Shown: positions 1-64,000 of the stretch, one piece after another
How the letters are laid out: each line of letters opens with the position of its first letter
Position numbering within the stretch: the first letter of the stretch is position 1
Assembly: GCF_016811995.1 (NCBI RefSeq)
Contig: NZ_CP069159.1
Coordinates: forward strand, 3,534,001 to 3,598,000
Length of the DNA: 64,000 nt
From: Citrobacter sp. R56
GTDB lineage: Bacteria > Pseudomonadota > Gammaproteobacteria > Enterobacterales > Enterobacteriaceae
Reading direction: 5' to 3'
Position numbers and translations under genes: made by a program
Notes under the pieces: model-generated
What the model was told of the DNA's origin: nothing
Database searches by the model: none
The model's input: the letters and a program-made list of their open reading frames with translations, nothing else

Positions 1-30
1 CCCAATCAATACCTTATATCCTGTCTTCAT
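1..30 (-). CDS. Possible 5' end of a leftward gene, cut by the window edge
   Basis: An ATG at 28-30 on the minus strand opens a frame (MKTGYKVLIG) that runs off the left edge. A GGGAG sequence sits seven bases upstream, a well-placed ribosome binding site, which is the only reason to call it. Ten codons are too few to assign a family. It could be chance. Confidence 0.3.
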   Translation of the reverse strand, partial: MKTGYKVLIG

Positions 31-876
31 ATAAAAACTCCCATTTTTTGTTATTACGCTATCATCACACATGAATGTTACAACACCCTACAAGGATGAT
101 TAATAAGTAGTTCATGTCCTACAAAAAATCCAGTGCGAAAAGCAGTATAAATTGATTTTGCGTGGCGGCTGCGACAACACCGCCTGCGCCAACGCCTGCC
201 GGGCTAACGCCACCGCCAGAATCCGGATGACTTACAGCATGTTGAGACCAATATCCCCCTGCGCTTCAGTGGCGGGCGGCAGCCATGCAACATCGGCATT
301 CAGAATAATACAAACCCCGCCATAATATATTTGCAATTCTCTTAAAGAAGAGATAAGTTATCTTAAATTCGTACCATTATAGATTTTGATTATTATCAAT
401 ATAACGTCAATAAAACACATAAACGGTGTCACAAACATCATCCCACTCCGTAATTAAATCAATAAAAAGAATAAGCACGCATATATTAACCACGTATTAT
501 TAATCAACATCACTTAACAAATAATAACATTAGCGAACTCTATCGCATTGTATTTTAATTACAGTTAACGCCACTGGCATAAAAATTAATTAGCCGCTAT
601 TACCTGTTTACCTACACACTGAATCATCACCGTTCTTTGTTTCTTATTTATAATTGTTGAAATCTATCAATAAACTCAATTATGGATTTTTTAAACGATT
701 TCTTTCTTCTGTTGTGAGCAAATACCATCCGCACTATCGGAATACGCTATTCATACAACTAAGCAAACGTCATGTTTAGGACACGAATGGAGGCGTGTTG
801 CGTATTCATACTCGACTCATGATGAGTCAATCACCAACACCAACAACACTGCATTGCCTTACGGAAGAGGAATAAT
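31..876. other. Long AT-rich intergenic region upstream of the autotransporter
   Basis: 846 bases hold no convincing gene. Most of it is strongly AT-rich, as expected of an H-NS-silenced promoter region upstream of a surface protein (inference). A GC-richer patch at about 160-300 reads on the minus strand (232-357) as a short protein-like tail ending NADVAWLPP...GLNML before a TAA, with no start codon. It may be a gene remnant. Confidence 0.5.
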
Positions 877-3549
877 ATGACAACAACTATTCTACGACAC
901 CCGCTATCGGCATTATCACTCGCCATATCCCTTGCGTTATCTGTACCTGCCGCAGCAGAGACGTCAGTCAGTAATATCAGTCTGTTTTCGATCGCACCGC
1001 CTGCGACATCAGATGACGATATTGTCATTAATAATAATGAAAGCCTGACCCTTTCTGATACAGAAAATACAGAAAGCGGCTGGGATCGTTTTAGTAGCCT
1101 TAATGTCGGAAAAAATACGGATGGCTCGCTCATTATCGATGGCCGTCATATTACAACATCCGCAGGCACCATCGGCAACGGGGCGACGGGGTCCGTCACG
1201 TTAACCAACGGCGCTTCCTGGTCCTTTGATAGCGGGAATCAGGTGAATCTGGTATTGGGCACACATGATGGCTCAGGTTCCCTTTTCATTAATAATGGCA
1301 GCACGGTAAGCGGAATTGATGAACTGCGTATTGGAGAATATGCCGGGGGCGCCGAGGGACTGGTGGCGATTGATGGCGCCAACTCTTCGGTTTCGTCAGG
1401 CTGGGCGGTCGTTGGCGACCAGGGTAAAGGTAAGCTGATAATTACCAACGGGGGCAACCTCTCCCTGTCGGAACACTTTAGTATTGGTTATGTCGGGAAT
1501 ACGGACAACACCAGTCGCAATGGTCATGGAGAGGCCATTATCGATGGTGAAAATTCCGCGCTGAACGTGACCCAGGGTATTTATCTGGGGGGATTCGCCA
1601 CCACCAATAATGACGCCACCGGTATTCTCACTGCCAGCAATGGCGCAACGATAAATTCCGGCACTTTAATTTGGCTCGCCGTTGGCCAGGGCAGCACCGG
1701 TATTTTAAATATTGGCGGCGCTCAGGGCGAAGCAGAACAAGCCGCCGGGCAAATTAACGTTCCGCGCATTCATCTGGGCAATACCGATAATCTCAGTACG
1801 GCAATTCTGAATTTTAACCATTTGAGTCAGGATTTTACGCTGGCCGCCAATATTACCGGCAAAGGCGACGTGAATCAGTTAGGTTCCGGAACCACCACGC
1901 TGACAGGGGCGAATACCTATTCCGGCACCACCCGGGTGGCAAACGGCACCCTGCGCGCGGGAACGGAAAATACCCTGAGCGCTAACGCTGATTTCACGGT
2001 GGAAAGCGCGGGTAGTCTGGATTTAAACGGCTATTCACAAACTGTTAAATCACTGGTACTGGCAGGTACGGCTACACTTTCTTCACCGCAAACCCGGGCT
2101 GCATTTACCCCAACCACGCTGACTATCAACGGGGATTACACCTCAGATAATGGCCTGCTGGTGCTGCAAACCGCGCTGGCAGGTGATGATTCCGCCACCG
2201 ACAAACTGCTGGTCAAAGGCGATACCGCCGGAAATACCCGTGTGAGCGTGACTAACGCCGGGGGAACAGGTTCACAAACCGTTGAAGGCATTCAGATTGT
2301 CGAAATTGAGGGGACATCAAACGGTACGTTTACCAAAGAAGGCCGTATTGTGGCCGGTGCGTTTGATTACAACCTGGTGAAAAGCGACAATCAAAACTGG
2401 TACTTAACCAGCGCCGCCGTCACCGATCCGACGCCGGAACCCGATCCAGACCCAACGCCGGACCCGGAACCGACGCCAGACCCCGATCCGACACCAGAGC
2501 CGACGCCCAATCCTGAGCCAGAACCCGGCCCTGGCCCCACGCCAACTCCGACACCACAACCTGAAGGCAAGCAGCAATATCGCCCGGAGTTTGGCAGCTA
2601 TCTGGCAAATACCTTTGCCGCTAACACGCTGTTTAACACCCGACTGCATGACCGTCTGGGCGAAACCCAGTACACCGATGTGTTCACCGGTGAACAGAAA
2701 GTCACCAGTCTGTGGATGCATCACATCGGCGGCCATAACCGCTTTAAAGACGGTCCCGGGCAGCTTAGCACCCAAAGCAACCGCTATGTCCTGCAACTCG
2801 GCGGTGATATTGCTGCCTGGAGCAGCGACGGACTGGATCGCTGGCATCTCGGCCTGATGACCGGATATGCCAACAGCAAAAGCCGCACGCACTCCAGTCT
2901 GACCGGTTACTCCTCGCGTGGCGAGATCAGCGGTTACAGCGTCGGGGTTTACGGCACATGGTATGCCAACGATGCAGACAAAGCGGGCGCCTATGTTGAT
3001 ACCTGGCTGCTCTATAACTGGTTTGACAACCAGGTGTCCGGCGAGAATCTGGCAACCGAGAAATATGACTCCGACGGCATCACTGCCTCTGTGGAAGCCG
3101 GTTACACCTTCCGCCTCGGTGAAAGCAGCGACGGCCGCAATAGCTATTGGCTACAGCCAAAAGCGCAACTCACCTGGATGGATGTGCAAGCCGACAACCA
3201 CACCGAGAAAAACGGAACCCGGGTGTCCGATGAAACCGACGGCAATCTGCAAACCCGGTTGGGGATGAAAGCGTATCTGCAGGGCCATAGTGCAAAGGAT
3301 GACGGTAAAGACCGCACGTTCCAGCCCTTTGTCGAAGCCAACTGGATCTACAACTCGAACAATTACAGCGTGAAGATGGATGACATCAGCAATGAAATCA
3401 AAGGATCACGTAATGTCGGCGAGTTAAAAGTAGGGATGGAAGGCCAACTTAACCCACGCCTGCAACTGTGGGGCAACGTCGCACAGCAGGTCGGCGATAA
3501 TGGTTATAGCGATACTCAGGGGATGTTAGGACTGAAATACACCTTCTGA
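877..3549 (+). CDS. Type Va autotransporter, outer-membrane barrel with repeat passenger
   Basis: 890 residues. A signal peptide (1-28, ending PAAAE) is followed by a passenger of short glycine/asparagine-rich repeats of the form IDG..S.....VG..G.G.L.I..G, typical of a right-handed beta-helix. A passenger-associated repeat (GSGTTTLTGANTYSGTT) lies near residues 340-360. Residues about 516-563 are a low-complexity Pro/Asp/Glu linker. From about 575 to the C-terminal aromatic residue (GLKYTF) lies the autotransporter beta-barrel that anchors the protein in the outer membrane and exports the passenger. The start is set by AGAGGAATAAT before ATG. It stands alone with its own hairpin terminator. 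Likely an adhesin or biofilm factor, but the binding target cannot be read from the sequence. Confidence 0.93.
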   Translation: MTTTILRHPLSALSLAISLALSVPAAAETSVSNISLFSIAPPATSDDDIVINNNESLTLSDTENTESGWDRFSSLNVGKNTDGSLIIDGRHITTSAGTIGNGATGSVTLTNGASWSFDSGNQVNLVLGTHDGSGSLFINNGSTVSGIDELRIGEYAGGAEGLVAIDGANSSVSSGWAVVGDQGKGKLIITNGGNLSLSEHFSIGYVGNTDNTSRNGHGEAIIDGENSALNVTQGIYLGGFATTNNDATGILTASNGATINSGTLIWLAVGQGSTGILNIGGAQGEAEQAAGQINVPRIHLGNTDNLSTAILNFNHLSQDFTLAANITGKGDVNQLGSGTTTLTGANTYSGTTRVANGTLRAGTENTLSANADFTVESAGSLDLNGYSQTVKSLVLAGTATLSSPQTRAAFTPTTLTINGDYTSDNGLLVLQTALAGDDSATDKLLVKGDTAGNTRVSVTNAGGTGSQTVEGIQIVEIEGTSNGTFTKEGRIVAGAFDYNLVKSDNQNWYLTSAAVTDPTPEPDPDPTPDPEPTPDPDPTPEPTPNPEPEPGPGPTPTPTPQPEGKQQYRPEFGSYLANTFAANTLFNTRLHDRLGETQYTDVFTGEQKVTSLWMHHIGGHNRFKDGPGQLSTQSNRYVLQLGGDIAAWSSDGLDRWHLGLMTGYANSKSRTHSSLTGYSSRGEISGYSVGVYGTWYANDADKAGAYVDTWLLYNWFDNQVSGENLATEKYDSDGITASVEAGYTFRLGESSDGRNSYWLQPKAQLTWMDVQADNHTEKNGTRVSDETDGNLQTRLGMKAYLQGHSAKDDGKDRTFQPFVEANWIYNSNNYSVKMDDISNEIKGSRNVGELKVGMEGQLNPRLQLWGNVAQQVGDNGYSDTQGMLGLKYTF

Positions 3550-3556
3550 TCCTCAT

Positions 3557-3584
3557 CCGCCACCCGGGAACACGCGGGTGGCGG
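3557..3584 (+). terminator. Hairpin after the autotransporter gene
   Basis: Perfect 10-bp stem (CCGCCACCCG / CGGGTGGCGG) with a short loop begins eight bases after the stop codon. No T-run follows, so it may act as a 3'-end stabiliser or Rho-assisted end. Confidence 0.6.
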
Positions 3585-3713
3585 AAAACGGAAGGCGCAG
3601 TAGCCATTCTCCTCGTCAGAATAACCTCACTTGTTTGTGATCCCTCTCTCACTCGCGCCGTTTTGCTACCAATAAGATGATGTTAATTCACCCATTATTC
3701 GGAAGTGTCGCCT

Positions 3714-4346
3714 ATGGATCCCATCCACGCCGTTGTGCTCACCGTGAGCCTGTTCGTGTTAACGTTTTTTAACCCTGGTGCGAATCTGTTTGTGGTGGTG
3801 CAAACCAGTCTGGCATCCGGTCGGCGGGCGGGCGTATTGACCGGTCTGGGTGTGGCGCTGGGAGATGCGTTTTATTCCGGTCTTGGGTTATTCGGCATGG
3901 CAACATTGATTACTCAATGCGAGGGGATCTTTTCGATTATCAAAATCGTCGGCGGAGCCTACCTGCTGTGGTTTGCCTGGAACAGTATTCGCCACCAGGC
4001 GACGCCGCAAATGTCCGCCCTTTCGCAACCGATTTCCGCCCCGTGGTATGTGTTTTTTCGTCGTGGGCTAATCACCGATCTCTCCAATCCACAGACTGTA
4101 TTGTTTTTTATCAGTATTTTTTCAGTGACGCTGAGCGCAGAAACACCGACATGGGCCAGGCTGATGGCCTGGGCTGGCATTGTGCTCTCCTCTGTTATCT
4201 GGAGAATTTTCCTCAGTCAGGCCTTTTCCCTGCCAGCGGTTCGTCGCGGTTATGCGCGGGTTAATCGCGTCGCCAGTCGCGTGATCGGCGCCATTATTGG
4301 CGCTTTCGCCCTGAAACTCATTTACGAAGGCGTCACCCACCGGTAA
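3714..4346 (+). CDS. LysE/RhtB-family amino-acid exporter
   Basis: 210 residues, six hydrophobic segments, with the family signature FFNPGANLFVVVQTSLASG near the N-terminus (the NPGPN-type loop) and a second NP turn (DLSNPQTVLFF) mid-protein. The family exports amino acids such as lysine, threonine, homoserine or leucine across the inner membrane using the proton gradient. The substrate here is not decidable. ATG 3714 is preferred to the upstream GTG 3705 because GGAAG sits eight bases before it and the protein then begins like its relatives (MDPIHAVVL). It converges on the FadL-like gene. Confidence 0.85.
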   Translation: MDPIHAVVLTVSLFVLTFFNPGANLFVVVQTSLASGRRAGVLTGLGVALGDAFYSGLGLFGMATLITQCEGIFSIIKIVGGAYLLWFAWNSIRHQATPQMSALSQPISAPWYVFFRRGLITDLSNPQTVLFFISIFSVTLSAETPTWARLMAWAGIVLSSVIWRIFLSQAFSLPAVRRGYARVNRVASRVIGAIIGAFALKLIYEGVTHR

Positions 4347-4366
4347 CGCCTTACGCTTCTCTCTGC

Positions 4367-5533
4367 TCAGAATTGATAGCTATAGTTGACGCTCGCAAAC
4401 CAGAGGTAGGGATGGTCATAACTCCCGGAAAATGCCTCTGGTGATTTCACGTTTGACGATTGCATATGCAGATACGATACGGCAAAACCCACATTGCTCG
4501 CCGGGGTTATCTGATACTGAGCGCCGGTCGCAAATCGCCATTCATCCCCGGTCGGCAATGACAGCGCCACATCGCTTTGCGAATTATACACCGTACTGTC
4601 GAATGCAACGCCCGCATTCAGCCGCCACTGCTCGGTTGGGCGGTGCTGCACGCCTAACGCCGTATGCCAGGAGTCTTTCAGGCGATTCTGCTGTTGATTC
4701 TCCTGCCCGGCAATCGTGACCTGCGGACTACCAAACTGGCTCCAGTCTTGCCAGCCAAGATCGCCCATCACGGACCAGTGTTGGTTAATGTCATGCACCA
4801 GACTGAACATAATCTGCTGCGGCGCCCGAACCTGCGCCGAAATAGGCAGATCGTATTCAACATTGGGTAAATTCGGGAAGCGCGCTTTGCCGTTAATGTT
4901 AAAGTCGTAATCGGTTTTGCTGGTCCAGGTAATGCCCGCCCGCGTGCTGTCTGTCAGATCCATCAGTAACCCCAGGCGATAGCTCATCGCCCAGTCGTGA
5001 TCATTCTCTTTTTCATCATCACCATTAACATTACGGGTTAATGATAAATAGCCATAGTTTGCATTGGCAGAAGCGCCAATCGACAGCCTGTCATTTAATT
5101 TATAGGCCACGGAAGGACTCAGCGTCATTGCCACCATGGTGCTTTTTTTGATCAAACGATCGCCCGCCCAATCACCAAAATCAATTCCCAGCCCATAGTT
5201 TCCGTATAATCCAATTCCGGCGTATAGCCTGTCATTTATTTTTTGAGAATAGAAAGAACTGGCGCCCGGAAAAATATTCATCACATTACCCGGACTTTCT
5301 TTACTGGAATCATCGAGGTGATACGGAATATCACCATCCATCACCTGCAATCCCCCGGTAAACATATGATCGGGTAAACGGGTCATGCCCGCCGGATTGG
5401 TGACAATGGTCGAGGCATCCTGTGCCCTGGCGGCCTGTCCTGCCCCTGCCAGCGCGGTATCTTCGGTGCCAATTTCATAGAAATACAACGCGCTCGCATG
5501 GGAAAGCGAAGAAAAGAGCAAACCGGTACACAC
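4367..5533 (-). CDS. FadL/OmpP1/TodX-family outer-membrane channel, 5' end apparently frameshifted
   Basis: 388 codons of open frame. The mature protein starts ALYFYEIGTEDTALAGAG, the N-terminal hatch region of FadL-type barrels that take hydrophobic compounds such as fatty acids across the outer membrane, and ends with an aromatic residue (VNYSYQF). The frame itself has only a GTG at 5531-5533, inside the hydrophobic core of the signal peptide. A better ATG lies at 5548-5550, but a run of six A residues after it puts the reading frame one base out and gives an immediate TAA. One extra A would restore MKKITLVCTGLLFSSLSHASA, a textbook signal peptide. The gene lies next to an alkyl sulfatase, so a hydrophobic alkyl substrate is a reasonable guess. 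Confidence 0.8.
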   Translation of the reverse strand: MCTGLLFSSLSHASALYFYEIGTEDTALAGAGQAARAQDASTIVTNPAGMTRLPDHMFTGGLQVMDGDIPYHLDDSSKESPGNVMNIFPGASSFYSQKINDRLYAGIGLYGNYGLGIDFGDWAGDRLIKKSTMVAMTLSPSVAYKLNDRLSIGASANANYGYLSLTRNVNGDDEKENDHDWAMSYRLGLLMDLTDSTRAGITWTSKTDYDFNINGKARFPNLPNVEYDLPISAQVRAPQQIMFSLVHDINQHWSVMGDLGWQDWSQFGSPQVTIAGQENQQQNRLKDSWHTALGVQHRPTEQWRLNAGVAFDSTVYNSQSDVALSLPTGDEWRFATGAQYQITPASNVGFAVSYLHMQSSNVKSPEAFSGSYDHPYLWFASVNYSYQF

Positions 5534-5674
5534 CAGAGTTATTTTTTCATTAATTACCTGCTGAAATTATTTTCATTGTCTGTTTTATTCACCAGAAAAA
5601 TCACGATGGGGAAAATAGTTCCAAGAAAAGCGTATTTATCCCATTCATAGAATAGACCTGATTTCAAAAAACGA

Positions 5675-5712
5675 TGATGCCCAAAACGGCCAAAACCGTT
5701 TTGGGCGCATCA
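5675..5712 (-). terminator. Hairpin after the first alkyl sulfatase gene
   Basis: An inverted repeat built on CCAAAACGG / CCGTTTTGG, extended by GATG/CATC at its base, sits directly after the stop codon of the leftward alkyl sulfatase gene, between it and the FadL-like gene. Confidence 0.7.
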
Positions 5713-5713
5713 G

Positions 5714-7696
5714 TCAGGGGGTCACAATATTAAACCAGAAGTCGAACGAATCCATAAAACTCAGCATTTCGTCAAACTTCGCTGCATTACCGGTAATCGT
5801 CACGCTACCGTTATCCTGCGCCTGTTTTAGCGTCTCTTCTTTCAGGATAATTTTATTCAGCGTTGCACGATTGAGGGTAATCGTCGCATCGGCATGGCTG
5901 GACTGCTCATTGGCGGTATGGTTCAGCACACCGTTCTCAAGCTCCAGTTTGTAGATACCGCCATCCTTACCCAGATCAACATTGAAAATGGCTTTTGCGT
6001 TAGCCGCTTTTTCACCGTTGAGATGCACACCAAGATAATCAAAGAACATTTCCGGGCTCATGGCGCGTACGGTGTCCGGGCTGGCAGTGTTCGGGGTTGG
6101 GCCTTTCACCACGCCATTACGCAGCTCCTGTGCGCCGGTCAGGTAGAAGTTACGCCACGGACCGGACTCGGCCTGATAACCCAGTTGCTCCAGCGCATCC
6201 GCCTCCAGATTACGCGCAGTGGCATTCTGCGGGTCGGCAAACACCACGTTACTCACGACCTGCGCCACCCAGCGATAATTCCCCTGTGTGTAATCCTCTT
6301 TGGCCTTCTTCAGGATCTGATCCGATCCCCCCATGTAATCAACATATTTCTTTGCGGCCTCAACGGGAGGAAGTTCATCCAACGATGCCGGATTACCGTT
6401 AAACCAGCCGAGATAGAGCACGTAGGTGGCTTTCACATCATGGCTGACCGAACCGTAGTAGCCGCGGCTTGCCCAGGAGTTCGCCAGCCCTTCCGGCAGT
6501 TTGAAGTTGGCGGCAATCTCATCGCGGGTCAGCCCTTTGTTCGCCATACGCAGCGTCTGGTCGTTGATATAACGATACATATCTCGCTGGCTTTTCATTA
6601 ACTTAACAACATTCTCGTTACCCCAGGTCGGCCAGTGGTGCTGCGCCATAATGATCTGCGCTTTGTCACCCCAGCGTTCAATGGCGGCATTAATGTATTT
6701 CGACCAGGCCAGCGGATCGCGGATTTTTGCCCCACGCAGTGAATACGTATTGTGCAGGGTATGGGTCACATCCTCTGCGGCTTCAATCATTTGCTTCTCT
6801 TCGACATACCACAGCATTTCAGATGGCGCTTCGGAACCTGGCGCCATCATAAAGTCATAGGTCAGCCCATCAATGACCTCTTTCTGGCCGTCTTTCTCAA
6901 TGATGTTGGTGGGTTCAATAAGCGTCACCGTACCGGCAGAGGTGGTGGTCCCCAGCCCGGCGCCAACCTGGCCTTTTTCATTGGATTTCAATAAATTGCC
7001 GTACATATAGCTGGCGCGACGGCTCATCACATTACCGGCCATAATGTTCTCTGAAACCGCCTCTTTCATAAATCCGGCTGGCGCATACACTTTCACTTTA
7101 CCGGACTTCACATCGGCTTCATCCACCACGCCTCGCACACCGCCATAGTGGTCAACGTGGCTGTGGGTATAAATCACGGCAACCACCGGTCTCTTGCCAC
7201 GGTTTTTGTAATAGAGATCGATACCGACCTTTGCGGTTTCCGCAGAAACCAGCGGATCGACGACGGTAATCCCCTCTTTCCCTTCGATAATGGTCATATT
7301 CGACAGATCCAGATTACGGATCTGATATACCCCATCGGTCACTTCAAACAGGCCGCTGATATTAATCAACTGAGCCTGACGCCAGAGGCTTGGATTAACG
7401 GTATCAGGCGATTTTTGCCCTTCTTTAATAAAGGCATATTGCTGCGGATTCCAGACAACATTGCCTTTTTCGCCTTTAATCACATCCTGAGGCAACGGTG
7501 CAATAAATCCTTTATGCGCATTCGAGAAGTCGGTGTTATCTGAAAATGGCAGTTGGCGATAAAGCGCTTCATTTGCGGCTTTCGTGGACGGCGTGGCCTC
7601 CTTCGGCGCGTCATTTGCCATTACCGGTGATGAGATAACCGTTGCCGATAACACACCGGCCATCGCCATATATCCAACAATTTTATTCAGCTTCAT
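5714..7696 (-). CDS. Periplasmic SdsA1/YjcS-type alkyl sulfatase, copy 1
   Basis: 660 residues. Type III linear alkyl sulfatase of the metallo-beta-lactamase superfamily, which hydrolyses primary alkyl sulfates such as dodecyl sulfate to alcohol and sulfate. A signal peptide (about 1-27, ending PVMAN) sends it to the periplasm. The zinc motif THSHVDHYGG lies at 177-186, with further metal-ligand region EAAEDVTHTLHN. A helical dimerisation domain and a C-terminal SCP2-like domain (from about residue 540) complete the usual architecture and length. AGAGGC precedes the ATG. The product is closely similar to the one at 13627-15603 over nearly its whole length. It is transcribed toward the FadL-like channel gene, which might import the substrate. 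Confidence 0.93.
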   Translation of the reverse strand: MKLNKIVGYMAMAGVLSATVISSPVMANDAPKEATPSTKAANEALYRQLPFSDNTDFSNAHKGFIAPLPQDVIKGEKGNVVWNPQQYAFIKEGQKSPDTVNPSLWRQAQLINISGLFEVTDGVYQIRNLDLSNMTIIEGKEGITVVDPLVSAETAKVGIDLYYKNRGKRPVVAVIYTHSHVDHYGGVRGVVDEADVKSGKVKVYAPAGFMKEAVSENIMAGNVMSRRASYMYGNLLKSNEKGQVGAGLGTTTSAGTVTLIEPTNIIEKDGQKEVIDGLTYDFMMAPGSEAPSEMLWYVEEKQMIEAAEDVTHTLHNTYSLRGAKIRDPLAWSKYINAAIERWGDKAQIIMAQHHWPTWGNENVVKLMKSQRDMYRYINDQTLRMANKGLTRDEIAANFKLPEGLANSWASRGYYGSVSHDVKATYVLYLGWFNGNPASLDELPPVEAAKKYVDYMGGSDQILKKAKEDYTQGNYRWVAQVVSNVVFADPQNATARNLEADALEQLGYQAESGPWRNFYLTGAQELRNGVVKGPTPNTASPDTVRAMSPEMFFDYLGVHLNGEKAANAKAIFNVDLGKDGGIYKLELENGVLNHTANEQSSHADATITLNRATLNKIILKEETLKQAQDNGSVTITGNAAKFDEMLSFMDSFDFWFNIVTP

Positions 7697-8002
7697 AATT
7701 GCCTCTTTGCTAGCGTTTTGTTGCCAGGCGAATATTTAAGTGGAGATTCCAAACGAGCCGTAACGCGCTAAAGAGTAAACAGCCCAACAACATTAAATAT
7801 TTTCGACAACGTTCAACGCTTATGTCGTAGTGTAGATAACTGAAATCAGGTTATCACTTAGCCCGTTATTTGACACAACCCAACTTGTTTAATTTTAAAC
7901 ATTCAGAGGACATAATTTAAAACTAAACAAATATCTTCTCGCCAGACAAAAAACGAACGGGATAATTGCCTTCCAGTTATTCACCAGGAGCGTTATATTT
8001 TT
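7697..8002. other. Divergent intergenic region
   Basis: 306 AT-rich bases between the leftward alkyl sulfatase and the rightward lipoprotein gene. It must hold promoters for both. No distinctive operator, riboswitch or small gene was recognised. Confidence 0.6.
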
Positions 8003-8392
8003 ATGAAGATCCGTATTTCTCCTCTTTTACTCAGTCTTTGCATGCTCACCGCATGTAGCACTCACTCGCCTGACACCGTGCAACAATTAAATAGCCTGAC
8101 CGTTCCCGTGGTTGCGCCAGACACCGTGCAAGCGCAGGTAACCACAGCCACGTTGCGACCGCTACACCAGCAAAATCAACAAAAAATAAGCACGTTAACG
8201 GCAAACCTTAAACAGACGTATCTGCAACGGAGCACCAGGAAAGATATTTTTGACACCCACAGCGAGACAGCGCGGGTTTATGCCGCACTGACGAAACTGG
8301 AGCAATTAGGCAATATGAACGACAACTATCTGACGCAGCATAATGTGCAAGGATTGCAGGAGATTTCGATGACACTCCAGTCAGTGTCATAA
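8003..8392 (+). CDS. Small predicted lipoprotein of unknown function
   Basis: 129 residues. A signal peptide with lipobox LTAC puts the lipidated cysteine at residue 18. The following serine predicts sorting to the outer membrane. The mature part is polar, glutamine- and threonine-rich and probably helical, with no domain I recognise. AGGAG lies upstream of the ATG at a slightly long spacing. It is a single gene, ended by a hairpin shared with the converging OmpA-like gene. Confidence 0.7.
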   Translation: MKIRISPLLLSLCMLTACSTHSPDTVQQLNSLTVPVVAPDTVQAQVTTATLRPLHQQNQQKISTLTANLKQTYLQRSTRKDIFDTHSETARVYAALTKLEQLGNMNDNYLTQHNVQGLQEISMTLQSVS

Positions 8393-8406
8393 CCCCATTG
8401 ACGGTT

Positions 8407-8435
8407 AAAACCCGACACATTCAGTATCGGGTTTT
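8407..8435. terminator. Bidirectional terminator between converging genes
   Basis: AAAACCCGA and TCGGGTTTT form a perfect 9-bp stem with an 11-base loop. The stem carries an A-run on one side and a T-run on the other, so it can end transcription from both sides. Confidence 0.8.
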
Positions 8436-8454
8436 ACGATTACGGCCTCTCGCA

Positions 8455-9060
8455 TTATTGAGCGAAACGGTAGGTCAGACCGACATTCAGGGAACTGACA
8501 TCACTGCTGACGCCAATCTGATTCGCATTCCCGACATTACTCACCCACTGATATTCTAAGCGACCGGCCAGATTTTGATTGAAAGCATATTCCGTCCCTA
8601 CCGCAACTAACGGACGCACGCCAGTATCAAAGTGATTTTTACCACTGATATCGGATTCCGCACGGTAACCCATCGCCCCCGCCCGACCATAAATATCCCA
8701 GTTATCATTCAGACCATAACTGGCTTTTAATGACAACTGCAGCCCCTGACTCTTCATTTTAGCGCCTGCAGCCCCATGATGACCTTCGACGCCCATATTC
8801 CCCAAATAGTCATATCCCCCTTCTACCGCCAGCCACGGGGTAATCTGATAACCGGTATATACCCCACCACCCACATTATCATGATTAAAATCGAAATCCG
8901 TTGATGAGCTATTTCCCCCGTTTTTACTGTTGCTGGTATCAAAATAGTGCGACCAGCCAAATTTCCCCCCGGCATACCAGGTTCCGGTGTCCGCAGCGGC
9001 AAATGCGGTTGATGCTGTAACCGCGTTAACAATAATTAAAGCGACAAGCGTCTTTTTCAT
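8455..9060 (-). CDS. OmpA-like eight-stranded outer-membrane barrel protein
   Basis: 201 residues from the ATG at 9058-9060. An upstream in-frame extension is rejected because this ATG starts a clean signal peptide (MKKTLVALIIVNA...AFAA). The mature protein begins DTGTWYAGGKFGWSHYFD and continues with alternating amphipathic strands (GVYTGYQITPWLAVEGGYDYLG), matching the OmpA transmembrane domain, and ends in RFAQ. The periplasmic peptidoglycan-binding domain of true OmpA is absent, so it is a stand-alone barrel of the OmpX/OmpA-N type. The role is not evident. It converges with the lipoprotein gene. Confidence 0.85.
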   Translation of the reverse strand: MKKTLVALIIVNAVTASTAFAAADTGTWYAGGKFGWSHYFDTSNSKNGGNSSSTDFDFNHDNVGGGVYTGYQITPWLAVEGGYDYLGNMGVEGHHGAAGAKMKSQGLQLSLKASYGLNDNWDIYGRAGAMGYRAESDISGKNHFDTGVRPLVAVGTEYAFNQNLAGRLEYQWVSNVGNANQIGVSSDVSSLNVGLTYRFAQ

Positions 9061-9239
9061 AAATATCCCATTATTCACGTGTTGCAATCTATACGATCGC
9101 GTGCATTTGTATAAAAACGCAGAAAATATAAATAAAAACACGCACAGGGGTAATCTTAAATTTATTTATTTTTGGACAAAAGAATTTACGGGCGAGATAA
9201 CCTGCTGAGATTAATGAAATTCCTGTTACCAGCGAGAAA

Positions 9240-9869
9240 TTAAAACCGTTCGGGCAACTCTGTCAATTCCGTCAAATAACCGCCACGTTTAAACGCGATG
9301 TAACCCCCCTGTTTTAATGCAGAAAGCACATTCAATACACTGCTGCGAGAAAGGTGGGTTCGCTCCTGAATATACTCGAGGATCGAGGTTCTCATTCGGG
9401 TCTCCTCCGGCAGTAAAATCATCTCCTGCAAGTGGCTACGAATAACAGAATAGGTGCCTTGCTGCACAATCAATGCATCCCGATAAAACAGATACGCAGA
9501 GTGATACGAGAGCAGCGCTGCGACGTCCTCCCATAATCCTTCCCGACGAAACACCTCAGCAGCCTTTTGCGAATCAACCCGCAGGATTGTTGAATCCGTC
9601 TCGGCGCGTAAAATATGCCCCCGAACAGGCTGAATCATCTCAGCAAGCCCAAAAAGATGAGGGTCATACAGCGTGGCAATCAGAAGCCCATCCGAGGCCC
9701 GCAATATTGAAAGTTCGCCTTCGATGAACAGATAGAGCTGTGACTGGCCCTGATAATCCCACGTAATCCTCTTGCGCGGTATCACCTTCATTTTTTCTGC
9801 CAACGGTTTCAGTACCGCGGTTAAACGCTCAATACTCTGATCGGGTTGTACAGGAGGATGAATATGCAT
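9240..9869 (-). CDS. IprA-like Crp/Fnr-fold transcriptional regulator
   Basis: About 209 residues from the ATG at 9867-9869. An N-terminal cyclic-nucleotide-binding-like domain (LYLFIEGELSIL...LFGLAE) is followed by a C-terminal winged helix (THLSRSSVLNVLSALKQGGYI). The arrangement and the final LTELPERF resemble the enterobacterial IprA/YaiV family, regulators linked to peroxide resistance. No cysteine cluster or cAMP-binding arginine pattern is seen, so the signal is unknown. The start is uncertain: no strong ribosome binding site is visible, and an upstream TTG frame adds a hydrophobic stretch that looks non-coding. It is divergent from the diguanylate cyclase gene. Confidence 0.75.
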   Translation of the reverse strand: MHIHPPVQPDQSIERLTAVLKPLAEKMKVIPRKRITWDYQGQSQLYLFIEGELSILRASDGLLIATLYDPHLFGLAEMIQPVRGHILRAETDSTILRVDSQKAAEVFRREGLWEDVAALLSYHSAYLFYRDALIVQQGTYSVIRSHLQEMILLPEETRMRTSILEYIQERTHLSRSSVLNVLSALKQGGYIAFKRGGYLTELTELPERF

Positions 9870-10206
9870 ACGAATACCAGACCGTCTACGCCAGGGTGAG
9901 TTATAAACTATATATCTTAACGTTAAAAAAACACAAACGGATATTAAACAGACTATTTTCGTTAGGGGAATAATACCGGGCAATGCGCTTTGCGTTTATT
10001 TTTAAATAATCGCTGATAAGGCATGTCGTGATGGGTCTCTGCTCAGCGACTGTACGCTTGTTGTGCCATAATTTCAGTGAAGTGCGTGAGCGATAGACAA
10101 TGAGTGCTTCAGCGCCCCCGCGCCTCACGCTTTAGCTTGACCATCGCACTGAAATTCCTCGTAATATCCACCCAACTCTTTAATGGTATTTACATTCGGC
10201 GGAAAG
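9870..10206. other. Divergent intergenic region with a long inverted repeat
   Basis: No gene seen. AATTTCAGTG near 10070 pairs with CACTGAAATT near 10150, and inside them GCGTGAGCG can pair with CGCCTCACGC. The resulting stem lies just upstream of the diguanylate cyclase gene. It could be a transcribed structured leader or a regulator site. Confidence 0.4.
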
Positions 10207-11595
10207 ATGGAACAGGTAGAACCCGGTAACGACAAATTACTCCTTACAGAATGGCAGACGTTGCTACACCAAACCTCTCCTGAGGTTCACGAGATTTTGA
10301 CCTCGTTAACCGACGAGGAGATTCGTCATCTGGTTACCGTCTTTTATGACTATATGCTTTCACACGCCGAGAGCGCGCTGTTCCTCAATACCGAGCAGGT
10401 GGCAACCCGACTCAGCCACAGCATGTTTCACTGGTTACGCAGCGTGTTGGGAAGCGCGCAGGAAGATCTCCACCAACTGCTGGCTAAACAGCGCGATATT
10501 GGCGTCGTTCATGCCCGTATTGGCCTGCCGATAGACCTGGTCGCCCGTGGCGCACGTAGATTGAAAGATGAGCTGTATCGCCTGCTAAAGGCGAAATCCG
10601 TTTACCCGACGACCGTGCTCAGCGATGCGATCTGCTTTAGCAGTCTGGCAATGGACACGGCGATAGAGGCTATGACCGTCTCGTATTCCCCCAATTACCA
10701 AAACTCAATGAACACGCAGGAACAGTATCGCCTGTTGACGATTTACGATGATGTCAACGTAGAGCGGGAACGCCAGATCCGCTCCCTGACGGACTGGGAA
10801 AATCAGTTTATCTACAATATCGCCACCGGCTTGCCTGTCGAAGAGCTGATCTTTTTGTCGAAATCTGACTTTGGTATGTGGCTATCGCATAAGGGAAAAC
10901 ACATTCTCGGTAACGGAAAACTGCTTTCCGGGATGGAGCAGTTGATACAGCAGATCGACGGCAACCTGACTGAGGTGTTACTGAATGGCCAACAGCCTTC
11001 AGCAGACGAACGGATGAGTTTGCTCCAGGATATTCGCCAGTTATCCGCGCAAATCCACTTTCTGCTGTCCTCCATGTTTGAAGAGCTGGTGAAACAAGAG
11101 AACGGCAAAGATTCGCTGACGCAGTTGCTTAACCGCCGCTTTATTCCCACCATTATGCGCCGTGAAATTTCCCTTGCGCTGCATTCGCGTAAACCGTTCG
11201 TGCTGGCCATGCTCGACATTGATTATTTCAAGCAGATCAACGATCGCTACGGGCATAATGCCGGAGATACCACGCTGAAAAATGTCGCCGCGGTCATTTA
11301 TGAACATATCCGCAGCAGCGATTACGTTTTCCGCTACGGCGGCGAAGAGTTTATGGTACTGCTTGTCGAATCCGAGGTGTCGCAGGCGAGCATCATTCTG
11401 GAAACGCTGCGGACAAAAATTGCCGCTTTACGGATTTCGGCATCACCGGTGGAAACCTTCTCGGTCACCACCAGCATCGGCATCGCCGAGTACGATTATC
11501 ACCCGGACTACAAACAGCTGATCGAGAAGGCAGACCAGGCGCTCTATCTCGCGAAAAGCAACGGACGAAATCGCGTGGAAATTTATCGCCGCTAA
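10207..11595 (+). CDS. Globin-coupled diguanylate cyclase (DosC-like)
   Basis: 462 residues. The layout matches E. coli DosC (about 460 residues). An N-terminal globin sensor (1-155) carries the proximal heme-histidine motif VVHARIGLP, His about 102. A linking helical region follows, and a C-terminal GGDEF domain carries GGEEF at 378-382, preceded five residues upstream by an RSSD product-inhibition site. It would make c-di-GMP from two GTP in response to oxygen or another heme ligand, in the cytoplasm. c-di-GMP usually favours sessility over swimming, which could matter next to a flagellar island. The start at 10207 has GGCGG/GGAAAG close upstream and gives the family length. The ATG at 10183 has none. 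Confidence 0.88.
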   Translation: MEQVEPGNDKLLLTEWQTLLHQTSPEVHEILTSLTDEEIRHLVTVFYDYMLSHAESALFLNTEQVATRLSHSMFHWLRSVLGSAQEDLHQLLAKQRDIGVVHARIGLPIDLVARGARRLKDELYRLLKAKSVYPTTVLSDAICFSSLAMDTAIEAMTVSYSPNYQNSMNTQEQYRLLTIYDDVNVERERQIRSLTDWENQFIYNIATGLPVEELIFLSKSDFGMWLSHKGKHILGNGKLLSGMEQLIQQIDGNLTEVLLNGQQPSADERMSLLQDIRQLSAQIHFLLSSMFEELVKQENGKDSLTQLLNRRFIPTIMRREISLALHSRKPFVLAMLDIDYFKQINDRYGHNAGDTTLKNVAAVIYEHIRSSDYVFRYGGEEFMVLLVESEVSQASIILETLRTKIAALRISASPVETFSVTTSIGIAEYDYHPDYKQLIEKADQALYLAKSNGRNRVEIYRR

Positions 11596-11600
11596 CCCCT

Positions 11601-13217
11601 TTATGCCTCTGACTTTTCGGGCGGCATTGCGGGTGAGGCATACCAGTTTTCCTTCGCCACCATCACCGCCCCTTTCGGTTGCATCACAAAGTTCGGCGAC
11701 ATGATTTGCACATTGAATTCGTTGAAAACGTCCTGAATATTGCTATGCAAGGCATCGCGGGCAGCCGCCAGCGACGTATCGGGCTGCAGACGAACCTGTA
11801 GCTCATAAGAGATGTACCAGTCCATCAGACTGAGCTGGCGCACCAACGGCGGCTGCGTATGATCGATGCCCTGGGCGCGGTTGGCCGCCAGCTCAAGCAT
11901 GGCATGCACCTGACGCCAGGGGGTGTCATAACCGATAGTGACGCCGACGGTTAAATTGACGCCGCCGTCCGGATTTTGCGCGCTGAGATTGGTAATTTTG
12001 CCACTGACCACCACCGCATTGGGAACCGTGACGACGTAGTTTTCCCGGGTAATAATCTTGGTAGCCAGCATACCGATTTCACTGACCAGCCCTTCGTTGT
12101 CGGCAATACGGATCACATCACCTTTGCGCAGCGCACGTGAATAGATGAGTACCAGCCCGCTCATGGCGTGATTCATCACCCCCGCAGAACCGAGTGTGAG
12201 CATCAAACCGAAAAAGACGCTAATGCCTTTAAACGCCAGTGAATTCGCGCCGGGAAGAAAAGGATACGCCGCCGAAAGCGCAAACAGCCACACCACCACG
12301 GAGATTAACTTACGGGTCGCGCCAACCGTTTCAGGGTGAATGCCCGGCAACGTCAACCGCCCGGCCTCCACCTGATTCAGAATCACTTTGAGCAATTTTA
12401 AAATCAGCGCGGTGATGGCAAAGATGAGCAGGACAATCATTAATCCCGGTAATGCGGAGACAATCGACAGCGCGATTTCCCTGACCACCCGCACTGACCA
12501 GTCCCCCAGTGACTCCCCCCACACCCGGGTCCATGGGAACAGGCTGAATACCCAGCTTAGCCAGACATAGAACGCAATTATACCGAGCAAAATCATCAGC
12601 AATGCATACAATCGGGTTTCAATCGCACCGACGAAACGCCGCCAGTTTTGCGGGACCCAACTGCGGTTTTCGAAAATTTTACGTCGATAATGTCGACGTA
12701 CCCACCGCCAGGAGCGGTAAGCGCCATACCAGAACAGCGTGAGTCCCAGCAAACCTGCAGCGGTTTTCACAGCGGCGAGGGCAAGCCAGCCGCGGTCATA
12801 CTGGTCGCGCAGCGAGGTGCGCTGGATCTCCATCCGGGCCAGTACGCGCTGTGCCGCCTGGTCGAGCGTCAGGTCGTCCCCTTCATCCAGATCCCCTTCC
12901 GCCAATAGCATGACCGGTTTACCGTTCATCACGATCAGCCGTCCCTGCTGGCGATAACGGGTGACAGGCACAATTTTCAACGGCTCGCGCACGTCGGCCT
13001 GGGTGAAATTACGCAATGTATTGTGGATACGCAGAACGCGTTCTTCTGGCGTGGTCAGGCCAAACTTCGCCTGCAACATGACAATGGGCTGATGAAAAAT
13101 ATACACCGTGCGCGCACGCTCTTGTTCTGTGGGCTGCTGTCGGGGTTCCGCCGCCTGGGAAGGGAGCGCCAGAATGACCATAAAACATGCCAGTATAGCG
13201 AGCAGCATCCTGTTCAT
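11601..13217 (-). CDS. MscS-family mechanosensitive channel with periplasmic N-terminus
   Basis: 538 residues from the ATG at 13215-13217, chosen because it begins a signal peptide (MNRMLLAILACFMVILALPSQA). A periplasmic domain of about 130 residues is followed by several membrane helices and the MscS core: a pore helix region with alternating Gly/Ala (FGLMLTLGSAGVMNHAMSGL), the beta domain (RKGDVIRIADNEGLVSEIG) and the C-terminal cytoplasmic cage. It opens under membrane tension and releases solutes during osmotic downshock. It converges with the diguanylate cyclase gene with only five bases between the stops. Confidence 0.88.
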   Translation of the reverse strand: MNRMLLAILACFMVILALPSQAAEPRQQPTEQERARTVYIFHQPIVMLQAKFGLTTPEERVLRIHNTLRNFTQADVREPLKIVPVTRYRQQGRLIVMNGKPVMLLAEGDLDEGDDLTLDQAAQRVLARMEIQRTSLRDQYDRGWLALAAVKTAAGLLGLTLFWYGAYRSWRWVRRHYRRKIFENRSWVPQNWRRFVGAIETRLYALLMILLGIIAFYVWLSWVFSLFPWTRVWGESLGDWSVRVVREIALSIVSALPGLMIVLLIFAITALILKLLKVILNQVEAGRLTLPGIHPETVGATRKLISVVVWLFALSAAYPFLPGANSLAFKGISVFFGLMLTLGSAGVMNHAMSGLVLIYSRALRKGDVIRIADNEGLVSEIGMLATKIITRENYVVTVPNAVVVSGKITNLSAQNPDGGVNLTVGVTIGYDTPWRQVHAMLELAANRAQGIDHTQPPLVRQLSLMDWYISYELQVRLQPDTSLAAARDALHSNIQDVFNEFNVQIMSPNFVMQPKGAVMVAKENWYASPAMPPEKSEA

Positions 13218-13626
13218 CACCACCACCCAAAATGTATAATTATCGTTATTATTCATAGAGTCAAAACCAGAGGTCATCATTACTCTTTTTGAGCATAGAC
13301 CAGCCTGGTGCTTTGTCATCTACCAACATGCTTCACCTTTCAGCGTTGCCCGATTTTATGCGGCCCTGTTTCAAGGCGTATAAACCCGCAGTGACGTTTA
13401 CACCTCCCTCTCCCGGCATTATCCCCTTCATCGATTTCCCGTCTCAGATGCTTTAATCCTGATGGATTAATCGGAATGTTAAATAAAATTTATCAAATTA
13501 ATTATTTATATGGATTAACTGGCTGAATGTTAACAACGGGTTATATTTAATTGCGAGGGTTACAGAATGTAACTTTAGGGATCGTACAAATATTCATCAC
13601 TAAGCCTAAAAAATGTGAGAATCATA
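13218..13626. other. Intergenic region with two short operator-like palindromes
   Basis: No gene seen in 409 bases between the divergent MscS-type and alkyl sulfatase genes. Two perfect palindromes stand out: TTAATCC-tgat-GGATTAA at 13453-13470 and GTTAC-agaat-GTAAC at 13559-13573. The second lies about 55 bases before the sulfatase start, a plausible regulator site. No regulator is assigned. Confidence 0.45.
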
Positions 13627-15603
13627 ATGAGACTAAAACCCATCGCCAGAGGGCTTGCCCTGGCAGGCTTGTTAACAACACTCATTGTTCCAGCCTATGC
13701 CGACACCGCCTCAAAGGACGCCACATCGGCCACTAAGCAAGCCAACGAACAACTCTACAACCAGCTTCCGTTCTCCGACAACACTGACTTTACCGACGCC
13801 CACAAAGGTTTTATTGCCGCCCTGCCTTCCGACATCATTCATGGCGAACAGGGGAACGTGGTCTGGAACCCACAGCAATATGCCTTTATTAAAGAAGGGG
13901 AAAAAGCACCTGATACGGTAAACCCAAGCCTCTGGCGTCAGTCTCAGTTGATTAACATCAGCGGCCTGTTTGAAGTCACTGACGGTGTATACCAAATCCG
14001 CAACCTTGACCTGTCGAATATGACCATCATCGAAGGTAAAGAGGGGATTACCGTCGTCGACCCGCTGGTTTCTGCAGAAACCGCAAAAGTCGGTATGGAT
14101 CTCTACTTTAAAAACCGCGGTAAAAAACCGGTGGTCGCTGTTATCTACACGCACAGCCACGTTGACCACTATGGCGGCGTGCGCGGCGTGGTCGACGAAG
14201 CCGATGTGAAATCCGGTAAAGTGAAAGTGTATGCGCCGGCGGGCTTTATGGAAGCTGCCGTCGCGGAAAACATTATGGCCGGTAATGTAATGAGTCGCCG
14301 TGCCAGCTATATGTACGGCAACCTGCTGAAGCCGGATGCCAAAGGCCAGGTGGGTGCGGGTCTGGGTACCACCACCTCTGCCGGTACCGTCACCCTGATT
14401 GCGCCGACCAATATCATTGAGAAAGACGGCCAGAAGGAAGTCATTGATGGGCTGACCTATGACTTTATGCTGGCGCCAGGCTCCGAAGCGCCTTCCGAAA
14501 TGCTGTGGTTTATCGAAGAGAAAAAACTCATTGAATCCGCAGAAGACGTGACCCACACCCTGCACAACACTTACTCGCTGCGCGGCGCGAAAATTCGCGA
14601 GCCGCTGCCGTGGTCGAAATACATCAACGCGGCCATCGTGCGCTGGGGTGATAAAGCCGAAATTATCATGGCGCAGCACCACTGGCCGACGTGGGGTAAT
14701 GAGAATGTCGTCAAACTGCTGAAGAGCCAGCGCGACCTCTACCGCTACATCAACGACCAGACGTTGCGCATGGCCAACGAAGGTCTGACCCGTGATGAGA
14801 TTGCCGCCAACTTTAAACTGCCTGATTCACTGGCGCATACGTGGGCGAACCGTGGTTACTACGGTTCGGTCAGCCACGATGTGAAAGCCACTTACGTGCT
14901 CTATCTCGGCTGGTTTGACGGCAATCCGGCGACCCTGGACGAACTGCCGCCAGAAGAAGCCGCGAAGAAATTCGTCGAATACATGGGCGGCGCGGACGCC
15001 ATCCTGCAGAAAGCGAAAACCGACTTTGACCAGGGTAACTACCGTTGGGTAGCTCAGGTAGTCAGTAAAGTAGTGTTCGCTGATCCGGGTAACCAGGATG
15101 CGCGTAACCTTGAGGCGGATGCGCTGGAGCAACTGGGCTATCAGGCCGAGTCCGGCCCGTGGCGTAACTTCTACCTGACCGGCGCGCAGGAGCTGCGTAA
15201 TGGCGTGGTGAAAGGCCCGACCCCGAACACCGCCAGCCCGGATACCGTACGTGCGATGACCCCGGAAATGTTCTTTGATTATCTGGCGGTGCATATCAAC
15301 GGTCAAAAAGCCGGTGATGCGAAATCGGTGTTCAACATCGACCTCGGTAGCGACGGCGGTAAGTACAAGCTGGAGCTGGAGAACGGCGTGCTTAACCACA
15401 CCGCCAATGCCGAAGCGAAAGAGGCTGACGCGACCATTTCACTGAATCGCGACACGTTGAACAAAATTATCCTGAAAGAAGTCACGCTGAAACAGGCGCA
15501 GGATAGCGGCGACGTGAAGGTGACCGGTGATGGCGCCAAACTCGACCAGATGCTCGGCTACATGGATAAATTTGAGTTCTGGTTCAACATCGTTACGCCT
15601 TAA
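13627..15603 (+). CDS. Periplasmic SdsA1/YjcS-type alkyl sulfatase, copy 2
   Basis: 658 residues. Same enzyme class as the gene at 5714-7696: signal peptide (about 1-25, ending PAYAD), zinc motif THSHVDHYGG at 175-184, and C-terminal SCP2-like domain. The two products share long identical blocks (for example VTDGVYQIRNLDLSNMTII and the whole metal-site region) and differ mainly in the signal peptide and C-terminal domain. That pattern indicates paralogues from a fairly recent duplication. ATG 13627 is preferred to GTG 13615 because the signal peptide then starts MRLK. It is a single gene with its own terminator. Confidence 0.93.
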   Translation: MRLKPIARGLALAGLLTTLIVPAYADTASKDATSATKQANEQLYNQLPFSDNTDFTDAHKGFIAALPSDIIHGEQGNVVWNPQQYAFIKEGEKAPDTVNPSLWRQSQLINISGLFEVTDGVYQIRNLDLSNMTIIEGKEGITVVDPLVSAETAKVGMDLYFKNRGKKPVVAVIYTHSHVDHYGGVRGVVDEADVKSGKVKVYAPAGFMEAAVAENIMAGNVMSRRASYMYGNLLKPDAKGQVGAGLGTTTSAGTVTLIAPTNIIEKDGQKEVIDGLTYDFMLAPGSEAPSEMLWFIEEKKLIESAEDVTHTLHNTYSLRGAKIREPLPWSKYINAAIVRWGDKAEIIMAQHHWPTWGNENVVKLLKSQRDLYRYINDQTLRMANEGLTRDEIAANFKLPDSLAHTWANRGYYGSVSHDVKATYVLYLGWFDGNPATLDELPPEEAAKKFVEYMGGADAILQKAKTDFDQGNYRWVAQVVSKVVFADPGNQDARNLEADALEQLGYQAESGPWRNFYLTGAQELRNGVVKGPTPNTASPDTVRAMTPEMFFDYLAVHINGQKAGDAKSVFNIDLGSDGGKYKLELENGVLNHTANAEAKEADATISLNRDTLNKIILKEVTLKQAQDSGDVKVTGDGAKLDQMLGYMDKFEFWFNIVTP

Positions 15604-15610
15604 TCCCATC

Positions 15611-15635
15611 CCCCCCGTGAACAGATCACGGGGGG
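15611..15635 (+). terminator. Hairpin after the second alkyl sulfatase gene
   Basis: Perfect 10-bp stem (CCCCCCGTGA / TCACGGGGGG) with a 5-base loop, eight bases after the stop. No U-tract follows directly. Confidence 0.65.
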
Positions 15636-15780
15636 TTAGTTAACGATTTTTCTGCTGTATTGACCCCTTAAGTTAAGGGAACAGCTCCCCCTCCTCCCGG
15701 ATGTCTGCGGATAAGCGGTTGGCAGCGCGGTCTTGTTCCGATTAGACTGAACGCTCCCAACGACTTACTGAGATACTCCA

Positions 15781-16143
15781 TTGATTAAAAACATGCTTTC
15801 ATATTCACTGCCATTGCTGCTGGCTGCCGTGGCGACATCTGCCTGTGCAAAGCAACCCGCCGCGCTCCATTCTCCAGAAGCGGGCGTACTGTGCGACCAG
15901 TATATTTGCGCTGACAGCGCGAAGGGCGTTTCCCGCGATAAAACCGAAAAATACCTCGGTGAAAAAGCCGCAAAGAGACTGTTTTCACAGGGGGAATTTG
16001 ATACGACCGAGTTTACCTTTGCCAACGGTACTTTCTGCGATGTCAAAGAACGGTTATGTCGCGAAGACCGGTACTACGGCACTGACGGGAAGCGTAGCGG
16101 CGCTATTTCAACGAAATATACAGAGTTGCTTTTCGGGAAGTGA
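15781..16143 (+). CDS. YcgJ/Fels-1-like small secreted protein
   Basis: 120 residues from a TTG start at 15781 (116 if ATG 15793 is used). A signal peptide ends near ATSACA. The mature part has the family pattern HSPEAGVLCDQYICAD.KGVS...T.KYLGEKA..RL and a second cysteine pair (TFCDVKERLCRED). This matches the enterobacterial YcgJ / Fels-1 prophage-protein-like family, whose function is not known. Four conserved cysteines suggest two disulfides in the periplasm. GAG lies eight bases before the TTG, which gives a better signal peptide (MIKN...) than the later ATG. Confidence 0.75.
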   Translation: MIKNMLSYSLPLLLAAVATSACAKQPAALHSPEAGVLCDQYICADSAKGVSRDKTEKYLGEKAAKRLFSQGEFDTTEFTFANGTFCDVKERLCREDRYYGTDGKRSGAISTKYTELLFGK

Positions 16144-16205
16144 AGGTAAGCCGGCAGTTCATCTCTGCCGGAAGCCATTCTGATTAAAGGCGCCCTTCAG
16201 ACGGC

Positions 16206-16235
16206 AAAACCGGCACATTGCGTGCCGGTTTTTTT
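16206..16235 (+). terminator. Strong intrinsic terminator
   Basis: AAAACCGGCAC and GTGCCGGTTTT form an 11-bp stem with a 5-base loop followed by a run of T residues. It ends the YcgJ-like gene and, read on the other strand, the converging transporter gene. Confidence 0.88.
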
Positions 16236-16256
16236 ACGGTTCAACACCACGGCTTA

Positions 16257-17810
16257 TCAGGCGTTGGTTACCGGTTTTGGCTCAGTTTTTACCTGAGCAT
16301 TTGCCAGCATACGACGCACCGGAACAATCAGCACGATCAGCACAGCAGCACAGATCAGCAGCGCAATGGAGCAACGCGCGAAGAGATCCGGCAACATATC
16401 CAGTTGGTCAGCTTTCACATGACCGCCAATCAAACCTGCCGCCAGATTACCCAGCGCACTGGCGCAGAACCACAGCCCCATCATTTGGCCGCGCATTCTG
16501 TCTGGCGCCAGCAGCGTCATGGTGGCAAGCCCAATCGGGCTCAGACACAGTTCGCCAAGCGTCAGCATCAGGATACTCCCGACCAGCCACAGCGGCGATA
16601 CGCCCGCCCCGCCGTTACTCAGAACGTTTTGCGCAGCCAGCATCATCAAACCAAAACCTGCGGCGGCACACAAAATACCGATCACGAACTTGGTAATACT
16701 GCTCGGACGCACATTGTTCTGCGCCAGCTTCGGCCATGCCCAGCTAAATACCGGCGCCAGCAGAATAATGAACAATGCGTTGATCGACTGGAACCACACG
16801 GCCGGAATTTCGAAATTGCCGATCATGCGGTTGGTGTAGTCGTTAGCAAACAGGTTGAACGATGTCGGCTTCTGCTCAAAGGCCGACCAGAAGAAGGCGG
16901 CAGACACCAGCAGAATAAAGCAGACCAGCAGCCTGGCGCGCTCTTTACGGCTGAGACCGGCAAACACAAACAGATAAATGAAGTAGAGGGCCACTGAAAC
17001 CGCAATCACGTACACCAGCATGCTGGCCACCGCGACCGGGTTAATGACAATCACACCCTGAGCAATCAGCGTGACGACGATAGCCATACCGACCGCCAGC
17101 GCCAAAAGCCAGCCACCTACGCCCTTTCTCTTCACAACAGGACTGTTCCAGGTTGAGTCCAGGCCCACTTCGCTGTCATAGCGTTTCATCGCCGGAACGG
17201 CAAACACGCGGAAGATAATCAACGCCACCAGCATTCCGATACCGCCGATACCAAAGCCCCAGTGCCAGCCGTGGGATTTAATCAGCCAGCCGGAGATCAG
17301 CGGCGCGATAAACGACCCGATATTGATCCCCATATAAAACAACGAGAAACCGCCGTCACGACGCGCATCGCCTTTCTTATACAGCGTTCCCACCATCACC
17401 GAGATACAGGTTTTGAACAAGCCGGAACCGAGGACGATAAACATCAGGCCGATAAAGAACAGGTTATCTCCCATCCAGGCAGACAGTGCGATAGAGAGGT
17501 GACCGAGCGCAATCAGAATAGAGCCGTACCAGACGGCCTTCTGCTGACCGAGCCAGTTATCCGCCAGCCAGCCGCCAGGCAGTGCGGCAAGATACATGGT
17601 ACCGGCAAAGATACCCACAATAGCGGACGCATTTTCACGGGCCAGTCCCATGCCGCCGTCGTAGACGGTCGCAGCCATAAACAGGATCAGTAAGGGGCGG
17701 ATGCCGTAAAACGAGAATCGCTCCCACATTTCAGTGAAGAATAGCGATCCCAATGGATAGGGATGGCCGAAGAACGTTCGGCTTTCGTTTTGATTAACAG
17801 TGGAAGACAT
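16257..17810 (-). CDS. POT-family proton-coupled peptide transporter
   Basis: 517 residues from the ATG at 17808-17810, preceded by AGGAG. Carries the POT signature EMWERFSFYGIRPLL (ExxERFxYY type) in helix 1 and the family glycine/asparagine loop GDARRDGGFSLFYMGINIG. Twelve or more membrane helices import di- and tripeptides with protons across the inner membrane. It looks distinct from DtpA-D in its N-terminus. The exact subgroup was not determined. Single gene, ended by the shared terminator at 16206-16235. Confidence 0.9.
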   Translation of the reverse strand: MSSTVNQNESRTFFGHPYPLGSLFFTEMWERFSFYGIRPLLILFMAATVYDGGMGLARENASAIVGIFAGTMYLAALPGGWLADNWLGQQKAVWYGSILIALGHLSIALSAWMGDNLFFIGLMFIVLGSGLFKTCISVMVGTLYKKGDARRDGGFSLFYMGINIGSFIAPLISGWLIKSHGWHWGFGIGGIGMLVALIIFRVFAVPAMKRYDSEVGLDSTWNSPVVKRKGVGGWLLALAVGMAIVVTLIAQGVIVINPVAVASMLVYVIAVSVALYFIYLFVFAGLSRKERARLLVCFILLVSAAFFWSAFEQKPTSFNLFANDYTNRMIGNFEIPAVWFQSINALFIILLAPVFSWAWPKLAQNNVRPSSITKFVIGILCAAAGFGLMMLAAQNVLSNGGAGVSPLWLVGSILMLTLGELCLSPIGLATMTLLAPDRMRGQMMGLWFCASALGNLAAGLIGGHVKADQLDMLPDLFARCSIALLICAAVLIVLIVPVRRMLANAQVKTEPKPVTNA

Positions 17811-18510
17811 AAATTCTCCTGGAGAGGTGTTGTCGTGTTTATAAACACCAGAATGCACGCCGTCCTTTATGACGCTGGTCGTTGCTTTACATTCGGCGAA
17901 ATATTATTTAACCATTTGATAACCGGTGGCTAGTTTTGTCTAGTACCAAATAGCATAATTTAAGATGAAAAGTCGACAAACATCTACTTCCACAGATTTT
18001 ATATCGGCAAACCGTGAATAATGATTGACATAGAAACCTGCTCAAAAACTTTGAATATTTTCTTTAATAAACATAGAGTTGATAAAGGTGTTTTTGCATT
18101 TAAGGTGTATCGACATGGAATAACCACATTGGCTGTATTGATGTAAAAAAGATGACGTTGGTTCTCTGTACTCTCCAGGAGAGTGGGCGATTTCCCCTGA
18201 TAAAGATCAACGAGTTATTGTCTGGAAGGTCAAAAAAAGGGCAGGCATCAATGCGGGAATAACAGCAGGAATAATTTGTATTGCATTGATTTTATAGAGT
18301 TTTTAGATTTCTCGTAGTAACAGGTGTCAAACAAACCAGCGCATCTGGGTTTATCGGTAAAAAAAGACGTCACTCGCCCGTAAAACGTGAGCAATGCCTC
18401 ATAAATACAATAATCCATAAGCAAATCCCCGGAGACTGATATCAATCAGTCATCCGGGGAGCGGATTATACTGTCGCAGGAACACTCTGCGAATCGTAGA
18501 ATTTCAACGA
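17811..18510. other. 700-base intergenic region with a small ORF remnant
   Basis: No complete gene. The plus-strand stretch 18142-18297 reads in one frame as a protein-like tail (SPGEWAISPDKDQRVIVWKV, then a hydrophobic segment AGIICIALIL) before a TAG, but the frame has no start codon after an upstream TGA. It is best read as the end of a decayed small membrane-protein gene. The rest is AT-rich upstream sequence of the peptide transporter gene. Confidence 0.4.
18426..18460 (-). terminator. Hairpin after the KdgM-family porin gene
   Basis: TCCCCGGA and TCCGGGGA, extended inside by GACTGAT / ATCAGTC, form a long stem. On the minus strand it is followed by TTTGCTTA. Confidence 0.65.
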
Positions 18511-19215
18511 TTAGAAGTTGTATTTAATCCCTAAACGATAACGGAATTCCATTTCATCTTCTTCGTCCACGGTGTTATAACGCGGTACATAACCGACTTC
18601 AGTATAAGGCGTCCATTGCTTATTAATCGGCATTGCCGCCGTCAAGTTGAACAACCAGTAACCGTTGTCACCTTCATAATCATCGTAGTTAGTAAAGCGA
18701 CGCTCTACATCACCCATAACTGAGAAATGAGAGTTTGCATATCCTAACTCCCAGTTAAACTGGTTATAGTTTTTGTTAGCAACGTTTGGATCTTCATCAT
18801 TCTGGATACCACCACGCCAACGAAGGGTTGTCACCCAGTTCTCGTTGAGTTTATAAATGGCTTTAACCTGTGCACGATAGCCAACAAATTTATCACCGTT
18901 ATCGAGGTTTAACGCTGGCGCTAACGTCAGTTTATCGTTGATGACGTAGTTCTTGCCTAATTCCCATTCACTGCCGCTACCAGAGAAAGAACCGTTACCT
19001 TCTTTGAAACCATCACTCTGAACTTTTGTGCTTTCTTCCATTTTACCTTCAACGCTGGCGAAAACACCATTTGGCGCAGTGTGTGAAAGTTTTAAACGGT
19101 TAGCTTGTGTCTTACTGTCTTGTTTATACTCGTGGCGATAATCAAGAGTTAATGCCTGAGCACTTGCGGAAGATAAAACTAATGCAATGCAACTCAGTTT
19201 AAAAGCACGCGTCAT
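18511..19215 (-). CDS. KdgM-family oligosaccharide porin
   Basis: 234 residues. The signal peptide ends SAQA, and the mature protein begins LTLDYRHEYKQDSKTQANRLKLSH, the start of KdgM/NanC/OmpL-type 12-stranded barrels, and ends RLGIKYNF. These porins pass acidic oligosaccharides (oligogalacturonate for KdgM, sialic acid for NanC) across the outer membrane. The substrate cannot be set from the sequence, and no catabolic genes lie beside it. It is the last typical enterobacterial gene before the flagellar island. Confidence 0.87.
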   Translation of the reverse strand: MTRAFKLSCIALVLSSASAQALTLDYRHEYKQDSKTQANRLKLSHTAPNGVFASVEGKMEESTKVQSDGFKEGNGSFSGSGSEWELGKNYVINDKLTLAPALNLDNGDKFVGYRAQVKAIYKLNENWVTTLRWRGGIQNDEDPNVANKNYNQFNWELGYANSHFSVMGDVERRFTNYDDYEGDNGYWLFNLTAAMPINKQWTPYTEVGYVPRYNTVDEEDEMEFRYRLGIKYNF

Positions 19216-19957
19216 TATTTATTCCTATTTTATTAAACTAAAAACGCACTCCGAAACAATTTCAGAGTAAAAAATAGACTACAAATCAAGCAGTACTGGC
19301 CGTTGCCTAAGAGCAGACAGCACCTGAGTAAAACGCCCCCATGACCTGTTCATGAAAACGTCAAACAAACGGGGAGATGTCATTAGATTGCAATAAAAAT
19401 TAACAATCGCAGTAATCTTTTGGTTACATTGAAATATCATTAAAACAATTATATAAAATTAAAAGAACAGCAACCCAAGAAAACAAGAACATCGAACCCT
19501 GCAATATAAAACATCATTTCATAAACAAGATCTGTGACTTGTGAAATGGTTTTTATATCTCTAAAATTAAACAAATAGGATTATTTAAATAATGCGTACA
19601 AAAATACCCCAGGACGTAAAATTACTTATTCAGATAATTAATTTAGAATAATAAATAATTTATTCAGTCATAACGATGAACACCGCCATTCTCAGAACAT
19701 TGACGGTTATCCTTCCTGGTATACTGTTTGCACAGTTCCATTAGAAAAATGGAACGATTTAAAAATGGATGCGTTAATTAAAAGAACGGTGGTTGAGGTG
19801 TAGCATAAAAAAGCAACCCGCAGGGGAAGTGGTCATCAGGATGACGTTTAATAATGGGATCAGCAGTGCATTAACTGATCGGATTTGCGCCGGAGAGGGT
19901 CTGTGAAAACGACGGCCAGATTTCGTTGACCGCCGTAACGTCATTACAGGAGACTGC
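19216..19957. other. 742-base junction region between chromosome-type genes and the flagellar island
   Basis: AT-rich, no complete gene. A frame at 19642-19803 (plus) reads as a protein tail (SHNDEHRHSQNIDGYPSWYT, later PLEKWNDLKMDALIKRTVVEV) to a TAG with no credible start, probably a decayed gene. CATTTCA near 19515 and TGAAATG near 19539 form an interrupted palindrome upstream of the porin gene. A small GTCATC/GATGAC hairpin near 19833 may end the kinase gene. No tRNA or attachment-site repeat was seen. Confidence 0.45.
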
Positions 19958-21319
19958 CTAGTCAGTGAATATCAAAATAAAATGAGCCCCGCCCAGAGGG
20001 GACTTCTCAACCCTGATTTGCCCGCCATAACTGTGTACGATTTCAGTCGCCACGGCGAGGCCTATCCCCTGACCGGATGAGCTGTCGGCCCGCACCCCGC
20101 GCAAGAAGATCTGTTGTAACTTGTCCGGCGCGACACCGGGACCGTCGTCCTCGACCTCAATCTTCAGCCGATTGCAGTGATGGCTAACGGTCACCTTGAT
20201 TTCACTGATCGCAAACTTGAACGCATTGTCGAGGAGATTGCCCATTAGCTCCATCAGATCGCCCTGTTCCCCGGCAAAAAAGACATCATCATCAAATAAA
20301 AAACGAGTCTGCAACTTCTTATGCCGGTAGACCCTGGAGAGGCTCGCCAGCAGTTTCTCGATGAGGGGCACCGGTTCAGTTCCCTTGCTGGCAAGGCGCT
20401 TACGCCCGGAGACCGCACGACGAAGCTGATACTGGATAATCTGATCCATAATAACTATCTGATCTTCGATATTGTCATGGCTCTCCCGACCGGACCTGAA
20501 CTCCTGCGTCGTAATCTGGATCAAAGACAGACGGGTCTTCAGGCTGTGCGCCAGATCGTTCAAGGCATGCTGGTAGCGCTGAGTCTGTTGCCGCTCATTT
20601 TCCAGTAGCTGGTTGACCGATTCGGTTAAAGGCAGTAATTCCCGCTCGTAATTATGGGAGAGCGCTTCCCGTTTACCTTCCCGGATTTCATCTATTTGAT
20701 GTGCCATGGTGCGCAGTGAAGAAAGGCTCCAGAAACAGGCGAGCATCAACAGAACACCGAGTAACGAATAAGCCAACAGCGCCTGGCGAATGCACCAGTA
20801 AAGATAGGCACGCGTGTGGGCACGAAAGTCGGCGTCGGAGTTGAACATCACCACATAGTAGGTAGTGGGACCATCACCATGGTTGCGCTGAAATCGCAGG
20901 CTGTAGATAAAGTAGCTCTCACCGCTTTTGATGGTGTAATGCTTGAAAAAATAATCCTGAGATAATTCCCCAAGGTAGTTCATCAGATCCTGACACAGGG
21001 TTTCTTTGGACTTGATCACCTCCGGGATAAACAGGCTCGACCAGCTCAGTTGGCCATCGGCGCGACAGATCAATGTGTCCAGCTCGGGATCGCTGATATC
21101 CTGCCTGGTGTTGTCAAAATTCTTGAACCCATGCGAGGCCGGATGCCCGGCAGAGAGGAGTCTGGACAGATTCTCCTGCATGCGGGTACTGACCTTCTGG
21201 GACTGCTCTTCGGCGTGCCCCATATAGAGCACATAAACCGAGAAGGACATCATGAACGCAATGATCAACATGGCGCTCATGATCAGCTTGAAATGGAGGG
21301 AGCGAAGGATCAGTTGCAT
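19958..21319 (-). CDS. PhoQ-like sensor histidine kinase
   Basis: 453 residues. Inner-membrane kinase with helices at about 10-33 and 180-200 flanking a periplasmic sensor of about 145 residues, then a HAMP-like linker. The dimerisation helix has the PhoQ-type H-box HSLKTRLSLIQ with phospho-accepting His258. The catalytic domain carries LLDNAFKFA (N-box) and GQGIGLAV (G-box). It phosphorylates the response regulator encoded 37 bases upstream. It is not the housekeeping PhoQ: the sensor lacks the acidic cluster that binds divalent cations, and the genomic place is different. Position at the island edge suggests control of flagellum or glycan genes (inference). Confidence 0.87.
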   Translation of the reverse strand: MQLILRSLHFKLIMSAMLIIAFMMSFSVYVLYMGHAEEQSQKVSTRMQENLSRLLSAGHPASHGFKNFDNTRQDISDPELDTLICRADGQLSWSSLFIPEVIKSKETLCQDLMNYLGELSQDYFFKHYTIKSGESYFIYSLRFQRNHGDGPTTYYVVMFNSDADFRAHTRAYLYWCIRQALLAYSLLGVLLMLACFWSLSSLRTMAHQIDEIREGKREALSHNYERELLPLTESVNQLLENERQQTQRYQHALNDLAHSLKTRLSLIQITTQEFRSGRESHDNIEDQIVIMDQIIQYQLRRAVSGRKRLASKGTEPVPLIEKLLASLSRVYRHKKLQTRFLFDDDVFFAGEQGDLMELMGNLLDNAFKFAISEIKVTVSHHCNRLKIEVEDDGPGVAPDKLQQIFLRGVRADSSSGQGIGLAVATEIVHSYGGQIRVEKSPLGGAHFILIFTD

Positions 21320-21356
21320 GGGTTCTCGACAGCAGATAAAAGCTGGATAGTCGTAT

Positions 21357-22031
21357 TCAGTTGCAGGGGATAGTAAAGATGTAACCCTGACGACGAATAG
21401 TGGAAATGGGCAGAATAGTTCCTTCTGGATCCAGCTTTTTGCGCAGACGGCTGACCATTACCTCCACGACATTCGGATCCCCCTCGCCATCGCCATAAAG
21501 CTGGTCGAGTAGCTGTTGCTTAGAGACGACCTGAAGGGCATTGCGCATCAAATACTCCAGGATCTGATATTCAAAGCTGGTCAGTACGACCGCCTCGCTA
21601 CCAATGGTCAACACTTTACGGGAGAGGTCCAGTTCATAATTTCCCACCTTCACCCTGGGAGAGATGAAACCAGCGCTTCGGCGCACTAAGGCGTTGAGCC
21701 GCGCCAGCAACTCATCTTTCTGAAACGGTTTGACCATATAGTCATCAGCCCCGGCCTCCAGCCCTTCCACCTTATCCTGCCAACTGCCACGGGCGGTCAA
21801 CACAATGATGGGAAAGGGTATTCGCCGCGCTCTCAACTCACTGATGAGTTGCACACCACTCAGATCAGGTAAACCGAGATCGATAATGGCCACATCAATA
21901 GGGTAATCAGCCGCATAGTGCAGTGCTACCCGGGCACGATCTGTGCTGTATACCTGATTGTCGGACTCAGTCAATAAACTGGTTAAATGATGATTAAGCA
22001 ACTTGTCGTCTTCGACCAGGAGTATTTTCAT
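21357..22031 (-). CDS. OmpR/PhoP-family response regulator
   Basis: 224 residues from the ATG at 22029-22031. Receiver domain with acidic pocket EDD (7-9), phospho-acceptor Asp51 (IIDLGLPDLSG) and switch lysine in DDYMVKPF. The C-terminal winged helix ends in the PhoP-like TIRRQGYIF. It forms an operon with the downstream PhoQ-like kinase and should bind direct repeats as a dimer when phosphorylated. An in-frame upstream extension of three codons is not preferred. Confidence 0.9.
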   Translation of the reverse strand: MKILLVEDDKLLNHHLTSLLTESDNQVYSTDRARVALHYAADYPIDVAIIDLGLPDLSGVQLISELRARRIPFPIIVLTARGSWQDKVEGLEAGADDYMVKPFQKDELLARLNALVRRSAGFISPRVKVGNYELDLSRKVLTIGSEAVVLTSFEYQILEYLMRNALQVVSKQQLLDQLYGDGEGDPNVVEVMVSRLRKKLDPEGTILPISTIRRQGYIFTIPCN

Positions 22032-22357
22032 AAGGCACACACACTTGCAACACTAAAGTTGCCAATTAAAGAATTTAACTTAGGGAGAGTCAATGGAATT
22101 TTAATCAAATAATCGAAACGTTGTATCAAAAATATGGGATGCAACTCACATAAAAAAACGAACACTCCTTAAAAAAAGTTATGCCCCTCCCTATTATGTT
22201 TTATTGCCAACCCTCTATTTTTACTTTTCGGCCAATAAGTACACCTATTTATTATAAGGATTTACCCTTGAAATGGGACATATGTCTTTTTTCAACGATA
22301 TGCGTTATTTCAGTCATGTCGGTAGTTTTACATCTCTATTTAATGGCAAACGTGAGG
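22032..22357. other. Intergenic region between the two-component pair and the glycan operon
   Basis: 326 AT-rich bases. It should hold the promoter for the regulator-kinase operon (minus strand) and the 3' end of the glycan operon. No terminator hairpin, sigma-54 site or convincing small gene was found. Confidence 0.5.
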
Positions 22358-23038
22358 TCATCGTCGGGTCATAATGATTTCTGCAATGTCGAAATCCAGC
22401 ATGCTATCAATATCGATCGAGTCATCTTGCCTCATAATGTAGGCGTATGATTTATCGCCATAGATACCGGTTAAAGAACCCACAAATGTTCTGTCAAAAA
22501 TATAGATAGCCCCATTAATCCGGTAATAGGATTCTAACTCCTGACTTCTCACATTATATTTTTCCTGAACAAAACCAGACATAGAATGATCTGCTGGTAG
22601 TTTATTACATAACTGAACAGGATGCTCCATTTTACAGACAGAAATAACGCTCAACGCTTCCATTTTCTCATACAACGCGTGAGCCTCAACAATATTTGAC
22701 GCTGTTCGTAGCGGTGATGTCGGTTGCAGTAAGGTGATCGTATTCACGTTTCCCCACTGCGCCTCAACGATCGCAACCATATGAGAAATAACATCATTCG
22801 TCGTTGCCGTATCGCTTGCCAGTATAGCAGGTCTTAAACAAGGCACAATGGCACCATAGTGCTCTGCGATATCCGAGATTTCCTGGCAATCGGTACTCAC
22901 CAGCACCAGATCAAATAATGTACTGTTTAGCGCAGCCTCAATAGACCAGGCGATCATGGGCTTACCGGATAAAACCTTTATATTCTTTCCAGGTAGACGT
23001 TTGCTCCCCCCACGTGCTGGGATGATGGCTATTTTCAT
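22358..23038 (-). CDS. legF: CMP-nonulosonate (legionaminate) synthetase
   Basis: 226 residues. Acylneuraminate cytidylyltransferase family: nucleotide-binding signature AIIPARGGSKRLPGKNI at 4-20 and the metal/sugar region TLLQPTSPLR. Activates the nonulosonic acid with CTP to the CMP-sugar used by the glycosyltransferases. Family members act on Neu5Ac, legionaminate or pseudaminate. The neighbouring NeuC/NeuD-type genes point to legionaminate (inference). It is the last gene of the operon, starting directly at the TAA of the preceding gene. Confidence 0.88.
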   Translation of the reverse strand: MKIAIIPARGGSKRLPGKNIKVLSGKPMIAWSIEAALNSTLFDLVLVSTDCQEISDIAEHYGAIVPCLRPAILASDTATTNDVISHMVAIVEAQWGNVNTITLLQPTSPLRTASNIVEAHALYEKMEALSVISVCKMEHPVQLCNKLPADHSMSGFVQEKYNVRSQELESYYRINGAIYIFDRTFVGSLTGIYGDKSYAYIMRQDDSIDIDSMLDFDIAEIIMTRR

Positions 23039-24094
23039 TTACCATACCAACTGATGAATATCGGCCTGAGCACGATGGAAATCATCCAGACGGCCAATAT
23101 CTAACCAATATTCGTGAATGGGAAACATCAAGACACTGGAGCCATTATTGATATTCGAATCCAGCAGCGCGGGCATATCAATGGATATCCCTTTGGGCAC
23201 GCTTTTAAGAACCGTCTGGCTCAGCATATAAATACCTGCATTAACGAAATAACGGTGGATCGGTTTTTCTGTCATTTCGATAACTTTTTCGCCATCACAA
23301 CTGATAACGCCATAAGGTACCTGGTATTCATACTGGCGAATACACATGGTCGCAGCCGGTGAGTGCGTATCATGAAATAGCATGAAACGTTCAAAATCGA
23401 GCGAGGTCAGCACATCGCCATTGATCATAATCAGGGGTAAGTCAGGGATGTTGTCGGGTAGCAACCCCAATGCTCCGCCGGTACCAAGAGGCGTTTCTTC
23501 GTGCACATATTCAATATTAACCCCCCAGTGACGCCCGTCACCAAAATAATCCCTGATAATGTCTGGCAAATAGTGGGTTGAAATATATATATTTTTGAAT
23601 CCGGTTTTTGCAAAACGCTCAACCAGGATTTCCAGCATCGGCTTTCCGCCAATTTTCAGCATCGGCTTTGGACAATGATCTGTCAGCGGTTTCAGGCGCG
23701 TACCGAACCCACCCGCCATGATAAAGACAGGATTTTCATATCGCCGATGAGCCGAAGCCGTCTCCCAGGTTTCCAGCCCGACCAGGCGACCATCCTCAGC
23801 CACCACCGGAATAGAAAGAATACTGCGCGTCTTCATTTCTGAGAGGACTTCATTTCGGCTGCAATTCATGGGAGACGTCACCGGGTTGCAGTTCATGACC
23901 TCTGCAACGGCAGTGCTCAGGCTCACGTCAGCCAGAATTGCGCGTCTGATATCGCCATCCGTGACGACCCCCAACAGTCTCTCCTGATCATCAACCACCA
24001 TGGCCACGCGCAGGGCTTCTTCATTGACGATAGACAAGGCATCACGCAGAGAATCCTGGGGTGATAACAAGATCTTTTTCCAATCTTTGCTCAT
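23039..24094 (-). CDS. ptmE: PtmE-like CBS-domain sugar-1-phosphate nucleotidyltransferase
   Basis: 351 residues. Two CBS motifs (about 1-115) are fused to a nucleotidyltransferase domain with AGGFGTRLKPLT at 127-138 and KPMLKIGGKPM. In Campylobacter the PtmE homologue makes GDP-glucosamine at the start of a GDP-linked legionaminate route. Here the first dehydratase in the operon is of the UDP-sugar type, so the donor used and the step served are open. The CBS pair may sense adenosine nucleotides. ATG is eight bases from the upstream stop. It lies in the legionaminate operon. Confidence 0.85.
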   Translation of the reverse strand: MSKDWKKILLSPQDSLRDALSIVNEEALRVAMVVDDQERLLGVVTDGDIRRAILADVSLSTAVAEVMNCNPVTSPMNCSRNEVLSEMKTRSILSIPVVAEDGRLVGLETWETASAHRRYENPVFIMAGGFGTRLKPLTDHCPKPMLKIGGKPMLEILVERFAKTGFKNIYISTHYLPDIIRDYFGDGRHWGVNIEYVHEETPLGTGGALGLLPDNIPDLPLIMINGDVLTSLDFERFMLFHDTHSPAATMCIRQYEYQVPYGVISCDGEKVIEMTEKPIHRYFVNAGIYMLSQTVLKSVPKGISIDMPALLDSNINNGSSVLMFPIHEYWLDIGRLDDFHRAQADIHQLVW

Positions 24095-24101
24095 TGCAAT
24101 A

Positions 24102-24752
24102 TTATCCCTGTTTATTATTCCGCTCGATCAGATAAGGACGGGCAGGATAGACAATGTGATTTTCAGGTAGGTTACGGGTCAAAGTCGCCCCCGCGCCGAC
24201 AACAGCCTCGTTCCCCAGTTGCAGCCCCTGGACAACGACGGCTCCGCTGCCGACATGCACGCGCTCCCCCAGAGTCACGCCACCACATAACACAGCGCGC
24301 GGGGCAAGATGAGCGTGGCGGCCTACCACGCTGTCATGCTCGACAATGGCACCGGTATTGATGATGCTGTTGTCACCAATCTGCGCACCGCTCTGTACAA
24401 TGGCCCCCGGCATCACCTGTACCCCCTGTCCGAGGCTTGCATGGGGGGAGATAACCGCTTCTTGTGCAAGTACGCAGGCAAAGCGATATCCCTTTTCGCT
24501 ATAGCGCGAAAAGATTCGGGCGCGCAGTCCGCATCCCGGTAATGAGCCTATCCCGTTGACCAACAGGTATTCTTCGGGGGAAACCGTCATACAGAGCGTC
24601 TCGTCCTGCCACAACGGTAATCCAGCCAACGCCCCTTTTCCTGATGAGTCTGGCGCAACCAACGCAAGGATCGTCTGCCCCTGTCGGGTGAGGATATCGG
24701 CCAGTACTGAAGCATGCCCCCCTGCGCCGATCATAATCAGCGGCTTATTCAC
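24102..24752 (-). CDS. legH: NeuD/PglD-type hexapeptide-repeat sugar N-acetyltransferase
   Basis: 216 residues. An N-terminal Rossmann-like UDP-sugar binding part begins PLIMIGAGGHASVLADIL. From about residue 90 a left-handed beta-helix of hexapeptide repeats follows (VMPGAIVQSGAQIGDNSIIN). Likely acetylates the 4-amino group of the aminotransferase product with acetyl-CoA, giving UDP-diacetylbacillosamine. PglD and NeuD proteins share this fold. The GTG start at 24750-24752 overlaps the end of the synthase gene by eight bases and has GGGAGA just upstream. Confidence 0.83.
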   Translation of the reverse strand: MNKPLIMIGAGGHASVLADILTRQGQTILALVAPDSSGKGALAGLPLWQDETLCMTVSPEEYLLVNGIGSLPGCGLRARIFSRYSEKGYRFACVLAQEAVISPHASLGQGVQVMPGAIVQSGAQIGDNSIINTGAIVEHDSVVGRHAHLAPRAVLCGGVTLGERVHVGSGAVVVQGLQLGNEAVVGAGATLTRNLPENHIVYPARPYLIERNNKQG

Positions 24753-25818
24753 GGATCAGATCTCCCGCCAGATAGGCATGACTTGCTCGCTTGCCGATCA
24801 CATCCCACCAGGAATAGGGGCTCATGCCCTCACCGGGTCGCATGATCGCCACGTTCTGCTCATTGAGCACGGTACCCGGTGCGATGTCGCAGGCCGCCAC
24901 CAGGCTCTTTCTGGCAATGGCTTTGTTTTTCAGCTCACACGGACGCGGCCCCTTGATGCCATTGCCGAGCGCCACCTCCACATTGCGGATCGCATTGACC
25001 ATGTCGGCCAGCTCAGACGGCTCCAGTGACGCTTTGTGATCGGGCCCGGCCATCGTTTTATCGAGGGTAAAGTGTTTTTCGATAAGACAGGCACCACGGG
25101 CGGCAGCGGCAACAGGCACCGTAATGCCCTCGCTATGGTCGGAGTAACCCACCGGCAGGCCGAAGGCCTGGGCCAGCGTCGCCATGGCATTAAGATTGAT
25201 ATCAGACATCGGCGCCGGGTATTCGGTGGTGCAGTGCAGCAGCGTCACTTTTTCGCGCAGCGCCGCCTGCCCCTGCGGTGAGGCATAGGCCGCCATAAAG
25301 GATTCCATACCCGGCGTTGCATCGTGTTCCCGAACCATGCCAAAGGCGATGACCGCCAGGGCTGATTCCACCTCGGCAAGGGTCGCCATCCCGGTGGACA
25401 CAATCAGGTTGCAGCCACTGCGGGCATGCCTGAGGACAAAGGGCGCATTGGTCAGCTCACCAGAGGGAATTTTCAGGGTTTGCAGCTTGAGATCGCGAAC
25501 CAGGAAATCAAGACTGTCGTCATCAAAAGCCGTGGAAAGAAATCCGATCCCCAGCGCTTCGCAATGGCGGATGAGGCTAAGATGCGCGTCAAAAGAGAGC
25601 TCTAATCGGGAGAGCATGGCGAGCTGGCTTTCCGATTTTCCCGTATTAGTCGTCTGATAATCGGCTTGCCGGGCATTGCCGGTAACCAGTTTATCTGCCC
25701 TGAACGTTTGAAATTTCACGATGTCTGCACCGGCCTGATGAGCAGCATCGACAAGCGCATGGGCCAGGGACTCGTCCCCATTATGATTGACGCCGGCCTC
25801 GGCGATAATGCGGATCAT
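24745..25818 (-). CDS. legI: N,N'-diacetyllegionaminate synthase (NeuB family)
   Basis: 357 residues. Condenses phosphoenolpyruvate with 2,4-diacetamido-2,4,6-trideoxymannose. A TIM-barrel domain begins RIIAEAGVNHNGD and includes VKFQTFRADKLV, KIPSGELTN and YSDHSEGI. A C-terminal SAF/antifreeze-like domain (from about 285, RKSLVAACDIAPGT...NVAIMRPG) closes the active site. This is the family's usual two-domain form. The sequence alone separates LegI from NeuB only weakly. Context favours legionaminate. The start ATGA overlaps the stop of the epimerase gene. Confidence 0.88.
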   Translation of the reverse strand: MIRIIAEAGVNHNGDESLAHALVDAAHQAGADIVKFQTFRADKLVTGNARQADYQTTNTGKSESQLAMLSRLELSFDAHLSLIRHCEALGIGFLSTAFDDDSLDFLVRDLKLQTLKIPSGELTNAPFVLRHARSGCNLIVSTGMATLAEVESALAVIAFGMVREHDATPGMESFMAAYASPQGQAALREKVTLLHCTTEYPAPMSDINLNAMATLAQAFGLPVGYSDHSEGITVPVAAAARGACLIEKHFTLDKTMAGPDHKASLEPSELADMVNAIRNVEVALGNGIKGPRPCELKNKAIARKSLVAACDIAPGTVLNEQNVAIMRPGEGMSPYSWWDVIGKRASHAYLAGDLIRE

Positions 25819-26972
25819 TGAGGTAAGCTCCTGGCGATATCATGAAAAGCTTTGGCTGATGTCAGCGGATAACGACGCAGTACCGCCACAATACGGGCGC
25901 TCACATCCCCCGTGCCATACGGGTTGGTAAAGGCACTGGCGGGAAGAGGACACAGCGCGTCGTTGATGGCAGACGAAATAGAGGCGCTATCGGGCTGGCA
26001 ATTCACCACGCTGGCAGCCGCCATTCTCCCCTTCTGCCGCTGCCCGATATTCACCGTTGGCACCCCGAGCGAAGGAACTTCGATGATGCCGCTGGAAGAG
26101 TTGCCAATAACGGCAGCGCAATGTTTGACCGCACTGAGGTATCGCTGGTGGCCCAGAGAAGGGATAGCCAGCACCCGTTCGGGCTGTAACGCCGCATAGT
26201 GCTTAAGCAACGGAATGAGTTGTCGCCCGCCATCATCCGCGTTGGGATACGTCACTATGACCTGGTAATCGGGGTAATCATCCAGCGCGTTCAGCAATGC
26301 CTGAGAGCTCTCTACCGCAGGTTCTGAAAAGAGGGTGACGGGATGGTAAGTCACCACGAAATAGGGTTTGTCGAGCGCGAACCCGAGGGATGCGCTCAAC
26401 GCATCCCTGGACATCAGCGGTGTCCTGTCGATGTGATCAAGCCCCACGGCCCCCAGATTGAACACGCGCTCAGGCGCTTCTCCAAGCTGGATCACGCGCT
26501 GACGATAGGCGTCATTGGCGGTGAAATGGAGATAACTTAGCTTGGTGATCGCATGACGAATGGCATCATCGTAAGCGCCTTCGGTAATTTCACCGCCATG
26601 CAGGTGCGCCACGGGAATTCGCATGATCATCGCCGCCTGTGCCATCGCCAGCGCCTCGTAACGATCCCCGAGGATCACCAGCACATCCGGCGTAAGCCGT
26701 GCCAGGGCATCGGCCATACCGATCAGCGCAAGCCCCATGCTTTTGATGACGCCCACCGCGGTGTCAGAAGAGAGCAGCATCTCAACGCGCTCATCTATCT
26801 GAAAACCATCCTGTTCTATCTGCCGGTAGGTCAGTCCGAATTCGGGTGACAAATGCGCGCCGGAAACCACCGTTTTCAGTTCCAGATCGGGAGCCGCAGC
26901 GATCTCTTTCATCAACCAATAGAGCAACCCATACTCCGCCCGGGTGCCGGTAAAGACAGCAATTCGTCTCAT
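25815..26972 (-). CDS. legG: Hydrolysing UDP-sugar 2-epimerase (NeuC/LegG family)
   Basis: 385 residues from the ATG at 26970-26972; the TTG five codons upstream is rejected. GT-B fold epimerase with FTGTRAEYGLLYWLMKEI at the N-terminus and HLHGGEITEGAYDDAIRHA, the NeuC-type signature. It would release UDP from UDP-diacetylbacillosamine while inverting C2, giving the mannose-configured sugar for the synthase. A GNSSSGIIEVPSLG loop near residue 295 binds the UDP. The start lies four bases after the aminotransferase stop. Confidence 0.88.
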   Translation of the reverse strand: MRRIAVFTGTRAEYGLLYWLMKEIAAAPDLELKTVVSGAHLSPEFGLTYRQIEQDGFQIDERVEMLLSSDTAVGVIKSMGLALIGMADALARLTPDVLVILGDRYEALAMAQAAMIMRIPVAHLHGGEITEGAYDDAIRHAITKLSYLHFTANDAYRQRVIQLGEAPERVFNLGAVGLDHIDRTPLMSRDALSASLGFALDKPYFVVTYHPVTLFSEPAVESSQALLNALDDYPDYQVIVTYPNADDGGRQLIPLLKHYAALQPERVLAIPSLGHQRYLSAVKHCAAVIGNSSSGIIEVPSLGVPTVNIGQRQKGRMAAASVVNCQPDSASISSAINDALCPLPASAFTNPYGTGDVSARIVAVLRRYPLTSAKAFHDIARSLPQ

Positions 26973-26976
26973 TGCG

Positions 26977-28122
26977 TCAGACCTCAACAGGCGAACTGGG
27001 CAGGTTAATCACCCGGCTTTCAAGCCACTCAGAGACCTTCAGTTCGCCGCGAAGCGCACCAGCAAACATCGGCAGTCGATGCATCAGTTTCCAGACGGGG
27101 CGAGTCATCACGCCACTGGCGTTGGTTTCTGTCAGCAACGCGTCACGCTGGGTCTCGCTCTCGCAGATGATGGCATTGAGCCAGTAGTTGGAACTCGCGT
27201 ATCCCGGTTCCCGTACAAACTGACAGTCCTGGCCCCGGAAGAACGCCGCGTAATGGTGTGCTAATGCCCGTTTCTGTTTCAGGAACGTCGGGAGTGCTTC
27301 CATCTGAGCGCATCCCAACGCAGCATTGAGATTCGGCAGGCGGTAGTTAAACCCCGGTTCATCGTGGAAAAATTCGTAAGGATGGGGCACCTTCGCCGTC
27401 GTTGTGACATGCCGGGTATGAACGCCCTGCTCTACACGCCGACATAACACCATACCGCCGCCGCCCGTGGTGATTATCTTGTTGCCGTTGAAACTGAGGG
27501 TGCCAAACTCGCCCACCGTACCCGTATGTTGGCCCTTGTAGAAGGATCCCAGGCTTTCAGCCGCATCCTCGATCAGGATCAGGTGCCATTGCTGGCACAG
27601 CAGCAGTAATTCATCCAGTTCAGCAGGGTGGCCGAAGGTGTGCATCGGCACAACCGCCTTGATACGCTGCCCCGTTCGCTTGTGGTAGCACCCCAACTCG
27701 GTCAGCACAGCATGCTCTTGTAGATACGCCTCAACGGCTCGCGGGCAGAGGCTCAGACTGGTTTTCGAGACATCGACAAATACGGGTTGCGCGCCCATGT
27801 GGTAAAGCGCATTGCAGGTTGCCACAAACGTCAGGGCCTGGGTGATCACCAGGTCGTTTCGCTTAATACCGGCCATGTATAAGGCGGCGTGAAGCGCAGC
27901 CGTTCCGTTGACGGTCGCAACCGCACGCGAACTGCCGGTAAACGCCTCTATCCGGCGTTCAAATTCACCGACATAGTTACCCACGCTGGACACAAACGAA
28001 CTCTCAATCGTGTCCGTGACGTTAATGCGTTCCTTTTCAGAAAAAACTGGCGCATGCAACGGGATAACCCCATTGGTTTTATAAATATCGCGAATAAACG
28101 CGACCAGACGGGATGATTGCAT
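26977..28122 (-). CDS. legC: LegC-type PLP-dependent sugar aminotransferase
   Basis: 381 residues from the ATG at 28120-28122, which has AAGGTGG six bases upstream. DegT/DnrJ/EryC1/StrS family with the PLP-lysine motif NGNKIITTGGGGM, Lys215, and the DAAESLGS element near 187. It would aminate C4 of the 4-keto-6-deoxy sugar nucleotide made by the dehydratase, with glutamate as donor. Starts further upstream would overlap the dehydratase gene without a ribosome binding site. The start lies ten bases after the dehydratase stop. Confidence 0.87.
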   Translation of the reverse strand: MQSSRLVAFIRDIYKTNGVIPLHAPVFSEKERINVTDTIESSFVSSVGNYVGEFERRIEAFTGSSRAVATVNGTAALHAALYMAGIKRNDLVITQALTFVATCNALYHMGAQPVFVDVSKTSLSLCPRAVEAYLQEHAVLTELGCYHKRTGQRIKAVVPMHTFGHPAELDELLLLCQQWHLILIEDAAESLGSFYKGQHTGTVGEFGTLSFNGNKIITTGGGGMVLCRRVEQGVHTRHVTTTAKVPHPYEFFHDEPGFNYRLPNLNAALGCAQMEALPTFLKQKRALAHHYAAFFRGQDCQFVREPGYASSNYWLNAIICESETQRDALLTETNASGVMTRPVWKLMHRLPMFAGALRGELKVSEWLESRVINLPSSPVEV

Positions 28123-28132
28123 TTGATCCACC

Positions 28133-29323
28133 TTACATCTTTGCATCAAGATACTTACCGGTTTCCTGATGACCGAAATCGGGTATCACCTCGAAGAAAA
28201 GAGCAACGATCTCCTCCTTGCTCCATCGACGATTTGCTCTCATCGCGTTAATTTTTTGCTCAAAGACGTCCAGCAATTCTGACGGGTAAATGGGGGCATT
28301 TTTAATCACGCCGATACGGTTGAATCGCGCCATATCCAGTATTTCTTTTTCCGTAAAGAACTCTTCGACCTCTTTTTCGCCTGTCGTATCGCTGGTGGTG
28401 AACAGGCAAGGCCAACGCCCTTGCTCCGGCAATGTTCTTGCAAGCTCGCGCGCCTCATTTTCATCCCGACAGAGATACGGCTCATACCCCTGCTGTTGAA
28501 GGTATTTGGCGGCGATCTCCGCAAAGGTGATGAGATGCTGTTCTTCGCGCAATTTAGGGAAGAAAATGTCTCTGTTTTCACCGAAAATGCAGGACATCAA
28601 ACACAGTTCACCGGCCTCCTGCGGGGTCACGAAATAGCGTTTTATATCGTTCGGGGCCACGATCGGTTGATGCTTCTGCAGCCTCTGATTAAAACCGTGA
28701 AGCAGGGAACCATCTGAGAACGCCACATTGGCAAAACGCGCGGTAGAAATAGTGATTTGTTCGCTTCTGCGCATCAGGAACATCTCCATAATCCGCTTGG
28801 AGGCACCCATCATATTGACGGGGTTGGCCGCCTTATCGGTGGACACACAGAAGTATTTTTTAACGCCTGCCGCAATCGACTGTCGAAGTGTCTTGTCAGT
28901 ATTGAAGACGTTGACGTCGATCATTCTCATCAGGGTGTACGGATCTTTTTCACTGCGTACATGCTTGAGGGCAGACAAGTTGAGAACATAGTCATACTGG
29001 CCATCGGCCTCGATAAACGCGTCATACTCGAGAGAACCGATATCCAGGGCAAAGGTCTGAAAATCCCCGTCGATATAACCCAGTGAACTGCGGATATCAC
29101 GAACCAGTTCGACGATGTTGTTTTCACTAATATCAACAACATGCAGTTTTTTGGGCTGGCGTTTAAAAATCTCCCGGGTGACGGCCTGACCGATTGAGCC
29201 TGCGCCCCCTAAAACAAGAAAGCGGGACTGGGAAACGTGTCGATCCAGCGCGGATCCAACATCGCCGATGTCCTGAACAAACAAGGCGTCAGTTCGCCCA
29301 ATAAGGGGAAGTATCGAAAGCAT
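28133..29323 (-). CDS. UDP-HexNAc 4,6-dehydratase of the PglF/CapD type
   Basis: 396 residues from the ATG at 29321-29323 (AGGA seven bases upstream). SDR enzyme with NAD motif GGAGSIGQ (39-46) and the CapD-type core LSALKHVRSEKDP and STDKAANPVN. The usual YxxxK is replaced by Met172-xxx-Lys176 (MGASK). In PglF/WbpM-type enzymes this Met marks UDP-GlcNAc dehydratases that keep C5 configuration, whereas PseB-type enzymes have Tyr. That favours a bacillosamine/legionaminate route. It lacks the membrane helices of PglF. It takes the LegB step of the pathway, although it does not look like the GDP-type LegB. Confidence 0.85.
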   Translation of the reverse strand: MLSILPLIGRTDALFVQDIGDVGSALDRHVSQSRFLVLGGAGSIGQAVTREIFKRQPKKLHVVDISENNIVELVRDIRSSLGYIDGDFQTFALDIGSLEYDAFIEADGQYDYVLNLSALKHVRSEKDPYTLMRMIDVNVFNTDKTLRQSIAAGVKKYFCVSTDKAANPVNMMGASKRIMEMFLMRRSEQITISTARFANVAFSDGSLLHGFNQRLQKHQPIVAPNDIKRYFVTPQEAGELCLMSCIFGENRDIFFPKLREEQHLITFAEIAAKYLQQQGYEPYLCRDENEARELARTLPEQGRWPCLFTTSDTTGEKEVEEFFTEKEILDMARFNRIGVIKNAPIYPSELLDVFEQKINAMRANRRWSKEEIVALFFEVIPDFGHQETGKYLDAKM

Positions 29324-29386
29324 GGTGATTCCTGGCAAAAATTGTCATGTGTTTAACTCAACAGCCCACATCCCGTTCCGGGCAGC

Positions 29387-29683
29387 TTATTTACGGATCT
29401 CAATGACCCGGCCCGCGTCATCCTGACGTTGCCTGATGCTGGTTTTCTCTGTATCGCCTTCCCGCAACCACCCCAATGCGCCGTTTTCAGTCACATCGTC
29501 CAGCACACCGCAGCGAATAGTCTCTTCGCCGTTCTGCAACTCAGCGCCCTCGGAATAGCGTTTACCGTCGAAGTAACAGGCACGTTCGCTCAGGCTGTCG
29601 GTATTAATGTTGAATTCAGTCCGGTTCGCCACAGCCTGTGCGGACAGCAGCGATAACAGCGTGAACATCAGGCGCGTTCTCAT
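29387..29683 (-). CDS. Small secreted DUF1496-like protein
   Basis: 98 residues from ATG 29681-29683, which has GAGGA just upstream; a GTG four codons earlier is also open. The signal peptide ends SAQAVA. The mature part has CYFDGKRYSEGAELQNG...IRC, resembling the DUF1496 pattern (C-Y-x-G-K-x-Y-S-x-G-A ... C) of small periplasmic proteins of unknown function such as YnjH. The two cysteines probably form a disulfide. It lies between the GT80-like gene (13 bases before it) and the dehydratase gene, in the same operon, which is odd for a cytoplasmic sugar pathway. Confidence 0.65.
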   Translation of the reverse strand: MRTRLMFTLLSLLSAQAVANRTEFNINTDSLSERACYFDGKRYSEGAELQNGEETIRCGVLDDVTENGALGWLREGDTEKTSIRQRQDDAGRVIEIRK

Positions 29684-29696
29684 CGATTTCCTCACT

Positions 29697-31376
29697 TCAC
29701 ATTAGAATCACATATTTCTTCTGGGCATTAAGGATCCCCAAAATCATGTGCTGCTGAGTGCCCTGGCTGCTCACGGGGCTATACTCCGTCCAGTGATAAC
29801 CCCAGGTATGCAGGTCTTCCCGCCCCGCAGGCACGGCGAAGCAGTCGAAACGGAAGTCCGCCTCTTTGATTGCTGCGAGGGTAAATGCCTGCAGATCTTT
29901 GCGTGTTACCGTGTTCATGTGCTCGCACACCGCGGTAAAGTCCGGGCTCGTCTCATCAATCGCCAGAATGCACTGGAACCCCATCCGAATCAGATTGTCC
30001 AGGCTCTTCTCCAGGGCGACGAACTCATCCGGGTGGCTGATATAAAAACCCAGCGTCAGCGTCTTTTGCGGCAATGTCAGACCCGATCCGCGCTTAATAT
30101 CATTCATTGCCCTCATCCCCGCTAAAGACTGGCTGGTGTATTTATCCCAATACGGATAAGGGATTTCACCGCGCCGATAGAGTTCGCTGTAGAGCACAAT
30201 CTGCCGTTCTTCCACGATACCCAGCAGCAGCGCCAGTCGTTGCAGGGGCCACTGACGCAACGCCACGTCGCGCGGCACGTTTTTCTCAGGCGGCGCGAGA
30301 ATGAAGGGGATCTGCTCCTTGCTCAGACTCAGGTGGGTGCTGGACATAAAGCCGCAGATGCCCCGAAAAGGGGTCTTGAGCATTAGCAGCAATTCCATCG
30401 GCATAGATGCCGGCAGGGGAATAAGCCGGGGATGTTGGCGAACAATATGCTCATTTACGATGTAACCTGCCGGATGCCCCTTAAAGAGCAAAGCCGGCTT
30501 GCCGCGAATATAAAGAGGAGAACCCTCCTTGCGGATATGCTTGAGTAAATCGTGATGGAGTCGGATGATCCCGCGCGCGGCCAGGCCTTGTGCGTCCTGA
30601 ACGTTTTGCGATGTTCCCAGCACGATGATCGCATCCTCGCACCCGGCCAGCTGCTGCTCCAGGGATACCCTGTCAACCCCAACGGCGCGGAACAACCACG
30701 CCTGCTGATGGGGGGCCAACAAATCAAAATCCCCCCAGTCGGTCCGCTCCATATGGGGGAGCAGTTCGTCGGCCAGCGATTTTAAGGCGGGCAAGCGGGT
30801 CATAATGTCAGGTCGTACCATGTGGTAGCGGGTAGGATAGAACCGGTGCCACCCCTGCCCCACGATTATCTTGTCTTGTCCCGGGCCACTAAAGCCGACG
30901 CTACGAGGAGATTCATAGAGATAGCTCTCAAGGCGAGACAGTATCGCTTCTCGTTGTGTCAGCCGCTCCGGTTCATCGCTTAACTTGAGTAACTCACAGT
31001 AGTCGAACGTTCCATCTTCATAGAGATGCAGCATCCGCACCGGATATTTGAGAAAGTGCAGTGCGTTAAGCAGCGGCGCCAGCGCATCCGAGCTATAGAT
31101 AAGATTGGAGTGAATCTCAACCTCGATGCGCCCATGCTGCTCGCACAGCGCAATCAATCGCTCGTAAACCCCAATGACAGGGGCGATGCCCTGCTTAAAA
31201 TGCTGATGGCGCGGGTGCAGCTGTTCGCCATCCTGCAAGGTCGAACGTCCCCAGGTGGTGAGGGACGTTGTGTGCTCTTCTTCGCTGTGACGGCAAAAAT
31301 GGAGCAACTGTTGCAACATGGGCATCGTAAAGGGATCAAGATAGATCCGCACCAGATGGGGGAGAGGCTGAGTCAT
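29697..31376 (-). CDS. GT80 sialyltransferase-like enzyme with a C-terminal extension
   Basis: 559 residues from the ATG at 31374-31376. The first 400 residues carry the motifs of GT80 sialyltransferases (Pasteurella PmST1 type): LYEDGTFDY at 118-126 (family YDDGS, catalytic Asp), LLFKGHPAG at 296-304 (catalytic His301), MPMELL with Glu328, and GFMSSTHLSL with Ser345-Ser346 (CMP phosphate binding). All four key positions of the family are present. No signal peptide, so cytoplasmic. Residues about 435-559 form an extra domain I do not recognise. As the first gene of the CMP-legionaminate operon it probably transfers legionaminate (or another CMP-nonulosonate) to flagellin or to a glycan on it. 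It has no visible relation to Maf. Confidence 0.8.
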   Translation of the reverse strand: MTQPLPHLVRIYLDPFTMPMLQQLLHFCRHSEEEHTTSLTTWGRSTLQDGEQLHPRHQHFKQGIAPVIGVYERLIALCEQHGRIEVEIHSNLIYSSDALAPLLNALHFLKYPVRMLHLYEDGTFDYCELLKLSDEPERLTQREAILSRLESYLYESPRSVGFSGPGQDKIIVGQGWHRFYPTRYHMVRPDIMTRLPALKSLADELLPHMERTDWGDFDLLAPHQQAWLFRAVGVDRVSLEQQLAGCEDAIIVLGTSQNVQDAQGLAARGIIRLHHDLLKHIRKEGSPLYIRGKPALLFKGHPAGYIVNEHIVRQHPRLIPLPASMPMELLLMLKTPFRGICGFMSSTHLSLSKEQIPFILAPPEKNVPRDVALRQWPLQRLALLLGIVEERQIVLYSELYRRGEIPYPYWDKYTSQSLAGMRAMNDIKRGSGLTLPQKTLTLGFYISHPDEFVALEKSLDNLIRMGFQCILAIDETSPDFTAVCEHMNTVTRKDLQAFTLAAIKEADFRFDCFAVPAGREDLHTWGYHWTEYSPVSSQGTQQHMILGILNAQKKYVILM

Positions 31377-31427
31377 CAAACTTTTCTCTGTCTTCGCTTA
31401 CTTTCACGGCATAATTGTCTGGTAAAA

Positions 31428-31445
31428 AGCAAATACCGTGCCAAC
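31428..31445 (-). promoter_or_regulatory. Sigma-54 promoter of the glycan operon
   Basis: Minus strand reads TTGGCACGGTATTTGCT, matching the consensus TTGGCACG-N4-TTGCT at every fixed position, with GG and GC ten bases apart. The expected transcript start lies about 40 bases before the ATG of the GT80-like gene. An activator such as LafK would be required. Confidence 0.85.
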
Positions 31446-31591
31446 AATGAATCATCCTCCGACGTCCCTATTGCTGGTCAGTTAATCGCTGGCAAACCGA
31501 AAGCCTGAGGTATTTATCCAGAAGAAGTAGCATGCTGGTTTCGCGAAGGGTTCCGTTCACTTCATGTTCTTCGCTTCTCTGGCATTTCATG

Positions 31592-31939
31592 CCCCGTGAA
31601 CGGGTTAAGGGTGCTATCGCCGCACCCTTAACAATCCCAGCTCCCGGCAGGAAAATTGCCGCTTCGCGGAATATTCGCCCCATCACTGGGGCTCACCCCT
31701 TCGGGGCCAGTTCAGGAACTGTTCAAAATTGCTCCCTGCAATTTTGTCCCTCCGTTTATTCCTCCAGGCTACCGGGTCGGGCGCGAGGTAACGTCCCTGT
31801 AAAACGCGCCCTGAACCCGCATCCCTGCGGGTTCCCCCGGCCTTACGGAAACACGTCGGCAATTTTCGGCCGGACCCTTCCCACACCTGACCATCTGAGT
31901 TTTTGGTTAAACAGCCAAACGGAAATCACTGAAAGTCAG
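31592..31939 (-). repeat. Structured intergenic repeat, copy 1 (long form)
   Basis: Read on the minus strand it runs from CTGACTTTCAGTGATTTCC to GTTCACGGGG. Contains hairpins AACCCGC-agggat-GCGGGTT, CAAAATTGC / GCAATTTTG, CCCCgaaGGGG-type and GTTAAGGGTGC / GCACCCTTAAC. Parts recur in copy 2 (opposite orientation, adjacent) and copy 3 at 39608-39745 (same orientation). Confidence 0.8.
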
Positions 31940-31956
31940 AATGCGGAAGCGACACC

Positions 31957-32156
31957 ACGGTCCGGCTGAAAATCGATGAGACGTTGACGGCTGACCGGGG
32001 CCGCCCGCAGGGACGCGGGCGGAGGGGACGGCCTGCAGGGATGCAGGCTCGACCCCGACCCGAAAGGCAGACGGAATAAGGCGAATATATCGCGAAGCGA
32101 CGATTTTCCCGCCGGGAGCCAGGGTTGCAAGGGAGGCTCCCTTGCACGTTCACGGG
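31957..32156 (+). repeat. Structured intergenic repeat, copy 2
   Basis: Plus-strand copy aligned with copy 1 read in reverse. It starts near GGTCCGGCTGAAAAT and passes through CCCGCAGGGACGCGGG, CTCGACCCCGACCCG, GGCGAATATATCGCGAAGCG, TTTTCCCGCCGGGAG and ends GTTCACGGG. It lacks about 75 bases present inside copy 1. It lies head-to-head with copy 1. Confidence 0.78.
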
Positions 32157-32310
32157 TAGTGTGGTTTCAGAGAGGCTGTGGACATAAGGTGAACGTCACC
32201 CTTCGCCAGAGTGACAGATTCTCCCTCATTTCTTAACTGACCAACATTACTCCATCTCCCCTCTCTTTCGTCGTTATAGGCCTGCCCAAATAAAAAAATC
32301 GATCGTCATT

Positions 32311-32337
32311 TAAGTTACTGCCCCAACCTGCCGTTTT
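32311..32337 (+). promoter_or_regulatory. Sigma-28 (FliA)-type promoter of lafA
   Basis: TAAG, 15 bases, then GCCGTTTT: a good fit to the enterobacterial flagellar sigma-28 consensus (TAAA-N15-GCCGATAA). It lies about 98 bases before the flagellin ATG. Confidence 0.7.
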
Positions 32338-32434
32338 TTCACTAGATGGACAGGTAGCCCGGCCAGCCGGGACCTTCTTCGATATGCGTAATGTCGTATT
32401 ACGTTTCAGCTAGCACTTTATAAGGAATATTGTC

Positions 32435-33271
32435 ATGGCTATTTCTATTCAAACTAACTACGCCTCCCTGGTGGCTCAGAACTCCCTGGCCAAGTCCACC
32501 GAATCCCTGAACACCTCCATGGAGCGTCTGGGTACGGGTTACCGCATCAACAGCGCCAAGGATGACGCCGCAGGCCTGACCATCGCCAACCGCATGAACA
32601 CCGATATGGTCGGTATGAACGCCGGTATCGGTAACATTGAAAAGACCCAGGACATGCTGCAAACCGCTGACCAGGCGATGGCAGAACTGACCAGCATCAC
32701 CGACCGTATGACCGAACTGGCAACCCAGGCATCGAACGGCACGAACTCCACCGCTGACCTCGAAGCTATGGACTCTGAATTCCAGAAACTGGCTGATGAA
32801 GCGAACCGTATCGTTACCGACACCCAGTACGCGGGCAACAACCTGTTCGATAAGCTGGCTGCCGGTTCTATCAACGTACAGATTGGCCGTAACGGCTCTG
32901 CAGACTCCATCAGCGTTGATGTTTCCACAGAAATTACCGACATGCGTACTGCAATCGGCAGCATGGGTACTATGACCCTGACCGGCAGCGGTAGCGCCCA
33001 GGCGGTACTGAGCGGCCTGAGCTCAACCTCCGACACCATCTCGGCTGCCCGTTCTTCCACCGGTGCTTATATCAACTCCCTGGAACACACCAAGAGCAAC
33101 CTGATGAACGTGGAGATGAACACGGAGGTGGCGAAAGGGCGAATCATGGATGCCGACTTCGCGGAAGAAGGGGCCAACATGTCCAAGCAGATGATGCTGC
33201 AGCAGTCCGGCACCATGGTCATGGCCAACGCCAAATCAATGAGCGGCCTGGCCCTGAACCTGATCGGCTAA
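32435..33271 (+). CDS. lafA: Lateral-type flagellin
   Basis: 278 residues. Filament subunit with conserved D0/D1 ends: MAISIQTNYASLVAQNSL and RLGTGYRINSAKDDAAGL at the N-terminus, and SNLMNVEMNTEVAKGRIMDADFA to SMSGLALNLIG at the C-terminus. The variable domain is almost absent, so the exposed part is the short Ser/Thr-rich stretch at about 160-210 (MTLTGSGSAQAVLSGLSSTS), the likely place for glycosylation. No signal peptide, as expected for type III export. AAGGAATATTGTC precedes the ATG. Monocistronic: a sigma-28-type promoter upstream and a strong terminator downstream. Confidence 0.96.
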   Translation: MAISIQTNYASLVAQNSLAKSTESLNTSMERLGTGYRINSAKDDAAGLTIANRMNTDMVGMNAGIGNIEKTQDMLQTADQAMAELTSITDRMTELATQASNGTNSTADLEAMDSEFQKLADEANRIVTDTQYAGNNLFDKLAAGSINVQIGRNGSADSISVDVSTEITDMRTAIGSMGTMTLTGSGSAQAVLSGLSSTSDTISAARSSTGAYINSLEHTKSNLMNVEMNTEVAKGRIMDADFAEEGANMSKQMMLQQSGTMVMANAKSMSGLALNLIG

Positions 33272-33295
33272 TTATCCGGCTTACCGTCTCACTAA

Positions 33296-33323
33296 ATGGA
33301 CTGCCCCGGCAGTCCATTTTTTT
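33296..33323 (+). terminator. Strong intrinsic terminator after lafA
   Basis: ATGGACTGCC / GGCAGTCCAT (10-bp stem, two-base loop) followed by seven T residues. Confidence 0.92.
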
Positions 33324-33368
33324 GTGATGGTCCTGAATGTGCTACGTCTGCATATCGTTAAATGAAAA

Positions 33369-33386
33369 TCGGCACGATTCTTGCTT
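33369..33386 (+). promoter_or_regulatory. Sigma-54-type promoter of the fliD-motB operon
   Basis: TCGGCACGATTCTTGCTT: GG and GC ten bases apart with CACG and TTGCT intact, one mismatch to consensus (C for T before GG). The expected start lies about 30 bases before the fliD ATG. Confidence 0.78.
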
Positions 33387-33425
33387 TTACGATGTTCAGC
33401 GCTCACTGAGAGGCATACACACACT

Positions 33426-34688
33426 ATGATCAACCCCTCCTATCTGGCCAGCTACTTCACCGCCCTTGAGCGGGCGCCTTACGATGAGCGCTATCAGGCC
33501 CAGATGGCCGATGTGGACGCACAGATCGCCGCCTGGGGAGAAATTGAAACCGCCATTACCAGCGTACAGACGGCAGCGAAAGCGCTCTATGCGGACAACG
33601 ACGGTTTCAATACCACCAAAGCGTCAGTATTACCGGAGAACTCCGGTGCGACCGTATCAACCGGTGCGGGCGCCATCCCGGGTCACCATGAACTCTATGT
33701 CGAGCAGGTCGCCAAGGCGCAGCAGGAGTCGCTCAACTTCGGTACCAGCGGCAATGTGCCCGCCGGCACCCTGACGATTGATGGCACTGATGCCGATGGC
33801 AACCCGATAAGTCTGGTCATTGATACCAGCACTCTCAACCCGCCTACGGTCGAGTCACTCTCTAATGCCATCAATGCCCAGGGCGATGATCTGGGGATCT
33901 CAGCCTCGGTACTGAAGGACGATACCGGCAACTACAACCTGGTAGTGACCAGTGACGATACCGGCGTTGATAACGGGTTTACCATCAGCTTCTCCGACCC
34001 TTCCGTCACCCAGAAAACACTGAGCCAGGCGCAAAACGCCATCGTCTGGTACGGCGGTCAGAATACCGGTATCCGCTACGAGTCCCAGAGCAATACCATC
34101 AGCGACATGATCCCCGGTGTCACTATCAACGTCACCCAACCGGGTCAATTGACGATTGATGTCATACCGGACACCGAAGCGATCACCACGGACGTACAAG
34201 CCTTTGTCGACAGCTACAACGCGATGCTCGACGTGTTCACCACCCATGTGAACACCCCGGAAGGCGCGCTGTATGCCAACGGCTCGGCACGCGGCATCCA
34301 GAACAGTCTCAAGCAGACGTTCTATACCGTCAGCCCGGACGGCATGATGATGGCCAACTACGGCATCACCTCCGATCCCTACACCGGTAAGCTGACGCTG
34401 GATACGGAAGAGCTGCAAACCGCGCTCACCGAGAACCCCGAGGACGTAGCCGCCCTGTTCAAAGACGTCGCCACGCAAATCGACGATCTCGTTTACAACT
34501 ACACCTCCACCAGCGGCACCATCTACAACGCCCAGCAAAGTCTGGATAAAGAAAAAGCCAGCATCCAGTCCGATATGGACGCGCTCGATCGCCGTATGGA
34601 TAAGGTCTACCAGCAATACCTGAAAGAATTCAGCGAGATGGCCGAGTACATCAACATCATGAACGCCACCTCGGCCATGTTCCAATAA
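33426..34688 (+). CDS. fliD: Filament cap protein FliD (LafB)
   Basis: 420 residues from ATG 33426; the longer upstream frame overlaps the promoter and is rejected. Folds flagellin at the filament tip. The N-terminus MINPSYLASYFTALERAPYD, the central flagellin-hook IN-type region (QLTIDVIPDTEAITTDVQAFV, VDSYN) and the coiled-coil C-terminus (LDKEKASIQSDMDALDRRMD...YLKEFSEMA) match the FliD family. Shorter than E. coli FliD (468), as in lateral systems. First gene of an eight-gene operon. Confidence 0.93.
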   Translation: MINPSYLASYFTALERAPYDERYQAQMADVDAQIAAWGEIETAITSVQTAAKALYADNDGFNTTKASVLPENSGATVSTGAGAIPGHHELYVEQVAKAQQESLNFGTSGNVPAGTLTIDGTDADGNPISLVIDTSTLNPPTVESLSNAINAQGDDLGISASVLKDDTGNYNLVVTSDDTGVDNGFTISFSDPSVTQKTLSQAQNAIVWYGGQNTGIRYESQSNTISDMIPGVTINVTQPGQLTIDVIPDTEAITTDVQAFVDSYNAMLDVFTTHVNTPEGALYANGSARGIQNSLKQTFYTVSPDGMMMANYGITSDPYTGKLTLDTEELQTALTENPEDVAALFKDVATQIDDLVYNYTSTSGTIYNAQQSLDKEKASIQSDMDALDRRMDKVYQQYLKEFSEMAEYINIMNATSAMFQ

Positions 34689-34704
34689 CCCGGCAGGAGT
34701 CGCC

Positions 34705-35085
34705 ATGTTTGACAATGACAACCCGCTAATCGCCTATCGGCAGAATGCCGGGGCCGCCCGTATCGCCGCCGCCAGCCCACAGCAGCTGGTCGTCATCCTG
34801 CTCGATCACCTGCTCGACGAGCTGGATTATATCGAAAACTATATCGCCACCATGCAGCTCAACCGCAAGGGCGACAGCATCAGCAAGTGCCTGGAGATCC
34901 TGCATGTTCTGGACGCCAGCCTGGACATCCAGAACGGTGGGAAACTGGCTGAAACCCTGCACCAGCTCTACGACTTCTGCAGTCGCCGCCTTCTGACCGT
35001 CAACCTGCGCAATCAGCCAGAGCCTCTGCAAGAGGTACGCCGGGTGATTATTCCGCTCAAGGAAGGTTGGGAAGGTACCACGTGA
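34705..35085 (+). CDS. fliS: Flagellin export chaperone FliS (LafC)
   Basis: 126 residues. Helical-bundle chaperone that holds flagellin unfolded before export. Family features AYRQNAGAARIAAASPQQLVVILLDHLLD and ISKCLEILHVLDASLD. GGCAGGAG precedes the ATG. It follows fliD by 16 bases and overlaps the next start. Confidence 0.93.
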   Translation: MFDNDNPLIAYRQNAGAARIAAASPQQLVVILLDHLLDELDYIENYIATMQLNRKGDSISKCLEILHVLDASLDIQNGGKLAETLHQLYDFCSRRLLTVNLRNQPEPLQEVRRVIIPLKEGWEGTT

Positions 35086-35393
35086 TAGACCGTATCAGAG
35101 AGCTGGGCGAGCAGTTGCTCGCCGCCATGGAAGCGAGGGCGGCAAAGCGTGAGTGGAAGGCATTAATTCAGTTGGATGGTCAGCTTGCCGATCTGTTACG
35201 CCGTCTCGGGCATCAGCCAGCCCTTAAAAACCAATTGCCAATGACCGAATGGCAGGCCCGTCATCGGCAGATAATCACCCAACTGGAAGCCCGCCAGACA
35301 TGGCTGGGCGAGCGCCTGCGCGGCGACAGTGAATTGCGGGAAGGCAAACGCACTTATCGTGAAGTTCAGTTGTACGGAGGAGAAAAGCAGTGA
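35082..35393 (+). CDS. fliT: FliT-like flagellar export chaperone (LafD position)
   Basis: 103 residues from GTG 35082, which shares bases with the fliS stop (GTGA). All-helical small protein (RIRELGEQLLAAMEARA...LIQLDGQLADLLRRL) lying exactly where FliT/LafD sits in lateral operons. FliT binds the FliD C-terminus and prevents early export. The identity rests on position and helical pattern more than on a signature. Confidence 0.7.
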   Translation: MIDRIRELGEQLLAAMEARAAKREWKALIQLDGQLADLLRRLGHQPALKNQLPMTEWQARHRQIITQLEARQTWLGERLRGDSELREGKRTYREVQLYGGEKQ

Positions 35394-36541
35394 TTCAACC
35401 CACACCAGGTTTGCCCTACGGAAGCCAGGCTTCCCCTGCACCCGGAAGTTTCGTTGCCTTGTCCCAGGCAAGACCAGGGTCCCCTTTCCGCTTTGAGAAC
35501 AACATGGGTTCCCCTGCGGTGGACGAGCTGATGGTGGAGATCGAACAACTGCGCAAAATCGCAGCGAATGAACCGGACCTGCTGGCCCGTCTGGATGACA
35601 TGCTGGAAGCACTCCGCGCCCATGATCAGGGGAACAAAGATGCGCCCGCCAGGCTGATGGAAACGGTAAGCCAGATGTGGCAGCGCCCTCCTCAGGACCC
35701 CGCTGTCGTGGCGCAGTTACAGCAGGTTGTCTCCACACTGGAAAGGGCGCTGGCGGCAGAACCCAGGAGCGAATCCCTGATTGCGCAGCTACGAGGTATG
35801 CAGGCGATGCATCCCGCGCGCCTGAAGCAAGGCACAGAGCTGACCGTGGGCGAGCTCCAGAAACAGGCGCCGCATCAGACTGGCAAGCTCGCCAATGGCG
35901 CCCCCCTGGCCCCTCTACAGACGCAGGCGCTTCTGACACAGCCAAAACCAGACTCTCAGTTGCTCTCTTTGCTGAGTACGATGGCGCTGAATAGCGAACA
36001 GCTGAGTGAGCTGACAAGCCAGGTCCAGTTGCGCCAGACGCAGCCGTTGCTCCCCGTCGCGGCAAACACGATGAGTCGGCCGATGCCGGGCTCTGGCGGT
36101 CATGAGTTTTCCCCCCTGACCCTGGACAGACAGCCTTCCCTGTGGGCCGAGCAGATGCTGGCGCCGCTGGTAGACCGCCTGCGGGTACAGAACCACCTGG
36201 GGGTAAAACAGGCAACCCTGCGACTCGATCCGCCCGATCTGGGCAAACTCAATCTCCAGGTGCGAACCGAGGATGACAGAGTCTTTATCCAGATTTCGGC
36301 AACCAACCCGGCGGTCAGGGATCAACTGCTGCAATTAAGCGACAGGCTGCGACAGGATCTGCTGTCCGGACAGTCGTACAGCCAGGTCGATGTCGAAATC
36401 GGCCAGCACGGCGAGCAAACCGACGACCGGCAGACCAGCGACGATGATCAACATATTGCCCTCGCCGCCGAAGGGCACGATGAACCCGAGGCTCGCTCGC
36501 TCGCGACGACCTCCGATTATCATCTGGACACCTATGTCTGA
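35390..36541 (+). CDS. fliK: Hook-length control protein FliK (LafE)
   Basis: 383 residues from a GTG start preceded by GGAGGAG. A long, poorly conserved Gln/Pro/Ala-rich ruler region (1-250) is followed by the FliK C-terminal switch domain (LRLDPPDLGKLNLQVRTEDD...IQISATNPAVRDQLLQL, about 267-315). The C-terminal tail is acidic and histidine-rich. It measures hook length during export and switches export substrate specificity. The start overlaps the end of the fliT-like gene. Confidence 0.88.
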   Translation: MIQPTPGLPYGSQASPAPGSFVALSQARPGSPFRFENNMGSPAVDELMVEIEQLRKIAANEPDLLARLDDMLEALRAHDQGNKDAPARLMETVSQMWQRPPQDPAVVAQLQQVVSTLERALAAEPRSESLIAQLRGMQAMHPARLKQGTELTVGELQKQAPHQTGKLANGAPLAPLQTQALLTQPKPDSQLLSLLSTMALNSEQLSELTSQVQLRQTQPLLPVAANTMSRPMPGSGGHEFSPLTLDRQPSLWAEQMLAPLVDRLRVQNHLGVKQATLRLDPPDLGKLNLQVRTEDDRVFIQISATNPAVRDQLLQLSDRLRQDLLSGQSYSQVDVEIGQHGEQTDDRQTSDDDQHIALAAEGHDEPEARSLATTSDYHLDTYV

Positions 36542-36577
36542 TTATCCTCTTTTCCTTTTATAACGAGACAGTTATCC

Positions 36578-37033
36578 ATGGCAAAAAATATTATTATCGG
36601 CCTTCTTCTGGTGTTGCTGGCTGGCGGTGGTGGTTATTTCTATCTCGGTGGGATGGAAGGAATACAGAAATGGCGGGAGGCGTCTGCCACCAGCCAAAGT
36701 GAAGGCCAACCTGAACTGCAGCTCTATACCATCGAAAAGGTACTGCTAACCCTGCCGGAGGCAGGTCAACCCCGGCTGCATCACGCCCAACTTGATGTTG
36801 TGCTGACCAGCTTCGACCCCAAAACCGTCGCGACCCTGAAGAAACTGGATCCTCTGCTGCGCAATATCATCGTCGAGACGTTCTCCGACAAGACATTCGA
36901 CCAGCTCAGAGAAATGAAAAATTTCAACACGCTGCAAAAGGATCTTCAGAGTGCGTTCGTGGTGGCGCTGGCCAGGTACAAGATCAACCTCGAACTGGTG
37001 GATGTGAAACTCAGTAAGATGGTCTTGCAATAA
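36578..37033 (+). CDS. fliL: Flagellar basal-body protein FliL (LafF)
   Basis: 151 residues. A single N-terminal membrane helix (IIIGLLLVLLAGGGGYFYL) is followed by a periplasmic FliL domain (LDVVLTSFDPKTVATLKKLDPLLRNIIVE). FliL rings surround and stabilise the stator. It lies 36 bases after fliK and just upstream of fliA, the order typical of lateral systems. Confidence 0.9.
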   Translation: MAKNIIIGLLLVLLAGGGGYFYLGGMEGIQKWREASATSQSEGQPELQLYTIEKVLLTLPEAGQPRLHHAQLDVVLTSFDPKTVATLKKLDPLLRNIIVETFSDKTFDQLREMKNFNTLQKDLQSAFVVALARYKINLELVDVKLSKMVLQ

Positions 37034-37045
37034 CAGGTGGCCGTG

Positions 37046-37777
37046 ATGTCGATGTTTGCCACCCACGATTCCGCGCTCTTCGAACAGTTCCAGGAGCGCA
37101 AACATATTGAAAGCGATCTGCTTCGGCAGTATCTCCCGCTCGTCCACAAGCTCGTCAACCAACTGCATAGCCATGCGGGTCCCATTATGGGACGAGAAGA
37201 TATGATCCAGCTTGGGTTAATGGCGCTGCTGGATGCGCTGCGCCGTTATCCAGGACAACTGGACGCCGGATTTATCAGCTATTGCAAACAGAAAATCAGA
37301 GGCTCCATCCTCGATGAGCTAAGAAGACTCGACTGGCGTTCGCGCGGCGCCCGCCAGGAAGCCCATCGTCTCAACGATGCGACCCGCCTGCTGACCCAAC
37401 AGCTCGGCCGCTCTCCCAAACCGGATGAACTGGCCGCAGAGATGGGTATCACCCTTGACGAATTGCGAACGCTGGAACAGGAGTCCCACGCGAATGCCTT
37501 GCAGAGTCTGGAGACGCTGCTTGAGCAAGGCGAGCATTGCCACCCCGCTGGCAGTGACACCACAGAACCCATGGAGAGGCAACGTTGGCTGGCACAGGCC
37601 CTTGGGCAACTGCCTGAGCCCGATCGGCTGGTGCTGAGCCTCTACTATCAGCATGAGCTGAACATGAAAGAAATTGCCGTCGTCATGCAAAGAACCGAGG
37701 CCCGCGTGTGCCAGTTGCATAAGCAGGCTATCTCGCGTCTGCAGGCGGTATTACAAAATGAAATGGAGTCGTACTGA
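37046..37777 (+). CDS. fliA: Flagellar sigma factor FliA (LafS)
   Basis: 243 residues from ATG 37046 (AGGTGG five bases upstream). Sigma-28 with region 2 (EDMIQLGLMALLDALRRYP, FISYCKQKIRGSILDELR), region 3 and region 4 (LVLSLYYQHELNMKEIAVVM.RTEARVCQLHKQAI). It directs RNA polymerase to late genes such as lafA and is held by FlgM. It is encoded in the cap operon, downstream of a sigma-54-type promoter, which gives a LafK to FliA cascade. Confidence 0.94.
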   Translation: MSMFATHDSALFEQFQERKHIESDLLRQYLPLVHKLVNQLHSHAGPIMGREDMIQLGLMALLDALRRYPGQLDAGFISYCKQKIRGSILDELRRLDWRSRGARQEAHRLNDATRLLTQQLGRSPKPDELAAEMGITLDELRTLEQESHANALQSLETLLEQGEHCHPAGSDTTEPMERQRWLAQALGQLPEPDRLVLSLYYQHELNMKEIAVVMQRTEARVCQLHKQAISRLQAVLQNEMESY

Positions 37778-38634
37778 TGTTAAAAATTGTAGGCATCCTC
37801 GTGGTGCTGATCGCCGTCATCGGTGGTTATATCTTTGCGGGTGGCGCGATCCGCATGCTCTGGCAGCCCGCCGAATACATTATCATTCTGGGGGCGGCTG
37901 GGGGCGCCATGCTGCTGGCCAACGACAAGGAAGTGCTGAAAAGCATCTGCACCCAATGCAAGCGGGCCTTTGTGAAACATGATGATGGCGACCTGTATCA
38001 GCAGTTTATCCTGCTGACCATGGAGGTGCTGGAAAACACCAAGCGTCAGGGGCTTAAGTACCTGGACGAACACATTGAAAACCCGCAGGAAAGTACGCTC
38101 TTCGCCAAATATCCATTGATTCTGGATGAGATCCAGTTGGTGACTTTTCTCACCGACAACCTGCGTCTGCTCTCAATGGGCAGAATAGAAGGATACGAGC
38201 TAGAGGCCATCCTCGACAAAGAGATCGGCGCAATCGCCGAAAAACGGCTCTCCGCCTCTCAGGCGGTCGGCACGATTGCCGAAGCCATGCCGGGCTTTGG
38301 TATCCTGGCGGCGGTACTGGGGATTGTGATCACCATGGGCAACATCGATGCCGGTATTGTCATCGTCGGTCTCAAAGTTGCGGGCGCGCTGATCGGCACC
38401 TTCTTCGGTATCTTCATGTGCTACGGCGTACTCAGCCCGCTGTCTGAAGCCATGAAAGCGACGGTCGAGCGCGATATGACGCTGCTCTACGCCTGCCGCG
38501 AGGTCCTGATCAACTTTGCTGCCGGTAAATCCCCGTTGATGTCCATTGACGCCGGTCGCCGCATGATCCCAGAAAAATACAAACCCACCTTCGCCATCAT
38601 GGAAAGCTGGATTGAAGAGGCCAAGGCGCAATGA
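37777..38634 (+). CDS. motA: Flagellar stator subunit MotA (LafT)
   Basis: 285 residues, four membrane helices (two at the N-terminus, two after residue 165). The conserved prolines of the ion path are present in AEAMPGFGILAAVLGIV and GVLSPLSEAMKATVERD. It forms the proton (or ion) channel with MotB and drives FliG. The ATG overlaps the fliA stop by one base, and its end overlaps the motB start (ATGA). Confidence 0.93.
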   Translation: MLKIVGILVVLIAVIGGYIFAGGAIRMLWQPAEYIIILGAAGGAMLLANDKEVLKSICTQCKRAFVKHDDGDLYQQFILLTMEVLENTKRQGLKYLDEHIENPQESTLFAKYPLILDEIQLVTFLTDNLRLLSMGRIEGYELEAILDKEIGAIAEKRLSASQAVGTIAEAMPGFGILAAVLGIVITMGNIDAGIVIVGLKVAGALIGTFFGIFMCYGVLSPLSEAMKATVERDMTLLYACREVLINFAAGKSPLMSIDAGRRMIPEKYKPTFAIMESWIEEAKAQ

Positions 38635-39575
38635 CCGAAAAAAGCGATTCCGATAAGAGACGCAAAGGGTCGGTCATCATCAAACGGGTGACCAAAGTGA
38701 GCAGTGGTCAGCATACCGGAGCCTGGAAGGTCGCCTTTGCCGACTTCGCCATCTCCATGATGGCGCTGTTCCTGGTGCTCTGGATCATGGGGGCGACGAC
38801 GGAAAAAGAGCGCAAGCAGATGGCGGAAGCCGTGGCCAGCAACAAGATAGTGGAACTGGACGGCGCCTCTGCGTTGCTGGAGGGGGCTGGCGGCAACTCT
38901 GTGCTGGAGGAGACCGTGACCTCATCATTGCCCTCGACGGAAGAGGAAGAAGAGACGCCAGAGAAGGCAAACGAGAACAAGATTAAGGAGGCTCTCGCCA
39001 GACAAGCTTCCTGGTACGAATCTCAGGCGCAGCTTGGCCAGTTGGCTGAAGACCTGTCCAGCACGATCCAGGCGATGAAAGTCAGCGACAGCGTCGTTAT
39101 CGAAGTGGTTGAGCAAGGGGTGAGAGTCCGTTTTCAGGATCAGGCCAAAAAGCCACTGTTCGCCAGCGGAAGCCGGGAACTTAGCGGCTATTTTGTCAAG
39201 ATATTGCGCTCTCTCGCGCCGGTCTTCGCGAAGATCAACAACCGGGTGATGATCACGGGCCACTCCGATGCCACGCCGCTCAACAATGCCTTTTATTCCA
39301 ACTGGGAACTGTCCACAGAGCGCGCTATCACGGCACGTCACGTGCTGGCACAAAATGGCATGAAGCCGGAGCAAGTGATCCAACTGGCGGGCTATGCCGA
39401 TACCATGCCTATCCAGGACAAAGATCCGTTAGATCCGGTCAACCGCCGCATTGAGATATTGATCCTGACCGAAAAAGGGGAAAAAGAGCTGAAGAAGATG
39501 TTCAGAAACAGCGCGGCCCCGATTTCCTCCGGGACTCCCTCTTCTGCGCCAGCCACACCGCAGGTTAAACAGTGA
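38631..39575 (+). CDS. motB: Flagellar stator subunit MotB (LafU)
   Basis: 314 residues. The membrane helix AWKVAFADFAISMMALFLVLWIM carries the ion-binding Asp38. A C-terminal OmpA-like peptidoglycan-binding domain (MITGHSDATPLNN...NWELSTERA...NRRIEILI) anchors the stator. Last gene of the operon. A hairpin from a repeat copy follows 38 bases downstream. Confidence 0.93.
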   Translation: MTEKSDSDKRRKGSVIIKRVTKVSSGQHTGAWKVAFADFAISMMALFLVLWIMGATTEKERKQMAEAVASNKIVELDGASALLEGAGGNSVLEETVTSSLPSTEEEEETPEKANENKIKEALARQASWYESQAQLGQLAEDLSSTIQAMKVSDSVVIEVVEQGVRVRFQDQAKKPLFASGSRELSGYFVKILRSLAPVFAKINNRVMITGHSDATPLNNAFYSNWELSTERAITARHVLAQNGMKPEQVIQLAGYADTMPIQDKDPLDPVNRRIEILILTEKGEKELKKMFRNSAAPISSGTPSSAPATPQVKQ

Positions 39576-39607
39576 AAACCGGGTTATGCGCAGCGGATAA
39601 AAATGTA

Positions 39608-39745
39608 CCCTGAACCCGCATCCCAGCGGGTTCTCCCGGCGTTACGGAAACACGTCGGCAATTTTCAGCCGGACTCTTCCCACACCAGGCCTATTGTGCG
39701 ATTAGCGCACCTTTAAGCAGCCAAACGGAAATCACTGAAAGTCAG
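39608..39745 (-). repeat. Structured intergenic repeat, copy 3 (partial)
   Basis: Matches 31809-31939 in the same orientation: shared blocks CCCTGAACCCGCATCC, TTACGGAAACACGTCGGCAA, CTTCCCACACC and CCAAACGGAAATCACTGAAA, around a divergent centre. It fills the gap between the converging motB and LafW-position genes and includes the stop codon of the latter. Confidence 0.82.
39613..39632 (+). terminator. Hairpin after motB, within repeat copy 3
   Basis: AACCCGC-atccca-GCGGGTT. The same hairpin exists in copy 1 at 31814-31833. It probably ends the motB transcript. No T-run follows. Confidence 0.45.
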
Positions 39746-40821
39746 GGTTCTTCTCGCCAGCGCTCGCCGACGGCCAGGATGTTCTGTACGGTGCCCCGCT
39801 GGACATTAGCCTGGGTGGTGAACAACACCAGCGGATGAGATGACTCCTTATCAAAGCTGGACATCACATGGGTCATCAGGGCATCGAGTTCATCCGTGCC
39901 CAAATCGTTGGGCTGTGCCTGCAATTGCCCCATCCATTGACTCTGCATCTGCTGCAACAGGAAGAAGTGCGACTCTATCTCACGGCCCAGACGACCGATT
40001 CGCCCCTGGGCCAGGGTGAGATCCTCTTCATTGCCTAACTTCCAGAGGCCGATTTCTCGCCAGGAGATATCAGGTTCCAGCTGCAACTTAATCGGCTCCC
40101 CCGTCGGAATGCGGACGCCCCCACCCCGGACGTAGAGCTGTCCGTTGACCGCCTTCCACTGCTCGATCGGCACACTAAACACCAGCCCACCCTCTTCACC
40201 GGGTCGCGAGCGGATCCCCAGTCGCGCAAATGCGCGGCCAATCTGGCGGATGCGGACATCCAGCAATGAATCTCCCTTAATGCTAAGTCCGGCACGCACC
40301 GGGCGCCCCCCCAGTAATATCAGCTCAAGGTGCTCATCACGCCCCGCAGGCGTCAGCAGGTTCAGGCCAGGAATGGAAAACTCCCGGATATCCTGATAAC
40401 CGAGTAGTGCCGGTCGAATCCCCTGGGTCAACAGACGCAGGCCGTGATAATGAGTCTGGAACGGGATCCGGGCCACTAACCGCTTCTGCTCCTGTAACTG
40501 GTTCGTCCAGCCCTTGAAGGAGCCTGCTTCTCTGATGGCGGCGAAGAGCTGCAACATATCGCGCAACCCCTGTCTGACCAGCAACAGCGCGCGCAGGGTT
40601 ATCTGCACCGCCGTCGCCTGCTGCTGGAGAGACCCCACCTGCGCCCAAAAACGGTGTAAATCATAGCGTCCCGGCAGAGGGCGTAATAGCGGAGCAGGCA
40701 GTTGCTCCAGCTCCGGGCCTTTTCGTGATTCTGTTACAGGGGAGCCCAGAGGCGTCGTAAAACGGCGCCTCTGAAGCCCGTCAAGCTGACCGGTGCGTGG
40801 GGTAGTATTAGCAACCTTCAT
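39742..40821 (-). CDS. Unrecognised protein at the LafW position of the hook operon
   Basis: 359 residues, no signal peptide or membrane helix. I do not recognise the family. The gene starts three bases after the flgL stop, as the last gene of the flgB-flgL operon, where lateral (Flag-2) clusters carry lafW, annotated as hook-associated. The N-terminal 100 residues are basic and proline-rich, and the middle (LELILLGGRPVRAGLSIKGD, GLVFSVPIEQWKAVNGQLYV) looks like beta structure. The C-terminus contains long helices and resembles FliK-like C-domains only loosely. The stop codon falls inside a repeat copy. Confidence 0.55.
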   Translation of the reverse strand: MKVANTTPRTGQLDGLQRRRFTTPLGSPVTESRKGPELEQLPAPLLRPLPGRYDLHRFWAQVGSLQQQATAVQITLRALLLVRQGLRDMLQLFAAIREAGSFKGWTNQLQEQKRLVARIPFQTHYHGLRLLTQGIRPALLGYQDIREFSIPGLNLLTPAGRDEHLELILLGGRPVRAGLSIKGDSLLDVRIRQIGRAFARLGIRSRPGEEGGLVFSVPIEQWKAVNGQLYVRGGGVRIPTGEPIKLQLEPDISWREIGLWKLGNEEDLTLAQGRIGRLGREIESHFFLLQQMQSQWMGQLQAQPNDLGTDELDALMTHVMSSFDKESSHPLVLFTTQANVQRGTVQNILAVGERWREEP

Positions 40822-40824
40822 GCA

Positions 40825-41748
40825 TTACATCATCTGGAATAAATTCATCTGAGACATATCCAGATAGGTTTTCTGTACCGCCTGCAGGGCGACCATCGAT
40901 TCGGTGAGGTCCATCGCTGCCTTTGCGTAATCCAGGTCGCCAAACTGCCCCTGTAACTGTTGGTTGAACATCAAAACATCGGTGTGAGAGAGCTGCATGT
41001 CGTCGACCATGTTCATGCGTCCCCCCAGTTCAGCAAGCTGCATGTTAATCGCATCCTGAAAATCACCGACGGCAGTCAGCAGGTCATCAGACGCCTGGGC
41101 AACCTGCTCCGGAGTGGCGTTAGGATCGCGCAGCACTTCCACCGTATCGTCGATGGTGTTGAAGATGTCATTACCGCTGCCGAAAAGCTGATCAAACGGG
41201 CTGAAGGCCGCGTCGATACTGGTACCTTCACCCACCGGCACCGGACGCGTGCCGTTATCGCCCTTATAGACCCAGGTGGTTTCACCGGTCACCGGATCGG
41301 TCTCTTCAACCAGAGGGGGTTGATCGGTCACATTACCGCCAAACATATAGAAACCGGTCGGCGAAGTGCCATTGAACTGCATCGCCAGCGCCTCGTTGAG
41401 CTCTTCCAGTTCGGCGGCATACGCCTCCAGTTCTTCCGGCGAGGCTGTACCAGAACCAATATTGATCGCTATCTCCGTGACCCGATCGCAGATAGAGTTC
41501 ATCTGGGTCAGATAGCTGTCGGCCGACATGAAAATGGACTCAAGATTATTGAGGTTGTCCATATAGGTGTTGATCTGGTTTTCACTGTGGCGCAGATCCT
41601 GAATGGCGCGGGCCGCCAGAGGATCGTCAGAAGGGCGCAGCATGCGGTTGCCGGTGGCCATCTTCGCCGCTGTCTCATAGTAACTGACATTTGATTTGAC
41701 CATCGCACTGTACATGGTCGTGTTCATCATGTTGGTACTGACACGCAT
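40825..41748 (-). CDS. flgL: Hook-filament junction protein FlgL
   Basis: 307 residues. Flagellin-like ends: MRVSTNMMNTTMYSAMVKSN and NRMLRPSDDPLAARAIQDL at the N-terminus, and DYAKAAMDLTESMVALQAVQKTYLDMSQMNLF at the C-terminus. Forms the second junction layer between hook and filament. It follows flgK by 59 bases. Confidence 0.94.
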   Translation of the reverse strand: MRVSTNMMNTTMYSAMVKSNVSYYETAAKMATGNRMLRPSDDPLAARAIQDLRHSENQINTYMDNLNNLESIFMSADSYLTQMNSICDRVTEIAINIGSGTASPEELEAYAAELEELNEALAMQFNGTSPTGFYMFGGNVTDQPPLVEETDPVTGETTWVYKGDNGTRPVPVGEGTSIDAAFSPFDQLFGSGNDIFNTIDDTVEVLRDPNATPEQVAQASDDLLTAVGDFQDAINMQLAELGGRMNMVDDMQLSHTDVLMFNQQLQGQFGDLDYAKAAMDLTESMVALQAVQKTYLDMSQMNLFQMM

Positions 41749-41807
41749 AGGAGTTTCTCACAAGAGAGTTCTACGCTTCCCCCGCCGTCAGGCCGGAGAA
41801 GACGCCA

Positions 41808-43169
41808 TTAGAACATGTTCAGAATAGTGGAAAATAACTCATCGCTGGTGGCTATCACCTGGGCATTGGCGACATAGTTCTGCTGATACGTCATCAGGTT
41901 CATCGCCTCCTCATCCATACTGACCCCGCTGACCGATGACCAGGAATAATAGGCTTGCTCCATGGTGGTCAGTGCCATCTCGTAGGCTTCACGCGCACTG
42001 GACGCGGCGCTGGCGACATGACTGTAGACCGCGTTATAGCTGTCGTTGAAGGTGTAAGAACCTCCCCCGAGTGAGTCAAACACAAAGGCCTGGCTCTGTA
42101 CGTTAAGCATGTTTTGCAGGTTGCTGTTGTCACCGGCACCGCTGGTCGGCGAGGAAGCAAAGGCCAGATCCGCATTGGTAAATCCCTCGGCCAGGGCGAT
42201 GGTGCCTGCCGGATCCGCCGGATCATAGGTGAACATCGGTTTGCCCGGATTGCCGTTGAGATCGTAGCCGACCACTTGCCAGCTATTGATGGCGTCCGCG
42301 AACTCCTGCGCAAACTCGTCGACATAAGCCTGCGCGGGAATCAACTCTTCCTGATAGTACTCGTAGGTCGCGCCCAGCGCGCCGCCGATGTCCGGATTGA
42401 GATAATAGACATCTTCACCAAAACGCAGCTCCAGCTTTCCATCGGAAGGCTGGGTGCCGGAGGTAAAACCGAGGGTCGCGGCCTCTCCCTGACTGACCAG
42501 CGGCTGCCCCTGAGGCAACGTGACCTGGATGGTGCCGTCACCACAGTCAATCACGCTGATATCGAGCATTTCGGAGAGCTGCAGCACCGCGACATCGCGC
42601 TTATCCTGTAAGGCGCTGACATCCTGTCCCGATGCCATTCCCTCCTGAATCTGCATGTTTAAATCGGCAATCTGTTGGGTGAGCGAGTTAACTTCCTTCA
42701 CCATCGACTGCATCGACTTGTTGACCTGTTCGAGCTGGTTTTCCAGGTTACCGTTAATGTTGTGCATCTGGTTGCACAGCTCGCGGGACGTATTCAGTAC
42801 ATCCTCACGCAGGGCCGTGTTACCGGGGTCCGCCATACAGGCGCTGAGCGCGGCGAAATAGCCGTCTAATCCCATCCCCAGATTTCCACCGTCGGTCGCG
42901 AAGGTGTTCTCCAGGGCCAGCATATAGCCCGCATAAGCGCCGCTATAGCCGACTTCCGTACCGGCATCCCAGGCCTGTGCCACCAGATACTGATCGGAGA
43001 TCCGCTGTACGCCATCGATACTCACGGTACCGTCTGCATTGGAAGTCAGCGCCAGGGTATGTCGGCTGTAACCCGGCGTACTGGCATTGGCGATATTACC
43101 GGCAGTGACGTTCAGCCAGGCCTGGGATGCCTGCAAGCCGGACATCCCGATCTGCGTCATGTTGCTCAT
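41808..43169 (-). CDS. flgK: Hook-associated protein FlgK
   Basis: 453 residues. N-terminal rod/hook motif (MSGLQASQAWLNVTAGNIANASTPGYSR), coiled coil around 140-200 and the conserved C-terminus (AMNLMTYQQNYVANAQVIATSDELFSTILNM). First junction protein on the hook. Its ATG overlaps the flgJ stop (ATGA). Confidence 0.95.
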   Translation of the reverse strand: MSNMTQIGMSGLQASQAWLNVTAGNIANASTPGYSRHTLALTSNADGTVSIDGVQRISDQYLVAQAWDAGTEVGYSGAYAGYMLALENTFATDGGNLGMGLDGYFAALSACMADPGNTALREDVLNTSRELCNQMHNINGNLENQLEQVNKSMQSMVKEVNSLTQQIADLNMQIQEGMASGQDVSALQDKRDVAVLQLSEMLDISVIDCGDGTIQVTLPQGQPLVSQGEAATLGFTSGTQPSDGKLELRFGEDVYYLNPDIGGALGATYEYYQEELIPAQAYVDEFAQEFADAINSWQVVGYDLNGNPGKPMFTYDPADPAGTIALAEGFTNADLAFASSPTSGAGDNSNLQNMLNVQSQAFVFDSLGGGSYTFNDSYNAVYSHVASAASSAREAYEMALTTMEQAYYSWSSVSGVSMDEEAMNLMTYQQNYVANAQVIATSDELFSTILNMF

Positions 43170-43657
43170 GATGTTTTACTCTCGCTACCCACTCGGTTGA
43201 TAAAGGGATGGTCCTGACTGGCATCCATGAGAGACACGCTGGCATAGTCATTCAAACCTTCTTCTACCACCCTGCCCGATGCGTCCTCTTTCCCTTTAAG
43301 GGCGACATTATTCTCCGCCGACTTAAATGCCGTCGTCAGTTCGCCCTGCTGCTGGGTCTGGCTGAACTGCCTGACGAGCATTTCAGCCAGACCAAACTGC
43401 CCCTGGGCGCCCAGTTGCTGAGCGAGTTGTTCATCACCCAGTTCACGATAAAAACGCTGGGTGTCGCTTGAAAACGGCGAATCTTCTGCCGCCAGGGCAT
43501 CGGTGGCATCGCGCATATGCTTGAGTACCGTCTTGAGAAAATGCGTCTCAAACAAGGAAGCCGCCTGCTCCAGAGCCTCCTGCGGATTCTCCTGCTTAAT
43601 CTGGTTGAGGGATTGCAGGTCGTAGTAGGCTTTCTCGGATTGCTCGATAGACTTCAT
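43166..43657 (-). CDS. flgJ: Rod cap protein FlgJ, rod-binding domain only
   Basis: 163 residues from the ATG at 43655-43657, which has AAGGTG upstream; a longer in-frame start would overlap flgI. It has the rod-binding domain (EQAASLFETHFLKTVLKHMRDAT...DTQRFYRELGDEQLAQQLG) but not the C-terminal glucosaminidase domain of E. coli FlgJ (313 residues). The peptidoglycan-cutting job must be done by another protein, perhaps the MltD-like enzyme at the right end of the window. Confidence 0.9.
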   Translation of the reverse strand: MKSIEQSEKAYYDLQSLNQIKQENPQEALEQAASLFETHFLKTVLKHMRDATDALAAEDSPFSSDTQRFYRELGDEQLAQQLGAQGQFGLAEMLVRQFSQTQQQGELTTAFKSAENNVALKGKEDASGRVVEEGLNDYASVSLMDASQDHPFINRVGSESKTS

Positions 43658-43670
43658 GTTATTCACCTTG

Positions 43671-44774
43671 TTATATGACGATAAGGTCAGCATCTAACGC
43701 GCCAGCTTTATCAAGCGCTTGCAATATGGACATCAAATCGCTGGCGGTGGCACCCAGTTCATTCAACGATTTGACAATCTTGTCCAGCGACGTCCCTTCG
43801 GGCATCACGGTTATCCGTGATTGTCCTTCGGTCATGTTCACCGTAGAGCGGCGCACCTTCTCCGTGGTTCCCCCTGCCAGCGCATTCGGTTGACTGACCC
43901 GGGTATCTTCACTTATCGCCACCGTCAGATTGCCATGCGTGACCGCCGCCTTTTTCACATAGACGGTATCGCTCATCACCACGGTACCGGTACGACTGTT
44001 CAGGACAATGCGGGGGCGCTGGCGCCCTTCCTTCACCTGAATTTCTTCCAGCATCGCCAGGAAACTCACCCTGGCACTGGGGTCGCTCGGCGCCTTGACC
44101 CGCACCGAACCGGCGTTGTAGGCCGAGGCAATCCCACCACCAAACCGGGCGGTGATGGCCCCTTCGATATTGCGGGCCAGATTGAAGCTCGGCGTCTTCA
44201 GGTTCAGGCTGACATAAGCATTTCCGGTGGGGCTGGTAGGCACTGCTTTTTCCACCACCGCACCACCTGGAACCCTGCCGACGGTCGGCACATTCACCGT
44301 GACGCTGGAGCCATCGCTGCCTTCTGCAGAGGCGCCCCCAACGACCAGGTTGCCCTGCGCGAAGGCGTAGACTTCACCGTCCACACCGTAGAGGGGGGTC
44401 AACAGCAGCGTGCCTCCCCGCAGGCTCTTGGCATCCCCCACCGAGGAGACGGTGATGTCGATGACCTGGCCGGGCGAGGTAACATTGCTGATCTCAGCAT
44501 GGATCGACACCGCCGCGACGTTTTTGGTTTTGGCCTGGTCCTCTTCCTGGATCCCAAACTGGCGCAGCATGTTGCTCATGGATTGCGCCGTGAAGGTCAC
44601 CTGGTTGCGATCTCCTGAACCGTCCAGGCCGACGACCAGCCCGTAACCCACCAGCTGGTTTTTCCGCTCCCCGCCGATTTCAACCAGATTAAGCAGCGGT
44701 GTGGATTTGGTCTGCGCAAACGTGGGCAACAGGGCCAGCCAACATAACAACACTATGCGTATGCTCTGTCTCAT
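43671..44774 (-). CDS. flgI: Flagellar P-ring protein FlgI
   Basis: 367 residues. A signal peptide ends FAQT, followed by LNLVEIGGERKNQLVGYGLVVGLDGSGD and the C-terminal MPEGTSLDKIVKSLNELGATASDLMSILQALDKAG. Periplasmic ring around the rod, exported by Sec. It follows flgH by two bases. Confidence 0.96.
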   Translation of the reverse strand: MRQSIRIVLLCWLALLPTFAQTKSTPLLNLVEIGGERKNQLVGYGLVVGLDGSGDRNQVTFTAQSMSNMLRQFGIQEEDQAKTKNVAAVSIHAEISNVTSPGQVIDITVSSVGDAKSLRGGTLLLTPLYGVDGEVYAFAQGNLVVGGASAEGSDGSSVTVNVPTVGRVPGGAVVEKAVPTSPTGNAYVSLNLKTPSFNLARNIEGAITARFGGGIASAYNAGSVRVKAPSDPSARVSFLAMLEEIQVKEGRQRPRIVLNSRTGTVVMSDTVYVKKAAVTHGNLTVAISEDTRVSQPNALAGGTTEKVRRSTVNMTEGQSRITVMPEGTSLDKIVKSLNELGATASDLMSILQALDKAGALDADLIVI

Positions 44775-44776
44775 TT

Positions 44777-45460
44777 TCAGAATGGACTCAAAGGACTATA
44801 GAAAAACTTGGTCAGCCAACCCGGATTGTTGCTGTCGGACATGGTGCCCTCGCCGGAATAGCTGATACGGGCATCCGCCAGACGCTGGGAGGAGACACGG
44901 TTCAAGCCATCGATGTCCTCAACGCGCACCAGGCCACTCAGACGGATATACTCATCGCCCTGATTAAGCTTGAGCCACTTCTCGCCCCGCACATGCAGAT
45001 TGCCGTTAGGTAATACGCTGGCAACGACCACGGTGATTGCACCCTGCAACGAGTTCTTCTGGGAACTCTGCGCGCTGCCATCGAAGTCGCGATTCGCGTT
45101 GATACTCCCCTTGAAATTTTTAGGGCTAAACGAACTGCTGCTCGCATCGGCCCCCACAGAGACATCGCTGTTTTTGCCATAACTGGTGTCGGCCTGCTTA
45201 CTGGACGATGTTTTTTCATCCAGGGTGACTGTCAGCATATCGCCGACCCGGTAGGCGCGCCGGTCCTGAAACAGCGTCATCACGTAGCTACGGTTGTACA
45301 GGGTGCCCTGGCTCGCATAAGTGACCGGCTGAGGCGTCAGTTGAGGAGGCGCATAATTCTCCTCTTCCACCTGTTTTTTCGAGTCAAGGGAGGGCATAGT
45401 GCACCCCTGTATCAACAGCCCCATCATCACCACGGCGCACCATTTTGGCCAATTGCTCAT
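44777..45460 (-). CDS. flgH: Flagellar L-ring lipoprotein FlgH
   Basis: 227 residues. Lipoprotein signal with lipobox LIQGC (Cys20). The mature protein has the FlgH signatures LFQDRRAYRVGDMLTVTLDE and ANRDFDGSAQSSQKNSLQGAITV...LPNGNLHVRGEKWLKLN. Forms the outer-membrane ring. It lies eight bases after flgG. Confidence 0.96.
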   Translation of the reverse strand: MSNWPKWCAVVMMGLLIQGCTMPSLDSKKQVEEENYAPPQLTPQPVTYASQGTLYNRSYVMTLFQDRRAYRVGDMLTVTLDEKTSSSKQADTSYGKNSDVSVGADASSSSFSPKNFKGSINANRDFDGSAQSSQKNSLQGAITVVVASVLPNGNLHVRGEKWLKLNQGDEYIRLSGLVRVEDIDGLNRVSSQRLADARISYSGEGTMSDSNNPGWLTKFFYSPLSPF

Positions 45461-45468
45461 GTTATTCC

Positions 45469-46254
45469 TTACAGCATCCGGTTGAGGGTTTGCAGCATCT
45501 CATCGGCGGCTGTCATCACCTTGGCATTCATCTCATAGGCTCGCTGAGTGGCGATCATGTCGACCATTTCCTGCGCCACGTTAACGTTGGCGCCTTCCAG
45601 CGTCCCCTGCTTGATGATCCCAAAATAATCTTCGCCCGGAACACCTTCGTTGGGCGCGCCCGAGCCCTGAGTCTCGATGTAGAGGTTCCCACCGATAGGC
45701 TCCAGTCCGCCTGGGTTGATGAAACTAGCCAGCATGATGTTCCCCAACTCTTCCGGCTCGGCAGAACCCGCAACGACTGCCGACACGGTCCCGTCGGTGC
45801 CGATACTGATCCCCGTCGCATTCTCAGGGATCGTGATCTGTGGAATCAGGGGCAAGCCAGAGGCATTCACCAACATGCCATCGCTGTTGATATGGAACTG
45901 ACCATCACGCGAGTAAGCCGTGGTGCCGTCCGGCATCTCTATCTGAAAGAAACCCTTGCCGATAATGGACGCATCGGTTTCTGCCCCTGTGGTGAGGGCC
46001 GTCCCCTGCAAAAACATCTTTTGGGTGCCAATGACCTGAACACCCGTACCAATCTGCAAACCGTTCGGACGCTGGTTCTGAGAATCCATCTGCGCGCCCG
46101 CCTGGAACTGCTTCTGATAGAAGAGATCGTTGAATACCATTCGATCCTTCTTAAAGGCGATGGTGTTCACGTTGGCCAGGTTGTTGGAAATCGCCGTCAT
46201 TTTGGCGTCCTGGGCCGTCAGACCTGTCTGACTAACAAAAAGGGTACCTTGCAT
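45469..46254 (-). CDS. flgG: Distal rod protein FlgG
   Basis: 261 residues, the usual length. MQGTLFVSQTGLTAQDAKMTAISNNLANVNT at the N-terminus, the GTGVQVIGTQKMFLQG segment specific to FlgG, and the C-terminal LEGANVNVAQEMVDMIATQRAYEMNAKVM. No signal peptide (type III export). Starts 22 bases after flgF. Confidence 0.96.
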   Translation of the reverse strand: MQGTLFVSQTGLTAQDAKMTAISNNLANVNTIAFKKDRMVFNDLFYQKQFQAGAQMDSQNQRPNGLQIGTGVQVIGTQKMFLQGTALTTGAETDASIIGKGFFQIEMPDGTTAYSRDGQFHINSDGMLVNASGLPLIPQITIPENATGISIGTDGTVSAVVAGSAEPEELGNIMLASFINPGGLEPIGGNLYIETQGSGAPNEGVPGEDYFGIIKQGTLEGANVNVAQEMVDMIATQRAYEMNAKVMTAADEMLQTLNRML

Positions 46255-46276
46255 TACTTTCTCACTTAATTAGTTA

Positions 46277-47014
46277 TCAGGCGGGCCTGATGAGACGGGT
46301 CGACGCCTGGCTGAGCTCTTCTGCGGTTTTCATCATCTTCACCTGCAGTTCAAACTGCCGACTGGTGGTGAGGATGGCGACCATCTCTTCGACCGGATTG
46401 ACGTTACTGGCCTCGAGGAAACCGCTCGCGACCGCCACCGTATCATCCGCAGGCAGGGCGGCGGCGGCAGTCCGGGGACGGAAGAACCCTTCCGTGTCCT
46501 TGACCAGATTCGTCACTTCCGGCTTCACGCGTTTGAGCGTCGCCACTTCCAGCAACACCTCGCCCCCGGAATCGGGAACGACGCTGACCCGTCCCTGCTC
46601 GGTGATGCTGATCGACCGGTAATCGGGGATCTCAATCTGCTGACCATCCATATCGAGGACCGGGAATTGCCCCAGCATCAGGATGCCCTGCTCATTGATA
46701 TGCATGCTGCCAGCCCGGGTGTAGCGCTCCTGACCATTGACCTGTACGGCCAGCAGTCCCTCACCACGAATGCCGACATCCAGTTCATTGCCCGTGTGCT
46801 CAAGCACCCCGGGTGAAAACTTGCTCCCCACCCCCATCGGGACCGCGATATGGCGAGTGGAAAAGCCGTCGCCGCCCACGGCGTAGCTGTGGGCCCGCTC
46901 ATAATCGGCGCGAAACCCGGTGGTATTGACGTTGGCAAGGTTATTGGCGTGCACCTGCTGAGAGAGCATGCTGCGATTCGCCCCGCTCATGGCGGTGTAG
47001 ATCAGCTTATCCAT
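46277..47014 (-). CDS. flgF: Proximal rod protein FlgF
   Basis: 245 residues. MDKLIYTAMSGANRSMLSQQVHANNLANVNTTGFRADYERA is the rod-protein N-terminus. The C-terminus has LEASNVNPVEEMVAILTTSRQFELQVKMM. It overlaps the flgE stop by one base. Confidence 0.95.
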   Translation of the reverse strand: MDKLIYTAMSGANRSMLSQQVHANNLANVNTTGFRADYERAHSYAVGGDGFSTRHIAVPMGVGSKFSPGVLEHTGNELDVGIRGEGLLAVQVNGQERYTRAGSMHINEQGILMLGQFPVLDMDGQQIEIPDYRSISITEQGRVSVVPDSGGEVLLEVATLKRVKPEVTNLVKDTEGFFRPRTAAAALPADDTVAVASGFLEASNVNPVEEMVAILTTSRQFELQVKMMKTAEELSQASTRLIRPA

Positions 47015-48237
47015 CAGATGGCCTGCATCAGCACTTGATCAAGCTGGCTCTGTACCGCGATGGCCTTGGTGTTAGCCTGATAGTTACGCTGCACTTCCAT
47101 CATGTAGACCATTTCACCCGTGACGTTGGTAGAGGAGTTCTGCAACGACTGGGACTCAATGCCGCCATAAACCCCCGTGCCTGGCGTGCCGTACAGCGGC
47201 ATACCGGAGGTCGAGGTCTGGGTCCAACTGGTATTGTCTGCCACGGCGAGCGCTTCCGGGTTCGGGAACGTCGCCAGCACGATTTGCCCCTGCAGCATCG
47301 TTTCACCGTTAGAGTAGGTCGCATAAATATTGCCGTACTCATCGACCGTCACACCGGTCTGCTCGCCCGACGGATAACCGTTGGAGGAGTTCAATTGGTT
47401 ACTGAACGGCGCCGCATATTGGGTGGTTTCGCTCAGATCGACATCGATGGTCAGCGTGTTGGCGCCCTCAAGCAGAGGATCGCCAGCAGGAATACTCAGG
47501 GTAAAATTGCCGCCGGAAACCAGGTTGCCGTTCGCGTCGAACTGCAGGGTTTGTGGCCCGGCAGGCGTACAAAAGTTATTCGCATCCTGACCATCCACAT
47601 AGACCTGCACTTCCCAGGTACCGTCCGCCGTCTTGGTATAGTACTGAGAGACGGTGTGCTGGTTGCCCATTGAGTCATAGACCACCGTCGAGTTGGTGCT
47701 GTGATAACTGTTAGGATCGGAAGGGTCGAAAGTGGTGGTCGCACGGTCGATCGGCTCTGCACTCTGATCCAGGTTCATCCCCAGATCCACTTCGCTGGTT
47801 GACTGGGGAGGCATTGAGCCGTTATCCAGCTGCAGATCGTCCAACTGACCGGTCATCACGTTGCCGTTTTCATCGACCGGGTAGCCCTGTACCCGGTTGC
47901 CGTTGCTGTCGACGATGTAGCCGTCTTCATCCTGATGGAAGTTACCCGCGCGGGTGTAATAGACCTGACCGTCGCTCCCCTGGGTGATGAAGAATCCATC
48001 CCCGGTAATCGCCATGTCGAGGTCGCGCCCGGTGAAGGTCGTGGTCCCCAGTGCGGAAAAGTTTTGGGTGGTATAGCCCGACGATACCCCCGCAGCCTGA
48101 CCTCCCGCGTAAAGTGCCGAGAAGGTGGTGGTGGATTCCATGTAGCCCACGGTTGCGGCGTTGGCGATATCCATGCTGATGGTGTTCAGGCTCTGGCTGG
48201 CGGCATTCAGACCGCTTACCGAGATTGCATAACTCAT
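47014..48237 (-). CDS. flgE: Hook protein FlgE
   Basis: 407 residues. N-terminal SVSGLNAASQSLNTISMDIANAATVGY, a long variable surface domain and the C-terminal SLQNSSTNVTGEMVYMMEVQRNYQANTKAI. Builds the universal joint. Acidic and Ser/Thr/Asn-rich in the middle. The start overlaps the flgD stop (ATGA). Confidence 0.96.
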   Translation of the reverse strand: MSYAISVSGLNAASQSLNTISMDIANAATVGYMESTTTFSALYAGGQAAGVSSGYTTQNFSALGTTTFTGRDLDMAITGDGFFITQGSDGQVYYTRAGNFHQDEDGYIVDSNGNRVQGYPVDENGNVMTGQLDDLQLDNGSMPPQSTSEVDLGMNLDQSAEPIDRATTTFDPSDPNSYHSTNSTVVYDSMGNQHTVSQYYTKTADGTWEVQVYVDGQDANNFCTPAGPQTLQFDANGNLVSGGNFTLSIPAGDPLLEGANTLTIDVDLSETTQYAAPFSNQLNSSNGYPSGEQTGVTVDEYGNIYATYSNGETMLQGQIVLATFPNPEALAVADNTSWTQTSTSGMPLYGTPGTGVYGGIESQSLQNSSTNVTGEMVYMMEVQRNYQANTKAIAVQSQLDQVLMQAI

Positions 48238-49085
48238 AGTCTTTTACCCTCTGTCGTTTCGTCTCCACCTTGCGTGGGAGGAGCGCTAATCTTCGAAATA
48301 TCAAACAACGGCACCATGCCGACACCCTCAACATCCAGCATTAAGCCTTCCTGACCCTTGAGGGTCACGGAGTTCACGACGCCACTGAAATAGGTCGGTG
48401 TAGTGCTAATTTCATCGCCGATCACCGTCTCGGCTTCGATACGGTACTCACCTTCGGGCAGGCCCAGAACGTTGCCATCCAGCACAAATGCTTTCTCGCC
48501 AGCCGTCTGTGGCCCCAACGTGACGGTGCCGACTTCCGCATCAAACTCGTCATAAATTCGGATGCTAACGTTGTCGTAATCCTTATCCAGCACCAGTTCC
48601 CCTTCCAGCAGGGTATCGGGACCGAGGGTCACGGTGTCATCAGGCGCCGTGACCGTGTTGCCGATCAACTGCTCCGTCGAGACCACCAGGTTGTTTTCTG
48701 CCACCGCGTAGAGCGCGTTCATCGTCATTCGCATGTATTCCATGCTGGTCACCTGGGCGAACATCGCCATCTGGGTAACGAACTCGGTACTGTCGACGGG
48801 GTTAGTGGGGTCCTGATAGGTCAACTGCGCCAGCATCAGGTCGACGAAGACGTTCGCCACCTGAGGCGGTTGGGTCGCCTCCTCCGAGCCAGAACCCTCC
48901 GTTGGTTGCTCAGGATCTTCCGGGGTGGATTCCGTTACGGCGGCGGTCGGCGGTGTTGTGGCGGCCTGGGCACCAGGCGCGCTCATGGGGGCAACCATGC
49001 CGTTGACCTGCGACAGCATGTTCTGAGCGCCCGGCAAGCGATTACCCGGATACGTATTCACAGGGTTGAAACCCGCCAGATTCAT
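48234..49085 (-). CDS. flgD: Hook cap protein FlgD
   Basis: 283 residues, longer than E. coli FlgD (231) because of a Pro/Thr/Glu-rich N-terminal stretch (25-75). The core motif VFVDLMLAQLTYQDPTNPVDSTEFVTQMAMF and the C-terminal beta-sandwich (VSIRIYDEFDAEVGTVTLGPQTAGEKAFVLDG) identify it. Scaffolds hook assembly. It overlaps flgC by one base. Confidence 0.94.
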   Translation of the reverse strand: MNLAGFNPVNTYPGNRLPGAQNMLSQVNGMVAPMSAPGAQAATTPPTAAVTESTPEDPEQPTEGSGSEEATQPPQVANVFVDLMLAQLTYQDPTNPVDSTEFVTQMAMFAQVTSMEYMRMTMNALYAVAENNLVVSTEQLIGNTVTAPDDTVTLGPDTLLEGELVLDKDYDNVSIRIYDEFDAEVGTVTLGPQTAGEKAFVLDGNVLGLPEGEYRIEAETVIGDEISTTPTYFSGVVNSVTLKGQEGLMLDVEGVGMVPLFDISKISAPPTQGGDETTEGKRL

Positions 49086-49516
49086 CAGACCCTATCTCCC
49101 AGACGCAGCAGGCTTTGTTGCATGCTCTTAGCCTGATTCAGCATCTCCACATTGGCTTCGTAGTTACGCGAGGCGGCAAGCATGTCGGCCATCTCCTCCA
49201 CCACATTGACGTTGGAGTAGTAGACATAGCCCTCGGCGTCTGCCAACGGATTATCCGGCTCGTGACGCTTTTGTACGGGCTGATCCGTCTGGACTATTCC
49301 CTGAACCCCGACGCCGGCTGAGGCGGCGCGCTCGGTGACATTCAACGTGGGATCGTTGTAAATCGTGCTAAACACGGGCTTCAGGGAGCGATAAGCCCCG
49401 GCTTCGCTGCCGCTGACTGAGTCGGCATTGGCCAGGTTGCTCGAAATGGTATTGAGCCTCAGGCTGTTCGCGTTGATGGCCGTACCCGCAATATCGTAAA
49501 TTTTTCCGAAGGACAT
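49085..49516 (-). CDS. flgC: Proximal rod protein FlgC
   Basis: 143 residues. MSFGKIYDIAGTAINANSLRLNTISSNLANAD at the N-terminus and YVYYSNVNVVEEMADMLAASRNYEANVEMLN at the C-terminus, at normal length. Second gene of the operon, 41 bases after flgB. Confidence 0.96.
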   Translation of the reverse strand: MSFGKIYDIAGTAINANSLRLNTISSNLANADSVSGSEAGAYRSLKPVFSTIYNDPTLNVTERAASAGVGVQGIVQTDQPVQKRHEPDNPLADAEGYVYYSNVNVVEEMADMLAASRNYEANVEMLNQAKSMQQSLLRLGDRV

Positions 49517-49557
49517 GGCGTGTTTCTGTCTCGTCTTATCTGTTTAATGTTGAATGA

Positions 49558-49944
49558 TTATTTGCCGTCGATGGCCGTCGCGAGCCCGTTAAACTTGCTG
49601 TTGAGGAACTCCAGACTGGTCTGGAAATCCATCGCATTCTCGGCAACCCTCGCCTGTTCGATACCCGCTTCTACCGTATTGCCATCACGGCTCACCTGAT
49701 AAGGCTGGCGGTATTTCAGGTTCATTCCGGTCTGAGTCATGCTCATTGCCGGGATAGGGGCGACGATGTCATCCGGGGAAGAACCCTGTCCCTCGGGGAC
49801 GGCGAGTCGAAACTCGAGATCCCGTGCCGCGTAGTTGGGGGTATCAGCATTGGCTAGATTACTGGCCAGGACCCTGCTACGCTCGACGCGAAAATCGAGC
49901 GCCTCGGGATGAATGCCAAGCGCTTTTTCGAAGCTAATTCCCAT
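49558..49944 (-). CDS. flgB: Proximal rod protein FlgB
   Basis: 128 residues. EALDFRVERSRVLASNLANADTPNYAARDLEFR is the FlgB signature. First gene of the flgBCDEFGHIJKL operon, with GGAGGAGG just before the ATG and a sigma-54-type promoter about 50 bases upstream. Its start is only 28 bases from the divergent flgA start. Confidence 0.96.
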   Translation of the reverse strand: MGISFEKALGIHPEALDFRVERSRVLASNLANADTPNYAARDLEFRLAVPEGQGSSPDDIVAPIPAMSMTQTGMNLKYRQPYQVSRDGNTVEAGIEQARVAENAMDFQTSLEFLNSKFNGLATAIDGK

Positions 49945-49972
49945 CCATCCTCCTCCTTACAGTTCAGTAGAG

Positions 49973-50860
49973 ATGAAACGACATACGCACTTAGCAATAA
50001 TCGGGCCAACATTTAATTTTTGTCGCACCCGTCGTCGGGTTGCACAATTTCCCCCACGGCTGACGGGACTTTTTCTCGCCGCTGCGTTATTGCTGATCGG
50101 TGGGAAGAGCCTTGCTTCGACAGCATTGCCAGCACACCCCGCGCCTGTCGATTCGACCGCCCGGAAGACCGCGCCGACGCCCGGCGTCGATCCCAATGCC
50201 CTGAAGCAATTTGTTCGCGATTACTGGCAACAGCGCTTTACCCAGCATGCACAGCGCGTCAACTGGCGTGATTACCACTGGCAAAGCGAGATCAGTATCC
50301 CGGAGGCGGTCAGTAAACTTCCTCCCTGTCGTCAGCCATACCGGGTCGAAGACTCTCAGGTGAAGTTCCCCGTCGGCCGACACTCCCTGCGTTTGCGCTG
50401 CCCGGACTCCCCTGGCTGGGTCATTACGACCCGCAGCCAAATCTCCGTCCTGATGCCCGTCGTCGTTGCGCGGGTGGCGACTGGTCAAGAGCACTATCTG
50501 CAGGCAAACGACCTGGCCGTTACCCAGGTTCTGCTCACGCCCCAGATGGACGATGTGTTGACCGACCCGGCCCAGGCCATTGGACGTCGCCCCCAGCGAT
50601 CGCTTCGGGCAGGCCAGCCCGTGCGTAACCGGATGCTTGAAGCGGCGCTGTTGGTACGCAAAGGCGACAAGGTGAGTCTGACGCTGGCAGAAGGTGAGAT
50701 GTCCATTTCCATGCAGGGTACTGCCCTGCAGGACGGACAGAAGGGGGAAACCATCAGCATTAAAAACGAAAAAAGCGGAAAGGTTATTTCCGCTTCGGTC
50801 TCTGGTCCTGGTCAGTTGCTGATCGTCAATGAAACACCGAAGGTGAACCCTAAAGAATAA
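49973..50860 (+). CDS. flgA: P-ring assembly chaperone FlgA
   Basis: 295 residues from ATG 49973. A long basic N-region precedes a hydrophobic signal core (LFLAAALLLIGGKSLAST). The periplasmic part contains the SAF/FlgA domain (SVLMPVVVARVATGQEHYLQANDLAV...RSLRAGQPVRNRMLE...KVSLTLAEGEMSISMQGTALQDGQKGETI). It helps polymerise FlgI. The start is weak (no good ribosome binding site) and the n-region of about 30 residues is unusually long, but no later ATG precedes the signal core. Confidence 0.9.
   Translation: MKRHTHLAIIGPTFNFCRTRRRVAQFPPRLTGLFLAAALLLIGGKSLASTALPAHPAPVDSTARKTAPTPGVDPNALKQFVRDYWQQRFTQHAQRVNWRDYHWQSEISIPEAVSKLPPCRQPYRVEDSQVKFPVGRHSLRLRCPDSPGWVITTRSQISVLMPVVVARVATGQEHYLQANDLAVTQVLLTPQMDDVLTDPAQAIGRRPQRSLRAGQPVRNRMLEAALLVRKGDKVSLTLAEGEMSISMQGTALQDGQKGETISIKNEKSGKVISASVSGPGQLLIVNETPKVNPKE
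49993..50010 (-). promoter_or_regulatory. Sigma-54-type promoter of the flgB operon
   Basis: Minus strand TTGGCCCGATTATTGCT: GG and GC ten bases apart, one mismatch to the consensus TTGGCACG-N4-TTGCT. It lies inside the 5' coding part assigned to flgA. Confidence 0.78.
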
Positions 50861-50861
50861 A

Positions 50862-50879
50862 ACGGCATGTTTATTGCTT
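50862..50879 (+). promoter_or_regulatory. Sigma-54-like promoter upstream of maf
   Basis: ACGGCATGTTTATTGCTT: GG and GC ten bases apart, with TTGCT intact and GGCATG in place of GGCACG. It sits in the gap between flgA and maf, about 70 bases before the maf ATG. Confidence 0.65.
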
Positions 50880-50947
50880 GTCCCATCGCCCACTCGTCGT
50901 CGGGTGAGTCCCCACGGGGAGCGCTGTTTTAAAGAGAGCAATAAACG

Positions 50948-52228
50948 ATGTCTGACGCATGCCTGACCCAACATCTCGCCATCATCGCCAGCCGCTGGCC
51001 CGCGCTGGCCACAATACTTAGCCAGACGCCGCCACTGTCCTCGGCAAGCATAATGGAAGGGCATTGCGGAACCCTGCTGGTCGACGGCATCCAACTGACC
51101 AGTCGCCACGACCGGATAAGCGAAGCGCAGCAGCAGGCGAATAGCCTGCCCGTAAAGCCGCATCTCAATGTCTATGGCGTCGGGCTTGGCTGCCTGCCGC
51201 GCATCCTGCTGCAGCGTCCCACGTTGACACAGCTCAATGTCTTCATCATGAACCGCGCGCTGTTCCTGCTGACCCTGACTCTGCTGGAAAACCAGGACTG
51301 GCTTCAGGATCCCAGAGTCTGCCTGGCGTTGGCCGCCGACGAAAACGAGATTCGCCTGCCCTTCTTTGCCTTACCTGGCGAGCTACGCCTGGCGGAAGAC
51401 GCGGCAAGCGGAATACGTGACCGCCTGATCAGGGAAATTACACTTCCCCATACTAATCGTCGTTACGAGCAACATCTCCCTGCGCTGCGACAACGGCTTG
51501 CCGACAACCGTCACCTGCTCAAGCGAGACGGTGATGCGGCCTCGCTCTTCGCCAGCGCGCCGGGTCGCCAGGCGTTCGTTATCGGGGCTGGCCCCACCCT
51601 GAAGTCACATCTGCCCCGCTTACAGGCGCTGCAGTGCCAGCCGGAACGACCGCTGCTGATCGCCGTCGACACCGCCTGCCGCGCCCTGTTTGCGCACGGC
51701 ATCCAGCCAGACTGGGTGGTTTCCATCGACCACCTGATTGATGGAGAGAAACTTCCGCCCGCAGACTGCGGGCTGGTGTACTTCCCGCTGGTGCCCACCG
51801 GAACGTTGACGGCCTGGCGCGGAAAACGCCTGGCCGCCTATTCCAGCAGCCCCCTTTATCAACCGCAGCGTAAATCGCAGCCAAAGGCGCTGCTCTATTC
51901 GGGAGGAAGCGTCATTCATCCCGCCGTCGATCTCGCGGTGCAGATGGGCTGTCTGGACGTTATCCTGCTCGGTGCAGACTTTGCCTTTCCAGGCGGAGAA
52001 ACCCATACGGGCTGGGCAGTCGGCGCTCTGAATACCACTATTGAACAGGCAAAACACTGGGTGCTGAATGGGCATGATCAGCGCATTCGTACCAACATCA
52101 GTTTTACTGGCTATCGTATTCAGCTTGAACGCTATATTGCCGCGCATCCCGAGGTTTGCTTCTGGAACGGCAGTCGGGAAGGCGCCAGGATTGCGGATTG
52201 CCGTTATCATCCGGAGTTCACCTCATGA
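50948..52228 (+). CDS. maf: Maf-type motility accessory factor (DUF115) glycosyltransferase
   Basis: 426 residues. Contains the DUF115/MptE-like core: FVIGAGPTLKSHLPRLQ (about 210-225), LIAVDTACRALFAHGIQPDWVVSID, and VILLGADFAFPGGETHTG. Maf proteins are required to attach nonulosonic acids (pseudaminate or legionaminate) to Ser/Thr of flagellin before export. Shorter than Campylobacter Maf (over 600 residues), missing the large N-terminal extension. AAGAGAGC precedes the ATG. The gene lies 19 kb from the sugar operon and shares its sigma-54-type promoter pattern. Confidence 0.85.
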   Translation: MSDACLTQHLAIIASRWPALATILSQTPPLSSASIMEGHCGTLLVDGIQLTSRHDRISEAQQQANSLPVKPHLNVYGVGLGCLPRILLQRPTLTQLNVFIMNRALFLLTLTLLENQDWLQDPRVCLALAADENEIRLPFFALPGELRLAEDAASGIRDRLIREITLPHTNRRYEQHLPALRQRLADNRHLLKRDGDAASLFASAPGRQAFVIGAGPTLKSHLPRLQALQCQPERPLLIAVDTACRALFAHGIQPDWVVSIDHLIDGEKLPPADCGLVYFPLVPTGTLTAWRGKRLAAYSSSPLYQPQRKSQPKALLYSGGSVIHPAVDLAVQMGCLDVILLGADFAFPGGETHTGWAVGALNTTIEQAKHWVLNGHDQRIRTNISFTGYRIQLERYIAAHPEVCFWNGSREGARIADCRYHPEFTS

Positions 52229-52491
52229 CGATCGCCTCACAGCTCACGCATCTTGCGCAGCAGTTCCGCCTGGGGATGTCTCTGGATGCGGCAATGGCGC
52301 TTCCGCCCCTGATGAAATCGTTACTTCCTCTGATCCCTTCGCTTTCGCCAACGGCGCAGCGCCAGTTACCGCAGATAATGTCAGCGATCCTGGCCTGTCA
52401 GGAACGCGAAGACTGGCTGGGTCTTGCCGACTGGCTGGAATATGAATTGCTCCACGTGCTGTCTGACCCAACGCCGCGCCATGGCGAATGA
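52225..52491 (+). CDS. Small unknown protein coupled to maf
   Basis: 88 residues from ATG 52225, overlapping the maf stop (ATGA), so translation is coupled. Helical and leucine-rich (SQLTHLAQQFRLGMSLDAAM, SAILACQEREDWLGLADWLE), no signal peptide or membrane helix. I do not recognise a family. Coupling suggests a partner of Maf or a flagellin-glycosylation accessory protein. Confidence 0.7.
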   Translation: MTIASQLTHLAQQFRLGMSLDAAMALPPLMKSLLPLIPSLSPTAQRQLPQIMSAILACQEREDWLGLADWLEYELLHVLSDPTPRHGE

Positions 52492-52639
52492 GACATTGAA
52501 TATTTTTCGTAAAAAATGCGATCATGGCTAAAGTCTGGCCGTAAAACGGTCGCTTATCTGTCTTAACCAGAGTGCCAGGTTGGTTCTGTCGAGGCCAACC
52601 AGCATACCGTTTCGTCAGCTTGTTCAGAGTGGCTTGATT

Positions 52640-53041
52640 ATGAACATTACATCACCAAACGGGAGCTTTCCCGAAAACTCACTGCAGAATGCCTATGCTA
52701 AACAAACGCAGGTAGCGTCGGAAATCGCGGCAAGTGAAAAGAACGTTCCTCAGCAGGTCAACGCGCCGACAAACGTCGCGAAAGACCAAAAGCTCGGAAC
52801 AAAGGGATCAAATGACGCGCCGTTCACCCTGCCGCCAACAGAGTGTCCTGCCGAGGTGCCGGTGAATGCCCCGGTATCCGCAGCACTGGCTCGGGCGCTT
52901 GCCGATGAGCTACGCCAGTTTCCCGATATTGATCATGCCAAAGTGGCTGGCGTCATGGAGCAGCTCAACAGCGATAAGTTCGCCGTGAGCAACGATGCCC
53001 TCGCAGACGCAATGATGAACTTCTATCAAAGTGGGAGATAA
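52640..53041 (+). CDS. flgM: Anti-sigma-28 factor FlgM
   Basis: 133 residues from ATG 52640; the in-frame upstream extension is rejected. The N-terminal 75 residues are disordered. The C-terminus (ARALADELRQFPDIDHAKVAGVMEQLNSDKFAVSNDALADAMMNF) is the FliA-binding region. Longer than E. coli FlgM (97). It is exported when the hook is complete and so frees FliA. A possible promoter lies in the 148-base gap before it but is not clear. Confidence 0.88.
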   Translation: MNITSPNGSFPENSLQNAYAKQTQVASEIAASEKNVPQQVNAPTNVAKDQKLGTKGSNDAPFTLPPTECPAEVPVNAPVSAALARALADELRQFPDIDHAKVAGVMEQLNSDKFAVSNDALADAMMNFYQSGR

Positions 53042-53047
53042 GCCGAC

Positions 53048-53479
53048 GTGAGCAACGCGACCGATCGCCTGCGCCAGTTGATTGTGGACATCAATCAGGA
53101 TGTCGTCTCCTGGCAGCAGATGGAGCTGTTGCTCAAGGAGCAACACAGCAACCTGATTCGCCGCAATAATCCGGCTATCCATCAGAACAATGAACAACAG
53201 GTGCAGCTGTTGGATACCCTGCGTAGCCGGGCTGAACGGCGTGTGAAACTGCTGCACGCTTTCGGATTACAGGCCAGCACGCGCGATCTGCAACGGCTGG
53301 CCAACAAATTGCCAGCGGCGATTTCAGAGAAGTTGGTAGACCAGTGGCAAACCCTGGAAATCAGCGTCGTTCGCTGCAAAAAACTTAATGACCACAATGG
53401 CCGACTGCTGGCGAATCAACAGCTGTTGATCCGTAAACTGCTCAATACGCAAGAAGATTTCTACCAACCCGCAATCTGA
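53048..53479 (+). CDS. flgN: Junction-protein export chaperone FlgN
   Basis: 143 residues from GTG 53048. Long helices (RLRQLIVDINQDVVSWQQME, LDTLRSRAERRVKLLHAFGL, LVDQWQTLEISVVRCKKLNDHNGRLLANQQ) match the FlgN bundle that carries FlgK and FlgL to the export gate. It follows flgM by six bases. Confidence 0.9.
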   Translation: MSNATDRLRQLIVDINQDVVSWQQMELLLKEQHSNLIRRNNPAIHQNNEQQVQLLDTLRSRAERRVKLLHAFGLQASTRDLQRLANKLPAAISEKLVDQWQTLEISVVRCKKLNDHNGRLLANQQLLIRKLLNTQEDFYQPAI

Positions 53480-53784
53480 TGACGCCCGTCACTGCGACAG
53501 AGGATTCTCGCCTGTTTCTGTCGCCCCCTCCCCTGAATTGAGTGCTTGAGTGAGTTGCGAAACAGCACAACTGACTCCCTGAAACTGTTTATCCTTTATG
53601 AATATTGCTCAAAAATAGCACCCTGCCGTAGATATGCTCAGGTAAGTTCTTCGGCTGGGCATCATGTCTCTCGTATGTACAGCTTCAGTTAAGTTAACTC
53701 TGCTTTAATTTCTCGTAAATTTTATTGTGATCCCGTCTCGTCACTCACGTTTTTATTCGCTCATTACAGGTATTTATTCGTTCA
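53480..53784. other. Intergenic region upstream of lafK
   Basis: 305 bases, no gene. It should contain the promoter of the lafK-fliEFGHIJ operon. I find no sigma-54 or sigma-28 site, so a housekeeping-type promoter in the AT-rich half (about 53690-53780) is likely. The TTAAGTTAACTCTGCTTTAA stretch is only loosely palindromic. Confidence 0.45.
53494..53524 (+). terminator. Possible terminator after flgN
   Basis: GCGACAGA and TCTGTCGC form an 8-bp stem with a 15-base loop, 14 bases after the flgN stop. The long loop and the C-rich rather than T-rich flank make it a weak candidate. Confidence 0.4.
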
Positions 53785-55119
53785 ATGATCTTGCTGCTTG
53801 AATCAGATAAAGTGTGCGCAGACGAAATTCTCACTCATCTCAGTGAAGAATATGCTCGTCGCGTAGTCTGGCAGCCAGGTTTGCTGGATATAGCCTCTCT
53901 AAGCGCCACTATTCCGAGCCTGGTCATTCTGGGCCGGGGTCTGTCTCAGGTGCAGGCCCTTAGCTATATTCGCCAGTTGCATACGTTACCTATCCTGTTG
54001 ATTAGCCCTATGGATCAAGCCGAATGGGCCAGCACGGCCTTAGGCAACGGCGTCAGTGATTATTTGCTCTATCCCTTTAGTCTCCAGCAACTGAATCAAC
54101 AGATAACCAGCCTGCTCAATGCAAACTCGCTGCAGACCCGCGGCATGATCATGAGTTCACCGGCCTCCCGCCGTCTGTTGACGATGGCGCATCGGGTTGC
54201 TCTGGCCGAAGCGCCAGTGCTCATCAGAGGCGAAACGGGGACGGGCAAGGAGATGTTGGCCCAATTTATCCACACCAACTCCAGCCGGAAAGAAGGCCCC
54301 TTTGTGGCCGTCAACTGCGCCGCGATTCCCGAGAACATGCTGGAAGCCATCCTGTTTGGTTACGTTAAAGGGGCATTCACCGGCGCTTACACAGGACAAG
54401 CCGGTAAGTTTGAACTGGCCAACAACGGCACCCTCTTTCTGGATGAGATTGCAGAGATGCCTCCCCCTCTGCAGGCGAAGCTGCTGCGCGTGTTGCAGGA
54501 GTGGGAAGTCGAACGTCTGGGAAGCAACAAGGTCATTCCACTCAATGTCCGACTCATCACGGCCACCAATCAGAATCTGCGGGAAGCGGTGAGTCAGGGG
54601 CGTTTTCGCGAGGATCTTCTCTATCGTCTGGATATCTTGCCGCTCGTCATTCCACCCCTGCGCCAGCGCCGGGAAGAACTGGACCGATTGATCGCTCACT
54701 TCGTGCAAAAACACGGGGATCAGGCGTTTGCTCCCGCCATTAAATTAAGCCCGTGTGCGCAGAAAGCCTTATTAGCGCACAACTGGCCGGGCAATATTCG
54801 GGAACTGGAGAACCGCGTACAACGTGCGCTGGTGATGTGCCGCAGCACGGTGCTGCTTGCTGCTGATTTCGATTTACCTTCTGTTCCACCTACGCAGGAA
54901 ATTATTGTTGCCGCCCCACAAACTCAGGTTGAACTGACCCCTTCGGCCTCCCTACAGGAGAGCCGCAAACACGGTGAGTTCCAACACATTTTAGACACGC
55001 TACGCCATTGCCGCGGACACCGGAGTATGACCGCCAAAGCCCTTGGCATTACCCCCAGAGCTCTGCGCTACAAACTCGCCGAGATGCGGCAAAGAGGCAT
55101 CATCACTGATGATGCGTAA
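53785..55119 (+). CDS. lafK: Sigma-54-dependent flagellar activator LafK
   Basis: 444 residues. FleQ/FlrA-type enhancer-binding protein. An N-terminal receiver-like domain (1-115) lacks the phospho-acceptor aspartate (VILGRG at the expected place). The AAA+ domain has Walker A GETGTGKE (149-156), the sigma-54 contact loop GAFTGA (196-201) and Walker B TLFLDEIAEM. A C-terminal Fis-type helix-turn-helix follows (RHCRGHRSMTAKALGITPRALRYKL). As the only such activator in the window, it is the likely activator of the sigma-54-type promoters at 31.4, 33.4, 50.0 and 50.9 kb. Confidence 0.92.
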   Translation: MILLLESDKVCADEILTHLSEEYARRVVWQPGLLDIASLSATIPSLVILGRGLSQVQALSYIRQLHTLPILLISPMDQAEWASTALGNGVSDYLLYPFSLQQLNQQITSLLNANSLQTRGMIMSSPASRRLLTMAHRVALAEAPVLIRGETGTGKEMLAQFIHTNSSRKEGPFVAVNCAAIPENMLEAILFGYVKGAFTGAYTGQAGKFELANNGTLFLDEIAEMPPPLQAKLLRVLQEWEVERLGSNKVIPLNVRLITATNQNLREAVSQGRFREDLLYRLDILPLVIPPLRQRREELDRLIAHFVQKHGDQAFAPAIKLSPCAQKALLAHNWPGNIRELENRVQRALVMCRSTVLLAADFDLPSVPPTQEIIVAAPQTQVELTPSASLQESRKHGEFQHILDTLRHCRGHRSMTAKALGITPRALRYKLAEMRQRGIITDDA

Positions 55120-55145
55120 CCCGTTTTTTATTATTTGGCCACACT

Positions 55146-55475
55146 ATGAACACGATTAATGACTCACAGCAGGCAATGATGCAGCGGATGACGACGATGC
55201 AAACGGCTGCCCAGCAACCGCTGTTTGCCTCCGAACAGCAAAACAGCACGCAAAACACCTCCTTCGAGAGTGTCTTTCATGCGGCCCTGAATGGGGTAGA
55301 CAGCCACCAGCAAAATGCAGCAAACCTGGCGACGCAAATCGAAACGGGTGCCAGCGACGACCTGACTGGCGCGATGATCGCCAGTCAGAAAGCCAGTCTC
55401 AGTTTTTCGGCCCTTACCCAGGTCCGCAACAAACTGATGACGGCCTATGACGAAGTCATGAAGATGCCTTTGTAA
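55146..55475 (+). CDS. fliE: Basal-body MS-ring/rod junction protein FliE
   Basis: 109 residues. NTSFESVFHAALNGVDSHQQNAANLATQIETGASDDL and the conserved C-terminus SLSFSALTQVRNKLMTAYDEVMKM match FliE at normal length. It connects the MS ring to the rod. It follows lafK by 26 bases, so the two are probably co-transcribed. Confidence 0.95.
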   Translation: MNTINDSQQAMMQRMTTMQTAAQQPLFASEQQNSTQNTSFESVFHAALNGVDSHQQNAANLATQIETGASDDLTGAMIASQKASLSFSALTQVRNKLMTAYDEVMKMPL

Positions 55476-55499
55476 GGCCGGGGACGTAGTGAGTAACGA

Positions 55500-57173
55500 A
55501 TGAGGCAAAAATTCAAAACGATTTGGGACAATATCAGCAAGCCGCTGCCCGCAATCACCCTATTACGGAATAAAGTACCCCAGCTCATGCTATTGGGCAT
55601 GTTGACCTGTCTGATAGCGGTACTCGTCGTACTGTTTCTCTGGTCTTCCCAGGGTAATTATCGGCCCCTCTATGGTCAGCAGGAGCGCTTCGACAGTGCT
55701 CAAATCATGGCCATTCTCGATCAGGAGCGCATTGCTTATCGTCTGTTGGATACGACAGGACAGGTGCTGGTTGAAGAAGATAAATTATCGCAGGCGCGAA
55801 TGTTGCTGGCGGCAAAAGGCGTACAGGCCAAACTGCCGGTAGGACTGGAATCGCTGGAGCAAGAGTCAACCCTGGGAACCAGTCAGTTCGTTGAAAATGC
55901 CCGTTACCGTCGTGGGTTAGAGGGAGAGCTGGCGCGTACCATCATGGGCATGCAGGGGATTGACTATGCCAGGGTCCATCTGGCTATCCCGGACAAAATG
56001 ATCTTCCTGCGTGGCAATGAGGAGAAACCGTCGGCCTCCGTGATGCTTGAGCTTTCCGCTGCAAACTCCCGGATGGAGCCAGGGCAAGTGCTGGCTATCG
56101 TGAACCTGGTCAAAGGCAGCGTCTCCAATCTCACCACCGAAAACATCTCTGTCGTCGATCAGTATGGTCATCTGTTGACACAGGATCTCAACGATGAACT
56201 TTCCGGAACCCGGTTGACCAGCCATCAACTCGACTATCAGAAGCAGGTTGAGCGCAGTTATGAACGTCGCGTCAGCGAGATGCTGCAACCCGTGCTCGGT
56301 GCCAACAATTACAAGGTGCAGGTCACGGCGCACCTGATCTTCGACAACGTGGAAGAGACCCGGGAATCCCTCGACAAGAGTCCTGTCGTACGCGAAGAGC
56401 GTCTGCAGAAAGACGCCTCGCAGGGAGGCCAACTGAGCGGAATCCCCGGCGCCCTGAGCAACCGTCCGCCGGTCACAGATCCACAGCAACAGGGCAATCA
56501 GGCACAAACGCCACCCGCCACGGCTGAGCGTCTGGTTAATGAGAAAGATGAGCAGCAGCGTCGCTATGATGTGGGACGCACGATCACCCACACCAAATAC
56601 CAGCAGGGGCGGCTGAATAATCTCAGTGTCTCCGTGGTGCTGAATCAGACCGTGTCACCGGAAAAAGGCTGGAGCGCTGAGCAACTGACCAATATCCGGC
56701 AGATGGCGCTGGATGCGGTGGGCTTCGATCAGGCGCGGGGCGACCAGCTCAGCCTGAATGTGTTCCCTTTCTCGGAAGATGGCATTAATCCTGCGCTGGA
56801 TAGCCAATGGTGGCAGGAGCCGGTTTTACTGATCTACGCCCGTTATCTGGTCGCCACCATTCTCGGTCTGTGCCTCATCTTCTTTGTGATCCGCAAGTTG
56901 ATGCAGCACCTGATCCAGCGCTCCCCGGCGAATGGCAGCGATAACGCAGATAACGCGTCTGCCACGCAAGTGACGTCCGACAAGAGAGAAAGCGAAGAGA
57001 GCGAATACTTCAGAAAACACAACCGTAATCTGGCGTTTGATAAAGTTCGCCTGAATGAACTTCCTGACACGAATTCGCCTTTGCGGGATAAATTGGCCCA
57101 CTTGCAGCTGCTGGCGGACCATGACCCCAAACGCGTCGCCGAAGTATTAGAACAGTGGATGAATAGCAGGTGA
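55500..57173 (+). CDS. fliF: MS-ring protein FliF
   Basis: 557 residues. Two membrane helices (about 28-48 and 440-460) flank the periplasmic ring-building motifs (YRPLYGQQERFDSAQIMAILDQ; TSQFVENARYRRGLEGELARTI). The cytoplasmic tail (RLNELPDTNSPLRDKLAHLQLLADHDPKRVAEVLEQWM) binds FliG. It is the structural base of the motor. Confidence 0.96.
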   Translation: MRQKFKTIWDNISKPLPAITLLRNKVPQLMLLGMLTCLIAVLVVLFLWSSQGNYRPLYGQQERFDSAQIMAILDQERIAYRLLDTTGQVLVEEDKLSQARMLLAAKGVQAKLPVGLESLEQESTLGTSQFVENARYRRGLEGELARTIMGMQGIDYARVHLAIPDKMIFLRGNEEKPSASVMLELSAANSRMEPGQVLAIVNLVKGSVSNLTTENISVVDQYGHLLTQDLNDELSGTRLTSHQLDYQKQVERSYERRVSEMLQPVLGANNYKVQVTAHLIFDNVEETRESLDKSPVVREERLQKDASQGGQLSGIPGALSNRPPVTDPQQQGNQAQTPPATAERLVNEKDEQQRRYDVGRTITHTKYQQGRLNNLSVSVVLNQTVSPEKGWSAEQLTNIRQMALDAVGFDQARGDQLSLNVFPFSEDGINPALDSQWWQEPVLLIYARYLVATILGLCLIFFVIRKLMQHLIQRSPANGSDNADNASATQVTSDKRESEESEYFRKHNRNLAFDKVRLNELPDTNSPLRDKLAHLQLLADHDPKRVAEVLEQWMNSR

Positions 57174-57182
57174 TTACCAGCC

Positions 57183-58217
57183 ATGAATGAAGAGTACGAG
57201 CAACAACCGCTCAAAAGTGCCGAACAGGCAGGTCTACTGCTGTTAACACTGAGCGAGCACCAGGCTGGCAACATTCTGCGCAGCCTGAGTCGGGAACATG
57301 TGCAGGATATCGTCCGGGCCATGGCAGAAGTCGGCCATGTCAAGAATCAGCACCTGGACATGGCATTGCAGCGGATGTTCATCGACTATCGCGAACTTAG
57401 CGGCATCTCTCGTGCCTCCCGTGGCTTTCTTGAGAGAACGCTCGATGTCGCCCTTGGGCCAGAACTGGCCAAAGGGGTGATCAACGACGTTTACGGAGAA
57501 CAGATTCGGGAAACCATGCATCAGTTACAGTGGATCTCCCCCACCCTGATCGCCGCCAATCTGCAACATGAAATGCTGCCGTTGCAGGCAACCTTCCTCG
57601 CGTTGCTGCCGCAGGACGTCTCTGCCGAGGTGATGAAGCACCTGCCACAAGCGCAGCACGACAGACTGATTCTGAACATGGCTAACCTGCGGGAAATCAA
57701 CCAGAACATGGTTGCGGAGCTGGAGAAAATCATTCAGCAGTGCCTGACCATGGTCCAGCAAGGCGTTCAAACGTCGGTGAGCGGTGTCGAACAAGCGGCG
57801 GGCCTGATTTCCCGTTACCCAGGCAACAGCGCCAAATTGCTTGAGACGGTGCGCGAACATGACCAGGGACTGGCCGAAGAAATTGAGAACAGCATGTATC
57901 GCTTCTCCATTCTTGAGCGCCAGCCAGAGGCCACCATCGTCAGACTCTGCCAGGAAGTGGAGCCAGAGGTGTGGGCCAGAGCCTTCAAAGGGGCGTCGCC
58001 ATCCCTGCGCCAGGCCATATTGCGCTGCCTGCCAAAACGTCAGGCCAATGCGATTCAGGAACAGATGCAGGTCATGGGCGGCCTCCCCGCCAGCGTGGTC
58101 AGAGGTGCGGAAGCGGAGATCATGGCCAAAGTGCGTGAGCTCATCGCAGACAATGAAAATGCAGAAGGAGGCGAGCCTTTCGAGTTTCGCCTCTTTGAAG
58201 AGAAAGTGTTGGAGTAA
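57183..58217 (+). CDS. fliG: Rotor/switch protein FliG
   Basis: 344 residues. N-domain (SAEQAGLLLLTLSEHQAGNILRSL) binds FliF, and ARM domains (LLPQDVSAEVMKHLPQAQHDRLILNMANL) and a C-terminal torque domain (LRQAILRCLPKRQANAIQEQMQVMGGLPASVVRGAEAEIM) follow. The C-terminal tail (EGGEPFEFRLFEEKVLE) is more acidic than in E. coli FliG. It follows fliF by nine bases. Confidence 0.95.
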   Translation: MNEEYEQQPLKSAEQAGLLLLTLSEHQAGNILRSLSREHVQDIVRAMAEVGHVKNQHLDMALQRMFIDYRELSGISRASRGFLERTLDVALGPELAKGVINDVYGEQIRETMHQLQWISPTLIAANLQHEMLPLQATFLALLPQDVSAEVMKHLPQAQHDRLILNMANLREINQNMVAELEKIIQQCLTMVQQGVQTSVSGVEQAAGLISRYPGNSAKLLETVREHDQGLAEEIENSMYRFSILERQPEATIVRLCQEVEPEVWARAFKGASPSLRQAILRCLPKRQANAIQEQMQVMGGLPASVVRGAEAEIMAKVRELIADNENAEGGEPFEFRLFEEKVLE

Positions 58218-58220
58218 CCC

Positions 58221-59087
58221 ATGTCACAGCCTGGCAAAAAAGACGGACCCCCACGCAGTGTCCATCGCTACCATTTTCCGCCGTTATCCCAGCAGGAACC
58301 CCTGCCGGAGGAGCAACCTTATGCCTCCCCACAACAGATCGCAGCCAAATATCAGGCCCTGATGGAAGAGGGTCGCGATGCCGGTTTTGCTGAAGGTTTG
58401 CGCCAGGGACTGGAGCAAGGCCATCCTTTGGGCCAGGAGCGAGGATTTCAAGTGGGTATGCAGGAAGGGCGAGAAGCCGGGAGCCAGCAAGCTTACGAAG
58501 AGAGCAAACCTAAACTGGATGACGCGTTTCATCAGGTCGGCCAGCTCTATGATTCCCTTGAGGCCACACTGCAAGAGACGCTGACCGGGCAAAGGGAAAC
58601 CCTCTGCCACCTGATTTCACAGATCTGCCGACAGGTACTGCGCGCCGAACTCGCGCTCAATCCGACGCAGATCCTTGGGCTTATCGAAGAGACCCTGGCG
58701 ATGTTACCGAAGCCGCAGGGCGCGATTTCTATCCGCCTGGACCCAGGCACCCACACACTGCTCAAGGCATGTGCACCGGAAGCACTGAAAAACTGGGATC
58801 TGCAATCCGATCCCCTGCTCTCCGCCGGTAGCTTCCATATTCAGACGGGACTCGCTGAAGCGGAAAGCCAACTGGATGCACGCATCGATCTGTGTGTCGA
58901 TCAGTTGCGTCGACAGCTGGTCGATACCCCAGAGCTGAACGCACTGGAGGCGCCCGCCATCACCGCGGAAAACCAGACGATATCCTCCACAATCACGCCG
59001 CATAACTTGCCCTGGCGCCAGGAGGAGACCTTCTCTTCTCTTTCGCTGCCCGCAGACAAGTTCAGCGACGAAGACTTAAAAGCTTAA
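58221..59087 (+). CDS. fliH: Export ATPase regulator FliH
   Basis: 288 residues. Glycine-repeat coiled coil typical of FliH (GRDAGFAEGLRQGLEQGHPLGQERGFQVGMQEGREAG, about 52-92) and a C-terminal V-ATPase-E-like domain (LISQICRQVLRAELALNPTQILGLIEETLAML). Forms the stalk that links FliI to the C ring. It starts three bases after fliG. Confidence 0.93.
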   Translation: MSQPGKKDGPPRSVHRYHFPPLSQQEPLPEEQPYASPQQIAAKYQALMEEGRDAGFAEGLRQGLEQGHPLGQERGFQVGMQEGREAGSQQAYEESKPKLDDAFHQVGQLYDSLEATLQETLTGQRETLCHLISQICRQVLRAELALNPTQILGLIEETLAMLPKPQGAISIRLDPGTHTLLKACAPEALKNWDLQSDPLLSAGSFHIQTGLAEAESQLDARIDLCVDQLRRQLVDTPELNALEAPAITAENQTISSTITPHNLPWRQEETFSSLSLPADKFSDEDLKA

Positions 59088-59091
59088 CCCC

Positions 59092-60423
59092 ATGCGCGCC
59101 CTGAAAACGTTGCTTAATCAACTTGAAAAGGACGAGTATCAGGTGCCTCCCGCCCAGATTTACGGGCGGCTGGTGCGCGTCACGGGCCTGCTGCTGGAGG
59201 TTACAGGGTGCCCCCTTTCTATTGGGCAACGCGCGCTCGTTGAAACCAGCAATGGCACCTGGATCGAGAGCGAAGTGGTGGGTTTTAATCAGGATCGCAC
59301 CTTTCTGATGCCCGTCGAGCAGGTTACCGGCCTGTTCCCTAGTGCCCGCGTCTCACCGCTGCAAGAAGACAGCGAACTGGTGGTCGGGCCCGCGCTGCTC
59401 GGTCGCATCCTGGATGGTCTGGGTCGCCCTCTGGACGGTCTCGGCCCTCTGACGGGAGAACGCATTTCTTTGCATCAACCGCCGCTGAATCCGCTCGCAC
59501 GCCAGCCCATCACCACCCCTCTGGATGTCGGCGTGAAGGCCATCAACGGCATATTGCCGCTGGGTCGCGGCCAACGAATCGGACTGTTTGCGGGCAGCGG
59601 CGTGGGCAAGAGCGTGCTGCTCAGCATGATGACCCGTTATACCGATGCCGACGTGGTCGTGGTCGGTCTGATCGGGGAACGCGGACGCGAAGTTGCCGAA
59701 TTCCTGCAACATACGCTCGGGGAAGCGGGACGCCGTAAGGCGGTTGTCGTGGTTGCCCCTGCTGATGTCTCTCCCCTGCTCAGACTCAGAGCCTCCCAGG
59801 TCTGTCACCGGATTGCCGAAAGCTTTCGCGATCAGGGCAAGCACGTGCTGCTGTTGATGGACTCACTGACCCGTTATGCCATCGCTCAGCGCGAAATCGC
59901 CCTGTCGTTGGGTGAACCGCCAGCCACCAAAGGATATCCCCCCTCCGTCTTCACCCAGTTGCCGCAACTGGTGGAGCGGGCAGGCAACGGCTATCACCCA
60001 CAAGGCAGCCTCAGCGCCATCTACACCGTGTTGGTCGAAGGGGATGACCACAACGATCCGATCGCGGACGCCGCGCGGGCGATCCTCGACGGTCACATTG
60101 TCCTGCGTCGTGATATCGCCGAACAGGGGATTTATCCGGCCATTGATGTCGCCGCGTCGGCCAGTCGCGTCATTCCGTTAATCTGCTCCACCGCCCAGGT
60201 TCAGCAAATCCAACGATTTCGCCGCTATTACAGCCTGTATCAACAGGTGCGCGAACTGATCCCGTTGGGCGGTTATCAGGCCGGTCACGACGAGGAAATG
60301 GACAAAGCCGTGACCCTGTTCCCGCAGATGCTGGAGTATTTACAGCAGCCTGCCCAACAGGGGGTAAACCTGCAACAGACCCAGACGTTGCTACAGGCGC
60401 TAATGGAGGAAGATAAACGATGA
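59092..60423 (+). CDS. fliI: Flagellar export ATPase FliI
   Basis: 443 residues. F1-beta-like ATPase with Walker A FAGSGVGKSVLL (Lys near 173), the type III signature GERGREVAEFL and Walker B VLLLMDSLTRYA. Energises substrate loading at the export gate. It ends overlapping the fliJ start (ATGA). Confidence 0.97.
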   Translation: MRALKTLLNQLEKDEYQVPPAQIYGRLVRVTGLLLEVTGCPLSIGQRALVETSNGTWIESEVVGFNQDRTFLMPVEQVTGLFPSARVSPLQEDSELVVGPALLGRILDGLGRPLDGLGPLTGERISLHQPPLNPLARQPITTPLDVGVKAINGILPLGRGQRIGLFAGSGVGKSVLLSMMTRYTDADVVVVGLIGERGREVAEFLQHTLGEAGRRKAVVVVAPADVSPLLRLRASQVCHRIAESFRDQGKHVLLLMDSLTRYAIAQREIALSLGEPPATKGYPPSVFTQLPQLVERAGNGYHPQGSLSAIYTVLVEGDDHNDPIADAARAILDGHIVLRRDIAEQGIYPAIDVAASASRVIPLICSTAQVQQIQRFRRYYSLYQQVRELIPLGGYQAGHDEEMDKAVTLFPQMLEYLQQPAQQGVNLQQTQTLLQALMEEDKR

Positions 60424-60848
60424 AATCCTTGAGTACATTGCACCGCCTGCAGAGCCACAAGCTGGACAATGAGAGCAAGGCGCTGACGACGCTGGAAACG
60501 CGCAACGTCGAACTCCAGCGTTCCCTCGACGTCCTCGGGCAGTATCGCCGCGAGATGTCGCGACTGCCCACCTACGGCTCGGCCTTTGCTCTGCATAACC
60601 GCAACATCATGCACCGCCAGTTGGGCGACCTCATTGATAAGCAGCACGAAGAAAAAGTCGCGCTCAAACTCTCCATCGCGCAACAGAAGAAAGTCGTGCT
60701 GGACGCCTTCGTCGCCAGAAAAAGCAGCGAGATCATCCTCGAACGACAGCGGGTCCGGCAGTCCTTTGAAACACAAAGGCAAGAACAAAAGATCCTGGAT
60801 GAGCTGGCGCTCAACCAGGTGCGGCTCGCAGCGCGGGATAAGCGCTAA
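60420..60848 (+). CDS. fliJ: Export chaperone/central stalk FliJ
   Basis: 142 residues, one continuous coiled coil (LQSHKLDNESKALTTLETRNVELQRSLDVLGQYRREM...HRQLGDLIDKQHEEKVALKLSIAQQKKVVLDAFVARKSSE). FliJ is the gamma-like stalk of FliI. Assignment rests on coiled-coil pattern, length and place after fliI. Confidence 0.88.
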   Translation: MKSLSTLHRLQSHKLDNESKALTTLETRNVELQRSLDVLGQYRREMSRLPTYGSAFALHNRNIMHRQLGDLIDKQHEEKVALKLSIAQQKKVVLDAFVARKSSEIILERQRVRQSFETQRQEQKILDELALNQVRLAARDKR

Positions 60849-60897
60849 GCCGTAAACCCATCACAACCCTTTTTGAACCCTATTGAGACACACAACC

Positions 60898-61941
60898 ATG
60901 CGTAAGCCACTTAAGATCGCCATCGATGACGGTTCGACCAACGTCAAGGTTAGCTGGATAGCCAACAAAACCCTGAAAAGCATCATCTCGCCCAACTCAT
61001 TTCGCAAAGACTGGAAGAGTGCTGCCCTGCTCAAAGGCAAGATGGTCTACAACTACGAAATAGGGATCAACAAATACACTTACGATCCGACGTCAGAGAA
61101 ATCCCTCTCCACCACCCACATCGACTATCAGTATGGCGATCTCAACCTGCTGGCGGTGCATCACGCCCTGCTCCAGACCGGTCTTCCTGCCTGTGATGTC
61201 GCGATCACCGTGACGCTGCCCATTACCGAGTACTATCAGCAAGATGACTGTCAGCGTAACGAAGCGAACATTGAGCGCAAAAAGCAGAACCTGATGCGTC
61301 CCATCAGTCTGAATAAAGGGGAGCTGTTCAACATCGTCAGCGTTGATGTGATGCCCGAAAGCCTGCCCGCCATCCTTACCCGACTGGTCAATTCAGGGGT
61401 CAACCCGTACACCAAAACGCTGGTCATCGACTGTGGCGGAACAACCCTGGATATGGGGCTGATCGTTGGCGAGTTTGACGAAGTTTCCGAGGTCTACGGC
61501 AACCGCGCGCTCGGTGTCTCCCTGATCACGGATGCTGCCCGCACCGCGCTGGCCGCCGCCGACAGCGACTCCAGCTATCTGGTAGCAAACGAACTGATCA
61601 AGCACCGCCACGATGATGTTTTTGTGCGTGAAGTGATCAACGATGAGTCGCAGATCCCCCGGATTCTGGAGAAACTTGAGCGCAAAATTGAGGAGTTGGG
61701 GCACTTCGTTGCAGAAGAGGCGAAAAAATTTGCCCGTAACCCCAACCGGGTCTATCTGGTCGGCGGTGGCGCAAATCTGATCTACCCCACTATTCAGGCC
61801 AGTTATCCTACCCTGGGCAAACGCGTGATCCTCGTCGAAGAGTCCCAATTCGCACTCTCTCGCGAAATCTGCCTCTACATCAGCGATGAAGAGAAAGTGT
61901 TCAGCGAAACGCCGGTCGAATCAGAGGCAAGCAATGACTAA
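60898..61941 (+). CDS. parM: ParM-type actin-like ATPase (plasmid R1 family)
   Basis: 347 residues from ATG 60898. Strong point-by-point likeness to R1 ParM/StbA: IAIDDGSTNVKVSW (phosphate 1), IISPNSFRKDW, LLAVHHALLQTGLP, TLPITEYYQ, ANIERKKQNLMRPISLN, VMPESLPA, VIDCGGTTLDMG (phosphate 2), RALGVSLITDAA, SSYLVANELIKHRHDD and LVGGGANLI (adenosine). ParM makes dynamic filaments that push plasmid copies apart. Here it lies 49 bases after fliJ and overlaps a ParR-like gene, inside a flagellar operon. The 49-base gap contains no array of direct repeats such as a parC centromere. Function in this context is unknown. Confidence 0.9.
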   Translation: MRKPLKIAIDDGSTNVKVSWIANKTLKSIISPNSFRKDWKSAALLKGKMVYNYEIGINKYTYDPTSEKSLSTTHIDYQYGDLNLLAVHHALLQTGLPACDVAITVTLPITEYYQQDDCQRNEANIERKKQNLMRPISLNKGELFNIVSVDVMPESLPAILTRLVNSGVNPYTKTLVIDCGGTTLDMGLIVGEFDEVSEVYGNRALGVSLITDAARTALAAADSDSSYLVANELIKHRHDDVFVREVINDESQIPRILEKLERKIEELGHFVAEEAKKFARNPNRVYLVGGGANLIYPTIQASYPTLGKRVILVEESQFALSREICLYISDEEKVFSETPVESEASND

Positions 61942-62593
61942 TTCAGTCAGAGAAGTCCAGGTAACCCTCACGCTGGATCCACAGCAGGCGAGTGATAATC
62001 TGGCGCTGGCGACATTACAGCGCTGGTATCAGCGCGCTGAAATCCTGAACAAAGAGACGGACAATTTTGATTTCTTCAGTCTGCCGTTGCACAAAGACAT
62101 CTATCTGTCAGGGTTGCTGCTGTGCCTCCTGGAACCCAATCTGGTCAAATTTCTCTCCCGAAATCTGCAACTTAACAACCTGAACAGCGAGTTTCTCCAG
62201 CACAGTCTGGAGGAACACCGGCTCATCGCCGGTCGCGAGGCATTACCCACAGAACCGTCCGGACAGTTGACGCCGGACGAGCTGGCCACCCAGATTACCG
62301 ATAAGCTCACCCCGTTGCTCAGCGCGCTGGGGAAATCGACGGTTCAACGTAAGCAGCGTGATGCGTTGCAAGCCTGCGTCGATATGCTGACGCAGCAGTT
62401 GCAGGAACAGAACGGACTTTTACAACAGCAGGCACACCTCCTCAACAAACTGACGCATGTGGGTGGGCAGGTTCAGTCAGCCCCGGCAGCGGGTAATCCC
62501 CCGGCTCCCCAGGTTTCCGGAGAGGTCCAGCGACATGATCTTTCGGAAACGGCAGCCAAAGTGCGCAAAGTCAGGGCAAAAGGCATCTTCTAA
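61934..62593 (+). CDS. ParR-like adaptor protein
   Basis: 219 residues from ATG 61934, overlapping the parM stop by eight bases. The N-terminus VQVTLTLDPQQASDNLALATLQRW and the following KDIYLSGLLLCLLEPNLVKFL resemble the ribbon-helix-helix region of ParR/StbB. A coiled coil (QACVDMLTQQLQEQNGLLQQQAHLLNKL, about 155-180) and a basic C-terminal tail (AAKVRKVRAKGIF) follow; the ParR C-terminus is the part that binds ParM filaments. About twice the size of R1 ParR, so it may bind something other than a centromere. Identity rests on context plus weak sequence likeness. Confidence 0.6.
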   Translation: MTNSVREVQVTLTLDPQQASDNLALATLQRWYQRAEILNKETDNFDFFSLPLHKDIYLSGLLLCLLEPNLVKFLSRNLQLNNLNSEFLQHSLEEHRLIAGREALPTEPSGQLTPDELATQITDKLTPLLSALGKSTVQRKQRDALQACVDMLTQQLQEQNGLLQQQAHLLNKLTHVGGQVQSAPAAGNPPAPQVSGEVQRHDLSETAAKVRKVRAKGIF

Positions 62594-62658
62594 GCCCCGT
62601 CGATGATAAGCATTTCTGGTAAGCGCGTCTGATGCCAAATCTCATCAACAGCGTCGCG

Positions 62659-62689
62659 GGCAAACATCGTGTGATTCACGATGTTTGCC
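62659..62689 (+). terminator. Perfect hairpin between the parM/parR pair and fliO
   Basis: GGCAAACATCGTG / CACGATGTTTGCC: 13-bp perfect stem with a 5-base loop, 33 bases before the fliO ATG. The following sequence has only scattered T residues. It may end or attenuate the fliJ-par transcript, or be an operator. Confidence 0.55.
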
Positions 62690-62721
62690 ATATTCACTCT
62701 ATTTTGATCCGGAGTTCCATC

Positions 62722-63108
62722 ATGTCTCTTCGCTGTCTGTTTCTGCTTCTGTTACCACTGCCCGCGCTGGCGGCACCACTGAATCAGGATATTAGCGCCT
62801 TCAAGCCGTGGTTTATTACCTGCCTGGCCGTTCTGCTGATCGGTGCCGTGGTATTTCTGCTGGCGAGGAAGAGAGGGCGCGCAAACTGGCGAAGCGGAGG
62901 AGAGATGCGAGTCCAGTCGGTACTTTCATTGGGCATGAAAGAGAAACTGGTGCTGGTACAGGTGGAAGACCAACGTTTACTGCTGGGAATCACCCAACAG
63001 CAGATCACCCTAATCAGCAACCTGACCCGGGAAAATCCTCAGCCGCCGCCTGCGGAGTTTGCGCAAGTCTTTGAAACCCTCGGCGCATCCGACAGCGATA
63101 AAAAATAG
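62722..63108 (+). CDS. fliO: Flagellar export-gate assembly protein FliO
   Basis: 128 residues from ATG 62722 (GGAG seven bases upstream; the longer frame runs through a hairpin and is rejected). A signal-like N-terminus (CLFLLLLPLPALAAP) is followed by a membrane helix (FITCLAVLLIGAVVFLLA) and the cytoplasmic FliO motif (MRVQSVLSLGMKEKLVLVQVEDQRLLLGITQQQITLI). FliO helps assemble FliP. fliM/fliN, which often precede it, are missing here. Confidence 0.88.
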   Translation: MSLRCLFLLLLPLPALAAPLNQDISAFKPWFITCLAVLLIGAVVFLLARKRGRANWRSGGEMRVQSVLSLGMKEKLVLVQVEDQRLLLGITQQQITLISNLTRENPQPPPAEFAQVFETLGASDSDKK

Positions 63109-63119
63109 TCCTGGACGGC

Positions 63120-64000
63120 TCAGGGCGACGTCGTCTGCGGTGTGACGGGATTCTCCGTCTTCACCCGATTCCACTGACTCAGTGGCTCAATGCTGGAACG
63201 CCAACCGAGAGACGTTGTCTGCGGCAACGCCGTTTTCTTCGCCCCCTCATCCTGGGTGCTCTTTTTGTCGTTCGCCGGACGCGCTGAATAGAGATCCACC
63301 GCCCCTGGCGTTCTCTGCCACAGCCCAACACCCCATCCCAGGGATTCCAGATCCTTGTCGGGGAGCGCTCGCCGCTTTGCAATCTGGGGAGGTGCTTTCT
63401 CTTGCGGCTGGGGGAGATTGTCACTGCGAGTCCCCAGCACCTGACGCGCCCGTACACCCCATCCCGCTGGTAGCAACAAGGCAACGCGGCTGCCCCGGGG
63501 CGCTACCGCGTTTTCCAGCCCCGCATTGTAAAAACCCAACTCTTCCGTGCTGCGCCCGAGTTTTCTGGCCAGCCAGGCCAGACTGATGCCGTCTTCAACA
63601 TGCAGAGCGACCAGACGGGACGCCTCGGGTACTGCAGGTAACTGAAGATGACCGGTCCGGTATAAGCGCACCAACGCCAGTAACCTGGGCACATATTGTC
63701 TGGTCTCGTCTGGCAAAGAGAGGGACCAAAAATCGGTCTGTCTGCCCTTCGCTTTGTTTTGCTCGATAGCATTCTGAACCGTCCCTTCCCCGGCATTGTA
63801 TGCAGCCAGTGCCAGTAACCAGTCACGTCCGAACAAGCTATACAGATAACTCAGATAATTGAGCGCTCCACGGGTGGAGGAGATCAAATCCTTGCGCCCG
63901 TCGTACCAGTCATAGCGGATCACACCATACTGCTTCGCCGTTTTGGGCATCAACTGCCAGGGGCCGACCGCCCCCGCAGGCGATTCGGCATACGGGTCGT
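63120..64000 (-). CDS. MltD-like lytic transglycosylase, 5' end beyond the window
   Basis: At least 293 residues; the gene begins right of base 64000. The visible part opens with AESPAGAVGPWQLMPKTAKQYG, the SLT-domain motif of MltD-type enzymes. The catalytic Glu should lie just upstream, outside the window. AAYNAGEGTVQNAI and the tyrosine/arginine region ETRQYVPRLLALVRL are also typical. A LysM-like stretch (LVALHVEDGISLAWLARKLG...LGFYNAG...VALLLPAGW) follows, and the C-terminal 90 residues are low-complexity. It cleaves peptidoglycan in the periplasm. Its place suggests it opens the wall for the rod, which FlgJ here cannot do. Confidence 0.87.
   Translation of the reverse strand, partial: DPYAESPAGAVGPWQLMPKTAKQYGVIRYDWYDGRKDLISSTRGALNYLSYLYSLFGRDWLLALAAYNAGEGTVQNAIEQNKAKGRQTDFWSLSLPDETRQYVPRLLALVRLYRTGHLQLPAVPEASRLVALHVEDGISLAWLARKLGRSTEELGFYNAGLENAVAPRGSRVALLLPAGWGVRARQVLGTRSDNLPQPQEKAPPQIAKRRALPDKDLESLGWGVGLWQRTPGAVDLYSARPANDKKSTQDEGAKKTALPQTTSLGWRSSIEPLSQWNRVKTENPVTPQTTSP

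Follow-up and report, generated by a model that had tools for sequence, protein, structure and literature searches.

The 64,000-nucleotide stretch of Citrobacter sp. R56 DNA analysed here (the window) contains a flagellar cluster that starts about 32 kb in and includes flagellin, FliD, FliS, FliK, FliL, a sigma28-type factor, MotA/MotB and the flg set. A LafK-like sigma-54 activator (53785..55119, +; Pfam Sigma54_activat and HTH_8), for which we assume the name lafK, is positioned ahead of fliE–J. The genes fliE, fliF, fliG, fliH and fliI (55146..60423, +; Pfam), from whose spacing we infer a single operon, are followed by fliJ (60420..60848, +; Pfam FliJ, 35.1 bits, cut-off 28.4), the upstream neighbour of parM. 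The downstream neighbour of parR is fliO (62722..63108, +; NCBIfam FliO, 55.9 bits, cut-off 55.25; Pfam FliO also matches a longer ORF starting at 62632), and flhA, flhB, fliR, fliP, fliN and fliM lie on the opposite strand just past the window end. The genome carries two FlhA genes, therefore the window cluster represents a second flagellar system. It is separate from the other system and has its own sigma-54 activator, sigma28-type factor, flagellin and motor genes. From this gene make-up, with a sigma-54 activator before fliE–J and a flagellin-to-motAB block as in flag-2, we call it lateral (flag-2-like), and filaments on surfaces are predicted.

Several further features accompany the cluster. 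A 13-bp perfect inverted repeat, found by sequence scan, lies between parR and fliO (62659..62689); Citrobacter sp. Awk 4 retains it with one arm base changed, and none was seen in Pluralibacter or Buttiauxella. A 359-aa protein encoded after flgL (39745–40821, −) matched no Pfam or NCBIfam family. Its homologues also follow flgL in the lateral clusters of six other genomes (G181, G500, G338, G493, G476 and G277) and adjoin parMR in both genomes of family f12. A lytic transglycosylase (SLT) gene (63120–63953, −) is convergent with fliO and beside flhA, and in G181, G500 and G338 a relative follows motB within the lateral cluster. An MptE-like protein adjoining flgA (50948–52225, +) shows a weak, below-cut-off likeness to the flagellin modification protein PseD.

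The gene parM encodes a 347-aa actin-like ATPase of the R1 family (60898..61941, +), assigned by Pfam, by a PDB match to R1 ParM and by its place in a ParM tree. It runs from an ATG at 60898 to a stop at 61941 and begins 49 bases beyond the fliJ stop codon (60848). The protein matches Pfam StbA_N (PF06406; 202.7 bits, cut-off 24.6) and the C-terminal model PF21523 (131.2 bits, cut-off 27.4), and its residues 7–320 are matched by R1 ParM (1mwk, E 1e-69) in a PDB search. The R1 active-site positions D7, T10, E148, D170, G172 and G173 are kept in 27/27 ParMs of the clade described below and in 21/21 other ParMs of the tree set. These findings bear out the original prediction of an R1-type ParM just past fliJ, overlapping a ParR-like gene and with fliO next. 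At an E-value threshold of 0.001, parM is the single PF06406 match in the window genome. The gene appears to be under strong constraint, with dN 0.043, dS 1.37 and dN/dS of about 0.03 against the Pluralibacter copy (one pair, dS near saturation).

The start codon of the parR-like partner (61934..62593, +; 219 aa) is at 61934, resulting in an 8-base overlap with parM. The window ParR by itself matched no Pfam family. Among 22 aligned clade ParRs, PF10784 (Plasmid_stab_B) matches 12 (best 6.3e-7), and a profile built from the 22 has pB171 ParR (2jd3, E 0.0018) as its best PDB match. The alignment shows a conserved, ParR-like N-terminal part and a conserved tail, with a linker of variable length between them. 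The clade ParR ORFs span 167–352 aa, 31/38 of them within 194–272 aa. The longest, of 352 aa, belongs to G403 (L069 10812–11867, +), where several genes separate parR from a moeB match at the locus end. No Pfam match to an FlhF-type SRP-GTPase or FlhG-type MinD/ParA domain was found in the window ParM or ParR.

At the C-terminus, 36/38 clade ParRs end in [KR]G[ILV][FW], compared with 0/13 plasmid ParRs; the two f12 ParRs finish in KKIF and KKLF instead. In the window ParR this candidate ParM-binding tail corresponds to the last eight codons (KVRAKGIF; 62567..62590, +), identified by comparing clade and plasmid ParR ends. R1 ParR binds ParM through its C-terminus, therefore the conserved clade tail is probably, by analogy, the ParM contact.

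The N-terminal strand and helices expected of a ribbon-helix-helix domain align in the clade ParRs, but a predicted model of poor quality (mean pLDDT 62.5) contained no strand. In several members the strand resembles that of plasmid ParRs in the alignment (a second alignment used 21 of the 22 sequences, Photobacterium omitted), thus the clade ParR may still bind DNA. The N-terminal net charge was considered as a sign of lost DNA binding and dropped, as it showed no difference from plasmid ParRs (p 0.45). The plasmid-like strands, together with the relation of these ParRs to plasmid ParRs and to the structure of pB171 ParR, favor a reading in which ParR binds DNA and acts on lateral flagellar genes, as a regulator or a centromere-like anchor, with ParM as a motor or switch. 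However, at the start of this strand the window ParR has E where the others have K or R, and the search for repeats discussed below also counts against this DNA-binding role.

The pair extends well beyond this strain. A ParM match at E 1e-3 was found in 18 of 196 relatives, the window genome counted, and the named relatives include Citrobacter sp. Awk 4 (99% identity), a Pluralibacter metagenome-assembled genome (93%), Buttiauxella agrestis (92%) and Ferrimonas (70%). An even draw of 394 genomes across the order gave 24 matches at E 1e-90, of which 23 are at 61–100% identity. The remaining genome, G238 (49%, with one flag-1-type FlhA), was excluded from the order count. A sample of 369 genomes from the class, searched at E 1e-40, gave no match besides the window genome. 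Restriction of the pair to a single strain is contradicted by its presence in Citrobacter, Pluralibacter, Buttiauxella, Ferrimonas and others, and insertion in one strain was rejected on the grounds that other genera carry it.

In 12 genomes parMR lies within a flagellar cluster, in four arrangements. The order fliJ-parM-parR-fliO was seen only in the window, Citrobacter sp. Awk 4, the Pluralibacter genome and Buttiauxella (where fliO was assigned by Pfam); it is conserved across these four, but the wider pattern is an association of ParMR with lateral flagella and not this order. In the two f12 genomes (G223 and G345), parMR follows fliI, and the fliJ–fliO and after-fliI positions may represent one ancestral position. 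Four members of the window's family (G010, G043, G277 and G327; Pfam in 3/4, the fourth by homology) have parMR after motA-motB and an NlpC/P60 peptidase. In two others, G146 and Ferrimonas, it stands at the head of fliM-N-P-R-flhB-flhA, divergent from motY-lafK. The NlpC/P60 gene, which encodes a wall peptidase and separates motB from parM, is at 10776–11630 (−) in locus L029, 8692–9495 (+) in L030 and 10877–11641 (−) in L073.

The last two arrangements favor an action of ParMR on the lateral motor or export side, in stator or C-ring loading or wall remodelling, and not in placement. However, the neighbors vary between lineages and the features of ParM and ParR give no pointer to motor or export. 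In the other genomes, parMR is unlinked to flagellar genes within the stretches read. Genus g150, which we take to resemble Aeromonas, has an identical region upstream of parM in 17/20 parM-bearing genomes. The ten g150 loci with neighbors read carry molybdenum-cofactor and transport genes, one of them with Pfam MoeA, ThiF, MoaE and a hydrolase beside parMR. The neighbors are different again in G338, G266, G493, G218, G476, G183, G230 and Photobacterium; for G507 the locus read is short.

The link to lateral flagella also holds in genomes in which the two loci are apart. In g150, 20/37 genomes carry parM. All 37 have a polar-type FlhA that is 49–51% identical to the window lateral FlhA used as query, and a second FlhA (60–62% identical to it) is present in exactly the 20 parM genomes; the 17 without parM have only the polar type (Fisher 6e-11, with tips that are not independent). 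In three single-contig g150 genomes, parM and lateral flhA are separated by 1.96, 1.95 and 1.11 Mb. In 15 of the 17 parM-negative genomes moeB adjoins the hydrolase gene directly with no parMR between; of the other two, one stops at a contig edge and one has a 0.56-kb gap. Scored on a tree built from the polar flhA region, the shared state switches 13–14 times, close to the shuffled mean of 12.9, indicating that it is scattered over this tree, and at least 11 changes remain when nodes under 95 are collapsed. A moeA-moeB tree of 29/37 g150 genomes gave 8 changes (shuffled mean 9.4).

The same association holds across the order. With lateral-type FlhA defined by a score of at least 800 bits, 50/394 genomes carry one, 21 with parM and 29 without. 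Lateral-type FlhA is therefore found in 21/23 parM genomes compared with 29/371 without parM (Fisher 4e-19), and with g150 removed in 9/11 compared with 29/362 (Fisher 2e-8). The two exceptions are G223 and G345, in which parM is inside a flagellar cluster; given their FlhA scores (750 and 747 bits) and the single FlhA of G223, this system may not be lateral. A clade ParM is accompanied either by a lateral-type FlhA in the genome or by a flagellar cluster around parM. The Photobacterium replicon that bears parM has no FlhA on that replicon. In the reverse direction, a PF06406 search that does detect the window parM gave 0/30 in the 29 parM-less lateral genomes plus one with a partial FlhA, and none in 14 control genomes. 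Since 29/50 lateral systems are without such a ParM, it is not a general requirement of lateral flagella.

Pairwise distances of ParM and lateral FlhA are correlated (Spearman 0.69, pairs not independent), and the agreement of the two trees is partial. The two trees part in their deeper branches, and the ParMs linked to motB in the window's family fall within the g150 ParMs, indicating that ParM was in some cases transferred separately from lateral FlhA. Full co-inheritance of the two proteins was rejected on the basis of these partly discordant trees. Together, the results make it very likely that ParMR is functionally tied to lateral flagella. Because the pair co-occurs with the second, surface-movement type of flagellum, ParMR is probably, on genomic grounds, an accessory of lateral flagella that serves them rather than a plasmid. 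This strengthens the earlier suggestion that a ParM system was recruited to flagella, as the pair occurs in other genera, in varied cluster positions and with lateral flagella even when unlinked.

The alternative offered by the original prediction, a plasmid-derived or plasmid-borne partition module, fared less well. The window contig has 4,652,769 bases, therefore parMR is chromosomal there. Contigs of 4.1–5.1 Mb also carry parM in G010, G146, G181, G254, G500, G218, G230, G223, G277 and Buttiauxella, and the remaining parM genomes are draft contigs. That the pair is a leftover from plasmid partition, or its passenger, with no flagellar role is suggested by the abundance of the family on plasmids, where at least 5000 records match, and by a Vibrio breoganii plasmid ParM at the edge of the clade: in the ParM tree, the 27 clade sequences used (of 38, with 11 g150 ParMs left out) form a group that includes it, with support of 87. 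However, 4999 of the best 5000 plasmid records are under 60% identical to the window ParM, compared with 61–99% for the clade. Among the matches listed, the sole plasmid record above 60% is a 2.1-Mb Photobacterium replicon, and the best-ranked other plasmid ParM is 54.5% identical. This identity gap, the constraint on parM, the repeated joint presence and absence with an unlinked flagellar locus and the lack of parC-like repeats found all disfavor a plasmid remnant, which we consider very improbable.

The original prediction also noted no parC-like array upstream of parM, and none was found within 60000–64000 of the window; the tandem repeat nearest to the pair (TRF, 59401–59441) is within fliI. 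Upstream of clade parM, 0/25 regions exceeded all 30 shuffles in 10-mer repeats, compared with 7/13 regions upstream of plasmid parM. Since 6/13 plasmid controls failed, this test misses about half of true parC sites. Downstream of clade parR, 1/25 regions (G277) exceeded the shuffles. The 25 regions were drawn from 38 by dropping 13 near-identical g150 regions. A 300-bp scan of the lateral clusters, allowing one mismatch at most, gave nothing clear, and it barely separated the plasmid controls, which gave only 3–4 repeats; high counts in G338 were due to runs of N. The upstream result argues against binding of ParR to DNA at lateral flagellar genes, and we rate that role as rather doubtful despite its homology to plasmid ParRs.

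Promoter-like sites provide a further connection to flagellar expression. Sites of the form TTAAAG-N15-GTCGCT, which resemble sigma28 promoters, are found ahead of flgK in the lateral clusters of 5/5 genomes and in some genomes also precede flagellin, fliD or flgM; similar sites occur in the G183 and G277 lateral clusters. A matrix was built from 15 lateral flagellar sites, zero from parM, and scored against 465 background regions. The motif was first noticed before parM and then before flagellar genes, and the sites for the matrix were picked with a consensus partly shaped by parM sites, therefore the test is not blind. Before unlinked parM, background regions scored as well in 0/465 cases for G507, G493 and G218, 2/465 for G338, 3/465 for G266 and 15/465 (as well or better) for G476. 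The 17 g150 genomes with the common upstream region have one shared site, equalled or exceeded by 4–32/465. Nothing stood out before parM in G183, G230 and Photobacterium, or before plasmid parM. Where parM is among flagellar genes, no high-scoring site was found and none was expected, except in G345, whose score was equalled by 16/465.

A late, flagellin-type promoter is what one would look for at motor or filament genes rather than at genes for an initial placement step, which counts against a role in placement, and its presence in several unlinked lineages adds to the case for an action on the motor or export side. Given the varying neighbors and the uninformative protein features, we still hold such an action to be improbable. 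The flagellar-type promoter is also compatible with a service to the swarmer cell, in which ParMR, made together with lateral flagella, would assist DNA segregation or cytoplasmic organisation in the long surface cells with their multiple chromosomes. This possibility accounts for co-occurrence and promoter without any basal-body contact and fits the several ParR N-terminal strands that are still plasmid-like. However, it leaves unexplained why structural flagellar genes surround parMR, and in several different arrangements, and parC-like repeats were not found at the usual place. We consider it unlikely.

We return to an action on the lateral flagella themselves and propose how it might work. 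ParM would form ATP-driven filaments, to which the conserved ParR tail would bind, and the N-terminal part of ParR would anchor the filament at lateral basal bodies, on the side facing the cytoplasm, instead of or in addition to binding parC DNA. Through their growth and shrinkage, the filaments would distribute the numerous lateral basal bodies over the length of the cell and apportion them to the daughter cells. ParM filaments are known to push apart ParR-bearing cargoes, and lateral flagella are many per cell, so that distributing basal bodies and dividing them between daughters is the most natural task for the pair. To our knowledge, no basal-body partner of ParR has been described. That the module belongs to the lateral flagellar system and that its filaments spread and share lateral basal bodies has, in our judgement, about an even chance of being correct. 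More tentatively, and with the balance slightly against it, a ParM actin system freed of plasmids and parC may have become dedicated spacing and inheritance machinery for lateral flagella, gained and lost with them repeatedly within one order.

If the proposal is true, it would provide a clear example of an actin for plasmid segregation that was co-opted to handle a different cargo. ParMR is a concrete, removable candidate for regulating lateral flagellation, and a chromosomal gene annotated as "plasmid segregation" can in fact be a flagellar one.

Within the literature covered, which left most subscription journals and bioRxiv outside its scope, we found nothing linking ParM, ParR or StbA to flagella or swarming. 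The flag-2 and flag-3 loci of Enterobacterales, of which flag-2 resembles the window cluster, are described in papers whose main texts contain ParM and StbA 0 times (PMC6993521, PMC7526173). A table of Citrobacter koseri flagellar cluster 2 places a 180-aa ParR, of class "Unknown", a few locus tags from fliL-2/fliK-2 (PMC13268207), and the portions of that paper available to us held no comment on it that we could find. In Shewanella, ParM/StbA family genes are reported as attachment sites of I-F3 CRISPR-associated transposons (PMC12452197, in part). Chromosome-encoded ParM–ParR pairs were described in Desulfitobacterium and Clostridium, where roles beyond plasmid segregation were suggested (Ali et al. 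2025, PMC12270681); their main text does not contain the string "flagel". Chromosomal ParMs are thus already known, without flagella.

Compared to ParMRC of R1 (type II), the clade pair has the same ParM domains and active-site residues, the two-gene parM-parR unit, and a ParR with an N-terminal part, linker and short C-terminal tail. Unlike ParMRC, it is not on a low-copy plasmid, showed no repeats of the parC type where ParMRC has them and is tied in its presence to lateral flagella, and the plasmid ParRs span 105–224 aa (n=13) and lack the [KR]G[ILV][FW] tail. The chromosomal cParM pairs share the chromosomal location but belong to other bacteria, and the Clostridium ParR is described as binding a DNA site (PMC12270681). 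Recruitment of a partition ATPase to a protein cargo has precedent in the ParA-like proteins taken over for chemoreceptor clusters and carboxysomes, one of which is encoded within the chemotaxis operons of bacteria with polar flagella (PMC9178275); these are Walker-type ParAs and not actin-like ParMs. The closest parallel in task is FlhF/FlhG, which place and count polar flagella, as a 2025 review sets out (PMC12826062). The sections available to us call FlhG contacts in lateral systems unclear and ask whether enteric flagellation without FlhF/FlhG is regulated or random, and the main text mentions ParM and actin 0 times. ParMR would share with FlhF/FlhG the task of an NTPase system setting flagellar position and number. 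FlhF/FlhG, however, are an SRP-type GTPase and a MinD-type ATPase, whereas the ParMR pair would be their actin-type counterpart.
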